Assembly (NCBI GenBank): GCA_937138295.1
Contig: CAKZOX010000201.1
Location: forward strand, 1-63,512
DNA from: an uncultured Campylobacteraceae bacterium
Lineage (GTDB): Bacteria > Campylobacterota > Campylobacteria > Campylobacterales > Arcobacteraceae
DNA length: 63,512 bases
Direction: 5' to 3'
The position numbers and the translations under genes are program-made. The notes below the pieces were generated by a model, which saw only the letters and a list, made by a program, of their open reading frames with translations, had not been told where the DNA came from and did not search any database. Position 1 is the stretch's first letter, and the number at the start of each line of letters is the position of its first letter. This document shows positions 1 through 63,512 of the stretch, piece by piece.

Positions 1-204
1 TGTGTAGCACCAAGTCCAACTGAAACAGATATGCAAAAAGATAATAGTGAAGAAAGAAAAAAAGAGTTCAAAAAAACTGTTTCTTCGGGAAGATTTGCAG
101 AGGCTGAAGAAGTAGCAAAAGCTATAGTTTGGCTAGCTACAGATGCACCTGCATATATAAATGGTACTTGTATAGACATAAATGATTGTTCTTATGCAAG
201 ATAA
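1..204 (+). CDS. Short-chain dehydrogenase/reductase (SDR), C-terminal part
   Basis: The reading frame is open from the first base and ends with TAA at 202-204, so only the last 67 residues are present. It shows the usual SDR tail: a P-x-x-T-x-M segment after the catalytic region (SPTETDM), then an acidic helix with the AEEVAKAIVWLATD signature, then Y-x-x-G-T-x-I-D-I. The Rossmann glycine motif and the catalytic Tyr-Lys lie outside the window, so substrate and cofactor cannot be judged. The usual terminal D-G-G reads N-D-C here, a deviation from most classical SDRs. Family assignment is firm; function is unknown. Confidence 0.75.
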   Translation, partial: CVAPSPTETDMQKDNSEERKKEFKKTVSSGRFAEAEEVAKAIVWLATDAPAYINGTCIDINDCSYAR

Positions 205-230
205 AAAGAAAAATATTTATTAAAGTTAAA

Positions 231-279
231 TTTTTAATTAGTGAAAATAAATTCTAAAGATTTCTTCACTAATTAAAAA
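231..279. terminator. Bidirectional hairpin terminator between the SDR gene and the LysE-type gene
   Basis: A perfect 15-bp inverted repeat (231-245 with 265-279), loop 19 bases. The stem is flanked by T runs in both directions, so it can stop the SDR transcript (plus) and the lysE-type transcript (minus). The TAG stop of the minus-strand gene (269-271) lies inside the right arm. Confidence 0.75.
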
Positions 280-877
280 ACAATAATAAACCTACACAAA
301 ACATTAGAGTTGCTGAAACTCTATTTAAAATTCTTACAGCACTTCTATTTTTGAATAATTCTTTTGCTTTATGTGCAGCAAATGCAATCCCAATAACGGG
401 TATTAATAAACTTATAAACACAATCATAGCAACTATTATTATATCTGTAGTAGTAAGAACTGTTAAATCCATAAATGCAGGTAAAAAACCTAAATAAAAG
501 AATATTACTTTAGGATTAGATGAGGTAACTAATAACCCTGTAATAAAGTTCTGAGTTAAAGATTCATCTTTTTGTTTTTTAAAACTTACTTTAGTACTAG
601 AGTTCCAAATTTTATATGCCAAATATATTAAATAGCTTCCTCCGATAAATTTCACTATATTAAAAAAACTACCCATATGTTCAACTACAAAACTAAGTCC
701 ATAAATGGCAAATAGTAAATAACATATATCACCAATAATTAAACCTAAAACAGCAACACTTGCAACTTTAAATCCACTTGATAAAGATTTTGAAATTGTT
801 AAAAAAATACCTGGACCTGGAGTTATAGCAAAGACCATTACAGTCAATGCTAAACTTATAGAAGAGATTAAAGTCAT
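269..877 (-). CDS. LysE/RhtB family amino-acid exporter
   Basis: A 202-residue inner-membrane protein with about six hydrophobic segments. The N-terminus contains the LysE-family signature ITPGPGIFLTISKSLSSG (around residues 18-35), and the middle has the conserved TSSNPKVIFFYLGFLPAF segment. Family members export amino acids or homoserine-lactone-like compounds by proton antiport. It lies immediately downstream of the Aap uptake operon on the same strand (15 bases after the ATPase gene), so it may be cotranscribed and act as an overflow valve for imported amino acids; that link is inference. The substrate cannot be read from sequence. Length is typical for the family. Confidence 0.85.
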   Translation of the reverse strand: MTLISSISLALTVMVFAITPGPGIFLTISKSLSSGFKVASVAVLGLIIGDICYLLFAIYGLSFVVEHMGSFFNIVKFIGGSYLIYLAYKIWNSSTKVSFKKQKDESLTQNFITGLLVTSSNPKVIFFYLGFLPAFMDLTVLTTTDIIIVAMIVFISLLIPVIGIAFAAHKAKELFKNRSAVRILNRVSATLMFCVGLLLFFN

Positions 878-892
878 AGATTTATGACTTTA

Positions 893-1642
893 TTAGTGAT
901 CAAGAATTTGTTCTAAGAACTGTTTTAACCTATCACTTTGTGGATTGTTGAAAAACTCTTCAGGAGTATTTTCTTCAATAATTTGACCATCTGCCATAAA
1001 AATAACTCTATCTGCTACTTTTTTAGCAAATCCCATTTCGTGAGTTACACAAACCATAGTTTTGTCTTCACCTGCAAGTTCTACCATAACATCAAGAACT
1101 TCAGAAATCATTTCAGGATCTAGAGCAGAAGTTGGTTCATCAAAAAGCATAATTTTTGGATTTGCACATAACGCTCTTGCTATTGCAACCCTTTGTTTCT
1201 GACCACCACTTAGTTGGTTTGGATATTTATCCGCTTGATCTGCAATATTAACTCTTTCTAAGTATTTCATAGCAGTTTCAATAGCCTCTTTTTTTGGCTG
1301 ATGATGAACATGTGTTGGAGCCAAGATTAAATTATCTAAAATACTTAAATGAGGAAATAATTCAAAGTGTTGGAACACCATTGCAACTTCACTTCTAACT
1401 TGTTTGATCTTTTTTAAATCATCCGATAGCTGAGTACCATTTACATTAATAGAACCCTCTTGAAAAGTTTCTAAATAATTCATACATCTAGTTACAGTAG
1501 ATTTACCACTACCAGAAGGTCCACAAACTACTAGAATTTCACCTTTTTTAATATTTAAATTAATATCTTTTAGTACGTGGAAATCCCCGTACCATTTGTT
1601 TAAATCTTTAATTTCGATTATATTTTCATTTGATTTTGCCAT
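893..1642 (-). CDS. aapP: General L-amino acid ABC transporter, ATP-binding subunit
   Basis: A 249-residue cytoplasmic ATPase of the polar amino-acid uptake class (GlnQ/AapP). Visible motifs are Walker [11 protein letters not shown]-loop [13 protein letters not shown] signature LSGGQKQR, Walker [15 protein letters not shown] and the switch His in CVTHEMGFA. It drives uptake through the two permeases encoded just upstream. It is the last gene of aapJ-aapQ-aapM-aapP, 13 bases after aapM, with a LysE-type exporter following. The full set of motifs implies an active ATPase. Confidence 0.93.
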
Positions 1643-1655
1643 AAAAAATTCCTAT

Positions 1656-2744
1656 TTATCTGTGATCTGTATTGTATCTTTGTTCCAAGATATTACTATA
1701 TTTTGATAATGAATAACAGAATATCCAGAATATAAACGTAACAAATACATATCCTTCTGTTTCATATCCAAGCCATGCTGCATCTGAACCTGTTAAGTGA
1801 ACCATTGCTAAAAGGTCAAATAATCCAATAATTAATACTAGAGTTGTATCTTTAAATAAAGAAATCGAAGCCCCAACTAAATTTGGAATTGATACTTTTA
1901 ATGCTTGTGGTAATATTACTAAAAGCATTTTTTGCCAATATGATAAACCTAAAGAATCAGCTGCTTCATATTGCCCTTTTGGAATAGCTTGTAATCCACC
2001 TCTAATAACTTCTGCTATATATGCAGCTTGGAAAAGTGTAATACCAATTAAAGCTCTAAGTAATTTATCAAAAGTCATTCCTTCAGGGAAAAACAGTGGT
2101 AAAATAACCGAAGCCATAAATAAAATAGTAATTAAAGGTACACCTCTAATAAACTCAATATAAATCACACTTAAGTTTCTAATTATTGGTAATTCTGATT
2201 GTCTACCAAAGGCTAAAACTATACCAATTGGAAACGCTGCAACAATACCAACTGCCGCAACAATTAATGTAAGTGTTAATCCACCCCATTTATCTGTTGA
2301 TACAGCTTCTAAACCAAAATATCCACCGCTTACTAAAAAGTAAACTAATACAGGATATCCCGCAAATACAGCTATTTTTGTAATAAAACTTTGTCCATAA
2401 AACTTAAATAAAGCACCAAATACAAAGAATAATACAAAAGATAAATTAATTCTCCAATATTCACTTTCTGGATAAAATCCATAAATAAATAATGTAATTT
2501 TTTCTTTAATAAATACCCAACAAGCTCCACCATCTGTACAAGCTTCTCTTGTAGTACCTACAAAATTAGCATCTATAATCGCCCATTGTACAAAAGGAGG
2601 GATTATCATAAGTAAAACAGCTATACCTAATACTGTTAAAATTATATCAAGTGGAGTAGCTAATAAATTCTCTTTAATCCATCTTATAGGACCACTAAGG
2701 TTCTTTGGAGCTGGTTTAGCTTCTTTCATTTCATAAGTTGCCAT
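1656..2744 (-). CDS. aapM: General L-amino acid ABC transporter, permease (AapM type)
   Basis: A 362-residue inner-membrane permease with the HisM/AapM domain in the C-terminal half: an ERGG-like loop (YIAEVIRGGLQAIPKGQYEAA) followed by LGLSYWQKMLLVILPQALK, the EAA motif that docks on the ATPase. The N-terminal ~140 residues with extra hydrophobic helices are typical of AapM and longer than HisM. It starts directly after aapQ (adjacent coordinates), indicating translational coupling, and forms a heterodimer with AapQ by family knowledge. Confidence 0.92.
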   Translation of the reverse strand: MATYEMKEAKPAPKNLSGPIRWIKENLLATPLDIILTVLGIAVLLMIIPPFVQWAIIDANFVGTTREACTDGGACWVFIKEKITLFIYGFYPESEYWRINLSFVLFFVFGALFKFYGQSFITKIAVFAGYPVLVYFLVSGGYFGLEAVSTDKWGGLTLTLIVAAVGIVAAFPIGIVLAFGRQSELPIIRNLSVIYIEFIRGVPLITILFMASVILPLFFPEGMTFDKLLRALIGITLFQAAYIAEVIRGGLQAIPKGQYEAADSLGLSYWQKMLLVILPQALKVSIPNLVGASISLFKDTTLVLIIGLFDLLAMVHLTGSDAAWLGYETEGYVFVTFIFWIFCYSLSKYSNILEQRYNTDHR

Positions 2745-3899
2745 CTACCTCTCCTTAATTTGCATTTTTTTGTTAACAATATTTAAGATTAAAGATATTG
2801 CTAAACTTATTGTTAAATATACCATCATAGTTACAACTACAATCTCTATTGCTTGACCTGTTTGATTTAGAACCGTACCTGCAAATACAGTTACAAGTTC
2901 TGGATAACCAATTGCTGTTGCTAAAGAAGAGTTCTTCGTTAGATTTAGATATTGATTAATAATAGGTGGTATTGCAATTCTAATTGCTTGAGGTAATACA
3001 ACAATTTTTAATGATTGGTATGATGTTAAACCTAAAGATGCAGCAGCTTCTTTTTGACCTTTTGCAACTGCTTCAATACCACTTCTAACGGCTTCAGCTA
3101 TGTAAGTTGCTGTATATATACTAAGTGCAAAAGTTAATGCTAAGAACTCAGGTGAGTAACTCATACCACCTCTAAAGTTAAATCCTTTTAATGCAGGATT
3201 ATCAAAACTTACAGGGCTTCCTGAAACAAAATATGCTAATACAGGAATTGCAATAATTAATGCAAATGATACTCCAAGAACTGGAAACTCTTTACCTGTT
3301 TCATCAAATCTTTTGTTTGCCCATTTCTTTAAAATATAAATACCAATTAATGTAGCTACAAATGCGATAACTACAAAAATAAATCCACTTTCATAAATAG
3401 GTTTAGGTACATATAATCCTCTATTATTTAAAAAGAAATCTTCTGCAAGTACAATACTTTGTTTAGGACTAGGTAAAGCAGCTAAAACAATGTTATACCA
3501 AAATAAGATTTGTAATAAAATAGGAATGTTTCTAAATAATTCTATATATCCTAATGCTAATTTTGAAATAATAAAGTTGTGAGAAAGTCTAGCAACACCA
3601 ACAATTAAACCAATAATTGAGGCAAAGAAAATACCTACGAACGATACGAATAAAGTATTGATTAATCCTACATAAAATGCATCTAGATATGTTGAATCAG
3701 TGTCATTGTATGCTATAACAGATTCTGAAATACCAAATCCTGCAACTTGATCAAAAAAATCAAAACCAGTTGTAATGCCTCTTTGTTCTATATTAGTGAA
3801 CATATTTGTAGTAATATACCACAAAAAAGCAACTAAGCCAATTGTTGTTAGAAGTTGAAAAAATATCCCTCTGAATTTTTGATTACTAAATAGTGACAA
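2745..3899 (-). CDS. aapQ: General L-amino acid ABC transporter, permease (AapQ type)
   Basis: A 384-residue inner-membrane permease. The EAA loop reads AEAVRSGIEAVAKGQKEAAASLGL, followed by VVLPQAIRIAIPP. Like its partner AapM it has a long region between the first helices and the conserved permease core, a hallmark of the Aap/Bzt group rather than of single-substrate His/Gln systems. It is separated from the binding-protein gene by about 60 bases that hold a strong hairpin (3919-3940), which probably sets lower expression of the permeases relative to the binding protein. Confidence 0.92.
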   Translation of the reverse strand: MSLFSNQKFRGIFFQLLTTIGLVAFLWYITTNMFTNIEQRGITTGFDFFDQVAGFGISESVIAYNDTDSTYLDAFYVGLINTLFVSFVGIFFASIIGLIVGVARLSHNFIISKLALGYIELFRNIPILLQILFWYNIVLAALPSPKQSIVLAEDFFLNNRGLYVPKPIYESGFIFVVIAFVATLIGIYILKKWANKRFDETGKEFPVLGVSFALIIAIPVLAYFVSGSPVSFDNPALKGFNFRGGMSYSPEFLALTFALSIYTATYIAEAVRSGIEAVAKGQKEAAASLGLTSYQSLKIVVLPQAIRIAIPPIINQYLNLTKNSSLATAIGYPELVTVFAGTVLNQTGQAIEIVVVTMMVYLTISLAISLILNIVNKKMQIKER

Positions 3900-3918
3900 G
3901 TAATATCCTTTTGTAAGT

Positions 3919-3940
3919 GTTCAAGGCTAAAGCCTTGAAC
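3919..3940 (-). other. Intercistronic stem-loop between aapJ and aapQ
   Basis: A perfect 10-bp stem, 3919-3928 (GTTCAAGGCT) with 3931-3940 (AGCCTTGAAC), with a very short central loop. On the transcribed strand no U-run follows, so it is not a full intrinsic terminator. Such hairpins after binding-protein genes commonly protect the upstream mRNA from 3' decay or cause partial termination. The role is inference. Confidence 0.6.
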
Positions 3941-3958
3941 GAGTTTTTGAAGTATTGA

Positions 3959-4972
3959 TTATCTAAATGGTGGTGAGTATTGTAATCCACCATTGCTCCA
4001 TAAAGCATTTACACCTCTATCAATTTTTAATGGAGAACCTTGTCCTACATTTCTTTCAAATGATTCACCGTAGTTACCTACTTGTTTGATAATGTTATAA
4101 GCCCATTTAGGATCTAGTTTTAAGTTTTCACCTAATTTACCATCAATTCCTAATAATCTTTTAATTTCTGGATTTTTTGAGTTTAACATATCATCAACAT
4201 TTGCAGATGTTACTCCGAATTCCTCAGCTGTTTTCATAGCATTTAGTGACCATTTAGCTATGTTGAACCATACATCATCACCTTGTCTAACTACAGGACC
4301 TAAAGGCTCTTTTGAAATAATCTCTGGTAATACTTTATATTTATCTGGATTAGCCATTTTAGTTCTTAATGCATATAATTGAGATGCATCAGATGTAATT
4401 AAGTCACATCTTCCAGCTTCAAAACCTTTTGTTACTTGATCTGCTGTATCAAAAGTAATAGGACTATAAGTCATACCTTTTGTTTTAAAGTAATCAGATA
4501 AGTTTAATTCAGTAGTAGTACCTGCAGTAATACATACAGTTGCTCCATCTAATTCAGTAGCATTATTAACACCTAAATCTTTAGAAACTAAGAAACCTTG
4601 ACCATCATAATAATTTACACCAGCAAAGTTTAATCCTAATGATGTATCTCTAGTATGAGTCCATGTTGTATTTCTAGATAATAAATCAACTTCACCACTT
4701 TGTAATGCTGTAAATCTTTCTTTTGCTGTTAATGGTACAATTTTAACTTTAGAAGCATCACCTAAAACAGCTGCTGCAACTGCTCTACATGTATCAACAT
4801 CTAAACCTTTCCATTTTTTATCTTCACCAACTTCAGCAAATCCTGGAAGTCCAGTTGATACTCCACATTTTAAGAAGTCTTGTTTCTTTGTATTCTCAAG
4901 TGTGTCTGCACTTAATCCAGTAGCTAATAATGTTGACATTGCAACAAGTGACAATTTTGTAAGTTTCTTCAT
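3959..4972 (-). CDS. aapJ: General L-amino acid ABC transporter, periplasmic binding protein
   Basis: A 337-residue secreted solute-binding protein with a Sec signal peptide (MKKLTKLSLVAMSTLLATGLSA, cleaved near residue 22). The mature part begins with the AapJ-type CGVSTGLPGFAEV segment and has the family strings GLDVDTCRAVAAAVLGD and SGEVDLLSRNTTWTHTRD, close to AapJ/BztA of proteobacteria. It delivers a broad range of L-amino acids to AapQM. It is the first gene of the operon, preceded by an AT-rich promoter region and a clear GGAG-type ribosome site (TTCTCC at 4976-4983 on the given strand). Confidence 0.94.
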   Translation of the reverse strand: MKKLTKLSLVAMSTLLATGLSADTLENTKKQDFLKCGVSTGLPGFAEVGEDKKWKGLDVDTCRAVAAAVLGDASKVKIVPLTAKERFTALQSGEVDLLSRNTTWTHTRDTSLGLNFAGVNYYDGQGFLVSKDLGVNNATELDGATVCITAGTTTELNLSDYFKTKGMTYSPITFDTADQVTKGFEAGRCDLITSDASQLYALRTKMANPDKYKVLPEIISKEPLGPVVRQGDDVWFNIAKWSLNAMKTAEEFGVTSANVDDMLNSKNPEIKRLLGIDGKLGENLKLDPKWAYNIIKQVGNYGESFERNVGQGSPLKIDRGVNALWSNGGLQYSPPFR

Positions 4973-5090
4973 TTTTTTCTCCTTCAGAATAAATCTTTAT
5001 TATTGTATTAGTTGAATTATTAAAGTTACATTAAAATTACAACAAAATTACTATAAAAATTTTGATTTTTTGAAAAAGTTGTATATTTAT

Positions 5091-5122
5091 TACACATAAA
5101 AGATAAAAAGCTTTTATGTGTA
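5091..5122 (-). terminator. Hairpin downstream of the mrp operon
   Basis: A perfect 12-bp stem, 5091-5102 with 5111-5122, loop of 8 bases, starting 17 bases past the stop of the last mrp gene. The U-run on the transcribed strand is weak (ATAAATATAC), so efficiency is uncertain, but the position fits an operon end upstream of the aapJ promoter. Confidence 0.6.
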
Positions 5123-5138
5123 TTGAGTTAAGATAAGT

Positions 5139-5447
5139 TTAAGATTTTTTTAATTTATCTTCATTTTTTTTAATATGTATCGCAGATTTTGCCATTAGGT
5201 GTGCACTAATTGGTGCTGTTATAAATAAAAATAGTGTAATTAAAATTTCATGTAAACTAATTTCTCCTGTATTAAAAGAAAAATATAAAGTAGAAGCTAG
5301 TAAAACAGCTCCAACTCCAAGAGTTGTAGCTTTTGTTGGAGCATGAAGTCTTGTAAAGAAATCAGGTAACTTTACTAATCCAATAGATCCAACTAAAGTA
5401 AAAAATGCACCTAATAATACTAATATTGCAATTATAATTTCAAGCAT
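5139..5447 (-). CDS. mrpG: Mrp/Mnh cation:proton antiporter subunit G
   Basis: A 102-residue membrane protein with three hydrophobic helices and the MrpG hallmark GSIGLVKLPDFFTRLHAPTKATTLGVGAVLLAS. In the Mrp complex, the small subunits E, F and G are needed for assembly and transport of Na+ (or Li+/K+) against protons. It is the last gene of the six-gene mrp operon, about 11 bases after mrpF. The C-terminus carries a lysine-rich cytosolic tail, which is common. Confidence 0.93.
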   Translation of the reverse strand: MLEIIIAILVLLGAFFTLVGSIGLVKLPDFFTRLHAPTKATTLGVGAVLLASTLYFSFNTGEISLHEILITLFLFITAPISAHLMAKSAIHIKKNEDKLKKS

Positions 5448-5458
5448 AAAGTCTCCTA

Positions 5459-5728
5459 TTATTCCATAATATCGCCACGTAGTAAATATTTACTAAGTGC
5501 AACAGTTCCAACAAATCCCATAACAGCAATAAGTAAAGCAGCTTCAAAATAAAGCATATTGCCAAGGTGTAAACTTAATACTATTAGTAAAGCTATAGAG
5601 TTAATATAAAGTGTATCTAAAGCTAAAATTCTATCTGCAACTGTAGGACCAACTAATAATCTATAAAGTGTAAGTATCATAGATATAGCTATCATTACAA
5701 ATGCTACTGGTAATACAAATTCTAACAT
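5459..5728 (-). CDS. mrpF: Mrp/Mnh cation:proton antiporter subunit F
   Basis: An 89-residue protein with three membrane helices. The diagnostic MrpF segment is LLVGPTVADRILALDTLYIN, with the buried Asp residues of this family. It overlaps the end of mrpE by 7 bases, so the two are probably translationally coupled. Part of the membrane antiporter complex. Confidence 0.93.
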   Translation of the reverse strand: MLEFVLPVAFVMIAISMILTLYRLLVGPTVADRILALDTLYINSIALLIVLSLHLGNMLYFEAALLIAVMGFVGTVALSKYLLRGDIME

Positions 5729-6213
5729 GGTTTAAATACCTCCATTAATGGTGCTTCATATCTTTCTTTAATCTCATCTATAGTTTCTTGAACATCATCT
5801 ATTACTAATCCATGAATGATTAAATAAGTTTGATCTTCACTTAAATCACAACTAACAGTACCAGGCGTTAGTGAGATAGTACTTGCTAAAGTACTTATAC
5901 CCAAAGGATGTGTAATATCTAACGGTACATTAAAAAATGCAGGTTTTAATTTATCATTTGGACCAATAACTTGTTTAGCAACTGTTAAGTTTGCAACAAC
6001 GATGTCATAAATTACAATTAATGCAAATTTAAAAAATGTCATTGGGTTTTTAAAACAAACTTTTTCTGGCCAAAAACTTGATGTAAACCAAGGAATTAAA
6101 ATAGCTAATATTGAACCTAATACAACATGACCAAAGGCGATTGTATTATTTAGTAAAAGCCAAATAATAACTAGAATAAAACTTAAAACAGGGTGTGGTA
6201 ATATTTTTTTCAT
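5722..6213 (-). CDS. mrpE: Mrp/Mnh cation:proton antiporter subunit E
   Basis: A roughly 163-residue membrane protein beginning MKKILPHPVLSFILVIIWLLL. I place the start at the ATG ending at 6213 because an AAGG ribosome site lies about 9 bases before it. An in-frame TTG six codons upstream (6231) would overlap mrpD and has no ribosome site. The family core is visible in TISLTPGTVSCDL and the C-terminal HGLVIDD segment. Required for stable Mrp complex assembly by family knowledge. Confidence 0.9.
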   Translation of the reverse strand: MKKILPHPVLSFILVIIWLLLNNTIAFGHVVLGSILAILIPWFTSSFWPEKVCFKNPMTFFKFALIVIYDIVVANLTVAKQVIGPNDKLKPAFFNVPLDITHPLGISTLASTISLTPGTVSCDLSEDQTYLIIHGLVIDDVQETIDEIKERYEAPLMEVFKPC

Positions 6214-6214
6214 T

Positions 6215-7726
6215 TTAAGGCCTTGTTTCAAAATTTAAAACTGTAGTAATATAACTACTTGTATCAAATATATTTGCAGCAATAGTATTTGCAATTTCTG
6301 TTGCAGGATTTGCAAAAATTACTAATAATGGAGCAAATGCAAATAAGAAGAAAATAGAAGCTACTGAAGATTTTGAGATCTTATATTCAGTTGTTGGTTC
6401 TTCTTGCTTTGTATCATAAAAAATAGTTGTTCCACTTTTTGCTAAAGCAACAATAATTAATAAACTACTTGTTAATACAACTGCTAAAATTAATGCTGTA
6501 TCTTTATGCTCTAAAGCAGCAGATAAAATCATAACTTTACCAAAGAATCCAGATAATGGTGGAAGACCAGCTGCTGCTATTGCAAAGATAAAGAATAAAC
6601 TACCTATTAAAATTGCGTGGTTGAATATAGGCATTTTTGTATCTAATGATCCACTTTTTCTTGCTTTGATAATAATATCAGCTACTAAGAAAAATCCACC
6701 AGCTAATAAAGTTGAATGAACCATATAATAAATTGTACCACTTAATGCTTCTTGTGAATTTATACCAATTGAAACTAATAAAATACTAACAGAGGCTAAA
6801 ACTAAATAAGCAACTTGATTTCTAATTTCTTTAGAACTAAGTACACCTAATGTTGCTAAAGCTAAAGTAAATAATCCTATATATAATACCCATGGAATAT
6901 GATAATAAGCTAATTCACCAGCGTCTGCTCCAAAAATTGTTCCATGAACTCTAATAATTGCATATAAACCTACTTTTGTCATGATAGCAAATAATGCAGC
7001 TATTGGAGCACTAGTTCTTCCATAGGCATTTGGTAGCCATAAGTATAATGGGAACATTGCAGCTTTTAATCCAAATACAACTAATAAAAGTAATCCAGCT
7101 GCTGCTACAACACCAACATTATCAGGGCTTAATGTAGCGATTTTATTTGCCATATCAGCAATATTTAAAGTACCTGTAATACCATATAAAGTACCAACTG
7201 CAAATAAGAATAATGTTGATCCAACAAGATTAATAATCACATAGTGTAATCCAGCTTTTGTTCTTCCTTCTCCTTGACCATGTAATAGTAAACTATAACT
7301 AGCAAGTAAAAGAATTTCAAAGAATACAAATAAGTTAAATACATCTCCTGTTAAAAAAGCACCATTTATACCAAATAATTGTAATTGAAAAAGTGGATGA
7401 AAGTGAGCACCTTTTGAATCAATATTTTCACTAATAGCGTACCATAAGGCACCAAAAGCTAAAAGAGAAGTAACTAAAACCATTAATATTGATAATTGAT
7501 CAACAACTAATACAATACCAAATGGAGCTTGCCAGTTACCAAGTGTATAAACTAAAATACCTTCATTTGATGTTTTAATAAACGAATATATTGAAATTAA
7601 TATTAAAGCAGCAACTGCTAATAAAGATACAGCTTGTTGTACTTTAATTCCAAATCTTTTTACAATTAATAAAACAAAACCTATAATTAAAGGTAAAACT
7701 ACAGGTAAAATTGGAGTGTGAATCAT
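6215..7726 (-). CDS. mrpD: Mrp/Mnh cation:proton antiporter subunit D
   Basis: A 503-residue polytopic protein of the proton-translocating NuoL/M/N family. It has the conserved membrane Glu in FNLFVFFEILLLASY, the helix LFGLKAAMFPLYLWLPNAYGRTSAPIAALFAIMTKVGLYA (buried Lys residues) and the helix with HSTLLAGGFFLVAD. These charged residues form the proton path in homologues. It overlaps mrpC by 4 bases and nearly abuts mrpE. Confidence 0.94.
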   Translation of the reverse strand: MIHTPILPVVLPLIIGFVLLIVKRFGIKVQQAVSLLAVAALILISIYSFIKTSNEGILVYTLGNWQAPFGIVLVVDQLSILMVLVTSLLAFGALWYAISENIDSKGAHFHPLFQLQLFGINGAFLTGDVFNLFVFFEILLLASYSLLLHGQGEGRTKAGLHYVIINLVGSTLFLFAVGTLYGITGTLNIADMANKIATLSPDNVGVVAAAGLLLLVVFGLKAAMFPLYLWLPNAYGRTSAPIAALFAIMTKVGLYAIIRVHGTIFGADAGELAYYHIPWVLYIGLFTLALATLGVLSSKEIRNQVAYLVLASVSILLVSIGINSQEALSGTIYYMVHSTLLAGGFFLVADIIIKARKSGSLDTKMPIFNHAILIGSLFFIFAIAAAGLPPLSGFFGKVMILSAALEHKDTALILAVVLTSSLLIIVALAKSGTTIFYDTKQEEPTTEYKISKSSVASIFFLFAFAPLLVIFANPATEIANTIAANIFDTSSYITTVLNFETRP

Positions 7727-8070
7727 TTGTTACCTCCATCTTTAGTTGTAATTTTCCCATCAACATGGTCACTTTTTAATTCACCATATGCTTTTAATGA
7801 TAAAACAATTACAAACGCTGTCATACCAAAACTAATAACAATGGCTGTTAAAACTAAAGCTTGTGGTAATGGATCTGAATATCCAGCAGCATTTTCTTGA
7901 ATAATTGCTGCCATATTTACATTTAATCTTCCCATTGCAAATAAGAATAAATTTACAGCATAAGCTAATAAAGTAAGACCTAAAACTACTGGATAAGTTC
8001 TAGCTCTAAGTGTAAGAAATACTCCTACACCAGTTAAAACGGCTATAATTAATGCTAATAATATTTCCAT
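7723..8070 (-). CDS. mrpC: Mrp/Mnh cation:proton antiporter subunit C
   Basis: A 115-residue protein homologous to NuoK, with three helices and the MrpC strings GLTLLAYAVNLFLFAMGR and YSDPLPQALVLTAIVISFGMTAF. It overlaps its neighbours by a few bases on both sides (1 base with mrpA, 4 with mrpD), as in a tightly coupled operon. Confidence 0.94.
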   Translation of the reverse strand: MEILLALIIAVLTGVGVFLTLRARTYPVVLGLTLLAYAVNLFLFAMGRLNVNMAAIIQENAAGYSDPLPQALVLTAIVISFGMTAFVIVLSLKAYGELKSDHVDGKITTKDGGNK

Positions 8071-10895
8071 TAGTTTTTATCCTCTATTTTTGATTGATCT
8101 TCACTTTGTAAGTGAGAATCTTTACTAAGCTTTCCTAACTGAACTAAAATTAATACAGTAGAACCAACAACAACTAAGAATACTCCTAAGTCAAATGCAA
8201 CAGCACTTGCAACTTCAAATTCACCAACAAGTGGCCAATGTACATGGGTAAATGTAGTTGTTAAGAATGGATAACCTATTACCATTGAAACTAAACCTGT
8301 AACAGTTGCAATTAATAAACCATATGAAATAAGTGTTTCTTTTTCAAATTTAAGTTTAGATTTTGTCCAATCAATCCCATTTGCTAAATATTGTACAATT
8401 AATGCTACAGCTGCAATTAATCCTGCAATAAATCCTCCACCAGGTAAGTTATGACCTCTTAAGAAAATATATACAGATACCATTAACATTAATGGTAAAA
8501 TTAATCTTGTTACTGTTTGCATCATTGGTGGATGCATATCATTTGACCATGCAAATCCTCTTTCATCATATTTTGGAGCAAATAATTTTAAGCCTTGAAG
8601 CATTGCAAAAATTCCTAAACCTGCAATTGCAAGAACAGTAATTTCACCTAGTGTATCAAATCCTCTAAAGTCAACAAGAATAACGTTTACAACGTTAGTT
8701 CCACCACCACCTGAAACAGAATTTTCAAGGAAGTATTTCCCTATAGTTGTATATTCTCTACTTAAAACGGCTAAAGTTAAAATAAATACACCAATAGCTG
8801 ATAATCCAGCTATAAATAAGTCTCTATTTATTCTTAATTTTGTAGATTCTTTTGGTGTTTCTTGAGGTAAATAGTATAAAGCTAATAATATTAATATAAT
8901 AGTTACAACTTCAACACTTAACTGAGTTAATGCTAAATCAGGTGCTGAGAATTTTACAAATATTAATGAAACAATTAGACCAACAATTCCTATTGTAATT
9001 AATGCAAGAATTCTTTTATAGTGATAGAATGCTGTAACAAATGTTGCTATAATTAAAATACCTGCAGCTATTAAACTAATCCAATCTATTTCTAAGTATT
9101 CTCTATTTCCAAATAAACTAGCATCTGAGTAACTAAACCCTGCAATTCCAATAACAATAGATGCACTTAAGAACCAAGCAATCATATTTTGTAATGAACT
9201 CTTATCAAACATAGCAGTAATTTTATCAGCAATTGTAAATACAAGTTTTACTAAAGCATTAAATGGAATTCTAGCATCGATTTTTTCAATATTCTTTTCA
9301 TACCATGGGAATGTTTTACTTCTTTGTGTATACAGTAAAATACCACCAATAAATGCAATGATACTCATAGTTAAAGGAATATTAAATCCATGCCAAATAG
9401 CAAGTGAGTATTCAGGTAGTTCTGTTTGAAGAGAACCCATAACAGCAACTGCTAACATAGGAGCAACTGTAAACATTGGAATAGTACCAACAGCAAAACA
9501 GATAATCACTAATAAATCAACTGGAATTTTCATAAACCTTGGTGGTTCATGTGGAGTCTTAGGTAAATCAGTTGGCTTACCATTAAAGAATACGTTATGA
9601 ATAAATCTTAATGAATATGCAACTGAGAAAATACCTGCAATTGTCGCTAAAATTGGAATGATAATACTAAATGAACTAGGGTCATTTAATGCTCTATCAA
9701 AGAACATCTCTTTTGATAAGAAACCATTTAGAAGTGGAACACCTGCCATAGCAGAAGCTGCAACCATCGCTAAAGTAGCTGTATGAGGCATAAAGGCCCA
9801 AAGACCTCTTAATCTTCTCATATCCCTTGTACCTGTTTCATGGTCTACTATACCTGCAACCATAAATAATGATGCTTTAAATGTAGCGTGATTTATAATA
9901 TGGAATATAGCAGCTGTTGTAGCTAATGGAGTTGAAAAACCAAATAAAAGTGTTATTAATCCTAAGTGACTAATTGTAGAATAAGCTAATAATCCTTTTA
10001 AATCATGTTTAAACATAGCTGTAAATGCACCTATTAAAAGTGTTGCCATACCAGCTGTTGTAACTAAAACAATCCATTCAGTTGTACCACTTAAAGGTGG
10101 ATATAATCTTGCTAATAAGAAAATACCTGCTTTAACCATTGTTGCTGAGTGTAGATATGCTGATACAGGTGTTGGTGCTGCCATTGCGTGAGGAAGCCAG
10201 AAATGAAATGGAAACTGTGCTGATTTTGTGAATACACCTAATAATATAAGTATAATTATTGGAGTGTATAAGTCATGACTTTTAATTAAATCTCCACTTG
10301 CCAAAATATCAGTTAAATTGTAACTTCCTACAATATATCCTAATAAAAGTACACCAGCTAACATTGCTAATCCACCAGCACCTGTGATAGTAAGTGCCAT
10401 TTTAGCACCATCTCTACCTTCTGCTTTGTGTTGCCAATAACTAATTAATAAGAACGAACTTAATGATGTTAACTCCCAAAATACTACTAATTGAATAATG
10501 TTTTCTGATAAAACTATACCTAACATAGAACCCATAAATAAAAGTAAATATGAGTAAAATCTTCCCATACAATCTTTTTCATTTATGTAGTACCTTGCAT
10601 AAATTATTACAAGTAGTCCAATTCCAAGAATTAAACATGTAAATAAAAGAGCTAGACCATCTAGTCTAAATGCAAATTGTAATCCTATTGATTCAATCCA
10701 AGTCCATGATTGAATAGTTGTGATACCTTCAAACGGAAGTTTAATGTAGTTTAAAAGCACCAAAAATGCTAAAATTGTTACAACACCAGAACCCCACGCC
10801 GCAGCTATACGATTATAAGTCGCTAAATAAGCGACTATTGGAGCTCCAATAAATGGTAACAAAGCAATTATTGGTAAACCAATTGTTTCCAACAT
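8070..10895 (-). CDS. mrpA: Mrp/Mnh antiporter fused subunit A-B
   Basis: At 941 residues this is larger than MrpA alone (about 770-800) because the C-terminus carries an MrpB domain. The N-terminal ~500 residues are NuoL-like (WELTSLSSFLLISYW with the membrane Glu; the HFWLPHAMAAPTPVSAYLHSATMVKAG helix). The middle region contains the MrpA-specific part (FVKFSAPDLALTQLSVE). From about residue 790 the MrpB-like domain follows (TRLILPLMLMVSVYIFLRGHNLPGGGFIAGL). A/B fusion is characteristic of group 2 (PhaAB-type) operons. It is the first gene of the operon; the complex exports Na+ or other monovalent cations in exchange for protons. Confidence 0.93.
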   Translation of the reverse strand: MLETIGLPIIALLPFIGAPIVAYLATYNRIAAAWGSGVVTILAFLVLLNYIKLPFEGITTIQSWTWIESIGLQFAFRLDGLALLFTCLILGIGLLVIIYARYYINEKDCMGRFYSYLLLFMGSMLGIVLSENIIQLVVFWELTSLSSFLLISYWQHKAEGRDGAKMALTITGAGGLAMLAGVLLLGYIVGSYNLTDILASGDLIKSHDLYTPIIILILLGVFTKSAQFPFHFWLPHAMAAPTPVSAYLHSATMVKAGIFLLARLYPPLSGTTEWIVLVTTAGMATLLIGAFTAMFKHDLKGLLAYSTISHLGLITLLFGFSTPLATTAAIFHIINHATFKASLFMVAGIVDHETGTRDMRRLRGLWAFMPHTATLAMVAASAMAGVPLLNGFLSKEMFFDRALNDPSSFSIIIPILATIAGIFSVAYSLRFIHNVFFNGKPTDLPKTPHEPPRFMKIPVDLLVIICFAVGTIPMFTVAPMLAVAVMGSLQTELPEYSLAIWHGFNIPLTMSIIAFIGGILLYTQRSKTFPWYEKNIEKIDARIPFNALVKLVFTIADKITAMFDKSSLQNMIAWFLSASIVIGIAGFSYSDASLFGNREYLEIDWISLIAAGILIIATFVTAFYHYKRILALITIGIVGLIVSLIFVKFSAPDLALTQLSVEVVTIILILLALYYLPQETPKESTKLRINRDLFIAGLSAIGVFILTLAVLSREYTTIGKYFLENSVSGGGGTNVVNVILVDFRGFDTLGEITVLAIAGLGIFAMLQGLKLFAPKYDERGFAWSNDMHPPMMQTVTRLILPLMLMVSVYIFLRGHNLPGGGFIAGLIAAVALIVQYLANGIDWTKSKLKFEKETLISYGLLIATVTGLVSMVIGYPFLTTTFTHVHWPLVGEFEVASAVAFDLGVFLVVVGSTVLILVQLGKLSKDSHLQSEDQSKIEDKN

Positions 10896-10994
10896 ATTTA
10901 TACCTACCTAATTTTTATGATTTTTAATAACTATTATGTTAATGATTAAGTTATATTACCATGATTTTACTCACAGATTATATAATGATTATAT

Positions 10995-11366
10995 TTAATT
11001 ACCGTTAATGCAATTTGAACATATACCTTTTATTATAATAGTTTCTACCTTGTGATTTTTTATCTTTACTTTTATATCTTCATGTAAACACTCAATATTT
11101 GAGCATTTTGTACATATAAAATGTGAATGATTTGACTCTTGAATTTCATAGTATCTTTTTTTGTCATTTGACTCAAAAGTTGAAATTAAGCCGTTTTCTT
11201 CGAACTTAATAATATTTCTATAAAAAGTAGCCTTATCCATAGAAATGTCGTCTTTTACATCTTCATATGATAAAGGTTTGGTACTTTCTATTAGAATTTT
11301 AAGTATCTCTTTCCTAGCATTTGTAAGCTTTAAATTCTTATCTGATATTAATTTTTCTAAATCCAT
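10995..11366 (-). CDS. Fur-family metalloregulator (Zur/PerR-like)
   Basis: A 123-residue repressor, short for the family (usually 130-150). The N-terminal winged helix contains the recognition helix SMDKATFYRNIIKFEENGLIS. The C-terminal dimerization half has the regulatory His region NHSHFICTKC and two CxxC pairs (CTKC near residue 92 and CSNC near residue 117) of the structural zinc site. It is divergent from znuA with palindromic repeats between them, suggesting a zinc-responsive regulator (Zur), but Fur, PerR and Zur cannot be told apart by motif alone. The start ATG directly follows an extended -10 (11372-11377), so the mRNA may be leaderless. Confidence 0.82.
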   Translation of the reverse strand: MDLEKLISDKNLKLTNARKEILKILIESTKPLSYEDVKDDISMDKATFYRNIIKFEENGLISTFESNDKKRYYEIQESNHSHFICTKCSNIECLHEDIKVKIKNHKVETIIIKGICSNCINGN

Positions 11367-11371
11367 GGTGT

Positions 11372-11380
11372 ATTATAGCA
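11372..11380 (-). promoter_or_regulatory. Extended -10 promoter for the Fur-family gene
   Basis: On the minus strand the sequence reads TGCTATAAT (TATAAT at 11372-11377). The expected transcription start, about 7 bases downstream, falls on the ATG at 11366-11364, and no ribosome site fits in between. This predicts a leaderless message. Confidence 0.6.
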
Positions 11381-11402
11381 ATTAAAATTTAATATAAAAT
11401 TT

Positions 11403-11415
11403 ACAACTAAGTTGC
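11403..11415. promoter_or_regulatory. Candidate metalloregulator operator 1
   Basis: The core CAACTAAGTTG (11404-11414) is a perfect 5-bp inverted repeat around a single base. It lies in the divergent promoter region between the Fur-family gene and znuA. A related element with the same CAACTAA half occurs 40 bases away. Assignment as the binding site of the adjacent regulator is inference. Confidence 0.5.
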
Positions 11416-11442
11416 AATAAAGATAAAATTAATTAAAATAAC

Positions 11443-11455
11443 GCAACTAAATCGC
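11443..11455. promoter_or_regulatory. Candidate metalloregulator operator 2
   Basis: GCAACTAAATCGC is an imperfect copy of operator 1 (shared CAACTAA, GC ends), just upstream of the znuA ribosome site (AAGGA near 11458-11462). Binding here would block znuA transcription. Confidence 0.4.
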
Positions 11456-11470
11456 AAAAAGGATTAAAAA

Positions 11471-12370
11471 TTGAAAAAAATATTATTATTTAGTGCATTT
11501 GCTTTATCTTTATTTTCTATGGAAGTAACAGTAAGTATAGTACCTCAAAAATATTTTGTTGAAAAAATTGCTAAAGACAAAGTAGATGTAAATCTTATGG
11601 TGAAGCCAGGTTTTTCACCTGCAACTTATGAACCAAAAGTTTCTCAAATGAAAAAATTAACTAAATCAGATATTTATTTTTCTATTGGTGTACCTTTTGA
11701 AAAAGTATGGTTAAAAAAGTTTGAAAATGCTAACAAAAATATGGAAATAATTGATACTACAAAAGGCATTAAAAAATTAGCAATGGCTAAACATACTCAT
11801 GGGGAAAAAGAACACGGTCATGAAGAACATGGACATGAAAATCATGGATACGATGACAATAAAAAAGATAAACATGAGCATACAGGGTTAGACCCTCACG
11901 TATGGTTAGATCCTGTATTAGTAAAAACACAAGCTAAAAATATTTTAGATGCACTTATTAAACATGATTCAAAAAATAGTGAATTTTATACAAATAACTA
12001 CAACACATTTGTTACGGAACTTGATGAATTAAATCATGAGATTCACGAAATTTTAGAGCCTTATGAACATAAAGAATTTATGGTATTTCACCCATCTTGG
12101 GGATATTTTGCAAAAAGATATCACTTAGAACAACTTTCTATAGAAGTTGAAGGAAAAGAACCAAAACCAAATGAATTAGTTGAAATTATTAAAGATGCTA
12201 AAAAACATAATATCAAGATTGTTTTTGTTGCTCCTCAGTTTTCTAAAAACAGTGCAAAAACTATTTCTAAAAGTTTAAATGGTACAGTTGCAGTAATAAA
12301 TCCTTTATCAGAAAATTGGGATAAAGAATTATTAAAAACAGCGAAAGAGATAGCAAACAGTTATAAATGA
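11471..12370 (+). CDS. znuA: Zinc/manganese-type ABC solute-binding protein (ZnuA family)
   Basis: A 299-residue periplasmic protein with a signal peptide (MKKILLFSAFALSLFS). It starts at TTG, chosen for the AAGGA ribosome site about 9 bases upstream. It has the cluster A-I fold signatures: YEPKVSQMKKL with an early metal ligand region, a His-rich mobile loop at about residues 112-140 typical of zinc (not manganese) binders, LDPHVWLDP with a ligand His, FMVFHPSWGYFAKRY with a second His, and a C-terminal Asp-bearing region. It overlaps the next gene by 4 bases (ATGA). Notably, no ZnuB permease or ZnuC ATPase gene is nearby; the partner appears to be a NicO-type permease. Confidence 0.88.
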   Translation: MKKILLFSAFALSLFSMEVTVSIVPQKYFVEKIAKDKVDVNLMVKPGFSPATYEPKVSQMKKLTKSDIYFSIGVPFEKVWLKKFENANKNMEIIDTTKGIKKLAMAKHTHGEKEHGHEEHGHENHGYDDNKKDKHEHTGLDPHVWLDPVLVKTQAKNILDALIKHDSKNSEFYTNNYNTFVTELDELNHEIHEILEPYEHKEFMVFHPSWGYFAKRYHLEQLSIEVEGKEPKPNELVEIIKDAKKHNIKIVFVAPQFSKNSAKTISKSLNGTVAVINPLSENWDKELLKTAKEIANSYK

Positions 12371-13734
12371 TAAGATTAGTATTTTTATTTCTAGTATTTT
12401 TTAATTTTTTAAATGCTTGCACATTATGTTCAACTTTTTCACCAAGAACTGATGTAAAACTAGAAATAGATGCTGATGAAAAATATATAAAAAGTGTAAA
12501 AGTCAATTGGACTTTTGCACAAGCATTTGCAGATGAACTTCTAAAGCTTTATGATATGAATTTAGATGATGATTTAAATTCAAAAGAGATTGAATTTATT
12601 GAAAATGCTTTAATTTCATATATAGAACCTAAAAATTTTTTAACTTTTTTATCTTATGGACCAAAAATCTATAAAACTTCTAACAGATTTCAAGTAGTAT
12701 CTTATAAAACTTCATATAAACAAAGGTTTTTATCTTTTTCTTATACAATGAAATTAAATTATAAAGTAGCCAAAGATAGAATTTTGCACATAAAAATTCA
12801 TGACCCTGAAGGTTATTTTTTAATACATTTTGAAAATGATAAACATACATTTGACATACCGTACAAATATGACATGACTTCTGATGTGAATTCTGTGACT
12901 TACAAAATAGTTGATGATAGTATAGTTACTAGAATAGAAAAGTCTGAAGAAATTCAAGAGAATGAAGAAAATTTAATAGAAAATTTAACTAGTGAAGAAA
13001 CAAAAAAAGAGTTAACATTTTTAGAAAAATATACAAAAGATATTAAAAAATATTTGATAAAAATTGAAGAAGAAAACAGTACAACAGCCTTAATATTTTT
13101 ATTGTTTGCTTCTTTTGTATATGGCGTAATACATGCATTAGGTCCAGGTCATGGTAAAGCTTTAGCATTTTCATATTTTACAGCACAAAAAAGTAGCTTT
13201 TTACAAGCTTTTAGTATTTCTATGGCTACAGCCTTTATACATATTTTAGGTGCATTTATTTTAGTTGTTGTCTCTGTATTTATTCTTCAAAGTGTTTTAA
13301 ATAATTTTATTGAAGATTCTATATCTTACTTAACTATTTTATGTGCTGTTTTAATTATGCTTTTATCAATATATATTTTGTATAAAAAATTAAAAGATAA
13401 GTCATGTGCGTGTTCAAGTTGTTGTAGTTCAAATCAAATCAGAAAAAAACAAGATTTATATTTTGTATTAACAGCTGGTTTAATTCCATGTCCAGGAACT
13501 GTTTTGTTGTTTGTTTATGCATTTATACTTGAAACTTATTTTTCAGTTATTTTAGCAAGTATTGCAATTAGTTTAGGAATGGGATTAGTGATATTCGCTT
13601 CTTCATTTTTAGGTTTATCTATAAATAAATTATCAAATAGATCACATTCAATTACAAATTTTTTAGAAATTGCAGCTCCTGTATTTATGTTTATTTTAGG
13701 TCTTTTACTACTTTTAGGTAGTACAATTATCTAA
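12367..13734 (+). CDS. DUF1007 - NicO family metal permease fusion
   Basis: A 455-residue two-part protein. Residues about 1-200 begin with a signal or anchor ending in NAC, a possible lipobox, and resemble DUF1007 periplasmic domains (VNWTFAQAFADELLKLYD, then FTFxSYG-type segments). An acidic linker (about 205-235) leads to a six-helix NicO-type (NiCoT/RcnA-related) permease with the signature HALGPGHGKALAFSYF and the distal GLIPCPGTVLLF. The cytosolic loop that is His-rich in RcnA is Cys-rich here (CACSSCC). Translationally coupled to znuA, so it probably moves the metal captured by ZnuA (inference). Direction of transport (import or efflux) is not given by sequence. Confidence 0.8.
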   Translation: MIRLVFLFLVFFNFLNACTLCSTFSPRTDVKLEIDADEKYIKSVKVNWTFAQAFADELLKLYDMNLDDDLNSKEIEFIENALISYIEPKNFLTFLSYGPKIYKTSNRFQVVSYKTSYKQRFLSFSYTMKLNYKVAKDRILHIKIHDPEGYFLIHFENDKHTFDIPYKYDMTSDVNSVTYKIVDDSIVTRIEKSEEIQENEENLIENLTSEETKKELTFLEKYTKDIKKYLIKIEEENSTTALIFLLFASFVYGVIHALGPGHGKALAFSYFTAQKSSFLQAFSISMATAFIHILGAFILVVVSVFILQSVLNNFIEDSISYLTILCAVLIMLLSIYILYKKLKDKSCACSSCCSSNQIRKKQDLYFVLTAGLIPCPGTVLLFVYAFILETYFSVILASIAISLGMGLVIFASSFLGLSINKLSNRSHSITNFLEIAAPVFMFILGLLLLLGSTII

Positions 13735-13756
13735 TCTAAACATAAGGCTTATATTT

Positions 13757-14389
13757 TTGTCAAAACTTATACAAAGAAATACTTGTTATTCTTGTTATAG
13801 ACCTCGAACTTCTTGTATGTGTGAATATATCCATACAGTTAAAACAAATACAAAATTTGTAATTTTAATGCACCCAAAAGAGTTTCGAAAAACAAAAAAT
13901 GGAACAGGGCATTTTACAAATCTATCTTTGAAAAACTCAGAAATATTTATTGGAATAGATTTTTCTAATGATGAGAAAATAAATAAAATGATAAATGATG
14001 AAAATAACAGCTGTTATTTACTTTATCCATCTGATGATAGTATAAAATTAAATACTCAAACTATAAGTACAACAAAACAAAATATAGTATTTATTCTTGA
14101 TTCAACATGGCCTTGTTCAAGAAAAATGTTAAGGCTTAGCAAAAATCTTCAAAAATTAACAAAAATTAGTTTTGTTCATAGTAAATCTTCAGCTTTTAAG
14201 ATAAAAACTCAACCAAATGATTATTGTTTATCAACTATTGAATCAACTTTATGTGTTTTAGAATTATTAAATAAACATGGAATTGAAAATATTAAAAGTA
14301 GTGATTTTGATACATTTTTAATGCCATTTGAAAAGATGGTAGAGTATCAAGTTGAATGTTCTAAAGAAAAGCAAATTAGATTTAGATAA
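13757..14389 (+). CDS. DTW-domain protein, probable tRNA aminocarboxypropyltransferase (TapT/YfiP type)
   Basis: A 210-residue cytosolic protein. The N-terminal zinc-type Cys cluster CYSCYRPRTSCMC (residues 9-21) is followed by the MHPKEFRKTKNGTG segment, then the family-naming D-x-T-W (DSTWPCSRKMLR), then QPNDYCLSTIES. Characterized DTW proteins transfer the 3-amino-3-carboxypropyl group of SAM to uridine in tRNA (acp3U). The start is TTG with an ATAAGG site upstream. It ends in a bidirectional terminator shared with katG. Confidence 0.85.
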   Translation: MSKLIQRNTCYSCYRPRTSCMCEYIHTVKTNTKFVILMHPKEFRKTKNGTGHFTNLSLKNSEIFIGIDFSNDEKINKMINDENNSCYLLYPSDDSIKLNTQTISTTKQNIVFILDSTWPCSRKMLRLSKNLQKLTKISFVHSKSSAFKIKTQPNDYCLSTIESTLCVLELLNKHGIENIKSSDFDTFLMPFEKMVEYQVECSKEKQIRFR

Positions 14390-14407
14390 AAAGGGATTAC
14401 TCCCTTT

Positions 14408-14409
<2 letters not shown>
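14388..14409. terminator. Bidirectional terminator between the DTW gene and katG
   Basis: Perfect 9-bp stem AAAAAGGGA (14388-14396) with TCCCTTTTT (14401-14409), four-base loop. The A and T tails give a U-run in either direction. Both flanking stop codons (14387-14389 plus; 14408-14410 minus) overlap its arms. Confidence 0.85.
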
Positions 14410-16639
<2,230 letters not shown>

Positions 16640-16729
16640 TCATACTCCTATAAAACTTAAATAAATATTAATTATTAGGGGATAAATTTTTTCTTTTATA
16701 AATAAAAAAATTTAATAGTATAGTTGAAT

Positions 16730-18247
16730 TTAAAAAAGTTTTTCAACTCTTTTAAATTCATTTATTATCTCTGTGGTATTTTCAGTTCCAACTGAAATTC
16801 GAAGTAAATCTTTTGGTAAACCAATATTATTTAAAAACTCTATTCCTTCTTCATTTTGAAGAAAATCATAATGAGCTAGATATGTATAAGGCATTAATAA
16901 AGTAAATTCAGTCCCTAAACTAGGACCTTTACAAAAATTAAATTCATCATAGATTTTTTCAAAATCTTTTGTGAAAGTTACAGATATTACACCTACATAT
17001 GAGTCTTTGTTATTTGCTATTTTTAAAAAATTTTCTCTATTTTCTTCATTTTGACAAGAGTATATTTTTTTGATAATTGGACTTGTTTCTAAATATTCAA
17101 TAAGTTTTTTTGTATTAAAACTAATTGTTTTCATTCTCTTTTCATAATCTTTTATTTCAAAAGCTAATCTTTTTATATCTTGAATATATGGTGTATCAGG
17201 ATGTTTAAAAAACTCCTCTTTAATATGAGATATTTTAGAGTTTTCATTTAAAATAACAGCTCCCATTAAAACATCAGCATTTCCACAAGCAAACTTTGTA
17301 AGTGATTCAACAAAAATATCACCATAAGGTTTTAAATCACATACATAAGGTGTTGCAAATGTACTATCAATTATTAATGGAATGTTGTATTTATTACAAA
17401 GTTTTTTTAATCTAGGTAAATCTGTACAAGCTAATAATGGATTTGTAGGTATTTCTGTAATTATACTTGATACTTGAAAACCATTTTTTTCTAAATATTT
17501 TTCAAGTAAATCTAAATCATTTACATCTAAAAACTTTTCTATACTTTCATAATAATGGTCTACTATATTCATAGTATCTAAATACAACCACCCTAATTGA
17601 AGTATTATTGTCCTACCATTTTTAGCACCAATAGTTTTAGCACCTTTTATTGCACTATAAACAGCATTCATACCAGAAGGGGCTAGTTTTATATTCTCTT
17701 TTGGTTGTTTATAAGCGTTGGCGATAGAATTCTCTAAAAACTCTTTGGCATCTTCTTTTTCATATAATTCTTCTTTTTGTATGTTTTTTAGTAATCCGAT
17801 TTTATATAAATAATTTTGAGCTAATCTTGAAGATAGGTTATATCCAACATGTTGAATAAATTGAAGTACTTTTTTTAATTGTCTAGTATTTTTTCTAACT
17901 AAAATAACTCCAAATGGTTCATCAATATTTTCATCAAAATATGGAATTTTATTATAAATATAGTATTTGTGGGCTACAACATCAACAGCTTTTTTTGATG
18001 ATAATAAAACAACTTCAAAATAATTTGGAACTTGATATTTTTCTTTAATATGAATTGCAAGAGTTTTTAAATAAGGATGCATAACAAATCTTGGATATGC
18101 ACTTTTTATTTTTTCTAAAATTTCAGGAGTTTGTTCTTCATAATCTATTACATCTTGCAGTTTTGGCATTGAAACTGAAACTGCATGGATGTTATTAGGT
18201 GGAAGGGTTTGTCCACACTCATGATTATGAAATTCTGATGTGCTCAT
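16730..18247 (-). CDS. PLP-dependent transsulfuration enzyme with long N-terminal extension (cystathionine gamma-synthase-like)
   Basis: At 505 residues this is about 120 longer than ordinary Cys/Met-metabolism PLP enzymes. The catalytic part starts near residue 185 (phosphate-binding APSGMNAVYSAI), with the cofactor Asp in LIIDSTFATPY and the Schiff-base Lys in ESLTKFACGNADV (K318). The extension (HAVSVSMPKLQDVIDYEEQ, YPRFVMHPYL) resembles the N-terminal region I associate with fungal O-succinylhomoserine-type cystathionine gamma-synthases; that resemblance is from memory. It is 2 bases downstream of a second, standard-length paralogue, so the pair is one operon, probably serving cystathionine/homocysteine formation. 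Confidence 0.78.
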   Translation of the reverse strand: MSTSEFHNHECGQTLPPNNIHAVSVSMPKLQDVIDYEEQTPEILEKIKSAYPRFVMHPYLKTLAIHIKEKYQVPNYFEVVLLSSKKAVDVVAHKYYIYNKIPYFDENIDEPFGVILVRKNTRQLKKVLQFIQHVGYNLSSRLAQNYLYKIGLLKNIQKEELYEKEDAKEFLENSIANAYKQPKENIKLAPSGMNAVYSAIKGAKTIGAKNGRTIILQLGWLYLDTMNIVDHYYESIEKFLDVNDLDLLEKYLEKNGFQVSSIITEIPTNPLLACTDLPRLKKLCNKYNIPLIIDSTFATPYVCDLKPYGDIFVESLTKFACGNADVLMGAVILNENSKISHIKEEFFKHPDTPYIQDIKRLAFEIKDYEKRMKTISFNTKKLIEYLETSPIIKKIYSCQNEENRENFLKIANNKDSYVGVISVTFTKDFEKIYDEFNFCKGPSLGTEFTLLMPYTYLAHYDFLQNEEGIEFLNNIGLPKDLLRISVGTENTTEIINEFKRVEKLF

Positions 18248-18249
18248 TG

Positions 18250-19395
18250 TTATTTAACTGCTTGATTAATATCTTGAATTAAATCATCAACACTTTCTAA
18301 ACCAATAGAAAATCTAACTGTACTATCTGTAATTCCAATTGCAGCTAATTCTTCTTTTGAAAATGATGCATGGGAAATTTTTGCAGGTATTTCAACTCTA
18401 CTATCAGGGCTACCAAATGAACATTTTTCACCAAAAATTTTAGTGTTTTCAATAAATTTTTCAGCTAGTTCTACACTATTAAAATCTACACAAAAAACAC
18501 CTGGAATGTATTTCATTTGTTTTTTTGCTAGTTCATATTGAGGATGAGATTTTAAACCAGGATGTGTTACTTTTAAAATATAATCTTGTTCCTCTAAGAA
18601 AGTTGCAATTTTTATAGAATTTTCTTGATGCTCTTTCATTCTAATTTTTAAAGTAGGAATTCCCAATGAAATTAAAAATACATCCATAGGATTTTGACTT
18701 CTACCATGGGCATTTGCATAGTAGTGAATTTCATTTGATAATTCTTTTGTTTTGGCCGCTATAGCACCTGCTACAACACTTCCATGACCTGAAATATATT
18801 TTGTAGTTGAAAACAGACTAAAATCAGCTCCTAAATCAAGAGGTTTTTGAGATATGAAAGTTGCAAGTGAGTTATCAATAGCAAATAGTGCATTGTATTT
18901 ATGAGAAATATCAGCAACTTCTTTAATATCTATTATTTTTAAACCAGGGTTTGTAGGGCTTTCACATAAAACTAAATCAATTTTATTTGAACTTAAAATA
19001 TTTTCTAAATCTTCATTTTTAGTAAAATCTGCAAAATGAATTTTTACATTGTATTTATCTTGGAATATCTTTAATAATCTAAATGTCCCACCATAACAAT
19101 CAGCTTCAACTAAAACAGATGAGTTCGCTTTTAAAACAGTTTCAAATAATAAAGCAACAGCAGCAATTCCTGTATGTGTACATACACATCCAGCAGCATT
19201 TTCAACATCCGCAAATAGATTTTCTAACATCTCTCTAGTTGGGTTATCACTTCTTGTGTAGTCATAAATTTTATCACCACTTTGTTTTTTTAAATCAAAT
19301 GTTCCTGTGTTGTAAATTGGAAAGTGAGAAGCCCCTGATGGATCTTCAAATGGTGCATATTTTGTAATATGACTTAGAGATGTTTCTATATTCAT
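18250..19395 (-). CDS. Cys/Met-metabolism PLP-dependent enzyme (cystathionine gamma-synthase/lyase family)
   Basis: A 381-residue enzyme of standard family length. Motifs: YDYTRSDNPTREMLE near residue 45 (phosphate-binding Tyr-Arg from the partner subunit), THTGIAAV, cofactor Asp in FAIDNSLAT, and the PLP Lys in LFSTTKYISGHGSVVAG (K199). Family members catalyse gamma-replacement or beta/gamma-elimination of cystathionine and O-acylhomoserines; which one applies here cannot be fixed by motifs. It is the first gene of a two-gene operon with an N-terminally extended paralogue. A palindromic operator candidate (19482-19500) lies upstream. Confidence 0.88.
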   Translation of the reverse strand: MNIETSLSHITKYAPFEDPSGASHFPIYNTGTFDLKKQSGDKIYDYTRSDNPTREMLENLFADVENAAGCVCTHTGIAAVALLFETVLKANSSVLVEADCYGGTFRLLKIFQDKYNVKIHFADFTKNEDLENILSSNKIDLVLCESPTNPGLKIIDIKEVADISHKYNALFAIDNSLATFISQKPLDLGADFSLFSTTKYISGHGSVVAGAIAAKTKELSNEIHYYANAHGRSQNPMDVFLISLGIPTLKIRMKEHQENSIKIATFLEEQDYILKVTHPGLKSHPQYELAKKQMKYIPGVFCVDFNSVELAEKFIENTKIFGEKCSFGSPDSRVEIPAKISHASFSKEELAAIGITDSTVRFSIGLESVDDLIQDINQAVK

Positions 19396-19481
19396 AATCT
19401 TGGCCTAAATTTTTTTGAGATTATAACTAACTTTTAATAAAGAATTTTAAATTGAAATAATTGTTATAAATAAAACTAATA

Positions 19482-19500
19482 TAGGACAAATTTTATCCTA
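19482..19500. promoter_or_regulatory. Candidate sulfur/Fe-S operator, site 3
   Basis: TAGGACAAATTTTATCCTA, half-sites TAGGACA and TAGGATA (on the opposite strand) in a 19-bp frame. It closely matches the elements at the sufB and nifS promoters. It lies between the divergent transsulfuration operon and selO, 87 bases from the former start and 70 from the latter, so either could be the target. Confidence 0.6.
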
Positions 19501-19569
19501 TTTTATGTATTCTTTTGATAATGTTTCAAATATAAAACTTATACTATTTTAAATTAAAGAGAATATTTT

Positions 19570-21024
19570 ATGAAATTAAATGAATTAAAGCTAGATGTAG
19601 ATTATTTTGAATTTGATGAAAAACTTTATCAAAAGCTTCAAGCAACTCCATTAATTAATCCTAATCTAGTTTCTTATAACAAAAAAGCATGTGACTTAAT
19701 AGGATTAGATTATGATGAATGTAAGAGTTCTGAATTTTTAAAGTTTATGAATGGCGAAAAACTATTACAAGGTAGTGTTCCTTACTCTATGGCATATGCT
19801 GGTCATCAATTTGGATATTTTGTACCAAAGTTAGGCGATGGAAGAGCTATTAATCTTGGAAGTATAAATGGTTGGCATTTACAAACAAAAGGCTCAGGTC
19901 TTACAAATTATTCAAGACAAGGTGACGGTAGGGCTGTATTAAGGTCAAGTATTAGAGAATATCTAATGAGTGAAGCAATGCATGCTTTGGATATTCCAAC
20001 TACAAGAGCTTTAGCAATAATTGATTCAGATACTTATGCCCATAGAGAATGGACTGAAGAATCTTGTGCAATTGTTATGAGAATGAGTCCCTCGTGGATT
20101 AGAATTGGTACATTTGAGTATTTTGCCAAAACAAAAAATGCTAAAGAAAATTTAATTCAACTAGCTAATTATGTAATAAAACAAAGTTATCCCCATCTTG
20201 AAGATGATGATAATAAATTTGAAAAAATGTACTATAGTTTAGTTGATAAAACAGCTGAATTAATGGCTAAATGGCAAGTTTATGGTTTTCAACATGGAGT
20301 TATGAATACAGATAACTTTTCAATGGCTGGATTGACAATAGATTATGGACCTTATGCATTTATGGATTATTTTGAAAAACATTGTGTATGTAATCATACA
20401 GATGTTGAAGGTAGATATTCATACAATAACCAACCATTTGTAGCAAGATGGAATTTAGAAGTGTTAGCTAATGCTATGAAAGAAATCGCTTCACAAGAAA
20501 AACTATTAGATTATTTAAATACATTTTTTCCACAACATGAAAATGTATATTTAAATCTAATGAGTAAAAGATTAGGCCTTGATCCTGATAAATCAAGTAA
20601 TACAAATTTAGATTTAATTATAGAATTATTAGGTGCATTGGAATCTGCAAAAATTGATTATAATCTATTTTTTTACAAACTAACTAATTTAAATTCTTTT
20701 AATGATATTTCAAGCGTAATTGATAACGCAATTTTTACAGAGCCATTAAGAGCATGGTTTAATTCTTATAAAAAATCCTGTGAAGAACAAAACTCTAGTT
20801 TTGAAGATAGATTTAAAATCATGAAAAAAGCAAATCCTAAATATATATTAAAAAACTATATGATTGAAGAAGCAATTGCTTTAGCACACGAACAAGATTT
20901 TTCTTTAGTAAATGATTTACTAGATATTGCCCAAAATCCATTTGATGAACATAAAAAGTATGAAAAATATGCTGGTTCTACTCCACAGGAGCATTCTAAT
21001 TTAAAATTGTCTTGTTCTTCATAA
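19570..21024 (+). CDS. selO: SelO-type protein AMPylase (YdiU/SelO)
   Basis: A 484-residue pseudokinase-fold protein that, in characterized homologues, transfers AMP from ATP to Ser/Thr/Tyr of redox-related proteins. Signatures are YAGHQFGYFVPKLGDGRAINLG, LQTKGSGLTNYSRQGDGRAVLRSS, REYLMSEAMHALDIPTTRAL, and HGVMNTDNFSMAGLTIDYGPYAFMD with the active-site Asp. The extreme C-terminus reads SCSS; this Cys corresponds to the selenocysteine position of eukaryotic SelO. Monocistronic, preceded by its own promoter region and a possible sulfur-responsive operator. Confidence 0.93.
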   Translation: MKLNELKLDVDYFEFDEKLYQKLQATPLINPNLVSYNKKACDLIGLDYDECKSSEFLKFMNGEKLLQGSVPYSMAYAGHQFGYFVPKLGDGRAINLGSINGWHLQTKGSGLTNYSRQGDGRAVLRSSIREYLMSEAMHALDIPTTRALAIIDSDTYAHREWTEESCAIVMRMSPSWIRIGTFEYFAKTKNAKENLIQLANYVIKQSYPHLEDDDNKFEKMYYSLVDKTAELMAKWQVYGFQHGVMNTDNFSMAGLTIDYGPYAFMDYFEKHCVCNHTDVEGRYSYNNQPFVARWNLEVLANAMKEIASQEKLLDYLNTFFPQHENVYLNLMSKRLGLDPDKSSNTNLDLIIELLGALESAKIDYNLFFYKLTNLNSFNDISSVIDNAIFTEPLRAWFNSYKKSCEEQNSSFEDRFKIMKKANPKYILKNYMIEEAIALAHEQDFSLVNDLLDIAQNPFDEHKKYEKYAGSTPQEHSNLKLSCSS

Positions 21025-21026
21025 AC

Positions 21027-21045
21027 AACTAATGTGTAATTAGTT
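21027..21045 (+). terminator. Weak hairpin after selO
   Basis: A 7-bp perfect stem AACTAAT/ATTAGTT with a 5-base loop, 3 bases after the selO stop. No T-run follows (CAAATTAAG), so termination is uncertain. Confidence 0.35.
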
Positions 21046-21054
21046 CAAATTAAG

Positions 21055-21060
21055 TATAAT
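21055..21060 (+). promoter_or_regulatory. -10 element for the beta-CASP RNase gene
   Basis: TATAAT 28 bases before the ATG at 21088, in an AT-rich context with no clear -35, as is usual for sigma-70 promoters in this phylum. An AGGTAG ribosome site lies between. Confidence 0.55.
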
Positions 21061-21087
21061 ATATTAAATAAAAACTAGGTAGTTAAT

Positions 21088-22431
21088 ATGGCTTTTTACA
21101 CATCATGTGGTGCGGCACAAGAGGTTACAGGTTCTTGTCATTTATTGGAAATTGGTAAAATAAAAATCCTAATAGATTGTGGAATGTTCCAAGGACAAGA
21201 AGGTCCTATGAACTTTGAAGAATTTCCTTTTAATCCTGAAGATATAAATTATTTAATACTAACTCACGCACATATTGATCATATAGGAAGAGTTCCTTTA
21301 CTTGTAAAAAAAGGCTTTAAAAATACAATTATAACAACAAAGTCTACTTTTCATATTTCTAAACTAATGTTAAAAAACTCTGCTGGTATTTTAGAAACAA
21401 AAGAAGATGTACTTTATACAAAAGAAGATGTTGATAATGCTATTAAACTTTTTACATCTTTTTTAGAACCAAAGGAAACTATGTTACTTGAGGGCGATAT
21501 AAAAATATCTTTTAAAGATGCAGGTCATATTTTAGGCTCAGTAAGTGTAAAAATAGAATTTATAGAAGATGGTGTAAAAAAAGAAATCATTTTTTCTGGT
21601 GATATTGGACAAGAAAGTAGAATAATATCTTCGCCTATTGAATATTGGGATAAGGCTAATTATGTGTTTGTAGAATCTACTTATGGTTCTTCAATCCATG
21701 ATAGTATTGAGTTATCTATACAGAATTTTAAAGATCAAATAAAACAAGCTTTAAATAAAAAATCAGTAATTATAATTCCATCATTTGCCCTTGAAAGAAC
21801 ACAAGAAATTCTATTTTTACTAAAACAAATGAGTGAAAATAAAGAATTAAATGATGTTAGTGTCTATTTAGATTCACCTTTAGCAATAGACGTAACTAAA
21901 GCTTTTTTAGAGTTTCCAGAACTTTTTTCAAAGGAAATTGAAACACTTATTAAAAAAGGTGAAAACCCCTTTGAATTTAAAGAATTAATAAAAACTTATT
22001 CAAAAGAGGAATCTTTAAATATTGTTACACAAAGACAACCTAAGATAATTATTGCTGGAAGTGGAATGTGTGAAGGTGGAAGAGTAGGTTATCATATTCA
22101 AAAATATGCGTCTAACCCAAATAACTTAATTTTATTTGTTGGTTTTCAAGTAAATCATACTATTGGTAGAAAAATATCTCAAAAAGATAAACATATCGAG
22201 TTGCATGGAAAAAAAATAGAAGTAAATGCTCAGATAAGTAAAATTAGTGGATTTTCTTCCCATGCAGATCAAAAAGAACTTATAAGCTGGATAGATAAAG
22301 TTAAAAATATAGATTGTATCTATTTAGTTCATGGTGAGAATAATCAACTAGAAACCCTTAAAAATAAAATAAAAACTCAATTACATGATAAAGTTCATGT
22401 TGTAAAACTCAAAGAAAGAATATATTTATAA
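21088..22431 (+). CDS. Beta-CASP metallo-beta-lactamase-fold ribonuclease (RNA-specific, CPSF73-like)
   Basis: A 447-residue metal-dependent hydrolase. Motif 2 reads HAHIDHIGRVP (two-zinc site), a His and an Asp follow in DAGHILGS and FSGDIGQ, and the beta-CASP part contains PSFALERTQEILFLL, the long GSGMCEGGRVGYHIQKY motif and the terminal SGFSSHADQKEL with the last metal His. Bacterial members act as endo- or exoribonucleases; the RNA target is unknown. Monocistronic, with a strong terminator 5 bases after the stop codon. Confidence 0.9.
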   Translation: MAFYTSCGAAQEVTGSCHLLEIGKIKILIDCGMFQGQEGPMNFEEFPFNPEDINYLILTHAHIDHIGRVPLLVKKGFKNTIITTKSTFHISKLMLKNSAGILETKEDVLYTKEDVDNAIKLFTSFLEPKETMLLEGDIKISFKDAGHILGSVSVKIEFIEDGVKKEIIFSGDIGQESRIISSPIEYWDKANYVFVESTYGSSIHDSIELSIQNFKDQIKQALNKKSVIIIPSFALERTQEILFLLKQMSENKELNDVSVYLDSPLAIDVTKAFLEFPELFSKEIETLIKKGENPFEFKELIKTYSKEESLNIVTQRQPKIIIAGSGMCEGGRVGYHIQKYASNPNNLILFVGFQVNHTIGRKISQKDKHIELHGKKIEVNAQISKISGFSSHADQKELISWIDKVKNIDCIYLVHGENNQLETLKNKIKTQLHDKVHVVKLKERIYL

Positions 22432-22435
22432 AATA

Positions 22436-22458
22436 AAAACTGACCATGGGTCAGTTTT
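22436..22458 (+). terminator. Intrinsic terminator after the beta-CASP RNase gene
   Basis: Perfect 10-bp stem AAAACTGACC (22436-22445) with GGTCAGTTTT (22449-22458), three-base loop, T-rich end. Starts 5 bases past the stop. Confidence 0.85.
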
Positions 22459-22501
22459 AAATATAATTTAAGCTGTTATCATATAAACTACTCTAAATAA
22501 A

Positions 22502-22520
22502 TTGACCGACAGTCGGTCAA
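22502..22520. promoter_or_regulatory. TetR-type operator
   Basis: TTGACCGACAGTCGGTCAA is a perfect 9-bp inverted repeat around one base, a form typical of TetR/AcrR operators. A TATAAA -10 candidate lies at 22482-22487, placing the operator at about +7 to +25, upstream of the tetR ribosome site. This predicts autorepression of the whole efflux operon. Confidence 0.85.
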
Positions 22521-22539
22521 TAAAATTTTTGAGGTGAAT

Positions 22540-23142
22540 ATGGCTCCAAGAAAAGTTAATAAAGAAGAAAAAAGAAGAGAAATAGCTTTAGCTTGTTTTG
22601 ATTTAATTCATGAAGTTGGTATGAAAAAAATTACAGTTTCAAATGTTGCTAAAACAGCTGGAATAGGTAAAGGTACTGTTTATGAATATTTTGAAAGTAA
22701 AGATGACATTATTTTTGAAATAATTAACATGCACATTGATCATCACCATAATAAATTTTTAGAAATGATAAAAGATGTCAAAACTACTAGACAAAAAGTT
22801 TTTCATTTTTTAGATTTTGTAATGAACGATAGTGAAGAAAATACGAGACATTTTAGTGGTTACAAAGATTATTTATCAGTTGTTTTAGGTGATGAAAAAG
22901 AAGAAATGAAAAAGTTTAATACAAAATGTTATCTATTTTTTGAAAATAAATTACACAATATTATCAAAGAAGGTATTGAATCTAAAGAACTTAAAGAAAA
23001 TGCATTAGATTTTGTAGATGGAATTATGGCTTTTGAAAAAGGTGTTGCTTTACAAAAAATGACACAAGAAAACTTTGATTCATATACTATATGTAAAAAT
23101 TTTATAGACAATCTATTTGATATGCTTGAGGTTCAAAAATGA
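22540..23142 (+). CDS. TetR/AcrR family repressor of the efflux operon
   Basis: A roughly 200-residue regulator. I start it at ATG 22540, 5 bases after a GAGG ribosome site; an in-frame GTG at 22534 lies within that site and is less likely. The N-terminal helix-turn-helix is visible at about residues 30-50 (ITVSNVAKTAGIGKGTVYEYFESKDDI). The C-terminal ligand-binding part is all-helical and not conserved. It leads an operon with DUF2798, RND adaptor, RND pump, TolC and EamA genes, overlapping DUF2798 by 4 bases, and sits just behind a perfect palindrome. The inducer is unknown. Confidence 0.93.
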   Translation: MAPRKVNKEEKRREIALACFDLIHEVGMKKITVSNVAKTAGIGKGTVYEYFESKDDIIFEIINMHIDHHHNKFLEMIKDVKTTRQKVFHFLDFVMNDSEENTRHFSGYKDYLSVVLGDEKEEMKKFNTKCYLFFENKLHNIIKEGIESKELKENALDFVDGIMAFEKGVALQKMTQENFDSYTICKNFIDNLFDMLEVQK

Positions 23143-23366
23143 TTTCACCAAAATATAGACAAGTTGTGTTTGCATTTTTGATGTCATCTTTTATGAGTTT
23201 TATAATGAGTATGATAATTACATTTATAAACTTAGGTTTCATTGATGGATTTTTTCTAAAATGGATGGAAGCGTGGATAAAAGCTTTTGTTTTTGCCTTC
23301 CCAATAATATTGATTGTAGCACCTGTTGTGCATAAACTTACAAATAAATTAGTTAATAAAGGATAA
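23139..23366 (+). CDS. Small DUF2798-like membrane protein
   Basis: A 75-residue protein with two hydrophobic helices (about 6-28 and 45-68) separated by a short loop with WMEAWIKAF, the arrangement of DUF2798 proteins. It overlaps the tetR stop by 4 bases (ATGA) and precedes the RND adaptor by 3 bases. No function is established; its position suggests an accessory to the efflux system or a membrane partner of the regulator, which is inference. Confidence 0.8.
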   Translation: MISPKYRQVVFAFLMSSFMSFIMSMIITFINLGFIDGFFLKWMEAWIKAFVFAFPIILIVAPVVHKLTNKLVNKG

Positions 23367-23369
23367 AGT

Positions 23370-24407
23370 TTGAAGAAATTATTAGTTTTATTTTTAACAA
23401 TTAGTGTTTCATTATTTGCAGCTGGAAAACCTGCTTTAGTTGAAACTACAAAAATAGTAAAGGGTGAAGTAAATCCACTACAAGAGTTTGTGGGAACTTT
23501 AATGTTTGAAAAGAAATCTTCACTAGCAGCTCAAAACTCAGGTTTAGTTCAAAAAGTAAACTTTGATGTTGGAGAAAAAGTAAAAAAAGGTCAAATTCTT
23601 GTAAAAATTGATACTGAGGTTTTAGAAGCTCAAATTCAATCAGCTCAAGCAAATTTAGATATGGCAATTGACCAAGAAAAAAACTCTACGAAAGATTATG
23701 AAAGATATAAAAAACTTTTAGAAACTAAATCAATTACTCAAAAAGAGTTTGATGATGCCCTTTTAAATGCTAATCAATCTTCAAGTAATGTTGTTGCATT
23801 AAAAGCAAAATTAAAAGAATTAAAAATTCAAAAAGACAAAAAAGATATAAAAGCACCTTTTGATGGTGTAATTGTAGCTAAAAATATTGAACTAGGTGAA
23901 TGGGTTAATGCAGGTTCTGTAATTGCTACTTTAGTTAATACTTCAAAAGTTTCTTTCATGTTTAACGTACCTTTAAATGTAGCAAATGGATTAAAAACAG
24001 GTGATACTTATAAAGTAGATATAAACAATAAAATCATAAATGCAAAAGTTGATGCAATCATTCCAAACGGAGATAAATTAACTAGAACATTCCCTGTAAA
24101 ATTTGTTGCAAATATTAATGATGGTTTTGTTTATGAAGGTCAAGAAGCTAGTGTTAAACTATCAAAAAATGCAAAAAAAGAGGCTTTAATTTTACCTAGA
24201 GATGCTGTAATTAAAAGATTTGGTAGAGATGTTGTATTTGCTATTGATGATAAAATGACTGCAAATATGATTCCTGTTCAGATTGTTGGATATATTGGTA
24301 AAAAAACGGCTGTATCAGGTCAAGGTTTAGTAGAAGGAATGGAAATTGTTTCTAAAGGAAATGAAAGAGTTTTCCCTAAAATGTCTGTAAAAATCTTAAA
24401 TAAATAG
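23370..24407 (+). CDS. RND efflux periplasmic adaptor (membrane fusion protein)
   Basis: A 345-residue exported protein with signal peptide MKKLLVLFLTISVSLFAAG, starting at TTG after a GGA site. The lipoyl half-motifs are GLVQKVNFDVGEKVKKGQILVKID and IKAPFDGVIVAKNIELGEWVNAGSVIATLV, flanking an alpha-hairpin of about 75 residues. The beta-barrel and membrane-proximal domains follow. It bridges the inner-membrane pump and the TolC channel encoded next. Confidence 0.93.
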   Translation: MKKLLVLFLTISVSLFAAGKPALVETTKIVKGEVNPLQEFVGTLMFEKKSSLAAQNSGLVQKVNFDVGEKVKKGQILVKIDTEVLEAQIQSAQANLDMAIDQEKNSTKDYERYKKLLETKSITQKEFDDALLNANQSSSNVVALKAKLKELKIQKDKKDIKAPFDGVIVAKNIELGEWVNAGSVIATLVNTSKVSFMFNVPLNVANGLKTGDTYKVDINNKIINAKVDAIIPNGDKLTRTFPVKFVANINDGFVYEGQEASVKLSKNAKKEALILPRDAVIKRFGRDVVFAIDDKMTANMIPVQIVGYIGKKTAVSGQGLVEGMEIVSKGNERVFPKMSVKILNK

Positions 24408-24416
24408 GAATAGAAT

Positions 24417-27400
24417 ATGGATTTAATTAAATTTTCCATTAAAAATCCTGTAACAATAATAGTTTCTGTACTAATTGTTGTTTTATTTGGATTTTTATCA
24501 TTAAGTAATCTTCCTTATCAATTAACACCAAGTGTAAGTAAACCTGAAATAAAAGTTACTACAAGATGGGGTGGAGCAACTCCTTATGAGATTGAAAGAG
24601 AGATTATTGAAGAGCAAGAAGAGGCATTAAAAAGTTTAAATAACTTAGTTGAATATGAATCATCATCTAAAGATAATTCAGGTGAAATTACTTTAACATT
24701 TAAGTTAGGAACAGATTTAAGAGCAGCACTACAAGATGTATCAAATAAATTAAATGAAGTAAGTTCATACCCTGCAAATGCAGATGAACCAATAATTGAA
24801 ACAGCAAATGCAAGCCCTGTTATTTGGATGATGTTACAAACTCTTGAAGATAATCCAAAACACATAGATAACTATAAAACATTTTTTGATAATGAAATAA
24901 AACCAGTTATTAGAAGAGTTAATGGTGTTGCATCTACTATGGGTGGTGGTGGAAGACAGCAACAAATGCAAATTGCATTTGATACTACTAGATTAGCTAG
25001 TTATGGATTAACTATTAATCAAGTTATTTCTACTTTACAACAACATAATGTGGATATTTCAGCAGGTATTCAAAATCTTGAAAGACGATCTTATAGAATT
25101 AGAACTGTAAGTAAATTTTCAAGTATTAAAGATATTGAAGATGTAATTTTAATTTCTAATAGAGATAAAAAAGTTACAGTAAAAGATATTGCAAATGTAA
25201 CATTTGGTCTTGAAACACCAAGTACTGTTGCTATGTTCTTAGGAAAAGATGGAATTTTCTTAGGTATTCAACCAAGTTCTGATGCGAATGTTGTTGCCCT
25301 TACAAATGAAGTTGAAAAAGTTGTTTTTGAATTAAATGATACTGTTTTAAAAGACAATGGATTAAAGCTACAATGGTTGTATGACCAAAGACCTTATATA
25401 GTTGGTTCTGTAGATTTAGTACAACAAAACATCATGATTGGTGGTATTTTAGCTGTAATTGTTTTAATTACTTTTTTAAGAAGTATCTCTCCAACTGCTG
25501 TTGTATCTGTGGCTATTCCAATTTCAATTATTGGTACATTTATTATTCTTTCAGCTATGGGAAGAAGTTTAAATACTATTTCATTAGCAGGTATTTCATT
25601 TGCTGTAGGAATGCTCGTTGATGCCGCCATTGTTGTATTAGAAAATATAGATAGACACAGAAAAAATGGAGATAGTATTAGTGAAGCTGCTTATAAAGGT
25701 ACTCAAGAAGTTTGGGGTGCTTTAATTGCTTCAGCATCTACTACAATTGCTGTATTCTTACCAATTATTTTCTTAGAAGATGAAGCTGGTCAATTATTTA
25801 AAGATATTGCCATTGCTGTAACTGCAGCTGTAACATTCTCATTGTTTGTATCAATTTCTGTTATTCCAATGCTTTGGAAAAAATTTGCAAGTATGTCAAA
25901 AAAAGAACCAAAAGATGCAGGTGCAATTGCAAACTTTGGACATAAAATAGTTGAATTTATAATGTCAATTGTAAAATTGTCATTAAAAAATCTATTTACA
26001 AAATTAGTAACAATAGTTTCACTTACTCTATTTTCAGTTGGAACTATTTATACTCTTTTCCCAAAATTAGAGTATTTACCACAAGGAAACAAAAACCTTA
26101 TTTTTAATATTTTAATAACGCCTCCAGGTCTATCATATCAAGAAAGATATGATATGGGAGCATATTTAATGAAAAGTATTGAACCCCATGTACAAAAAGA
26201 TGTGGGTGATATTCCAGGTTTAAGTAGAGCCTTTTTTGTTTCATTTGGAGATTTTAATATTTTTGGTGGAACATCTATGCATGAAGATAGAGCTAGGGAT
26301 TTAATACCTATGTTTAGACCTTTGGTTAATTCTATGCCTTCAGTTTTTGGAGTATCTTTACAATCGGGTGTGTTTGAAAGAGGAATAGGTGAGGGTAACA
26401 CTGTTAATGTAGATATTAGTGGTGAAAAAATTGAAGATATTGCTAATATCGGAGCTCAGATATTTGGAGCTGCTCGTGGAGCTTTACAAGGAGCTCAAGT
26501 AAGACCTGTACCTTCTGTTGAACTACTATATCCAGAAGTAAGAATAAAGCCTGATAATGAAGCATTAAAAGCATTAGGAATGAGTTCAAGTGACTTAGGA
26601 CTTGCTGTTGATGTATTAATGAGTGGTAGAAAAATTGGCGATTATGAACAAGATGGTAAAAAGAAAATCGATTTAGTTTTAAAAGCAAATGATGAGTTAA
26701 TTCAAACTCCTGAAGATATTATGAATTCGCAAATCACTTTACCTAATGGCGCTTTAGTTCCAATTTCAAGTTTAGCTACATATGAAAATACTACTGGTAT
26801 TTCAGAAATAAGACACTTAGATGGAAAAAGAACAATTACTCTTCAAATCACACCTCCACAAGGTATGACAATTGATGAAGCTATGAAAAATGTTGGTGGT
26901 TTATTAGCTGGTTTAGAAAAAAAAGGTGTAATTAACGACAGTGTAGATATTAAAATATCAGGAACTGCAGATAAATTAAGTGAAACAATAGGATTATTGT
27001 CTATGAATTTTATTTTAGCACTTGTAATTATTTACTTACTAATGTCAGCTTTATTTGGGAACTTTGTTTATCCAATTGTAATTATGTTTACAGTTCCATT
27101 AGCCACTGCAGGTGGATTTATTGGATTGGCTCTAACAAATACATTTATTGCTCCTCAGCCCTTGGATATTCTAACAATGTTAGGATTTATTATATTAGTT
27201 GGTATTGTTGTAAATAATGCAATTTTAATTGTTCATCAAAGTTTAAATTACATCAAAAACCATGGAATGGAACATAAAACAGCTGTAATAGAAGCAACTA
27301 AAACTAGAATTAGACCTATTTATATGAGTTCATTAACTTCGATTTTTGGAATGTTACCATTGGTATTAGTTCCAGGTCCTGGGTCTGAGTTTTATAGGGG

Positions 27401-27560
27401 ATTAGGTTCAGTTATTACAGGCGGATTAGCATTTTCAACAATATTTACAATATTTGTAACTCCAGCGATTTTAATGTTCTTTATTAAATTAGAGCAAAAA
27501 GTTGGTAAGAAGAAATCTGAAAAAGATGAAATTCAAAATATTGATTTAAGTAAGGCTTAG
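24417..27560 (+). CDS. RND efflux pump, inner-membrane transporter (HAE1-like)
   Basis: A 1047-residue proton-driven pump with 12 helices and two large periplasmic loops. TM4 reads AVGMLVDAAIVVLENIDRH: one of the two proton-relay Asp residues of AcrB is Ala here. TM10 reads GIVVNNAILIVHQ, with Asn where AcrB has Lys. This paired change is seen in a subset of HAE-type pumps and suggests a different proton relay. Substrates are unknown. Operonic with adaptor and TolC and under the TetR gene. Confidence 0.94.
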   Translation: MDLIKFSIKNPVTIIVSVLIVVLFGFLSLSNLPYQLTPSVSKPEIKVTTRWGGATPYEIEREIIEEQEEALKSLNNLVEYESSSKDNSGEITLTFKLGTDLRAALQDVSNKLNEVSSYPANADEPIIETANASPVIWMMLQTLEDNPKHIDNYKTFFDNEIKPVIRRVNGVASTMGGGGRQQQMQIAFDTTRLASYGLTINQVISTLQQHNVDISAGIQNLERRSYRIRTVSKFSSIKDIEDVILISNRDKKVTVKDIANVTFGLETPSTVAMFLGKDGIFLGIQPSSDANVVALTNEVEKVVFELNDTVLKDNGLKLQWLYDQRPYIVGSVDLVQQNIMIGGILAVIVLITFLRSISPTAVVSVAIPISIIGTFIILSAMGRSLNTISLAGISFAVGMLVDAAIVVLENIDRHRKNGDSISEAAYKGTQEVWGALIASASTTIAVFLPIIFLEDEAGQLFKDIAIAVTAAVTFSLFVSISVIPMLWKKFASMSKKEPKDAGAIANFGHKIVEFIMSIVKLSLKNLFTKLVTIVSLTLFSVGTIYTLFPKLEYLPQGNKNLIFNILITPPGLSYQERYDMGAYLMKSIEPHVQKDVGDIPGLSRAFFVSFGDFNIFGGTSMHEDRARDLIPMFRPLVNSMPSVFGVSLQSGVFERGIGEGNTVNVDISGEKIEDIANIGAQIFGAARGALQGAQVRPVPSVELLYPEVRIKPDNEALKALGMSSSDLGLAVDVLMSGRKIGDYEQDGKKKIDLVLKANDELIQTPEDIMNSQITLPNGALVPISSLATYENTTGISEIRHLDGKRTITLQITPPQGMTIDEAMKNVGGLLAGLEKKGVINDSVDIKISGTADKLSETIGLLSMNFILALVIIYLLMSALFGNFVYPIVIMFTVPLATAGGFIGLALTNTFIAPQPLDILTMLGFIILVGIVVNNAILIVHQSLNYIKNHGMEHKTAVIEATKTRIRPIYMSSLTSIFGMLPLVLVPGPGSEFYRGLGSVITGGLAFSTIFTIFVTPAILMFFIKLEQKVGKKKSEKDEIQNIDLSKA

Positions 27561-27569
27561 GAGATAAAT

Positions 27570-28820
27570 ATGAATAAATTTTTAAAAACAACATTAGCAA
27601 TAGCACTTTTTTCAACTAGTTCTTATGCTTTGAATTTAGATGAAGCTATAAAAATAGCTCTTGAAAATAATTATGACTTACAAAATAAAAATATTGAAGT
27701 AAGTCAACAAATAGATAATATTAATATTTCTAAGTCAAGTTTTCTACCAAAACTTGACCTTAGTTATGGTTACTCAAATATTGATAAACCAACATCATCT
27801 CAATACAATGATAGTGGTACTTTAAGTACAACTATTTCATATAATCTATTTAATGGTTTAAAAGATATATCAAATCTTGATATTGCTAATTTAGATTTAA
27901 AATCAACTCAATACTATAAAGAAAGTTTAAAATTTGACACTATTTTAAATGTTAAAAATGCTTATGTGAAATACTTAAATATGCAAAATACAAAAGATAC
28001 ATTTGAAGTTCAATATAAACTTTTTAAAAAACAGTTTGAAGATTCAAAAGTTAGATATGAACAAGGTTTATTAGCAAAAAATGATTTATTACAAGTTCAA
28101 GTAAACATGTCAAATGCCTTACAAAACCTTACTAATGCAAAAGCAAATGTTGAAATCAGTAAGTTAGAATTATCAAATATTTTAGGTGGTAAGGATTTAT
28201 CAAATGAAACTATTGAAAAATTAGATGAGAGTAAACTTGATAATTTCAAAATAGAAAATCAAACTATAGAAAATAGAAGTGAATTAAAAGCGTTAAATTT
28301 AAATTTAGAAGCATTAAATAAAAATGAAGTAGTTTTAAATAGTTCTTTTTATCCAAAGGTTGATGGAAGTTTTTCCCATAAAAACTACTACGAAAATTCT
28401 GCTTTTGGAAGATATGATTTAGGTGTTGATGAACAAAGTGTAGCAAGTATAAATTTATCTTGGAATATTTATAATGGAAATAGTGATAAAACTAAAAAAT
28501 TAATAAATAAAAAAGAGATAGTAAAACTTCAAAATAGTATCAAAAAAACAAAACTTCAATTAAATTTACAATTACAAACAGCTAAGTTAAATTATGAAGT
28601 TGCTAAAGCAAATTATGAAACTGCAACTTTATCTTTAGACCAAGCAAAAGAAAACTATAACATTGTTAGAAATAGATTTGATGAAGGAGTGTCTAGTAGT
28701 ACAGACTTAATAGATGCTAATTATTTGCTAACTCAAGGAAAACAAAACTACTATAAAGCATTTTTTGATAAATATATATCTTTAGAAACTTTAAAAAGAG
28801 TTTTGGAAATTAAGAACTAA
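27570..28820 (+). CDS. TolC-type outer-membrane efflux channel
   Basis: A 416-residue protein with signal peptide (ending STSSYA) and two OEP repeats of long helices, with the NLDEAIKIALENNYDL start and YEQGLLAKNDLLQVQ and FDEGVSSSTDLIDANYLL tip-helix turns placed symmetrically in both repeats. Forms the trimeric exit channel of the adjacent RND pump. Confidence 0.93.
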   Translation: MNKFLKTTLAIALFSTSSYALNLDEAIKIALENNYDLQNKNIEVSQQIDNINISKSSFLPKLDLSYGYSNIDKPTSSQYNDSGTLSTTISYNLFNGLKDISNLDIANLDLKSTQYYKESLKFDTILNVKNAYVKYLNMQNTKDTFEVQYKLFKKQFEDSKVRYEQGLLAKNDLLQVQVNMSNALQNLTNAKANVEISKLELSNILGGKDLSNETIEKLDESKLDNFKIENQTIENRSELKALNLNLEALNKNEVVLNSSFYPKVDGSFSHKNYYENSAFGRYDLGVDEQSVASINLSWNIYNGNSDKTKKLINKKEIVKLQNSIKKTKLQLNLQLQTAKLNYEVAKANYETATLSLDQAKENYNIVRNRFDEGVSSSTDLIDANYLLTQGKQNYYKAFFDKYISLETLKRVLEIKN

Positions 28821-28822
28821 AA

Positions 28823-29677
28823 ATGTTTGCAAAAATTGAATTTAATAATCTATTACTAGCTTTTGTTAGTATTATATTTTTAGGATTAAATTCAATTTTT
28901 TGCAAAATAGCACTTGAAAATAATTATATAGATGCATATAGTTTTACTTTTTATAGAATTGTATTTGCATGTCTAACTTTGATGCTTATATATTTAATAA
29001 AACATAGAGATTTAAAAATAGAGCTAAAGAAAAATTGGCTTAGTGGATTTGCTTTATTTTTATATGCAATCACTTTTTCATACTCATATTTATCACTTGA
29101 TGCAGGTTTTGGAACATTATTATTGTTTGCAGTTGTTCAGATTATTATGATTAGTGTTGCTGTTTTTTTTAAAGAGAACTTCAACATATATAAAGTCATA
29201 GGAATATTAGTGGCTTTTTCTGGTTTAATATATTTACTTTATCCTAAAGAGGATTTTAGAGTAGATTTATTTTATGCTTTTTTAATGGTACTTGCAGGAA
29301 TTTCTTGGGCTTTTTATTCAATTTTTGGAAAAAGTAGTAGTGATGCTTTAAAAAATACAATGGATAATTTTATAAAAGCTACTGTATTTGTAATTATATT
29401 TATGGTTTTTATAGATTTTGAAACTATTCATTTTTCAAAACATGGAATTTTTTATGCATTTTTATCAGGAAGCATCACTTCTGCTTTGGGTTATTTAATT
29501 TGGTATTTACTTTTACCTAAAATTGAAATAAATACAGCTGGTATCTTACAACTTTTAGTTCCATTAATATCAATTATTTTAAGTGTAATGTTTTTGGATG
29601 AGTTATTTACTCAAACTTTAGTTGTATCAACAATTTTAATATGCATAGGAGTTGCAATTTCTTTTAAAAAATATTAG
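28823..29677 (+). CDS. EamA/DMT family transporter
   Basis: A 284-residue protein with ten predicted helices in two EamA repeats (first ending near LIYLLYPKED, second from MVLAGISWAFYSIFGK). Family members usually export amino acids or other small metabolites. It begins 2 bases after tolC, so it is probably the last gene of the efflux operon. Substrate unknown. Confidence 0.88.
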   Translation: MFAKIEFNNLLLAFVSIIFLGLNSIFCKIALENNYIDAYSFTFYRIVFACLTLMLIYLIKHRDLKIELKKNWLSGFALFLYAITFSYSYLSLDAGFGTLLLFAVVQIIMISVAVFFKENFNIYKVIGILVAFSGLIYLLYPKEDFRVDLFYAFLMVLAGISWAFYSIFGKSSSDALKNTMDNFIKATVFVIIFMVFIDFETIHFSKHGIFYAFLSGSITSALGYLIWYLLLPKIEINTAGILQLLVPLISIILSVMFLDELFTQTLVVSTILICIGVAISFKKY

Positions 29678-29702
29678 TTTTGTCATCTTTGTGTAACTAA
29701 AG

Positions 29703-29708
29703 TATAAT
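29703..29708 (+). promoter_or_regulatory. -10 element for the LpxH-like gene
   Basis: TATAAT ending 11 bases before the ATG at 29720. The implied leader is only about 5 bases and there is no ribosome site in it, so translation from this promoter would be near-leaderless. Confidence 0.5.
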
Positions 29709-29719
29709 AATGTATTTTC

Positions 29720-30451
29720 ATGAAAGTTAGAAGTATATTTGTATCTGATATTCACTTAGGAACTAGGTTTTCCCAAGCTGAAAAGTTTATTGATTTTTTA
29801 AAAGACTATGAAAGTGAAAATCTTTTTTTAGTTGGAGATATTGTTGATGGTTGGGCTATAAAAAGAAAGTTTGTTTGGCCACAAAGTCATTCTGATGTTA
29901 TACAGAAAATTCTAAGGAAGGCTAGAAAAGGGACTAAGGTACACTTAATCACAGGTAATCATGATGAGTTTTTAAGACCATTTGTGCCATTAATTGTAGG
30001 TGATAACTTAGAAATAAGCAATGAATTTGAGTATAGTTGTATGAATGGCAAAACTTATTATATTACCCATGGAGATTTTTTTGATTCAATTACAATGACA
30101 AAAAAATGGTTAGCAATTTTGGGTGATTATGGTTATGATTTTTTATTATATGTAAATGATAAAATATCAAAAATAAAAAAGATATTTAAAGTCAATTCTA
30201 AGTGGTCTCTATCAAAATATGTAAAAGACAATGTTAAAAGTTCTGTAAATTTTATTAATGATTTTGAAAAAATTTTAGCTAATCATGCTAAACATAAAGA
30301 GTATGATGGTATAGTTTGTGGACATATTCATAAAGCTGAAATTAGAAAAATTGACACAATTGATTATCTTAATTGTGGTGATTGGGTTGAGTCCTGTACG
30401 GCTATTGTTGAAACTTATGAAGGTGAATTTAAATTAATTAATTATGGTTAA
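29720..30451 (+). CDS. LpxH-like metallophosphoesterase (UDP-2,3-diacylglucosamine diphosphatase family)
   Basis: A 243-residue calcineurin-fold hydrolase. The metal ligands are in SDIHLG, LVGDIVDGWAIKR, LITGNHDEF, YITHGDFFD and CGHIHKAE. The WxxKRKFVWPQSH segment is typical of the COG2908 branch, some of whose members cleave UDP-2,3-diacylglucosamine in lipid A synthesis. A second, divergent LpxH-like protein is encoded at 57626, so which one serves lipid A is open. Followed after 3 bases by a patatin gene. Confidence 0.82.
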   Translation: MKVRSIFVSDIHLGTRFSQAEKFIDFLKDYESENLFLVGDIVDGWAIKRKFVWPQSHSDVIQKILRKARKGTKVHLITGNHDEFLRPFVPLIVGDNLEISNEFEYSCMNGKTYYITHGDFFDSITMTKKWLAILGDYGYDFLLYVNDKISKIKKIFKVNSKWSLSKYVKDNVKSSVNFINDFEKILANHAKHKEYDGIVCGHIHKAEIRKIDTIDYLNCGDWVESCTAIVETYEGEFKLINYG

Positions 30452-30454
30452 AAA

Positions 30455-31222
30455 ATGAGTATATCTTTATGTCTAGGTGGTGGAGGAGCAAGGGGTGCTT
30501 TTGAACTTGGTGTATTACAATATATAGATGAAAAAAATATTAAAATTTCAAATATTAGTGGAAGTTCAATTGGTTCAGTGATAGCTTGTTCTTATTCAAG
30601 TGGAGTAAGTCCTAAAAAGATTTTAGAAATCTTTAAAACTAAAGAAATAAAAAATACTATTAAGTTTAATTTCTCTAACTTATTATCTATGGGAATTTTT
30701 AATATTGATGAAAATAATACTATTATAAATGAGCTTTTTCCAATAAAAAATATCGAAGATATTAATAAAAATGTATATGTTTGTGTCTATGATATTAAAG
30801 CAAAGAAAATAGAGTATTTAAATAGTGGAAGAGTACTTGATGCATGTTTATCATCATGTGCTTTAACTCCTATTTTTAAAGCTAAAAAGCATGATGATAA
30901 ACTTTATATAGATGGTGGATTAAAAGATAGCTTGCCAATCACTCCACTTTTAAAGTATGATGAAAAGATATTAAGTATTGATTTATTTCCTAAAAATGTA
31001 ACTACTAAAAAAAGAAGTTTTAATCCAATAAAAATATTAAAAAGAAAAGTTTTAAGTGAGTTGATTAAAAATCATAATTTTTCAATCAGTAAAAGTGATT
31101 TTTATTTAACAAATCAAAACCTAAGAAGAAAAAAAATCTTAAGTTTTGATAAGCTTGATGAGAACTTTAATTTAGGTTATGAAACAGCTAAAGAGTTTTT
31201 TAAAAACCAGAAATTGGAATAG
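30455..31222 (+). CDS. Patatin-like phospholipase
   Basis: A 255-residue lipid acyl hydrolase with an intact Ser-Asp dyad: oxyanion loop GGGGARGAFELG, nucleophile elbow GSSIGS (Ser near residue 38) and DGG (Asp near 152). No signal peptide is seen, so it is probably cytosolic or membrane-associated and acts on membrane lipids. Cotranscribed with the LpxH-like gene, which hints at envelope lipid turnover. Its 3' end overlaps the convergent histidine-kinase gene by 23 bases. Confidence 0.9.
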   Translation: MSISLCLGGGGARGAFELGVLQYIDEKNIKISNISGSSIGSVIACSYSSGVSPKKILEIFKTKEIKNTIKFNFSNLLSMGIFNIDENNTIINELFPIKNIEDINKNVYVCVYDIKAKKIEYLNSGRVLDACLSSCALTPIFKAKKHDDKLYIDGGLKDSLPITPLLKYDEKILSIDLFPKNVTTKKRSFNPIKILKRKVLSELIKNHNFSISKSDFYLTNQNLRRKKILSFDKLDENFNLGYETAKEFFKNQKLE

Positions 31223-32894
31223 TAATAGTGAATTTTGCACCATTTTCACCATTTTCAGCTTTTATTGTTCCATCAAAATGAGTTTCCACTAAACTTTTTA
31301 CAAAGTATAAACCTAATCCTTTTCCTTGTAAGATTTTTTTATTAGTAGAAAAATATGGATCAAATATTTTAGACAAGTGTTTTTCTTCAATTCCTTTTCC
31401 TGAATCTTCTAAAACAACTTTAATTGAATTTTCTTTTCTAATTAAATCTATGTTTATAGTTCTTAAGTCACCTATTTCACAATTATTTTCAATTGCATTT
31501 ATTGAATTAGAGATTAAGTTAATTATTACTTGATTAAATTTTGATTTAAATGTTTTTATTTTGAATGGATTTTTTACAATAGTTTCATTCAAAGTATTTA
31601 CATTTAATTTGATACCTGATTCATTTAAATTTGAACTTACAATATTTTTTAAATCTTCAATAGTATTAACTAAATTAACTTCTAATTTATTTTCATTTTG
31701 TTTAAAGAAATCCCTAAATTCATCAATTGACAAAGATAATTGGTCGATTTTTCCTAAGAGTTGGTTCCCTAGTTTTTCAGAAGTCTTTTTATCTAACATA
31801 TCAAATTTATGTGAGAATATAATCTCTTGAGCAATTAAACTAATTACTGTTAAAGGTTGTCTCCATTGATGAGCTATCATTACAATCATATCTGATATGG
31901 CATTTTGTTTTGACTGATATAATATTAAGTCATGTTCTTCTTCTAATTTATCAAATAGTCTTTTAGGTATTTTTGATAAAAAATAAGCAAGTATAATTGA
32001 AATTGGTATAGAGAATATAATTATTTCTAAAATAATGCTAACAATACTATTTGTCATATCTTTTACCGCTTTAGCTTGAAGGCTTAAATAAACTTTTTCA
32101 TTTGATGCTTCTAATAAAAGTTTACTATTTTCATTGTTTTTAAGAAAATCTATTTCATTTTTTTTACTTATATATTTCTCAAAATTTAGATATTTTTTAT
32201 TGTTTGAAAAGATAATATTGTTTTTATCATCATAAATATACGTATTGAAAAACTCTGAGCTAACTAAAGATTCTAATTGTTTTTTCATATAAATATTTAC
32301 AATCAAAATACCTTTGTTTATATCATTTTGATTTTGAACTTTTGTGGCAATTCTAAGTGTAGGTTTATGTGGAATTTCTACTTTTCCATTTTCAATATTT
32401 AAATCTAAATTTGAAATAAAATATTGATTTTGTTTTAAAGCAATAGTGTCTTTAAAATAATATCTATTTGCTTTATTTTGAAGATTATTTTCTGATATCT
32501 TAATAATTTCATTTTCTATTGTTCTATCTAATCTTATTTTTTCATATCCATTTTCATCAATATATCTTAATTGCATAATGTCACTGTTACTTTTTATTAG
32601 TGACAAAAATAAATCATTTATGTAATTTTTATTTGTATTGTTTTCAATATAATCTTTGAAAACTAAACTATTGTTTATGGTATTTAATATTGCTTTTTGT
32701 TCATTTAGATTTTTATCAAATTGTTCTACTTTATAATTTATCTCTTTTTTTAAATTACTTTTGATAGTCTCTTCATTAAACTTTATAATCTCATAATAAG
32801 TAATAGATATATTAAGTATAGTAAGTATACTAGTTATAAAAACAAATAATAATATAAAAGGCAGTAAATAGTTTTTTCTTTTGATTTTTTCCAT
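31200..32894 (-). CDS. Membrane histidine kinase with extracellular Cache-like sensor
   Basis: A 564-residue sensor kinase. TM1 is around residues 11-33, a periplasmic sensor of about 240 residues follows (SDIMQLRYIDENGYEKIRLDR, then NRYYF, then SNLDLNIENGKVEIP), and TM2 lies near 280-305. The H-box is IAHQWRQPL. The ATPase domain has the N-box (LISNSINAIEN), G1 (EDSGKGI) and G2 (GKGLGLYFVKSL). The sensor is clearly paralogous to that of the hybrid kinase at 35837. The next gene upstream encodes a REC-PAS-GGDEF regulator, its likely partner. Confidence 0.9.
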   Translation of the reverse strand: MEKIKRKNYLLPFILLFVFITSILTILNISITYYEIIKFNEETIKSNLKKEINYKVEQFDKNLNEQKAILNTINNSLVFKDYIENNTNKNYINDLFLSLIKSNSDIMQLRYIDENGYEKIRLDRTIENEIIKISENNLQNKANRYYFKDTIALKQNQYFISNLDLNIENGKVEIPHKPTLRIATKVQNQNDINKGILIVNIYMKKQLESLVSSEFFNTYIYDDKNNIIFSNNKKYLNFEKYISKKNEIDFLKNNENSKLLLEASNEKVYLSLQAKAVKDMTNSIVSIILEIIIFSIPISIILAYFLSKIPKRLFDKLEEEHDLILYQSKQNAISDMIVMIAHQWRQPLTVISLIAQEIIFSHKFDMLDKKTSEKLGNQLLGKIDQLSLSIDEFRDFFKQNENKLEVNLVNTIEDLKNIVSSNLNESGIKLNVNTLNETIVKNPFKIKTFKSKFNQVIINLISNSINAIENNCEIGDLRTINIDLIRKENSIKVVLEDSGKGIEEKHLSKIFDPYFSTNKKILQGKGLGLYFVKSLVETHFDGTIKAENGENGAKFTITIPISGF

Positions 32895-32904
32895 TAATTA
32901 ATCC

Positions 32905-34506
32905 CTAAGCTTCCCAAACACATTTGTTTTTACCATTTGTTTTTGCTGTATATAGTAATTTATCAGCGTTGTAATATAATCCATCAATTGATTCAGCTTC
33001 ACTTGTATGTAGTGTAACTAAACCTATTGAAACAGTTATTTTACCTTCTGTTGAATATTTATGCTCAATATCTAAGCCTGAAACTTCTTTTACAATTTTG
33101 TCACATAAAAATTTTGAGTTCTCTTTTTCCACAGTTTTAAAAAGTAGTATAAACTCTTCATCAATAGTTCTAAAGGCATAATCATATACTCTTTGTAAAT
33201 TATTTTTAATTACTATAGCAACATTCTTTATAACTTCATCACCTTTATGTTCACCATAGGTGTCATTGTAAAGTTTAAAATCATCAATATCTACAAGTGC
33301 AAAAGAAACATAACAATTGTCCCTTTTCAAGCCTTTTATATAATCTGTTTTGATAATATCAAAGTATTTTTTATTATAAAAATTTGTTAATTTATCTGTA
33401 ATTACAAGCTCATCTAATTTCTTTTTATTACTTATATCATGGCAAATTAATGTGTAACCTACATTTGATTCATACATTGAAAGTTTTGAAAAAATTCCAT
33501 TTAAGTATTTTTTTTCTCCATTTAATGTTGTAATTTCAAAAGGAATTTGGATTTCTTCTTCATCCTTTAATCTTAAAGGTAAATCTGTAAACTTATCTTT
33601 ATCTTTTATAAATTGCTTTAGATTACTACCAACTAGTTCTGATTGTTCTTGTTCCATTACTTCACAAAATGCATTAGAGGCATATATGATTTCTAAGTTA
33701 GTATCAAGTCTCATAGATAAGATGTGTTTATCTATAGTTTTTACATATTTTTTAATTAAGCTTTCATACTTAATTAAAGTAGTAATATTTCTAACACTTA
33801 CTAAAATTAATCTTTCTGTTTCTAGTAAAAAGCAGTTGACTTTTACAAATAATTCTTTGTTAAATAGATTTGTAATTTTCAATTCTATATCTTCAATTTT
33901 CTTTTCTTCAAAAAGTTCTGTTTTAAAAATATAATTTAAATCTTCATCTTTTGTATTTAAAATATCTAAGATTGATTGTTCTTTATTATCTAAAAATTTA
34001 AAATTTTCTTTTGCAGCTTTATTGGATTTAATGATATTTAAATTAAAATCTATTAAAAATAATGAATTTACAACATTGTCTAAAATAATATCTAATTTAT
34101 TTTTTTGGCTTTCATTTTCTTTTAGAGTTTGAATATACTTGATAGTTTCATTTAAAACTAATTTTAGATTATTACTATCAATTGGCTTTAAAATATATCT
34201 TGTAACTCCTTCATTTATAGCTTTTAAAAGATATTCTGAATCATTAAAAGCAGAAGTAATTATAATTTGAATATCTTTGTCTTTTTGTCTAACATTTTTT
34301 ATTAATTCAATACCGTTCATATTTGGCATTCTTACATCAGTTATTAATAAATCAATATGATTTTTTTCAAACACTTCAAGTGCTTCAATTCCATCTTTTG
34401 CTGTGTAAAGTACTTTACATCTTCTTGAAAGAAAGTCTGAATATTGTTCTCTTAAAACAGCATCATCTTCAACATATAAAAAGCTTAAACTATTACTATT
34501 ATCCAT
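32905..34506 (-). CDS. Response regulator with PAS domains and degenerate GGDEF
   Basis: A 533-residue protein. REC at residues 7-125 has acidic pocket YVEDD, phospho-acceptor D57 in LLITDVRMP and Lys in YILKPID. Two PAS-like regions follow (about 140-245 and 255-370), then a GGDEF-family domain (about 375-533). The metal-binding segment ALVDIDDFKLYNDTYGEHKGDE is intact, but the GGDEF loop reads RTIDEEF, so the two glycines needed to hold GTP are lost. It is probably not an active diguanylate cyclase. It overlaps the upstream kinase gene by 8 bases and lies 10 bases before another kinase gene, forming a kinase-regulator-kinase operon. Confidence 0.88.
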   Translation of the reverse strand: MDNSNSLSFLYVEDDAVLREQYSDFLSRRCKVLYTAKDGIEALEVFEKNHIDLLITDVRMPNMNGIELIKNVRQKDKDIQIIITSAFNDSEYLLKAINEGVTRYILKPIDSNNLKLVLNETIKYIQTLKENESQKNKLDIILDNVVNSLFLIDFNLNIIKSNKAAKENFKFLDNKEQSILDILNTKDEDLNYIFKTELFEEKKIEDIELKITNLFNKELFVKVNCFLLETERLILVSVRNITTLIKYESLIKKYVKTIDKHILSMRLDTNLEIIYASNAFCEVMEQEQSELVGSNLKQFIKDKDKFTDLPLRLKDEEEIQIPFEITTLNGEKKYLNGIFSKLSMYESNVGYTLICHDISNKKKLDELVITDKLTNFYNKKYFDIIKTDYIKGLKRDNCYVSFALVDIDDFKLYNDTYGEHKGDEVIKNVAIVIKNNLQRVYDYAFRTIDEEFILLFKTVEKENSKFLCDKIVKEVSGLDIEHKYSTEGKITVSIGLVTLHTSEAESIDGLYYNADKLLYTAKTNGKNKCVWEA

Positions 34507-35719
34507 TATCGACTCTCTTCAATTTTATTCTAAATAAAGCTCCATCTTTTGTATTAAAAGCTTCAATAGAACCATGCATACTTTTTTCAATAATCATCTT
34601 ACACATATATAATCCAATTCCTGTTCCATTTAATTCTTTTTTTGTAGAAAAATATGGATCAAATATTTTAGTAAGATTTTCTTTTTTAATTCCCTGTGCG
34701 TTATCTTCTATATCTACAACTATATATTCATTTTCATTGTATATATTAATATCTATTTTAGGATATTTTATCTTTTTAATTATAAACTCATCTTTAGAGT
34801 TAACTAATAAATTAACTAAAACATGGGCAAATTCATTTGCATATCCTAAAATATTAAATTTATCTTGGGATTCAAATTTTTCTTTAACATTGAATTTTTT
34901 TGAATTTATGCTTACTTCTATAAGATTTTCTTGAAATTGTGCATTGGTTATATATAAAGATTTTACAATTGAATCTTTAATGGAAAAAATTTGCTTTTCT
35001 TTACAAGGTATGAAAAAATTTCTAAAATCATCAATAGTTTTTGACATAAAATTGATGTTTTTATTCCCTGTATCAAGTAGTTTTTTTAGATATTTTTCAT
35101 CAAGTATTTTTAATTCATAGGCATCTTCAATATTTGATAACACCCCTGAAAATACAGCTAAAGGCTGTCTCCATTGGTGGGCAATAGATGAAATCATTTC
35201 TCCCATTGATGCCATTTTAGATTGTTGAATTAGCAATTGCTCATTTTGTTTATGGCTTTCTTGTAATTGCATAGTTGAAGTTAAGTCTTTTAGGGTACAT
35301 AAAAGATTATTATCTTCTATTTCATAAAAATTTATTTTTAGAAATTTATTTTCATTGTTAATTTTAAACCATGAACTTTTTTCATTTAGTTTTTCATTTT
35401 TAAAAATATTATAGATATCTTTGTCATTAAAATCTTTTTGTTCAAAAAAGTTACAAATATCTAGTTTTGAGTAAAGAATAGAACCATTTTTATTGAAAAT
35501 CATAAAATCTTCATTAAAAGTTTTAATTATTTCTTCGAAAAAAGTAGCTTGTTTTTTTGTAGAAATAAAATAATAAGATAAAAATATAATAAATAATATA
35601 TTTAATAGAAAGTATATATTCATATAGTCATTATTAGGATAATAATTTAATAAGAGAATACTAACTGTCATAATAAGCCAAATAATAATAAATAAATAAA
35701 TTAAGTTTTTTATTTTCAT
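34499..35719 (-). CDS. Membrane-anchored PAS histidine kinase
   Basis: A 406-residue kinase with two N-terminal helices (about 5-25 and 34-52) and almost no periplasmic loop, then a PAS-like domain (about 55-150). H-box [14 protein letters not shown] has H181. The ATPase domain shows N-box (LLVNSKDEF), G1 (IEDNAQGI) and G2 ([13 protein letters not shown]). Signal sensing must be cytosolic or in the membrane. First gene of the minus-strand operon and divergent from the hybrid kinase; the 117-base gap holds both promoters. Confidence 0.88.
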   Translation of the reverse strand: MKIKNLIYLFIIIWLIMTVSILLLNYYPNNDYMNIYFLLNILFIIFLSYYFISTKKQATFFEEIIKTFNEDFMIFNKNGSILYSKLDICNFFEQKDFNDKDIYNIFKNEKLNEKSSWFKINNENKFLKINFYEIEDNNLLCTLKDLTSTMQLQESHKQNEQLLIQQSKMASMGEMISSIAHQWRQPLAVFSGVLSNIEDAYELKILDEKYLKKLLDTGNKNINFMSKTIDDFRNFFIPCKEKQIFSIKDSIVKSLYITNAQFQENLIEVSINSKKFNVKEKFESQDKFNILGYANEFAHVLVNLLVNSKDEFIIKKIKYPKIDINIYNENEYIVVDIEDNAQGIKKENLTKIFDPYFSTKKELNGTGIGLYMCKMIIEKSMHGSIEAFNTKDGALFRIKLKRVDNG

Positions 35720-35836
35720 ATATAGATTTTACATAAAGTAACGTTAGTAAAAGTTAAAGTAACAAAAAATCTGTATCATTAAACATTAATATAAATTGTT
35801 ATATACTATGTTAAATAGTGTATTGGAGTATTTAAA

Positions 35837-38800
35837 ATGTCAAGTGCAATTCGATATTTAAATCAATTTAAAATCTTTCTAATAATATGTTTTTATTCTT
35901 TAACATTAATTGGAATCTTTTTATTGGTTGATAAATATATTTATGAAAATCAAACAAAAAAAGAGTTATTAAACAATTCCGTTGAAGTTTTAAATAATTC
36001 TAAACAATTTTCAGATAATTATTTCAAAAGTAAAGAAAAATTAGTAACATCCATATCAAAATCTCAAGCTTTTAATGATTATTTGAGTGAAGTAACAATC
36101 TATAGAGATAATATCAAAGACTTGTTTCTAGCAATAGCTAGAAATCAAAGTGATATTATGCAAATTAGATTTATTGATAACAATGGAATGGAAAAAGTTA
36201 GAGTTGATAGAAAAAACATTGGCGACAAAGCTAAACTTGTTAGAAATAAAAATTTACAAGATAAATCAAATAGGTATTATTTTACAAGTGATTTAAACAA
36301 AAAAGATGAAATATGGTTCTCAAATTTAGATTTAAATATGGAAAAGGGAAAAGTACAAGTTCCATTTGTTCCAACTGTTAGAATAATAAAACCCATTTAT
36401 GGTGCAAACAGTTTTAATGGAATTATTATAATTAACTTTTTTGCTAAAACCTTTTTAGACCAATTAGTTCAGTCATCATTATATGATATAGTTATTTTTG
36501 ATTCTAATTCAAATGTGATTAGACATTATGATAAAAAGTATGATTGGAATGAATACACTAAAGTTAAGTATGATATCAAAAAAGAGATAGGTATTAGTAT
36601 TCAAGATGTGAAAACTAATGGAAAAGTTTTAGGTGATGATTTTAGTATAAAAAAATTTGATATGCCTTTTGAAAATGACTTTTTTATAAAATATAAAATA
36701 AACAGTGATTATTTAAAAAATAGCGTAAGCTCTAAATACAATACTTATATTATAGTTCTATTTTTTGTACTGATTTTTGTTTTAGTATTTTCATTTTTTG
36801 TATCAAAACTATTTAATAGATTAATTCAAGATATATTTATTTCGCAAGACAAAGCTATCAATGCAAGTAAAGCAAAATCTGAATTTCTAGCTAATATGAG
36901 CCATGAAATTAGAACTCCTTTAAATGGTGTATTAGGTTTAATCCAATTAACTTTAGACACAAATTTAGATAAAAGACAACAAGACTATTTATTTAAAGCA
37001 AAATCATCTTCAAATGCTTTACTAACAGTAATCAACGATATATTAGATTACTCGAAAATTGAAGCAGGTAAATTAACACTTAAAAAGCAAGAATTTGTTT
37101 TACAAAATTTATTAGACAGTGTTACGGATTTATTTGGATTTAAAATACATGAAAAAGGTATTAAACTTATTTTTGAAATTGATAGTAATGTACCAAATAT
37201 ACTAGTTTCAGATAGTTTAAGAATTAGCCAAATATTAAATAATCTTATTGGAAATGCTGTTAAATTTACCCATGAAGGTAAAATAATAGTTCATCTTAAA
37301 TTATTAGAAAAAAATGAAAAAGACAAAACAGCAAATATTGAATTTTGTGTAGAAGATACAGGAATTGGGATTTCTGAAAGTGATTTAAAAAGGTTATTTA
37401 ACTCTTTTGTTCAAGCTGAAGACACAAATACTAAAAAATATGGTGGAACTGGTTTAGGTTTAACTATATCAAAAAATCTTACTTCTCTTTTAGGTGGTGA
37501 TATTAGAGTTGAAAGTACTAAAGGTGTTGGCAGTAAATTTATATTTAATATTCAATGTCAATACAGAGATAATTTAAATTCTGTAGAGATTAAAAAGTTT
37601 ATGACAAATAAGAAGTTTTTAATTGTAGATGATGATAGTACTCAGATTTTATATTTAGAAACAATATTAGGTTCTTGGAATGCTAATTTTGTATCTGTAA
37701 ATGATGGTTTTAAAGCAATTGAACTTTTAAAAGATTATAAGTTTGATTATATTTTATTAGATTGTAATATGCCAATAATAAATGGAGTGGATGTATTAAA
37801 AACTTTAAAGGAAAAAGGAATTGATGTTCCATTTATAATTATGGTTACAGCATATGAAAAAAATGATTTAGTTGATAGGCTAAAAAATGAAAATGTAAAC
37901 ATAAATAAAATTTTAAGTAAGCCATTTACACCATCTATTCTTTTTGAAGAGATAATTAGTGAATCAAAAAAATTAGATAAATCAAAAAATCATTTAGCTT
38001 TAGATGTTGTATTTAGTGGAAAGGTACTATTAGTTGAAGATAATGAAATAAATCAATTAGTAGCTAGTAAATTCCTAGAAAGATTTGGTTTAACTGTTGA
38101 AATTGCAAATGATGGAATTGAAGCTGTTGATATGACAGATAAAAATGAATATAAACTTATTTTTATGGATTTACAAATGCCAAATATGGATGGATTTGAA
38201 GCTACAAAAATAATAAGAGAAAAGGGAAATACAACACCTATTATTGCTTTAAGTGCTGCTGTTATGCAAAAAGATAGAGAACAAACAAGTGAAGTTGGTA
38301 TGAATAAACACATTGCAAAACCAATTGTAATAGATGAGTTAAGAGAGATTCTACTTGAGTATTTAGATGTTTGTGATGAAAAAGAAGTTGAACAAAAGGA
38401 TTTAACAGTAAATGCAAATTTCTCAATGGAAGAAGAGAATAAGAATAGTAATTTACAAATTTATGGATTAGATGTTGAAAACTTTTGTGAAAGTACAGGA
38501 ATAGGGCAAGAAGACTTATTACATATGCTTGAAAGTTATTACAATACAAATAAAAATTTAGTAGATATATTACAAACTATAGAAATTGATAGTAAAGAAT
38601 TTTCAGATTTAATTCATAAGTTAAAAGGTAGTTCTGGAAACTTTCATTTAAATAGTATATACAAATTATGTGTTGAAATTGAAAAAAGTCTTGATGTAAA
38701 TGCTAGCATACAAGAGTATTTAGAAAAACTATTTGTAGAGTTGGATTTAACATTAGAGTCAATTAATGGTGTTTTATTAAAAGAAAGTTCTGAACAAATA

Positions 38801-39010
38801 GATGACTTTGAACTAATTAAGGAAATTGAAATTCTAATTGTTAAAACTCAAGATTTTAGTTTAATTACATCATCTGAAGTAAATCAAATCATTGAACATT
38901 TACCAATAGGATTTAATAAAGAATTAAAAGAAGAGTTATCAAAAGTATTTAAAACTAAAGACTATGATAAGTTAGAAAAAGTTCTAACAGATATTAAGGA
39001 AGGATTATAA
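35837..39010 (+). CDS. Hybrid sensor histidine kinase with two receivers and HPt
   Basis: A 1057-residue phosphorelay protein. Order: TM1 (12-32), periplasmic Cache-like sensor (about 40-295), TM2 (303-323), HisKA with H356 in ANMSHEIRTPLNG, ATPase (LIGNAVKFTHEG, EDTGIGIS, GGTGLGLTISKNL), REC1 (about 597-715; LIVDDDS, LLDCNMP), REC2 (about 728-845; VEDNEINQ, FMDLQMPNMDG) and a C-terminal HPt domain with His in LIHKLKGSSGNF. The sensor matches that of the kinase at 31200. It lacks its own DNA-binding or enzymatic output, so the HPt must pass phosphate on, most simply to the REC protein encoded 1 base downstream. Confidence 0.93.
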   Translation: MSSAIRYLNQFKIFLIICFYSLTLIGIFLLVDKYIYENQTKKELLNNSVEVLNNSKQFSDNYFKSKEKLVTSISKSQAFNDYLSEVTIYRDNIKDLFLAIARNQSDIMQIRFIDNNGMEKVRVDRKNIGDKAKLVRNKNLQDKSNRYYFTSDLNKKDEIWFSNLDLNMEKGKVQVPFVPTVRIIKPIYGANSFNGIIIINFFAKTFLDQLVQSSLYDIVIFDSNSNVIRHYDKKYDWNEYTKVKYDIKKEIGISIQDVKTNGKVLGDDFSIKKFDMPFENDFFIKYKINSDYLKNSVSSKYNTYIIVLFFVLIFVLVFSFFVSKLFNRLIQDIFISQDKAINASKAKSEFLANMSHEIRTPLNGVLGLIQLTLDTNLDKRQQDYLFKAKSSSNALLTVINDILDYSKIEAGKLTLKKQEFVLQNLLDSVTDLFGFKIHEKGIKLIFEIDSNVPNILVSDSLRISQILNNLIGNAVKFTHEGKIIVHLKLLEKNEKDKTANIEFCVEDTGIGISESDLKRLFNSFVQAEDTNTKKYGGTGLGLTISKNLTSLLGGDIRVESTKGVGSKFIFNIQCQYRDNLNSVEIKKFMTNKKFLIVDDDSTQILYLETILGSWNANFVSVNDGFKAIELLKDYKFDYILLDCNMPIINGVDVLKTLKEKGIDVPFIIMVTAYEKNDLVDRLKNENVNINKILSKPFTPSILFEEIISESKKLDKSKNHLALDVVFSGKVLLVEDNEINQLVASKFLERFGLTVEIANDGIEAVDMTDKNEYKLIFMDLQMPNMDGFEATKIIREKGNTTPIIALSAAVMQKDREQTSEVGMNKHIAKPIVIDELREILLEYLDVCDEKEVEQKDLTVNANFSMEEENKNSNLQIYGLDVENFCESTGIGQEDLLHMLESYYNTNKNLVDILQTIEIDSKEFSDLIHKLKGSSGNFHLNSIYKLCVEIEKSLDVNASIQEYLEKLFVELDLTLESINGVLLKESSEQIDDFELIKEIEILIVKTQDFSLITSSEVNQIIEHLPIGFNKELKEELSKVFKTKDYDKLEKVLTDIKEGL

Positions 39011-39011
39011 A

Positions 39012-40184
39012 ATGATTAATAAAACTATATTAGTTGTAGATGATGAAGAATCAAATCTATATCTTTTAAATAATTTATTATCATCAACATACGATGTAAA
39101 ATCTGCCTATAGCGCGCAACATGCTTTAAATATTTTGAATAAAATAGAAGTTGATTTGATTTTATTAGATATACAAATGCCAGAAATGGATGGTTTTGAA
39201 ATGGCATTTAAATTAAAAGAAGATGAAAAGCTAGCTGATATTCCAATCATATTTTTAACAGCACAAAAGGAAGAAAAAACAATTTCTTATGCTTTTAATT
39301 TGGGTGCAGAAGACTACATCACAAAACCATTTTTAAAAGAAGAATTGAAAGCTAGAGTTCATACTCATTTAAAAACAAGAGAATTACAACAAAGACTAAC
39401 TAAACAAAATGAAGTTCAATCAAACATACTGATAAATCAGGCAAGGTTGTCATTTTTAGATGATATTATTAAATCTGTTTCACTAAAATGTAAGATGCCA
39501 ATTAGTTTTATTGAAGCTAATTTAACTAATTTAAAAAGTGCATATTTAAGTGATGAAATGACTCAAGATTACTTTTTATCAAATGTAAATAGAAGTATTG
39601 AAAATATAAAAATAATAGAAGAACTTGTAAAAGAGTTTAATGAATATTTCTCAAAAGAGTCTAAAGATGAGAATTTTAATATTATTGTTTTAATTAAAAA
39701 AGTACTTGATATATTAAATGCAACAATGGTAAAACATGCTATTTATAGTATTATTGAAATTGAAAATGAGCAATTAAATTTATTTGATATTCAATATGAG
39801 GATAGTAGATTTGATATGTACGGCAAAAAAAATGACTTTATGCAAGTGCTAATTAATATCTTAAATAATGCAAAAGAATCAATCTGTGAAAGATTTGAAA
39901 CTGTATCTGAATTCCCTGAGGGATTAATAAAAATTAATCTTAGTGTAGATGGTGAAAATGATATAAAAATAGAAATTCATGATAATGGATTAGGGTTAAA
40001 TAATAGTACAAAAGAAAGAATGTTTGAACCATATTTCAGCACTAAAGATGTAGTTGAAAATTCAGGTATTGGTTTATATATGTGTAAAAAAATTATAGAA
40101 GAAAATATGAATTCAACGATTGATATTGTAAATAACGAAGATGATTTTGGAGCAGTTTGTATCTTAAATATTAAAAAGAGTTAA
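39012..40184 (+). CDS. Response regulator fused to a pseudo-histidine kinase
   Basis: A 390-residue protein. REC is at residues 5-120 with acidic DDEES, phospho-acceptor D53 (LLDIQMPEMDG) and Lys in YITKPF. The C-terminal ATPase domain (about 270-388) keeps N-box (LINILNNAKESI), G1 (IHDNGLGLN) and G2 (SGIGLYMCKKII). The dimerization helix, aligned with IAHQWRQPL of neighbouring kinases, reads VSLKCKMPI (156-164): Leu158 replaces the phospho-accepting His. It therefore should not autophosphorylate and may act as an ATP-dependent scaffold or phosphate sink for the upstream HPt. Ends in a bidirectional terminator. Confidence 0.87.
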   Translation: MINKTILVVDDEESNLYLLNNLLSSTYDVKSAYSAQHALNILNKIEVDLILLDIQMPEMDGFEMAFKLKEDEKLADIPIIFLTAQKEEKTISYAFNLGAEDYITKPFLKEELKARVHTHLKTRELQQRLTKQNEVQSNILINQARLSFLDDIIKSVSLKCKMPISFIEANLTNLKSAYLSDEMTQDYFLSNVNRSIENIKIIEELVKEFNEYFSKESKDENFNIIVLIKKVLDILNATMVKHAIYSIIEIENEQLNLFDIQYEDSRFDMYGKKNDFMQVLINILNNAKESICERFETVSEFPEGLIKINLSVDGENDIKIEIHDNGLGLNNSTKERMFEPYFSTKDVVENSGIGLYMCKKIIEENMNSTIDIVNNEDDFGAVCILNIKKS

Positions 40185-40199
40185 AAAAACTCTTTTTAA
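40171..40199. terminator. Bidirectional terminator between the REC-pseudokinase and the suf operon
   Basis: Perfect 12-bp stem TTAAAAAGAGTT (40171-40182) with AACTCTTTTTAA (40188-40199), five-base loop. Both stop codons (40182-40184 plus; 40196-40198 minus) are within the hairpin. Confidence 0.8.
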
Positions 40200-40546
40200 A
40201 ATGGCATAGCAGCTCCACTAGCACCCATAACTTCTCTTGCTTCTTCAGTCATTTTTTCAGGACTCCATGGGGGATTAAAAGTTAAATTAACTTTTGCCTC
40301 ATCTACTAAATCAACTGCTAAAGTTACGTATTTTACTTGTTCTACTAATGATTCAGCAACCGGACATGCAGGACTTGTTAAAGTCATTTCAATAATTGCA
40401 TGTAAATAGTTGTTTTTGTATTCTAAATCAATATTGTAAATTAACCCTAAATCATAAATATTAGCAGGTATTTCAGGGTCAAATACATTTTTTAAATTTT
40501 TTATAATTTGTTCTTTAATTTCATCAAAATTAGCATCTTTTGACAT
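40196..40546 (-). CDS. sufT: Fe-S assembly protein of the DUF59/SufT (MIP18) family
   Basis: A 116-residue protein with FDPEIPANIYDLGLIYNI and the MTLTSPACPVAESL segment with the conserved Cys of this family. SufT-type proteins help mature Fe-S proteins, especially under high demand. It is the last gene of sufBCDSE-sufT, 18 bases after sufE. Members of the same family also include PaaD and Mrp-type companions, but the operon supports SufT. Confidence 0.88.
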   Translation of the reverse strand: MSKDANFDEIKEQIIKNLKNVFDPEIPANIYDLGLIYNIDLEYKNNYLHAIIEMTLTSPACPVAESLVEQVKYVTLAVDLVDEAKVNLTFNPPWSPEKMTEEAREVMGASGAAMPF

Positions 40547-40564
40547 TATATATCCTTTGTTTCT

Positions 40565-40972
40565 CTAAGCTTGTAAAGCATATTCTTTTATTTTTTTTAT
40601 CATTCCTATTACACCGCTTTGTCTATTTGGAGTAATAACTTCGCTTAGTCCAAGTTCATAAACTATATCCATATCAACTTCTTTTAATTCATCAATTGTG
40701 CTATTAGAAAATATTTTTAAAATAATATAAACTAAACCTTTAACAATAATAGCATCACTTGTACCTTTGAATATCAGTTTGTCTTCATTTTTTTCACAGA
40801 TAAGCCAAACTTGAGAAGTACATCCATGAACTAAGTTTTCAGGAACTTGGAACTTTTCATCAAATTTTTCTAGTTTTTTCCCTAAATCTATAATATATTC
40901 ATATTTTTGCAATTCATCTTCAAAAAAATCTAAATCTTCTTTTATATCTTCAACTCTTTGTTCAATACTCAT
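40565..40972 (-). CDS. sufE: Sulfur-transfer protein SufE
   Basis: A 135-residue cytosolic protein that accepts persulfide sulfur from SufS and passes it to SufB. The acceptor Cys is in ENLVHGCTSQVWL, and the N-terminal helix pattern DLDFFEDELQKYEYIIDLGKKL is the usual SufE start. It is 5 bases after sufS. Confidence 0.92.
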   Translation of the reverse strand: MSIEQRVEDIKEDLDFFEDELQKYEYIIDLGKKLEKFDEKFQVPENLVHGCTSQVWLICEKNEDKLIFKGTSDAIIVKGLVYIILKIFSNSTIDELKEVDMDIVYELGLSEVITPNRQSGVIGMIKKIKEYALQA

Positions 40973-40977
40973 TTTTC

Positions 40978-42162
40978 TTAATCCTTTAACATTTTAAGTG
41001 CTCTTTTTAAAGCTTCTATAAACATATTTATATCATTTAAATCATTATAAAATGCAAGGCTTACTCTAATTGTTCCATTTATACCTAGTTGTTTCATAAT
41101 AGGTTGTGCACAATGGTGACCAACTCTTAGTGCTATTTTCATTTTATCCACTAAAATTCCAATATCATCATGGCTTATACCTTTTATATTAAAACTTCTA
41201 CTTCCAACACTGTCATGAATATCATTGTAAAAAACTATATCATCTATCTTTCTTAATTCAGTGTCTAAATATTGGTACAATTCATTCTCTATAACTTCAA
41301 TATTTTCATAACCTACATGAGAAATATAATTTAGTGCTTCAGCAAACCCTATAACACCTGCAATATTTTGAGTACCAGCTTCATATTTATATGGGCTTGG
41401 TAATAGTGTTGAACTATTAAAATCAACTTGATCAATAGTTGCACCACCTGTTTGATAGTGTTCAACCTCATCTAAATATTTTTCTTTTATATAAATAGCT
41501 CCAACACCTGTTGGTGCAAATGTTTTATGTCCAGACATTGCAAAAAAATCACAATCCATTACTTGCATATCAACTTTTAAGTGTGCTAAACTTTGTGCTC
41601 CATCAACCATAACAACAGCACCATAAGAATGAGCAAGTTTAGTTATTGCAGTAATATCATGAATTTTTCCAAATGCATTGGATATATGAGTTACACTTAC
41701 AAAGCTATTTGGATTTGCTTTTAATAACTCTTCAAAGTTTTCCATATCAAAATCAAGATTATCATTACACTTTACAACTTCAAGACCATTACCTAAACTT
41801 CTTCCTTGCATATGCCAAGGAACAATATTAGAATGATGCTCTAAACTAGAAATAATTACTGTTTTGAATTTTTTAGCAAAAGATGTAGCAATGAAATTAA
41901 TAGATTCAGTTACACCTTTTGTAAAAATAATCTCCTCATTTTTTGAAGCATTAATAAACTCTTTTACAGTTTTTCTTGCATTTTCAAATTTTTGAGTTGC
42001 TTTATTTGCATCTCCAAAATTACTTCTATGTGTATTTGCACAATATTTTTCATAATAATCAACTTGTGAGTCAATTACTGATTTTGGTTTTTGAGTAGTA
42101 GCACCATTATCTAAATAGGTAATGTCACTATTACTAAAATATGGAAAATCTTTTTTAAACAT
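40978..42162 (-). CDS. sufS: Cysteine desulfurase SufS
   Basis: A 394-residue PLP enzyme that takes sulfur from cysteine. The Schiff-base Lys is in AMSGHKTFAPTGVG and the persulfide Cys in RVGHHCAQP, in the short loop typical of group II desulfurases that need SufE. THRSNFGDANKAT and VTHISNAFGKIHD complete the family pattern. The gene overlaps sufD by 8 bases. Confidence 0.95.
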   Translation of the reverse strand: MFKKDFPYFSNSDITYLDNGATTQKPKSVIDSQVDYYEKYCANTHRSNFGDANKATQKFENARKTVKEFINASKNEEIIFTKGVTESINFIATSFAKKFKTVIISSLEHHSNIVPWHMQGRSLGNGLEVVKCNDNLDFDMENFEELLKANPNSFVSVTHISNAFGKIHDITAITKLAHSYGAVVMVDGAQSLAHLKVDMQVMDCDFFAMSGHKTFAPTGVGAIYIKEKYLDEVEHYQTGGATIDQVDFNSSTLLPSPYKYEAGTQNIAGVIGFAEALNYISHVGYENIEVIENELYQYLDTELRKIDDIVFYNDIHDSVGSRSFNIKGISHDDIGILVDKMKIALRVGHHCAQPIMKQLGINGTIRVSLAFYNDLNDINMFIEALKRALKMLKD

Positions 42163-43186
42163 AACTTTCCCTTTTGTAAGTTTTTAAGAACTCTTGTATA
42201 TCTTCATTTTCTACACATGAATAAATATGTTGTTCAAAGGCATCTAATAAAATCTCATAGGCTTTGTCTTTGTTAATACCTCTACTTTGAAGATATAGTA
42301 ATTGTTCTTTATCTAAAGTACCTGTTGTAGTACCGTGACTAGCTTCAAGTTCATCTATTTTAATTTCAAGATGAGGTTGAGCAAAAATCTCAGCATCATT
42401 ACTTAAAAGTATAGTGTTTGAATTTTGGAATGCTTTTGAACCAATTCCTTGTTCATTTACGATAGATTTTGCTTTAAAAACTGCTTTTGAACTATCTTTT
42501 AAAGTATGTTTAAAATTTATATCACTTGTTGAATTTTCATTTTCATGTACTGTTTTAATTAAATTTGAACTATTAGCATTATTTGAAAGTTTTACTAAAC
42601 CATTTAAATTATATGTACAGTTTTTTTCTTTGATGTGATTAACATACTCATTAATACTAAGACCATTTCCAAACTCAAAATTTGTAATATTTAACTTACT
42701 ATTTTGACCTTGATTAATATTTAGGTTATAGTTTAAACTTGCATCTTGTGAATAATCTTGTACTTTTACATATTCAAATTCACTATCATTACCAAGACTA
42801 ATATTTCTTAAAACACTGTATGAACTATTTGTGTTTGTTGCAAATACCTCAACAACTTGTGCTTTAATATTTTCTTCAATCACAATTTCTAAGTTATTTG
42901 TAAATAGCGTTTCTTCATCATTTAATTTATGAACTAAAAATATTGGTTCTGGAGTATTTGAAGTGATTTTTAAAACCTTAGTTTCATTATCTAAAGTTTT
43001 AACTACTTCAAATAGTTTTGAATCATAGTTTCTTTCATCTAAATAAATTTCTAAACCCATTATGTCAAGTTGATGTTTTTCTATTTTTTTAAAATTTTTT
43101 GTAAATAATTTTTCAAAATCAACTTTTAAATACTCTTCTTCTTTTTTTGAAGGAAGATTTATATTATTTAATTCATTTACTTTCAT
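42155..43186 (-). CDS. sufD: SufD scaffold subunit
   Basis: A 343-residue right-handed beta-helix protein, partner of SufB and SufC. The N-terminal 200 residues are poorly conserved as usual. The C-terminal signature is present: AQPHLEIKIDELEASHGTTTGTLDKEQLLYLQSRGI, including the conserved His. It overlaps sufC by 14 bases. Confidence 0.92.
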   Translation of the reverse strand: MKVNELNNINLPSKKEEEYLKVDFEKLFTKNFKKIEKHQLDIMGLEIYLDERNYDSKLFEVVKTLDNETKVLKITSNTPEPIFLVHKLNDEETLFTNNLEIVIEENIKAQVVEVFATNTNSSYSVLRNISLGNDSEFEYVKVQDYSQDASLNYNLNINQGQNSKLNITNFEFGNGLSINEYVNHIKEKNCTYNLNGLVKLSNNANSSNLIKTVHENENSTSDINFKHTLKDSSKAVFKAKSIVNEQGIGSKAFQNSNTILLSNDAEIFAQPHLEIKIDELEASHGTTTGTLDKEQLLYLQSRGINKDKAYEILLDAFEQHIYSCVENEDIQEFLKTYKRESYV

Positions 43187-43928
43187 CTTTTATTCCTATT
43201 CCCTCAAAACCTTTTTTATCTAGTTCTAAAGCCAGGTTGTAATCTCCCGTTTTTTCAATTTTACCGTTGTTTATGATGTGTACATAATCAGGTTTAATTA
43301 ATTCTAATAATCTATCATAGTGTGTAATCATAATGATTGATCTTTTACCATCTAACATGTCATTAATTACATTAGCAACTGTTTTAATAGCATCAACATC
43401 AAGTCCAGAGTCAATTTCATCTAACATGATTAGGTCAGGTTGTAGCATTAAAAGTTGAATTAATTCATTTCTTTTTTTCTCACCACCACTGAAACCATCA
43501 TTTAAATCTCTTTGTAAAAGTTTTCTATCAATATTAAACTTTCCAGTTTCTTCTTTTATGTGTTTTAAGAAGTCCATTGCATCAATTTCATCTTTACCTT
43601 CAAAGGCTCTTTTTTCATTTAATGCTGTTTTTAAGAAGTAACTATTATTTACTCCTGGAACTTCAACAGGATTCTGAAAACTCATAAAAATACCTTCATT
43701 AGCTCTACTAGCAACATCCATTTCTAAAAGGTCTTTGTTTTTATAAGTAACTACACCGTCACTTACTTCACAGTCATAATGACCACTTAGTGTTTTTACT
43801 AGTGTTGATTTACCAGCACCATTAGTTCCCATAATAGCGTGAACTTCTCCTGGATTAACTTTTAAATCTAATCCCTTTAAAATCTCTTTATCATTTATGT
43901 TTACATGTAAATTTTCTATATTTAACAT
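43173..43928 (-). CDS. sufC: Fe-S assembly ATPase SufC
   Basis: A 251-residue ABC-type ATPase of the SufBCD scaffold: Walker A GTNGAGKST, signature FSGGEKKRNE, Walker B LIMLDEIDSGLD and switch His in MITHYDRLL. The KKRNE extension after the signature and DEIDSGLD are diagnostic for SufC. It lies between sufB (22-base gap) and sufD (overlap). Confidence 0.96.
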   Translation of the reverse strand: MLNIENLHVNINDKEILKGLDLKVNPGEVHAIMGTNGAGKSTLVKTLSGHYDCEVSDGVVTYKNKDLLEMDVASRANEGIFMSFQNPVEVPGVNNSYFLKTALNEKRAFEGKDEIDAMDFLKHIKEETGKFNIDRKLLQRDLNDGFSGGEKKRNELIQLLMLQPDLIMLDEIDSGLDVDAIKTVANVINDMLDGKRSIIMITHYDRLLELIKPDYVHIINNGKIEKTGDYNLALELDKKGFEGIGIKDESK

Positions 43929-43950
43929 TTTAATTCCTTAAACATGTGGA

Positions 43951-45387
43951 TTAACCCACACTTCCTTCTAGTGATATATTTAATAATTCTTTTGCTTCAG
44001 CAGCAAATTCCATTGGTAATTCTTTTAATACTTCTTTACAGAATCCATTTACAATCATTGCAATTGCATTTTCTTCACTAATACCTCTTTGAGTAATATA
44101 AAACAATTGCTCATCAGAAATTTTTGAAGTTGTTGCTTCATGCTCAATATTTGCATTCATGTTTTTAATTTCATGGTATGGATAAGTATGTGCTTGACAG
44201 TGATTTCCAATTAATAGTGAATCACATTCTGAAATATTTCTTGCATTTTCAGCTGTTTTAGCAACTTTTACTAATCCTCTATAAGCATTTACTCCATGCA
44301 TTGCACTAATACCTTTTGAGATGATTGTTGATTTAGTGTTTTTACCTAAATGTATCATCTTAGTTCCTGTATCTGCTTGCTGACCTTTTGATGAAATAGC
44401 TACTGAATAAAATTCACCAACGCTATTTTCACCAGCTAATACACATGATGGATATTTCCAAGTTAAACTAGAACCAGTTTCAACTTGTGTCCAAGAGATT
44501 TTAGAATTATCTCCTTTACACTTACCTCTTTTTGTAACGAAATTTAAAATTCCACCTTTACCTTCATCATCACCTGGATACCAGTTTTGAATAGTTGAAT
44601 ATTTTATTTGAGAATTTTCAAGGGCAACTAATTCAACAACTGCAGCATGAAGTTGTCTTTCATCTCTTTGAGGAGCTGAACAACCTTCATTATATGATAC
44701 GTATGAGTTATCATCACAGATGATTAAAGTTCTTTCGAACTGACCTGTATTTAGAGCATTTATTCTAAAATATGTTGATAATTCCATTGGACATCTTGTG
44801 TTTGGTGGAATATAAACAAAACTACCATCTGTAAATACAGCAGAGTTTAAACATGCAAAATAGTTATCTGCCACAGGAACAACCGATGCTAAATATTTTT
44901 TAAGTAATTCTGGGTGGTTATTTGCAGCTTCACTAATAGAGCAAAATATAATTCCTAATTCTTCAAGCTCTTTTTGGAAAGTTGTTTTAACTGATACTGA
45001 ATCAAATACAGCATCAACTGCAACACCTGCTAACATCTTTTGTTCTTCTAATGGAATACCTAATTTTTCATAAGTTTTTAAAATCTCTGGATCTACTTCA
45101 TCTAATGAATCTAATGCTTTTTTTGGAGCACTATAATATGCAATATCTTGGTAGTCAATTTCTGGGTAGTCTAAGCTTGCCCAATCTGGTTCTTCCATTT
45201 TTAACCATTTTTTATAAGCTTTTAATCTAAAATCTAAAAGCCAACTAGGTTCTTCTTTTTTAGCACTAATTGCTTTGATAACATCTTCATTTAATCCAAC
45301 TGGGAAAGTGTCACTTTCTACTAAAGTTTCAAATCCTAGTTTGTATTCGTTATTAACAATTTTTTGTATATCTTTGTTGTCACTCAT
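43951..45387 (-). CDS. sufB: Fe-S scaffold protein SufB
   Basis: A 478-residue scaffold on which clusters are built. Seen: [65 protein letters not shown] and [16 protein letters not shown]. The conserved Cys and the C-terminal Glu/His region ([22 protein letters not shown]) for sulfur acceptance are there. First gene of the suf operon. The start ATG has GGAG 7 bases upstream. A palindrome (45415-45433) overlaps the predicted transcription start. Confidence 0.96.
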
Positions 45388-45414
45388 TTGGGGACTCCAA
45401 TAAATTATTTTAAA

Positions 45415-45433
45415 TAGGACATTTTTTGTCCTA
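45415..45433. promoter_or_regulatory. Candidate sulfur/Fe-S operator, site 1 (sufB)
   Basis: TAGGACATTTTTTGTCCTA: perfect 7-bp half-sites around 5 bases. On the minus strand an extended -10 TGCTACAAT (45439-45447) lies just upstream, so the element covers the expected start of sufB transcription, the position of a repressor site. Confidence 0.7.
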
Positions 45434-45438
45434 ATTGA

Positions 45439-45447
45439 ATTGTAGCA
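45439..45447 (-). promoter_or_regulatory. Extended -10 of the suf operon
   Basis: TGCTACAAT on the minus strand, about 50 bases before the sufB ATG, with the operator candidate immediately downstream. Confidence 0.5.
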
Positions 45448-45503
45448 AATTTTTATTTTAAAAGTAAAGGAAAATTAAACATATTTATAAATTTAATAAA
45501 TAT

Positions 45504-45560
45504 AGGTAACATTTGATAAAATACCATTCTAACAATATGATGAGAAATAAAATGTTACCT
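45504..45560. repeat. Long-spaced inverted repeat between suf and nif promoters
   Basis: AGGTAACATTT (45504-45514) and AAATGTTACCT (45550-45560) are perfect 11-bp inverted arms separated by 35 bases. No gene covers them. They could be a cruciform or RNA stem, or two copies of a protein-binding half-site. No role can be assigned. Confidence 0.55.
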
Positions 45561-45592
45561 TTTGGAATAAATCAAATTAAGATGATTTTAAT

Positions 45593-45611
45593 TAAGACAA
45601 GTTTTATCCTA
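45593..45611. promoter_or_regulatory. Candidate sulfur/Fe-S operator, site 2 (nifS)
   Basis: TAAGACAAGTTTTATCCTA shares 15 of 19 bases with the sufB element and 17 of 19 with site 3. A -10 candidate TAGAAT follows directly (45614-45619), so the element overlaps the promoter of nifS-nifU. Confidence 0.6.
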
Positions 45612-45639
45612 TTTAGAATAAAATACGAAAAATTTATGA

Positions 45640-46872
<1,233 letters not shown>

Positions 46873-46902
46873 TAAAAAGAATTTATATAAAGGATTATTA
46901 AA

Positions 46903-47883
46903 ATGGCAAAAAATGATTTAATAAGCGGTTCAATTTGGGATGAATACTCAAATGAAGTTGTAAATAGAATGAATAGCCCTCAACATCAAGGTGAAATCAC
47001 TGAAGAAAGAGCAAAAGAATTAGGAGCAAAATTAATTGTTGCTGATTTTGGTGCTGAATCTTGTGGTGATGCAGTTAGATTATACTGGGCTGTTAATGAA
47101 GAAACTGATGAGATTTTAGAATCAAAATTCAAATCTTTTGGTTGTGGTACTGCAATTGCATCATCAGATGTTATGGCTGAGTTATGTGTTGGTAAGACAG
47201 TTGATGAAGCTGTAAAGATTACAAACATTGATGTTGAAAAAGCATTAAGAGATAATCCAGAAACTCCAGCTGTTCCACCTCAAAAAATGCACTGTTCAGT
47301 TATGGCTTATGATGTTATCAAAAAAGCTGCATCTGAGTATAAAGGTGTAGATATGGAATCATTCGAAACTGAAGTTATTGTTTGTGAATGTGCAAGAGTT
47401 TCTTTAGGAACTTTAAAAGAAGTAATTAAAATTAACAACTTAAATAGTGTTGAAGAAATTACTGATTTTACAAAAGCTGGTGCTTTCTGTAAATCATGTG
47501 TTAAACCAGGTGGACATGAAGCTATGGATCACTACTTAGTAGATATCTTAGCTGATACTAGAAAAGAAATGGACGAAGAAAAAATGACTGCAGCTGCTGA
47601 TGCTAGTATTGCTGGTGATTTAACATTTGATAAAATGACTATTGTTCAAAGAATCAAAGCTGTTGATGAAGTTTTAGATACTGAAATTAGACCAATGTTA
47701 GCTATGGATGGTGGTAATATGGAAATTATCGATATCAAAGAAAACTTACCACATTATGATTTATATATCAGATACTTAGGAGCATGTTCAGGATGTTCGT
47801 CAGGGAGTACTGGAACATTATACGCAATTGAATCAGTTTTACAACAAAAAATTGATGAAAACTTAAGAGTTTTACCAGTTTAA
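46903..47883 (+). CDS. nifU: Fe-S scaffold NifU (three-domain)
   Basis: A 326-residue modular scaffold. N-terminal IscU-like domain with three Cys (FGAESCGD, GCGTAIASSDVMAELC, KMHCSVMA), central [2Fe-2S] BFD-like domain (VCECARVS through AFCKSCVKPGG), and C-terminal Nfu domain with CSGCSSG. All expected Cys ligands are present, so it should be fully functional. Paired with nifS and followed by a strong terminator. Confidence 0.96.
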   Translation: MAKNDLISGSIWDEYSNEVVNRMNSPQHQGEITEERAKELGAKLIVADFGAESCGDAVRLYWAVNEETDEILESKFKSFGCGTAIASSDVMAELCVGKTVDEAVKITNIDVEKALRDNPETPAVPPQKMHCSVMAYDVIKKAASEYKGVDMESFETEVIVCECARVSLGTLKEVIKINNLNSVEEITDFTKAGAFCKSCVKPGGHEAMDHYLVDILADTRKEMDEEKMTAAADASIAGDLTFDKMTIVQRIKAVDEVLDTEIRPMLAMDGGNMEIIDIKENLPHYDLYIRYLGACSGCSSGSTGTLYAIESVLQQKIDENLRVLPV

Positions 47884-47920
47884 TTTTTAAAATAACTATT
47901 TTATAACAAATAAACTTTAC

Positions 47921-47951
47921 AAAAGGGAGCCTATGTATTAGGCTCCCTTTT
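47921..47951 (+). terminator. Intrinsic terminator after nifU
   Basis: Perfect 13-bp stem, 47921-47933 (AAAAGGGAGCCTA) with 47939-47951 (TAGGCTCCCTTTT), five-base loop, followed by more T. The strongest terminator in the window. Confidence 0.93.
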
Positions 47952-48053
47952 TTGTTTGTATCTTTTAAATGACACTTTATAACGTTTTAAGTATAAATAA
48001 AGTGGATCAATCATATAATTCTTATTGGGACATATAAAAGTTAAAGATATGAA

Positions 48054-50108
48054 ATGAAAAACAACATGGGATTTTTAAATATAGTTGACACAGAAAAACA
48101 AAAACTATTAGAATTGTTTGATAAAAATGTAATAGCAAGTAATACTGACTTAAAAGGTATTATTACATATGCTAGTCAAGCATTTTGTGACATAAGTGGA
48201 TATACTAAAAATGAATTGATTGGAAAAAACCATTCTATTTTAAGACATCCTGACATGCCCAAAGATTTATATAAAGACCTTTGGACTACTATTTTAGAAA
48301 AAAAAGAGTGGAAAGGTGAAGTAAAAAATCTTAAGAAAGATGGTGGATATTATTGGGTAAGAGTTACAATTACTCCTATATATGATAATAGAAATAATCA
48401 TACTGGATATAGTGCTATTAGAGAAGATATAACATCTCAAAAAAATGTAGAAAAACTATCATTTGATTTAAATCAAAAAATAAAATTAGTTGAATTAAAA
48501 AATTATGAAAACCAGTTGTTGTTAGAATCTTTTGACAAAAATATTATCTCAAGTAAAACAGACCTTAGGGGTGTAGTAACATATGTAAGTGAAGCATTTT
48601 GTAAAATAAGTGGATTTGAAAAAGAAGAATTACTTGGAATGACTCATAATGTGGTAAGACACGCTGATATGCCAAAAGAGTTGTTCACTGATTTATGGAA
48701 TACACTTTTACAAAAAAAAGTATGGCACGGTGAAATTAAAAATAGAACAAAAAATGGTGGATATTATTGGGTTGAAGCTATTATATCACCTTTATACAGT
48801 TCAAACAATCAACATATCGGTTATAGTGCAATTAGATACGATATAACTGCACAAAAAGAACTTGAAAGTTTAAGTAAAGAATTTGAAAAAAATAAACAGT
48901 TTTTAGATGATGTACTAGACTCTCAAGAACAAATAGTAGTTACAACTGATGGTGAATCACTTATTAGTATGAATAAAAGATTTTTAGATGTTTTTGGTTT
49001 TGAAGATAAAATGGAATTTTTATTTGATTATGAATGTATATGTGATTTATTTCATGAAGAAGATGGCTTTATAAAAAAAGATATGAATGGTCAAAGTTGG
49101 ATAAATTATATATTAAGTAATCCAAGTAAAATTCATAAAGTAAAGTTTATTATTGATAATCAACCAAAAATATATTCTGTAAGTGTTGGTAACTTAACAA
49201 ATGAAAATAATACAAGCATCAAATCAGCTGTATTTACAGATATTACAGAGTTAGAAAATGTAAAAAATAAAGTTGAATTTATAAATAAACAGATGAAAGA
49301 ATCAATTGAATATGCATCATTAATTCAACAATCAATTATTCCTAATAAAGTTGAATTAGATAAGTTTTTTTCTGATCATTTTGTTATGTGGGAACCAAAA
49401 GATATTGTTGGTGGGGATATTTATTTATTTGAAAAACTAAATGATAACGAAGCTTTAGTTTTAGTTGTAGATTGTACAGGGCATGGTGTTGCTGGTGCAT
49501 TTTTAACAATGTTAGTAAAGGCTGTAAAAAAGCAGTTACTATCAGAAGTATACAATGACTTAGGGGATATTAGCACATCTGATTTATTGAAAAAGTTTTC
49601 AGTTGCTATGCAACAACTTTTAATTCAAAATAATCAAGGTGATAATGTACATTTAGGCTTTGATGGAATGGTTTTATATATAAATAAAAGAAGAAGGGAA
49701 GTTAAATTCTCCAGTTCTGAAGTTCCACTTTTTTATAAAGATAAAAACCAAAATGTACAGATTGTAAAAGCTGATAGAAATTCATTTTCAATCAGAAATG
49801 CAAATGAAAATTATACTTTCAAAGAAAATGTAATTAGCCTAGAAGGTAATATGAGATTTTATATTACTACAGATGGATATATAGATCAAAACGGAGGAGA
49901 GAAGAGTTTTTCATTTGGTAAGAGTAACTTCAAGAAAATAATTGAAAAATCTATAAATATAAAACCAAGTGAACAGAAAGAAGTTTTTGAGAATCAATTA
50001 GCTATTTATCAAGGTCATGAGGAAAGAAATGATGATATAACAGTTGTTTGCTTTGAATTAAATGAAGAAGATACTGAAATGAATTTGGAACATCATTATA
50101 GTATATAA
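48054..50108 (+). CDS. Sia-type PP2C phosphatase with tandem Aer-like PAS domains
   Basis: A 684-residue soluble protein. PAS1 (about 20-130) and PAS2 (158-268) are near-duplicates of the Aer-type PAS (TDLKGIITYASQAFCDISGY, RHPDMP at 64-69 and RHADMP at 202-207, KNGGYYWV). PAS3 (about 283-398) is divergent. A short coiled segment leads to a SpoIIE-type PP2C (about 430-670) with metal Asp in DIVGGDIY (D455), DCTGHGVAGAF (D473), TTDGYID and RNDDITVV. In Pseudomonas, SiaA is a membrane phosphatase that dephosphorylates SiaC; here the same catalytic domain has cytosolic PAS sensors in place of the membrane sensor. First of five genes (SiaB, SiaC, degenerate GGDEF, HD-GYP). The start ATG has no strong ribosome site; 48066 is an alternative. 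Confidence 0.87.
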   Translation: MKNNMGFLNIVDTEKQKLLELFDKNVIASNTDLKGIITYASQAFCDISGYTKNELIGKNHSILRHPDMPKDLYKDLWTTILEKKEWKGEVKNLKKDGGYYWVRVTITPIYDNRNNHTGYSAIREDITSQKNVEKLSFDLNQKIKLVELKNYENQLLLESFDKNIISSKTDLRGVVTYVSEAFCKISGFEKEELLGMTHNVVRHADMPKELFTDLWNTLLQKKVWHGEIKNRTKNGGYYWVEAIISPLYSSNNQHIGYSAIRYDITAQKELESLSKEFEKNKQFLDDVLDSQEQIVVTTDGESLISMNKRFLDVFGFEDKMEFLFDYECICDLFHEEDGFIKKDMNGQSWINYILSNPSKIHKVKFIIDNQPKIYSVSVGNLTNENNTSIKSAVFTDITELENVKNKVEFINKQMKESIEYASLIQQSIIPNKVELDKFFSDHFVMWEPKDIVGGDIYLFEKLNDNEALVLVVDCTGHGVAGAFLTMLVKAVKKQLLSEVYNDLGDISTSDLLKKFSVAMQQLLIQNNQGDNVHLGFDGMVLYINKRRREVKFSSSEVPLFYKDKNQNVQIVKADRNSFSIRNANENYTFKENVISLEGNMRFYITTDGYIDQNGGEKSFSFGKSNFKKIIEKSINIKPSEQKEVFENQLAIYQGHEERNDDITVVCFELNEEDTEMNLEHHYSI

Positions 50109-50117
50109 AGGAATATT

Positions 50118-50675
50118 ATGAATATATCTATGGTTCAAGATCTAATTGAAAAAGATGGAATTGTTTTTTTAACATATGGTGGTTCTTTAACTCAAACCTT
50201 AATTGCAGGTATGACAGAAGCCCTTGAAAATGAAGCTAAATTTAATGATTTAAATATGTCAACATCAAACAATATATTTACTATATTTATTGAGCTTGCC
50301 CAAAATATGATGAATTATTCAAAGAAAAATCATGAAAATGAAAATGGTAGAAAATCAGAAGGTTTAATTTTAGTTGGTAAATCTACTAATAATGAATATT
50401 TTATACATAGTCAAAATGTTGTGAATTCTAAAGATATGCACTCTATTCAAAAAAAACTAGAATTAATAAAAAATATGGATAAAGAGACTATTAAAAGTGA
50501 ATATAGAAGATTAAGAAAAGAAGGTAGAGACTTACATCCATTAGGTGCGGGAATAGGCTTTTATGAAATTTCAAAGAGATGTGATGAAATAGACTTTGAA
50601 TTTAAAAAAGTTGATGAAAATAGATTCTATTTTCACTTTAAAGCGAAAATTACAGAAAAAGTTGAGGTTAATTAA
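50118..50675 (+). CDS. siaB: SiaB-family protein kinase (DUF6272)
   Basis: A 185-residue protein with a small GHKL-like layout: N-box-like helix IFIELAQNMMNYSKKN and a glycine-rich LGAGIGFYEISKRC near the C-terminus. In Pseudomonas SiaB phosphorylates SiaC, opposing SiaA. It follows the phosphatase by 9 bases with an AAAGGA site and abuts siaC directly. Confidence 0.85.
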   Translation: MNISMVQDLIEKDGIVFLTYGGSLTQTLIAGMTEALENEAKFNDLNMSTSNNIFTIFIELAQNMMNYSKKNHENENGRKSEGLILVGKSTNNEYFIHSQNVVNSKDMHSIQKKLELIKNMDKETIKSEYRRLRKEGRDLHPLGAGIGFYEISKRCDEIDFEFKKVDENRFYFHFKAKITEKVEVN

Positions 50676-51056
50676 ATGTTAGAAAACTTAATAGTTCAAG
50701 AAACTCAATATACACCCTATATTGATTTAAATAAAGATACAAATAAAATAGTTATTAGAGGTAAATCATATCCTGAAAATACATTTGAATTTTATGAGCC
50801 AATGTTAACTTGGATGAAAGAGTTCATTAAATATGATGAAAATAAGAAATTAGATGTAACTATGGAAATTATATATTTTAATTCAAGTAGTTCTAAAATA
50901 TTTTTTGATTTATTTGATATTTTATTTGAAGCAAGTAAGAAAATGGAAGTTAATATAATTTGGTTATGTGATGAAGAAAATGAATGTGCCATTGAAGCTG
51001 GAGAAGACTTTAAAGAAGACTTTGAAGAGTTAAATTTCAATATTACTTTTAAATAG
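50676..51056 (+). CDS. siaC: SiaC-family phospho-switch protein (DUF1987)
   Basis: A 126-residue protein with the DUF1987 pattern: IVIRGKSYPENTFEFYEPMLTWM, then MEIIYFNSSSSKIFFDLFDIL, then acidic IEAGEDFKEDFEEL. Pseudomonas SiaC is phosphorylated on Thr68, in its unphosphorylated form binding and activating the cyclase SiaD. The corresponding stretch here is N-S-S-S-S (residues 69-73), so the acceptor would be a Ser, probably Ser70; alignment is from memory. Adjacent to siaB. Confidence 0.85.
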   Translation: MLENLIVQETQYTPYIDLNKDTNKIVIRGKSYPENTFEFYEPMLTWMKEFIKYDENKKLDVTMEIIYFNSSSSKIFFDLFDILFEASKKMEVNIIWLCDEENECAIEAGEDFKEDFEELNFNITFK

Positions 51057-51068
51057 AGGTATTTTAAA

Positions 51069-51971
51069 ATGATATCTAAAGAACTTAATACTTATAACTA
51101 CGGTAAAAATATTCTTGAGGAATTAAAAAATTTATATTCTGATGGAAACTTAGTAAATGAATATGAGAAGTTATTAAATGATTATAGTTCTTTAGTTAAT
51201 AGATATGAAAAAATACTTAAGATTTCAGATAAGTTTGAAGTAAACTTTTTTAAAGAGAATGAAAATTTAAAATCTACACTAGACTATACTTTAAAAAAAG
51301 CTCAATCAAAAATACTTGATAATATTACAGAACATAGAAAAACAAAAGTTGCAAAATCTTTGTATAAAGAAAAGATTTATTTGTTAGAGGATGAAATTGA
51401 TATTTTAATACATCAAAATCAATTTTTAAAAAATAAGTTAGAGTTTTATATATCAAAGTATGGTGACACAGATTTTGTTTTTTCTCAAAAAGAAATCATG
51501 GAATATCTTTTAAAATTTTCTTTAAATAAAAAAGAACTAGAAAATAAAAAGATTGACGATATTTTAAAACGGGAATTGTTAGTTCACGATGAGCTTATAC
51601 TTGTAAAATTAGGGATAACAGATTTTTATAAAGTAGTTTCAAATATTAAAAATATGAATGATATTGAAAATTTTATACTTCTTATATCTAAATTTATAAG
51701 GAATAGTTTTCACAATAGTGATATTATATTTCACCATGAATATGATGAATTTTATATTATTGTTGAAGATAGAGATATTGATAGTATTAAAAAAACCCAC
51801 AAAAATATGAATTCAAAAAGAGATATTATGGGTTTAGATATAAAATTTACATGCTCTGTTATAACTGTTAATAAAGATAATATTAATGAATCAATAAAAA
51901 TATCAAATGAATTATATACTAAAGCATCACAATTAAATGAAAGAATAGTTTGTAATAGGACTACATTATGA
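51069..51971 (+). CDS. SiaD-position protein with coiled coil and degenerate GGDEF
   Basis: A 300-residue protein. Residues about 20-130 form a long helical, coiled-coil-like region; about 165-295 fold like a GGDEF domain by pattern (LVKLGITDFYKVVSNI and HHEYDEFYIIV). Where active enzymes have D-I-D-x-F it has G-I-T-D-F, and the signature reads EYDEF (224-228), so both a metal Asp and the GG are gone. It should not make c-di-GMP. It occupies the place of the cyclase SiaD in the operon and could bind SiaC, GTP or the HD-GYP partner instead. Overlaps the HD-GYP gene by 4 bases. Confidence 0.75.
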   Translation: MISKELNTYNYGKNILEELKNLYSDGNLVNEYEKLLNDYSSLVNRYEKILKISDKFEVNFFKENENLKSTLDYTLKKAQSKILDNITEHRKTKVAKSLYKEKIYLLEDEIDILIHQNQFLKNKLEFYISKYGDTDFVFSQKEIMEYLLKFSLNKKELENKKIDDILKRELLVHDELILVKLGITDFYKVVSNIKNMNDIENFILLISKFIRNSFHNSDIIFHHEYDEFYIIVEDRDIDSIKKTHKNMNSKRDIMGLDIKFTCSVITVNKDNINESIKISNELYTKASQLNERIVCNRTTL

Positions 51972-52765
51972 ATAAAATAAAAGATAATAAACTAATTTCT
52001 GAATTAGAGGAATTAAAATCACAATTTGATGAAACTGCAAATAAAATCATAAAAGACATGAGAAGACAAGATAAAATCATGTTAAGAAGTGATCAAAGAC
52101 AACAATTTGAATATGACCAACTTCAAGAAAAACTAAATGAAGTTGAACTATTAAAAAAAGAGATAGAAGATACTCAAAGAGAAGTTATTTATACAGTTGG
52201 GGCAATAGTTGAAACTAGAAGTAAAGAAACAGGAAATCATGTTAAAAGAGTTGCTGAGTATTCAGAATTATTTGCTTTGAAATATGGACTTGATGAAAGA
52301 GAAGCTGAAATAATAAAACAAGCCAGTCCTATGCATGATGTGGGAAAAATTGGAATACAAGATTCTATATTAAACAAACCAGGTAGATTAAATGAGAGTG
52401 AGAGAGACGTAATGGAAACTCACGCAAGAATAGGTTATGAAATGTTAAAACATTCTAATAGAAAACTACTAAAAGTTGCAGCTATCATAGCCCATGAACA
52501 TCATGAAAAATGGGATGGAACGGGATATCCTAGAGGCTTAAAGGGTGAAGAGATATCTATTTATGGAAGAATTACTGCTATTGCTGATGTATTTGATGCT
52601 TTAGGTAGTGTTAGATGTTATAAACCTGCATGGGAAGATGAAAAAATATTTCAATTAATAAATGAAGAAAATGGTAAACAATTTGATCCAAAACTTGTGG
52701 AGATATTCTTTGATAATTTAGATGAATTTTTAGAAATTAGAGAAAAATATAAAGACGTAGTATAA
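51968..52765 (+). CDS. HD-GYP domain phosphodiesterase
   Basis: A 265-residue protein with an N-terminal coiled coil (residues 1-75, rich in Glu/Lys/Gln) and a full HD-GYP domain: H91 in ETGNHVKR, HD in MHDVGKIG (123-124), AHEHHEKWDGTGYPRGL with GYP at 186-188 and ADVFDAL. All metal and signature residues are intact, so c-di-GMP (or a related dinucleotide) hydrolysis is expected. No REC or other sensor is present, so control probably comes from the Sia proteins encoded with it (overlap 4 bases). Confidence 0.9.
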   Translation: MNKIKDNKLISELEELKSQFDETANKIIKDMRRQDKIMLRSDQRQQFEYDQLQEKLNEVELLKKEIEDTQREVIYTVGAIVETRSKETGNHVKRVAEYSELFALKYGLDEREAEIIKQASPMHDVGKIGIQDSILNKPGRLNESERDVMETHARIGYEMLKHSNRKLLKVAAIIAHEHHEKWDGTGYPRGLKGEEISIYGRITAIADVFDALGSVRCYKPAWEDEKIFQLINEENGKQFDPKLVEIFFDNLDEFLEIREKYKDVV

Positions 52766-52792
52766 TTTACTAAGCTGATATTTTAACTATGA

Positions 52793-52798
52793 TATAAT
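52793..52798 (+). promoter_or_regulatory. -10 element before the 74-residue gene and argH
   Basis: TATAAT in the context TATGATATAATCC, 27 bases before the ATG at 52825, with AAAGGA between. Separates this transcript from the Sia operon. Confidence 0.6.
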
Positions 52799-52824
52799 CC
52801 TCAAAACTACAAAAGGATTATATT

Positions 52825-53049
52825 ATGTCTGCTCAAGATAAAGAAATAGCTCAATTACATGATGATATGGTAGAAGACTTGTATGCTTTAGTTAATAAAT
52901 ACATGAAAATCATTAGTTTAGATGTTCCTGAAAATGACGAAAAAGAAGCACTTAAAAAAATTACTGTAATTATGAGAGATGCTTTACACAATGTCGAAGA
53001 AGTAGCTAATAATATGCCTGATATCAAAATAATTGGAGAAGATGATTAG
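52825..53049 (+). CDS. Small conserved-looking acidic protein of unknown function
   Basis: A 74-residue soluble, mostly helical, acidic protein ([27 protein letters not shown], then [30 protein letters not shown]). I do not recognise the family. It has its own promoter (TATAAT at 52793) and a good AAAGGA site, and its stop lies 1 base before the argH start, so it is coupled to argH. It could be a small chaperone-like or regulatory partner, but nothing in the sequence supports a specific role. Confidence 0.8.
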
Positions 53050-53050
53050 A

Positions 53051-54439
53051 ATGTCAAATCAGAATAATTCACAAATTTTAAAAAATACAAATGCACAAAT
53101 CTTAGATGAGTTTAATGCCTCAATAATGTTTGATAAAGAGTTATATGCTCAAGATATCAAAGGAAGTATTGCCCACTCTAAAATGTTATGTAAGCAGGGA
53201 GTTCTTACAAGTGAAGAACAAGAAGCCATTGAAAATGGTTTATTACAAGTAAAAGATGAAATTGAATCAGGTAATTTTGAGTTTACATTAGCAACTGAAG
53301 ATATTCATATGGCAGTTGAAAGTAGATTAACTGAAATAATAGGCGAACCAGGTAAAAAACTTCACACTGCAAGAAGTAGAAATGACCAAGTTGCAACTGA
53401 TTTTAGACTTTATGTTCAAGAAAAATCTCAATCAATTATGAGTCAACTAAAAGAGGTAGTAGAAACTTTTGTAAATGTAGCTTCAAAACATACAGAAACA
53501 TTAATTCCAGGTATGACTCACTTACAACACGCTCAACCTTTAAATTTTGGTTACCATATGCTTACATATGCAAATATGTTTAAAAGAGATTTTGAAAGAT
53601 TTGAAAGTTCTTATGAAAGAAATCATTATTGTCCATTAGGAAGTGCTGCATTAGCAGGTACTCCACATAATATTGATAGATTTGAGTCAAGTGATTTATT
53701 AGGATTTAAAGCTCCAACAGCACATGCTATGGATACAGTTTCAGATAGAGATTTTGCTTTAGAGATTTTATTTAATATAAGTACAGCTATGATGCATGTT
53801 TCAAGAATTTCTGAAGAACTTATTTTATGGTCATCTTATGAATATCAATTTGTAAGAATGAGTGATGAATATGCTACAACTTCTTCAATTATGCCTCAAA
53901 AGAAAAACCCTGATGTACCTGAATTATTAAGAGGTAAGACAGGAAGAGTTTATGGGAATTTAATTTCATTATTAACTGTTATGAAAGGTTTACCTTTAGC
54001 TTATAATAAAGATACTCAAGAAGATAAAGAGGGTGTTTTTGATAGTGTTAAAACTATTGAAATATCTTTAGCAATTTTAAATGAAGTTATCAAAACTATG
54101 ATTGTAAACGTAGATAAAATGGAAAATGCTTGTAAAATAGGGCACTTAACTGCAACTGATTTAGCTGATTTCTTAGTTCAAAAACAAAATATGCCTTTTA
54201 GAACTGCTTATTATATTACAAAAGATGTTGTAACTAGAGCAAATGAATTAAATAAAGATATTAGCGAATTATCTATTGAAGAAATTAGAAGTTCAAATGA
54301 TGAATTAAAAAATGTTAGTGAAGAGATTGTAATGTTCTTGGATTTAAGAAATTCAATGAATTCTAGAAAGTCATTTGGTGGAACTTCTACAGCTCAAACA
54401 TTAAGTCAAATAGAAGTATTTAAAGAGTGGCTAAAATAA
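53051..54439 (+). CDS. argH: Argininosuccinate lyase
   Basis: About 462 residues; catalyses the last step of arginine synthesis (argininosuccinate to arginine and fumarate). I start at ATG 53051 (MSNQNNSQ), just after the preceding stop, rather than at an in-frame upstream codon at 53033 inside the previous gene. Signatures: [34 protein letters not shown] and the fumarase/lyase loop [19 protein letters not shown] with the catalytic Ser. An arginine-pathway companion, argC, lies at 56629. Confidence 0.95.
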
Positions 54440-54442
54440 ATC

Positions 54443-54471
54443 AAAATAAAAGAGATTTTCTCTTTTATTTT
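54443..54471. terminator. Bidirectional terminator between argH and cheV
   Basis: Perfect 13-bp stem AAAATAAAAGAGA (54443-54455) with TCTCTTTTATTTT (54459-54471), three-base loop, T-rich in both directions. The cheV stop (54470-54472) overlaps the right arm. Confidence 0.85.
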
Positions 54472-55378
54472 AAGTTAATAAATATTTTTTTGTTAAATCG
54501 TATAGATTGTTAATATCTGTTTTTCCAACAAATCCATCAACACCTATTGCATTCATTTTTCCTCTAACTGCATCAGTAGTCATAGAAGAATTTACAATTA
54601 CAGGTATGTGAGAATAATCACTATTACCTTTAATAAATGATGCTATTTGATAACCATCACATCCAGGCATTTCAATATCTGTTAAAATCATTCCAATTTT
54701 ACTTGGGTCAATTTCCTCTAATCTACTTAATAATTGTAAACCATCATTGTAGATTTCATATTGTACACCAGTTTTTTTGAAAAATTTATGTAAAACTTCT
54801 CTAGCGACTCCTGAGTCCTCAGCAGCTAAAATTACTTTTGAAGATTGAAGTTGTCCTTCAACATATTTTCTAACATCATCTTCTCCATCATCAGTCCAAC
54901 CAACGTCCCTTAAAAGTTGTTCAGCATTGAATACTGTGCATAGTTCATCTTTATCTTCAACTTTTACATAAGTTGTATATGTGATTTTTGAGTTTGTATC
55001 TTCTGTATGTCTTAGTTGGTCAGTAGTTTTTTCAACAATATCAAGCATGTCTTTAACTAAAAAACCTACCTTTTTATGATTGAATTCACAAAATATAATA
55101 AGTTTATACTCTTTTATATCAAGGGGTTTCATACCTAACCATACATCTAAATTTACTAAAGTAACAGGTTCCCCTCTAATAGTGGCAATACCAGCTATTA
55201 CATCACTATCTCTTGGTGTATCATTTACTTTCACTTCTTCAGTGATAATAAATGCTTTAACTTTAGCTATGTTAATAGCGTAAATACTGTTGTGTCCAGT
55301 ATAAAACACTGCTAATTGCTGTACGTTTCTTAGGTGACCTTGTGTCATTTGTTCAACAGAACTGTTGATATCACTCAT
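54470..55378 (-). CDS. cheV: Chemotaxis coupling protein CheV
   Basis: A 302-residue CheW-REC fusion. CheW domain (about 20-165): FYTGHNSIYAINIAKVKAFI, ATIRGEPVTLVNLDVWLG, CEFNHKKVGFLVKDMLDIVEK. REC (about 180-300): LAAEDSGVAREVL, phospho-acceptor Asp in GMILTDIEMPGCDGYQIA, Ser/Thr in VIVNSSMTTD and Lys in FVGKTD. Links chemoreceptors to CheA and may buffer adaptation. Single gene with its own promoter. Confidence 0.95.
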   Translation of the reverse strand: MSDINSSVEQMTQGHLRNVQQLAVFYTGHNSIYAINIAKVKAFIITEEVKVNDTPRDSDVIAGIATIRGEPVTLVNLDVWLGMKPLDIKEYKLIIFCEFNHKKVGFLVKDMLDIVEKTTDQLRHTEDTNSKITYTTYVKVEDKDELCTVFNAEQLLRDVGWTDDGEDDVRKYVEGQLQSSKVILAAEDSGVAREVLHKFFKKTGVQYEIYNDGLQLLSRLEEIDPSKIGMILTDIEMPGCDGYQIASFIKGNSDYSHIPVIVNSSMTTDAVRGKMNAIGVDGFVGKTDINNLYDLTKKYLLT

Positions 55379-55439
55379 ACATATCCTTTACAAATCTCTC
55401 AATATTACTTATTATATTTACTTTAGACTTTGAGAATCT

Positions 55440-56084
55440 TTAATTTTTCTTAATTATTTTCTGTACAGTCACTGAAGCCATCATTAATCCAAAAGAAGCT
55501 GTAACTGCTTCAAAGCTACCTTTCTCAATACAATTAGGGTTTTCACTTGAAAAAATTACTTTAAACTTTTTCTTGAAACCTTGATTTTTTAGTTCAGTTC
55601 TTATTTTTCTAATAAAAGGGTCGTTAAAAGTATCCCAAATTGACTTGTATTCAATTTTACTTGGATCAATTCTTTTAGCACTACCACTAGTACTAATAAT
55701 TTTTGTGAAATACTTTTTAATCAAATGAACTTTTGGTTTTATATCATCAATTGCATCTAAAATATAATCGTATTCATCAAAATTAAATTCATCAATCCAT
55801 TCAGGTGTGATTTTTGCATGAATTGGAGTTACTTCTGGGTACTTTTCTTTTAAAGCATCAACTTTTATTCTTCCAATATTGCCATGACTTCCAAGTTGTC
55901 TATTCATATTTGATTCTTCATATGTATCAAAATCAACTATTGTAATGTTTTTTATACCAGTATTATAAAGGGCATCTAAGGCAAAACTTCCAACTCCACC
56001 AACACCTAATAAGATAACTTTTGTGTTTTGAAATTTCTCAAAATTATCTTCGCCAAATAATTTAATGGTTCTATCGTATTGCAT
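55440..56084 (-). CDS. tcdA: tRNA threonylcarbamoyladenosine dehydratase-like E1 enzyme (TcdA family)
   Basis: A 214-residue ThiF/MoeB-fold protein, somewhat shorter than E. coli TcdA (about 268). Nucleotide loop LLGVGGVGSFALDALYNTGI, Asp in IVDFDTYEESNMNRQLGSHGNIGRIKVDAL (with the Arg finger), and YILDAIDDIKPKVHLI. These resemble TcdA, which cyclizes t6A in tRNA to ct6A. The last part (SFEAVTASFGLMMASVTVQKII) is the usual membrane-associating tail. ThiF/MoeB functions are less likely because no CxxC zinc pair is seen. Confidence 0.87.
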   Translation of the reverse strand: MQYDRTIKLFGEDNFEKFQNTKVILLGVGGVGSFALDALYNTGIKNITIVDFDTYEESNMNRQLGSHGNIGRIKVDALKEKYPEVTPIHAKITPEWIDEFNFDEYDYILDAIDDIKPKVHLIKKYFTKIISTSGSAKRIDPSKIEYKSIWDTFNDPFIRKIRTELKNQGFKKKFKVIFSSENPNCIEKGSFEAVTASFGLMMASVTVQKIIKKN

Positions 56085-56141
56085 AAACTTCTCTTTTAAA
56101 TTTTTTGGGTATTATATCACAAATATTTTAGGGAGTAGTTG

Positions 56142-56627
56142 ATGGATAAAGAGCCTATGACAAATGCAGGTTATGAAAAAATAACTGGAGAATTAAATTT
56201 TTTAAAAAGTGAAGAAAGACCTGAAACTGTAATTGCTTTAGATGAAGCAAGACAGTTAGGAGATTTAAAAGAGAATGCAGAATATCATGCTGCAAAAGAT
56301 AAGTTAAAAATTATTGATTCTCAAATTGCAGAGTTAGGAGCAGTTATTTCAAAGGCTGTAATTATTGATCCTTCAACTCTTCCTCATACTAAAATTAGTT
56401 TTGGATCAACAATTAAGTTAGTAGATCTTGAAACAGATGAAGAGTTTGAATACTCAATTGTTGGTGGAATTGAAGCAAATCTTGACAAAGGATATATATC
56501 TTTTAACTCACCTTTAGCAAAACAGCTATTAGGAAAAGAAGAGGGTGATGAAGTTACAGCTACTTTACCTGGTGGACAAAAAATATTTGAAATATTAGAA
56601 GTATTTTATAAAGAGTTGGAGCTTTAG
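56142..56627 (+). CDS. greA: Transcription elongation factor GreA
   Basis: A 161-residue factor that rescues backtracked RNA polymerase. ATG 56142 follows a GGGAG site by 6 bases; an in-frame TTG directly before is less likely. The coiled-coil tip carries the catalytic acidic pair in LDEARQLGDLKENAEYHAAKDK, and the C-terminal FKBP-like domain is complete (SPLAKQLLGKEEGDEVTATLPGG). First gene of a plus-strand run to nth; argC follows after 1 base. Confidence 0.96.
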   Translation: MDKEPMTNAGYEKITGELNFLKSEERPETVIALDEARQLGDLKENAEYHAAKDKLKIIDSQIAELGAVISKAVIIDPSTLPHTKISFGSTIKLVDLETDEEFEYSIVGGIEANLDKGYISFNSPLAKQLLGKEEGDEVTATLPGGQKIFEILEVFYKELEL

Positions 56628-56628
56628 T

Positions 56629-57636
56629 ATGAATGTTGCAGTTATTGGAGCTAGTGGATATACAGGATTAGAATTAATTAAAATTTTAGTTACTCACCCA
56701 AGTTTTAAAATCACATATATTGCAAACTCAACAGGTGAAATTAAAGTTCAAGATTTACATCCAAGTTTAAAAAATGTAATTGATATGGATGTTGAAAAAG
56801 TTGATGCAAATGATGTTGCAAAAAATTGTGATTTAGCTTTTTTAGCTTTACCCCATAAAACATCAATGTCTTTTGCTAAAGAGCTTTTAGCTTTAAATGT
56901 AAAAGTAGTTGATTTAAGTGCTGATTATAGACTTGAACTTGAAGCATATGAAGAACATTATTGTGCCCATGAAGATAAAGAAAATATTCCAAATTCTGTT
57001 TATGGATTACCTGAGTTTTACAAAAATGAAATTGCAAATTCAAATTTAGTTGCAAATCCTGGATGTTATCCTACGGCTTCGCTTTTAGCACTTTTACCAT
57101 TTGTAGAGTATATTAAAGATGATAATCCTGTTTTTATTGATGCTAAATCAGGATTAAGTGGTGCTGGAAAGAAGTTAAGTGAAATAAATACTTTTTGCCA
57201 TATAAATGAAAACACTCATGCTTATAATCCATTTAAACATAGACATATGCCTGAAATTGAAGAAAAAGTAAGATTAGTTAAAAACACTAATTTATCTATT
57301 AATTTTGTACCTCATTTAATTCCTGTAACAAGAGGAATGTTAGTATCTGTTTTTGCAACATTAAAAGATGAAAATACTGATGTAAAAGCAATATTAGAAG
57401 ATTTTTATAAAGATAGCGAATTTGTAAGAGTTAGAAATAATCCTGTTGATATTAAATCAACAGCAGGAACTAATTATTGTGATATTTTCGTTGAAAAAAA
57501 TGGAAATGCTTTATTTATAAATTCTTCAATTGATAACTTATTAAGGGGTGCATCTTCACAAGCTGTAGCTAATGCAAACATTATGTGTGGATTGCAAGAA
57601 GGTGCTGGAATTCCTAAAATAGCGTATGTACCTTAG
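56629..57636 (+). CDS. argC: N-acetyl-gamma-glutamyl-phosphate reductase
   Basis: A 335-residue NADPH-dependent enzyme of arginine synthesis. NADP loop VIGASGYTGLELIKIL, active-site Cys in VANPGCYPTASLLAL, later His in HRHMPEIEEKV, and FVPHLIPVTRGML. Standard length for the short ArgC type. Its last 11 bases overlap the phosphoesterase gene. Confidence 0.96.
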   Translation: MNVAVIGASGYTGLELIKILVTHPSFKITYIANSTGEIKVQDLHPSLKNVIDMDVEKVDANDVAKNCDLAFLALPHKTSMSFAKELLALNVKVVDLSADYRLELEAYEEHYCAHEDKENIPNSVYGLPEFYKNEIANSNLVANPGCYPTASLLALLPFVEYIKDDNPVFIDAKSGLSGAGKKLSEINTFCHINENTHAYNPFKHRHMPEIEEKVRLVKNTNLSINFVPHLIPVTRGMLVSVFATLKDENTDVKAILEDFYKDSEFVRVRNNPVDIKSTAGTNYCDIFVEKNGNALFINSSIDNLLRGASSQAVANANIMCGLQEGAGIPKIAYVP

Positions 57637-58330
57637 TCTTAATAAAGATGCAATATTCATTGCAGATGCTCATTTTAATAAAAAGAATTTAGAGTTTGAG
57701 TTTTTCTTAGAGAAACTTAACTCTAAAGAAATAACTACTACCCAATTAATTCTAATGGGTGATATTTTTGATTTTATATCAGGGGAATCAAAATATTTTA
57801 TAAAACTATACAAAAAAGCAATAGACCTTTTAAATAAATTATCTAACGAAATAGAGATAATTTATTTAGAAGGAAACCATGACTATAACTTACAAAAAAT
57901 ATTTCCAAAAATAAAAGTATTTAAAATAGAACAACAACCAATCAAAATGAAATTTGATGATAAACTTATAGCTTTGTCCCATGGAGATAATTTTGTAGGT
58001 GGTGCTTATAATTTATATACAAAAGTTATTAGAAATCACTCTTTACTAGTATTTTTAAATCTTTTAGATTTTGGTCATGTTATTTCTAAGAAAATTGAAT
58101 CTTCTTTATTATCTAAAACTATTTGTAAAGATTTTATAGGTTTTGAAAATTTTGCAAGTAAAAGATTAAGTTTTTATGATGAGAGTATTGTTATTGAGGG
58201 ACATTATCATCAAGGAAAAACAGTAAAAAAAGATAATAAAACTTACATAAATATTCCATCTTTATGCTGTCAAAAACAGTTTATGAAAATAAACAACAAT
58301 AGTTTTGAAAAGGTAAATATTGGAAACTAA
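57626..58330 (+). CDS. Metallophosphoesterase, divergent LpxH-like
   Basis: A 234-residue calcineurin-fold protein. Metal ligands in IADAHFN, LMGDIFDFISG, YLEGNHDYNL, ALSHGDNFVGG and IEGHYHQGK. The YNLYTKVIRN and NIPSLCCQKQF segments resemble LpxH-type enzymes more than general phosphatases, but identity to the second LpxH-like protein at 29720 is low by eye. Function in lipid A synthesis is possible and unproven. Overlaps both neighbours by 11 bases. Confidence 0.8.
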   Translation: MYLSLNKDAIFIADAHFNKKNLEFEFFLEKLNSKEITTTQLILMGDIFDFISGESKYFIKLYKKAIDLLNKLSNEIEIIYLEGNHDYNLQKIFPKIKVFKIEQQPIKMKFDDKLIALSHGDNFVGGAYNLYTKVIRNHSLLVFLNLLDFGHVISKKIESSLLSKTICKDFIGFENFASKRLSFYDESIVIEGHYHQGKTVKKDNKTYINIPSLCCQKQFMKINNNSFEKVNIGN

Positions 58331-58871
58331 CGTAATTATTGCCATATTATTAATAATTTTGGCCTTTGTGGTATTGATTTATATGTCAGCTGCAGAAAAG
58401 AAGAAAAGAAAAAAATTAAAACTTGAAATAGAGAATTCAAAACAAAAAAGTAGTACAAAATTTAATATTGATATTAACACTATCATGTTTCCATACTTAA
58501 TAGATAAAATGAATTATGAAAGTTTAACAAATGCTTTTAAAGTTGTATTTGATACATTTTGTTTTTTAGATTATTCTAAAAAAACTACAGATGAAATAAC
58601 TACTAAAGAGTGGCACTCTTGGCAATTTGCAATATTATTGAAGTACTTATCAAAAAACTATACTTATACAACTGCACTTGATAAGAAAATATTCCCTGTT
58701 GAAATAGAAAAATTATCTAAAATTAAATTAGATTTGGAAGTTGAAATGATTTTAAAAAGATACTACAATGGTGTAGATGTAAACTTATCAAAAGAAGAGT
58801 TGTGCGAACAAGTGATTTGGACTGCTAGAGATGTTGCTGTAATAATTAAAGCAATATTAGACCTAAAATAG
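58320..58871 (+). CDS. Membrane-anchored protein of unknown function
   Basis: A 183-residue protein starting at TTG (AAAAGG upstream) with one N-terminal helix (about 5-24), a basic KKKRKKLK stop-transfer stretch, and a helical cytosolic domain of about 140 residues (IMFPYLIDKMNYESLTNAFKVVFDTF through EEQVIWTARDVAVIIKAIL-like end). I do not recognise the family. It sits between an LpxH-like gene and a histidine kinase in a compact operon, which gives no clear clue. Confidence 0.8.
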   Translation: METNVIIAILLIILAFVVLIYMSAAEKKKRKKLKLEIENSKQKSSTKFNIDINTIMFPYLIDKMNYESLTNAFKVVFDTFCFLDYSKKTTDEITTKEWHSWQFAILLKYLSKNYTYTTALDKKIFPVEIEKLSKIKLDLEVEMILKRYYNGVDVNLSKEELCEQVIWTARDVAVIIKAILDLK

Positions 58872-58880
58872 GAAAATGTT

Positions 58881-61154
58881 TTGAAAAATGAGAATAGAAT
58901 TATAAGTATTATAAAATATGCACCAATTTATTTTATCTTGATATTATCTTTTTTAACTATTAGTTTTATCTCTTATAATCATTATGAACAACTAGAAAAT
59001 GAAAAAGCATTTTATAAAAAGCATTATTATGATGCAGAAAAAACTAGAATTGATGAATTAATTGATTTAATATATGCTTATATTGTAAGTAGAGAATCAA
59101 ATCAAGTAAATGAATTAAAAGAGCAATTAAAAGTTAATGTTAATAATGCCCACTCAATTATGACTTCTATTTATGAAGAAAATATAGATAAAAAATCAAA
59201 AGCTGAAATATTAGAAAATATAAATGATGTTCTTAGAAACTTAAAATACTATGATGGAAGAGGTTATTATTTTATTTATGATTTAAATGGTAACGCTATA
59301 TTAAATTCACAATTCCCAAATCTTGAAGGTAAAAATCTTTGGAATTATCAAGACTCTAAGGGTGTATATTTATTACAAGAAATGTGTAAAATCTTAAGTG
59401 AAAAAGATAGTACATATTTTGAATGGTACTGGAAAAAGATTGATAGTAATGAACATAGTAAAAAGTTAGGATATTTTAAAAAGTTTGAACCTTACAACAT
59501 ATTTATTGGTATGGGAGAATATATTGAAGATTTTGATGAGTCATTAAAAAATGAGATTATTGAATATGTTAAAAGATTAAAATCTAAAAATAATGAATAT
59601 ATTTTCTTAGCAGATGAAAATGCTAATGTTCTTGCAACTCAAAATGAAGTATTTATTAATACAAATTTTTATACTTCAAAATATGTAAAAATAAGTGAAG
59701 AAGAAAAATTAAAAGTTGAAAAAATTAAAACTTCTAAAAAACCCTCTACTTATATTGAATATGAGATATTTAATCCTGAAACAAATGAGTATGAAGTTAA
59801 AACAACTTATATAAAATGGGTTGATAAATGGAAATTTTATATTGGAACTGGATTTCAAAATAAAAATATCGATTTATTAATTGAAAAAAGAGAAAATGAG
59901 TTAGAAAAAGTTTATAGTGAAAATATAAATAAAATACTGTTTCTTAGTTTACTTATTGTGATGGGATTAATGATTGTTTCATTGCTTATAAGTAAGAAAT
60001 TAGAAAACAGTTTTAATAGATACAAAAACAACATCAACAAAGCTAAAAAGAAACTAATAAAGGCTCAAGAAATTGCTTTAATGGGTGATTGGGAATATTG
60101 CTTAGCTGATAAAAGAATGTATTGGTCAAAACAAATATATAAGATTTTAAACATAGATAAAAAACCAAAGAAATTTTCAAAAAGCTTTTTAAGTAGCATA
60201 TTACATGAAGATGATATAGAAAAGTTCTATAAGGCATTGGAAAAAACTATTAATGATGGTGTAAGTGATGATAACATTTATAGAATGTATGATTCTCAAA
60301 TGAATATAAAATATTTAAGTGTAAAATCAGAAAAAGCTTCAGATATAAAACTTATTGGAGTTGTTCAAGACATTACTAGTACTGTAAAAGCCCAATTAGA
60401 ACAAAAAGAACAAGAAAGAATTATTTTCCAACAAAGTAAATTAGCTGCTATGGGTGAAATGATTGGAAATATTGCACATCAATGGAGACAACCATTATCT
60501 ACTATTTCAACAGTGAGTACAGGTGTAAAAGTTCAAAAAGAGAATAATATTTTAAATGAAGATCAGTTAATTGAAGATATGAATACAATTAACAATGCAA
60601 CTCAATATTTATCTCAAACAATTGATGACTTTAGAAATTTCTTTGAACCCAAAAAAGATAAGCTAACTGTATTTGATATTTCAGATGCATTAGATAAAAC
60701 TCTAAAATTAGTATCAGCACAATTCCAGCATAGAAATATAAGAATTCATAAAGATGTATTAAATATAAATATTGAAAGTTTAGAAAATGAAATAATTCAA
60801 GTTTTAATTAATATCTTAAATAATTCAAAAGATGCATTAGGAAATCTAACTAGCAATGAAAAACATATATTCATAAAAATTAGAGACTTAGATGATAAAA
60901 TTAAAATAGAAATATATGACAATGCAGGTGGAATTGATAAAAAAATAATAGATAGAGTTTTTGAACCTTATTTTACAACTAAACACAAATCACAAGGAAC
61001 AGGGATTGGTTTATATATGAGTAAAGAAATTATAAACAGTCTTTTAAAAGGTGAAATAACAGTAAATAACTATGAATTTGAATATGAAGAGGTAAAATAC
61101 ACTGGTGCAAAATTTACACTAATATTCGATAAAAATGGAGAGAAAATTAATTAA
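58881..61154 (+). CDS. Cache-domain membrane histidine kinase with PAS
   Basis: A 757-residue kinase starting at TTG (AGGA upstream). TM1 (about 14-32), a double Cache-like periplasmic region (about 40-345) with two repeats of the [15 protein letters not shown] and [15 protein letters not shown] type, each followed by a [20 protein letters not shown] strand pair, then TM2 (about 350-370), PAS (about 400-500), H533 in [11 protein letters not shown], and ATPase motifs [20 protein letters not shown] and [13 protein letters not shown]. Double Cache domains usually bind small organic acids or amino acids. No partner regulator is adjacent. The stop overlaps the uvrB start by 1 base. Confidence 0.9.
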
Positions 61155-63127
61155 TGCCTAAATTAGAAGTAAAAAGTGAATATGAACCAGCAGGTGATCA
61201 GCCAAAGGCAATTGAGGCTTTAAGTAATTCTATTATTGAAGGAAATAAATATCAAACTCTTTTAGGTGTAACAGGTTCTGGAAAAACTTATACAATGGCT
61301 AAAGTTATTGAAAAGACCCAAAAACCAACACTTATAATGACTCATAATAAAACTCTTGCAGCTCAATTATATAGTGAGTTTAAAGAGTTTTTTCCAAATA
61401 ATCATGTGGAGTATTTTATTTCATATTATGATTATTATCAACCTGAAGCATATATTCCAAGAACTGATTTATTTATAGAAAAAGATTCTTCAATAAACGC
61501 TGAACTTGAAAGATTAAGACTTAGTACAACGGCATCTTTACTTAGTTTTGATGATGTTATTGTAATTGCTTCAGTTTCAGCTAACTATGGTTTAGGTAAT
61601 CCTAGTGAATATAAATCAATGGTTCAAAGAATTGAAGTTGGTTTTGAATATTCTCAAAAAAGTTTTTTACTAAAACTTGTTGAAATGGGATATAAAAGAA
61701 ATGATAAGTTTTTTGATAGGGCTGATTTTAGAGTAAATGGAGATGTAATAGACATATTTCCTGCTTATTTTGAAGATGAGTTTATAAGAGTTGAATTTTT
61801 TGGTGATGAGGTTGAAAGTATCACTAAACATGAATATTTAACTAATAACAAAACAAAAGAACTTGAAGAAGCTATTATTTATTCAGTTAATCCCTTTGTT
61901 GTAACTCAAGATAGATTAGCAAATGCAGTTAAACAAATCGAAGAAGAGTTAGACGATAGATTAGATTACTATGTAAAAGAAGAAAGAGTAGTTGAATATC
62001 AAAGACTAAAACAAAGAGTTGAGTTTGATTTAGAGATGATTGAAAGTACAGGTGTTTGTAAGGGAATTGAAAATTATGCAAGACATCTTACAGGACAAAA
62101 ACCTGGAGAAACTCCATATTCTTTAATGGATTATTTTGAGCAAATGGGAAAAGACTTTTTAGTTATTGTTGATGAATCACATGTATCTTTATCTCAGTTT
62201 AGAGGTATGTATGCAGCTGATAGAAGTAGAAAAGAGGTATTAGTTGATTATGGATTTAGACTTCCAAGTGCTTTAGATAATAGACCTTTGAAATTTGATG
62301 AATATATAGAAAAAGCTCCTCACTTTTTATTTGTAAGTGCAACTCCTAATGAACTTGAAATAGAAAAATCAAGTGTAGTTGCTGAACAAATTATTAGACC
62401 AACGGGATTACTTGACCCAATTATTGATATTGTTGATTCAGAATATCAAGTTGAAAAATTGCACGATGAAATTAAAAAGATAGTTGAAAAAAATGAAAGA
62501 GTTTTAGTAACAGTTTTAACTAAAAAAATGGCAGAAGAATTAAGTAGCTATTATCAAGACTTAGGAATAAAAGTTAAATATATGCACTCAGAAATTGATG
62601 CTATTGAAAGAAATGAAATTATAAGAGATTTAAGACTTGGAAAGTTTGATGTTTTAATTGGTATTAACTTACTAAGAGAAGGTCTTGATATCCCTGAAAC
62701 ATCTTTAGTAGCTATTTTAGATGCAGATAAAGAAGGTTTTTTAAGAAGTAAAACATCACTTATACAAACAATAGGGCGTGCTGCTAGAAATGAAAATGGT
62801 AGAGTTATTTTATTTGCCAAAAAAATTACAGCTTCAATGCAATTTGCAATTGATGAAACAAATAGAAGAAGAAAGCTTCAAGAAGAACACAATAAAATCC
62901 ATGGAATTACACCTAAATCAACTAAAAGAAAACTAGATGGAAGCTTAAAATTAGAAGAACATGATGATGTAGCTTGGAAAAAACAAAAGATGGAAAAAAT
63001 GCCAGCAGCTGAAAGAAAAAAAATCTTAATTGAATTAAATAAACAAATGAAAAAAGCAGCCGGTGATTTAAATTTTGAAGAAGCAATTCGATTAAGAGAT
63101 GAAATCGAAAAAATAAAAAAGATATAA
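61154..63127 (+). CDS. uvrB: Excinuclease ABC subunit B
   Basis: A 657-residue DNA repair helicase-like protein. Walker [17 protein letters not shown], damage-probing beta-hairpin [19 protein letters not shown] box [10 protein letters not shown], helicase motif V/VI ([26 protein letters not shown]) and the C-terminal UVR motif [18 protein letters not shown] that binds UvrC. Complete. Followed 17 bases later by nth. Confidence 0.97.
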
Positions 63128-63144
63128 GTTTTAAAGGAAAGAAC

Positions 63145-63512
63145 TTGCCAAAAAAAGCAACTAAAGCAGATATTGAAATAATAAAACAAGCATTTATTGA
63201 AAAATATAGTGATGCTGTTACTGAATTAAATTATAACAATGATTATGAATTATTGATTGCAATTATTTTAAGTGCTCAATGTACAGATAAAAGAGTAAAT
63301 ATTATAACTCCAGCGTTGTTTGAAAAATACCCTTCTGTATATGAATTAGCAGTAGCTAATTTAGAAGATGTAAAAGAGCTTTTAAAATCATGTTCATTTT
63401 TTAATAATAAATCAAAAAATATTATCAAAATGGCCCAAAGTGTTATTGAAAATTATGATGGTGAAATACCACATGATCAAAAAGAACTTATGAAACTTGC
63501 AGGTGTTGGAAA
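63145..63512 (+). CDS. nth: Endonuclease III, 5' part
   Basis: The first about 122 residues of the base-excision-repair glycosylase/AP lyase, cut by the window end. It starts at TTG 63145 with AAAGGAAA upstream. Seen: DYELLIAIILSAQCTDKRVNIITPALFEKYP, the hallmark of Nth, and the start of the helix-hairpin-helix (KELMKLAGVG). The catalytic Lys and Asp and the FeS cluster Cys lie outside the window. It belongs to the greA-to-uvrB gene run. Confidence 0.92.
   Translation, partial: MPKKATKADIEIIKQAFIEKYSDAVTELNYNNDYELLIAIILSAQCTDKRVNIITPALFEKYPSVYELAVANLEDVKELLKSCSFFNNKSKNIIKMAQSVIENYDGEIPHDQKELMKLAGVG

Follow-up and report, generated by a model that had tools for sequence, protein, structure and literature searches.

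A Sia-type partner switch with a predicted HD-GYP phosphodiesterase output in an uncultured Campylobacteraceae bacterium

To our knowledge, work on SiaC proteins has so far concerned their activation of a single cyclase. In Pseudomonas, SiaABC switches on the production of c-di-GMP via SiaD (Chen et al. 2021, PMC8457831; Poh et al. 2020, PMC7647112). The 63,512-nucleotide stretch of DNA analysed here (the window; contig CAKZOX010000201.1 of assembly GCA_937138295.1) contains a sia-type locus on its forward strand (48054-52765), in which ORF and family searches identified, in this order, genes encoding a PAS-PAS-PAS-PP2C protein, a SiaB-family kinase, SiaC, a SiaD-like protein whose GGDEF domain is degenerate (the pseudo-cyclase), and an HD-GYP protein (Table 1). 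This raises the question of what the switch controls in this bacterium, and through which protein. The initial annotation had proposed c-di-GMP removal as the output, possibly with the pseudo-cyclase as adaptor between SiaC and the HD-GYP protein; its ORF coordinates, gene order and motif positions were reproduced with the ORF list, Pfam/NCBIfam searches and alignment. Upstream, a terminator-like hairpin follows a nifU-like gene and divides the preceding operon from the sia-type genes.

Table 1. Features of the sia-type locus, with positions in the window
Feature	Position	Strand	Basis
Terminator-like hairpin	47921..47951	+	13-bp stem and T tail; consensus match only
SiaA-type protein phosphatase, 684 aa, three PAS domains and PP2C/SpoIIE	48054..50108	+	Pfam PAS, SpoIIE; PDB 6k4e
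SiaB-family kinase (DUF6272)	50118..50675	+	PF19788 108 bits; NF038262 SiaB_fam_kinase 129.6 bits
SiaC regulatory phosphoprotein	50676..51056	+	PF09345 128.3 bits (cut-off 24.5); PDB 6k4f E 3.5e-17
Ser70 codon of SiaC	50883..50885	+	equivalent of P. aeruginosa SiaC phosphoacceptor Thr68
SiaD-like pseudo-cyclase, 300 aa, coiled-coil stalk and degenerate GGDEF domain	51069..51971	+	fold match SiaD 7e6g
Candidate SiaC-docking motif RYEKILKISDKFE (aa 45-57), pseudo-cyclase stalk	51201..51239	+	pattern and leave-out profile
GITDF (aa 182-186), metal-aspartate site lost	51612..51626	+	homologues: SLNNF, KLKNF, KLNNF
EYDEF (aa 224-228), GGDEF signature lost	51738..51752	+	aligned on SiaD GGEEF
HD-GYP phosphodiesterase (predicted), 265 aa, long N-terminal helical stalk	51968..52765	+	HD_5/HD over cut-off; PDB 4mcw
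Candidate SiaC-docking motif RQDKIMLRSDQRQ (aa 33-45), HD-GYP stalk	52064..52102	+	pattern, homologue alignment
HD dyad (aa 123-124)	52334..52339	+	invariant in 16 homologues; aligned with PmGH HD
GYP (aa 186-188)	52523..52531	+	invariant in 16 homologues

Phosphatase, kinase and SiaC

The first product contains a SiaA-type PP2C phosphatase domain, as indicated by its match to SiaA-PP2C (PDB 6k4e, E 9.3e-43), with the VGGDIY, VVDCTGHG, and NDDIT motifs retained and the metal-site motifs aligned. The full-length SiaA equivalog cut-off was not reached (NF038263, 219 versus 700), because the phosphatase part alone matches SiaA; unlike in P. aeruginosa SiaA, three PAS domains replace the sensor part. 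These PAS domains resemble those of Aer (8dik, E 1.9e-26) and NifL (2gj3, E 3.8e-16), in line with the earlier label of a redox-type phosphatase, but with PAS similarity as its only basis this label is softer than claimed. The second product exceeded the cut-off of 85 of the SiaB-family kinase model NF038262 and fell below that of the stricter P. aeruginosa SiaB equivalog (NF038264, 79.7 versus 225).

The siaC gene is the sole copy found in the genome assembly, and its product scored below the SiaC equivalog cut-off (NF038265, 100.5 versus 150). Unlike P. aeruginosa SiaC, which has Thr68, the protein carries a serine as its putative phosphorylatable residue, as do 38/38 SiaCs linked to HD-GYP genes and 34/37 other SiaCs. 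The SiaC contact residues Y65, N67, S68, S69, and D79 are invariant across the 38 HD-linked proteins. The locus thus shares with P. aeruginosa SiaABCD both the core genes (PP2C phosphatase, SiaB kinase, SiaC) and their order, and the family and PDB matches support its initial assignment to the Sia-type modules.

Catalytic residues of the two downstream proteins

No match, GGDEF included, was obtained for the 300-aa pseudo-cyclase in the Pfam search, phmmer against PDB gave no useful match, and the NCBIfam SiaD match was weak and confined to stalk residues 29-69 (E 0.014; NF038266, 14.8 bits versus a cut-off of 290). The structure model, of modest confidence (pLDDT 69.5 overall and mostly 74-88 in the C-terminal domain, pTM 0.47), had SiaD 7e6g as best PDB fold match (E 3.7e-7) and also matched other GGDEF proteins, while a profile derived from the pseudo-cyclase matched intact GGEEF proteins genome-wide (best E 5.9e-11). 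Because the hhalign alignment with SiaDs is short and weak (probability 19%, E 0.0012), it lends minor support, and the assignment of the product to the GGDEF fold leans on the predicted model and the profile matches. The same profile matched a protein in another genome (G046) with the appearance of PAS plus degenerate GGDEF; this candidate was rejected, as it lacks the docking motif described below and is distant from siaC.

Unlike SiaD, the pseudo-cyclase lacks a cyclase site, and with EYDEF instead of an intact GG(D/E)EF the locus does not encode a complete SiaABCD set. Three homologues display TLEAF, ELETF, and KNEVF at this place, and the loss is therefore not a local lesion. The position of the RxxD product-inhibition site (I-site), just upstream, reads HNSD in the window and QKED, HQDC, and NKNG in the homologues. 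Alignment thus places the loss of both active site and I-site in all four proteins, and the earlier proposal of a dead cyclase is borne out at the level of sequence. Degenerate GGDEF domains can serve as receptors in other proteins, and the predicted retention of a GGDEF-like fold would suit a receptor that is still able to sense or produce nucleotide (GTP or c-di-GMP); nevertheless, the loss of metal aspartate, GGDEF signature and I-site, which took different forms among the four homologues, renders such a role very unlikely.

The protein could also be a decaying siaD remnant, left after the HD-GYP protein took over the output. It is present in few genomes and has diverged fast, the GGDEF-like part of the window protein sharing 24-30% identity with those of the three homologues. 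Both features would agree with decay, which we nonetheless regard as improbable, considering that the reading frame is intact in four genomes from three genera and that the stalk is more conserved than the catalytic part (50-53% identity at aa 71-100). A strongly conserved block in this stalk (aa 71-93) is separate from the docking motif. The HD-GYP tree, consulted on whether the pseudo-cyclase was inserted only once, was too poorly resolved for a decision (7/29 inner branches well supported).

The HD-GYP protein is closely similar to PmGH of Persephonella marina, a c-di-GMP phosphodiesterase with a tri-nuclear metal centre (4mcw; sequence E 9.1e-64, and also the best fold match), and Pfam, PDB alignment and homologue comparison agree that the HD and GYP motifs, like the metal ligands, are conserved. 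The enzyme thus appears intact, as had been proposed, and its preserved metal site supports the expected phosphodiesterase output; the similarity to PmGH suggests c-di-GMP as its substrate, and the predicted output of the locus is very probably c-di-GMP removal. Unlike PmGH, which has its own N-terminal domain, the protein starts with a putative SiaC-docking stalk, modelled as a helix (residues 8-81) that is probably a coiled coil. The pseudo-cyclase and HD-GYP genes overlap by 4 bp (ATGA). Since this overlap is not conserved in three relatives (spacing of +8 to +10 bp), the translational coupling suggested previously can only be presumed.

Candidate SiaC-docking motif and its distribution

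In the crystal structure, SiaC contacts residues R74, K77, V78, S82, D83, and Q86 of SiaD (PMC8457831). The corresponding pattern in the P. aeruginosa SiaD stalk, R..K[V/I]...SD..Q, was detected in 2/56 ORFs of the window, namely in the stalks of the pseudo-cyclase and the HD-GYP protein. All six contact residues recur at the same spacing in RQDKIMLRSDQRQ of the HD-GYP protein. In RYEKILKISDKFE of the pseudo-cyclase, the spacing equals that of SiaD R74/K77/V78/R80/I81/S82/D83/R84/Y85/Q86 (7e6g sequence) and five of the six contact residues are identical or similar, with Glu replacing Gln86; this motif was also recovered (E 2.8e-5) with a profile leaving out all window and pseudo-cyclase sequences. 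The pseudo-cyclase stalk is thus SiaD-like, but has one recognisable motif versus two in SiaD, as reading of the alignment revealed none at the expected 32-residue offset.

In ten related genomes, the motif is present in 5/5 SiaC-adjacent HD-GYP proteins versus 0/42 HD-GYP proteins away from SiaC. Across all loci surveyed, it occurs in 36/38 HD-GYP matches near SiaC, the exceptions being one weakened copy and one fragment of a broken gene. With a docking-stalk profile built from SiaC-locus sequences (E <= 1e-4), matches were obtained in 21/22 SiaC-positive versus 0/82 SiaC-negative family genomes (Fisher p 4e-21), a co-occurrence for which operon linkage accounts in part; the profile search detected no docking stalk in one SiaC-positive genome (G090). 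Four matches are unlinked to siaC, all within SiaC-positive genomes. Histidine kinases also bear the docking stalk, including an unlinked one in the window's own genome, and SiaC is therefore probably a partner-switch hub. The window HD-GYP protein was not matched by a profile trained without HD-GYP proteins of its type, because the flanks of the HD-GYP motif differ from those of SiaD and the kinases. A profile of the SiaD motif alone was discarded as client finder, as it was so narrow that the Campylobacterota clients escaped it.

The location of the motif within a long modelled helix that probably forms a coiled coil, and the linkage that confounds some of the co-occurrence might suggest a mere dimerisation element of small signalling proteins, with a constitutive HD-GYP enzyme untouched by SiaC. 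This is unlikely, as the motif positions coincide with crystallographic SiaC contacts, the motif is common to unrelated catalytic domains and missing from other HD-GYP proteins, and its unlinked carriers are confined to SiaC-positive genomes.

Among the surveyed Campylobacterota, SiaC to HD-GYP is the commonest SiaC output rather than a rarity, and the arrangement is also found in Vibrio, Oceanospirillaceae, and one Methylococcaceae MAG. The search for a degenerate GGDEF protein plus HD-GYP at SiaC loci, as advised in the initial annotation, did recover the pseudo-cyclase in 4/104 family genomes, but in most SiaC-HD-GYP relatives the HD-GYP gene follows siaC directly. This argues against the pseudo-cyclase as a required adaptor for an HD-GYP protein that does not itself bind SiaC. 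The gene order siaC, pseudo-cyclase, HD-GYP with its overlap, and the conserved stalk block as a possible site for another protein next to the docking motif, would accommodate an adaptor; it is nevertheless quite improbable, since the HD-GYP protein carries its own motif, conserved with or without a pseudo-cyclase at the locus.

Proposed partner switch

The overall best explanation, which we consider probable, is that the output of this SiaABC partner switch has shifted from c-di-GMP synthesis to c-di-GMP breakdown. Whether SiaC carries a phosphate on Ser70 would depend on the SiaB kinase together with the PAS-PP2C phosphatase, and unphosphorylated SiaC would dock directly, without an adaptor, on the motif in the HD-GYP coiled-coil stalk. 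Docked SiaC is predicted to keep the HD-GYP protein as an active dimer, a stimulation whose sign is taken from the SiaC-SiaD analogy only, and activation of the phosphatase would then lower c-di-GMP. The same SiaC could dock on the stalk of the pseudo-cyclase, whose most plausible role is that of an additional, non-catalytic SiaC client; it may tentatively be viewed as a sink or scaffold for SiaC, and, with less confidence, as a mixed-stalk partner of the HD-GYP protein.

Unlike P. aeruginosa SiaABCD, the locus also encodes an HD-GYP protein that itself bears a docking motif. The HptB-HsbR-HsbA-HsbD and BgrUWV-BgrR systems, as cited in PMC7647112 and PMC8457831, share the phosphatase/kinase/antagonist logic and the control of a c-di-GMP enzyme by direct binding, and differ in their STAS-type antagonist and cyclase client, with no HD-GYP client described in these papers. 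The freely accessible literature searched yielded no published account of the SiaC to HD-GYP arrangement.

The SiaABC switch appears to be reused for the opposite output, c-di-GMP breakdown, in many marine bacteria, and the survey suggests that it governs histidine kinases through the same motif. There is about an even chance that SiaC is a general phospho-controlled hub recognising a short transplantable docking motif (approximately R..K[I/V]...SD..Q) in the coiled-coil stalks of unrelated outputs, namely cyclases, HD-GYP phosphodiesterases, histidine kinases, and PAS-containing kinases, with the dead cyclase kept solely as a SiaC-binding shaper of the HD-GYP response. The motif provides a sequence rule for predicting the SiaC-obeying proteins of a genome, unlinked ones included, and the dead cyclase retained beside a predicted live phosphodiesterase offers a clean case for the study of non-catalytic GGDEF proteins.

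Gene content and switch components of the locus

The fragmented Campylobacterota assembly from which the window derives (completeness 86.75%, contamination 6.33%) encodes, on one strand and downstream of a terminator-like hairpin, a five-gene locus (see table), for whose proteins the residue numbers of the initial annotation were correct. The argininosuccinate lyase gene that follows probably starts at the ATG at 53051.

Coordinates of the locus and of related features
Feature	Coordinates	Strand	Remark
Terminator-like hairpin	47921-47951
PAS-PAS-PAS-PP2C phosphatase, SiaB-family kinase, SiaC, 300-aa protein without Pfam match, HD-GYP protein	48054-52765		in this gene order
Small unlisted ORF, ~74 aa	52824-53050		between HD-GYP and argininosuccinate lyase genes
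Docking stalk of histidine-kinase-like protein	G000:C4:27893-27991; ORF L220:2644-3597	minus	leave-out profile
SiaC-linked HD-GYP gene in two overlapping reading frames (genome G069)	L077:6158-6956		apparently broken or a sequencing error
SiaD-like cyclases, intact GGEEF, two stalk motifs, immediately after siaC	L142:4793-5581; L147:5057-5860		two gammaproteobacterial genomes

Judged by sequence, phosphatase and switch core both appear functional. In its match to P. aeruginosa SiaA (6k4e; E 9.3e-43), the PP2C domain of the phosphatase retains the metal-site motifs, and the PAS domains closely resemble those of Aer and NifL. The R-H-x-D signature, which is required in Aer for FAD binding, was found by inspection in PAS1 and PAS2 and is absent from PAS3. 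The resemblance to Aer and NifL supports, without proving it, a flavin or redox input, in line with the redox type initially assigned to these domains. Whereas SiaC of P. aeruginosa carries Thr68, the window SiaC has Ser70 at this position, Ser being usual in the family (38/38 HD-linked and 34/37 other SiaCs). The SiaD-facing residues are invariant or uniformly substituted among HD-linked SiaCs. At five other SiaC loci (L031, L032, L035, L051, L086) the sensor parts of the PP2C phosphatases are highly diverse, comprising extracellular solute-binding domains, ABC-type binding domains, or several PAS domains; at L031 a single receiver-domain protein precedes siaB.

Candidate output proteins and their stalks

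The fourth protein is, on its predicted structure, a SiaD-like pseudo-cyclase, with a long helical stalk followed by a C-terminal alpha/beta domain and SiaD complexed with SiaC (7e6g) as top solved-structure match; the profile of its family recognises true GGEEF proteins of other genomes. Three homologues were found among 104 family genomes, all adjoining siaC. The initial assignment as a dead cyclase extends to these homologues: the GGDEF signature, metal aspartate and I-site arginine are lost in all four proteins, each in a different manner, which marks the loss as old and as tolerated, and the reading frame is retained. Conservation is higher in the stalk than in the catalytic part.

The HD-GYP protein is, by its residues, an intact enzyme, as initially proposed: HD, GYP and the remaining active-site histidines and aspartates are invariant among 16 homologues, and the whole domain aligns (E 9.1e-64) with PmGH, a c-di-GMP phosphodiesterase whose metal centre is tri-nuclear and which is also the best fold match.

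In the SiaC-SiaD crystal structure, SiaC touches SiaD R74, K77, V78, R80, I81, S82, D83, R84, Y85 and Q86, and a second motif copy lies around S50/Q54 (PMC8457831); the 7e6g SiaD sequence reads RLEKVARISDRYQ and RLERIARISDGFQ. Corresponding motifs occur in the pseudo-cyclase (RYEKILKISDKFE) and the HD-GYP protein (RQDKIMLRSDQRQ), the only carriers among the 56 ORFs in the window with 100 aa or more, and the pattern arose in 9 and 79 per 100000 trials with shuffled N-terminal sequences. A stalk profile built without the window, pseudo-cyclase and RQDKIM-type HD-GYP sequences detected the window pseudo-cyclase (E 2.8e-5) and did not find the window HD-GYP, so the docking case for the latter relies on motif presence and distribution. 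Because it has the docking motif and lacks the active site, the pseudo-cyclase would most likely be a competitor for or scaffold of SiaC, or a stalk partner of the HD-GYP protein.

Distribution of the docking motif

Among 63 distinct SiaC loci, mostly from Campylobacterota and with motif-based, uncurated labels, an HD-GYP-type protein lies downstream of SiaC in about 38, usually directly, and a GGDEF with intact signature in 3. The adaptor role suggested for the pseudo-cyclase lost ground, just 4 of the 63 loci having one between SiaC and HD-GYP. Further SiaC-HD-GYP pairs come from Vibrio, an Oceanospirillaceae and a Methylococcaceae MAG. At L101, L103 and L104, larger HD-domain proteins (450-475 aa), some in tandem and most with the docking motif, precede or follow siaC, and siaB is sometimes downstream of siaC.

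In ten related genomes the motif was present in 5/5 SiaC-adjacent HD-GYPs versus 0/42 elsewhere, and in the whole collection in 36/38 HD-GYP matches near SiaC; of the other two, one has the motif in weakened form (RNYKTMERSDKQQ, L093) and one is the second fragment from a gene that is split. The uncorrected table of motif against SiaC adjacency gave a Fisher p of 2e-16, its five "non-adjacent" positives all lying at SiaC loci barely beyond the distance or orientation cut; for the 37:0 versus 0:42 count, the L093 copy was scored positive and the fragment left out. At E <= 1e-4 the stalk profile detected 21/22 SiaC-positive versus 0/82 SiaC-negative family genomes (p 4e-21), many carriers being siaC-linked and so not independent of operon inheritance. 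A 13-residue match (E 0.0098) in one SiaC-negative genome was counted as chance.

Proposed control and additional stalk carriers

P. aeruginosa SiaC, when unphosphorylated, binds the stalk of SiaD and converts inactive pentamers into active dimers; SiaC phosphorylation blocks this binding (PMC8457831). To the observed gene content, residues and motif distribution of the locus, a mechanism may be added by analogy, in which SiaC binding, direction of control and nucleotide specificity are inferred: SiaC, once dephosphorylated by the PAS-phosphatase, would keep the HD-GYP stalk dimeric, and the HD-GYP protein would hydrolyse c-di-GMP. DUF1987 proteins have been suggested as common modulators of adjacent proteins (PMC8457831), an idea that gains a motif and a phosphodiesterase output here. 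The open-access literature found on DUF1987 (SiaC) treats SiaD only and yielded no SiaC-HD-GYP account, in provisional agreement with the initial statement that no description was known.

Unlinked docking-stalk carriers were encountered in SiaC-positive genomes only, namely the window's own genome, G061 (twice) and G074. The first is a histidine-kinase-like protein of 317 aa (motif RLEKILKISDKQQ; leave-out profile E 6e-10), the gene of which adjoins TRAP-transporter-like genes and is unlinked to siaC. At arcobacter SiaC loci including L076, L079, L081 and L086, genes for histidine-kinase-like proteins bearing the docking stalk RLDKIIKQSDKMQ are found close to siaB-siaC-HD-GYP, so that SiaC probably serves two clients there too.
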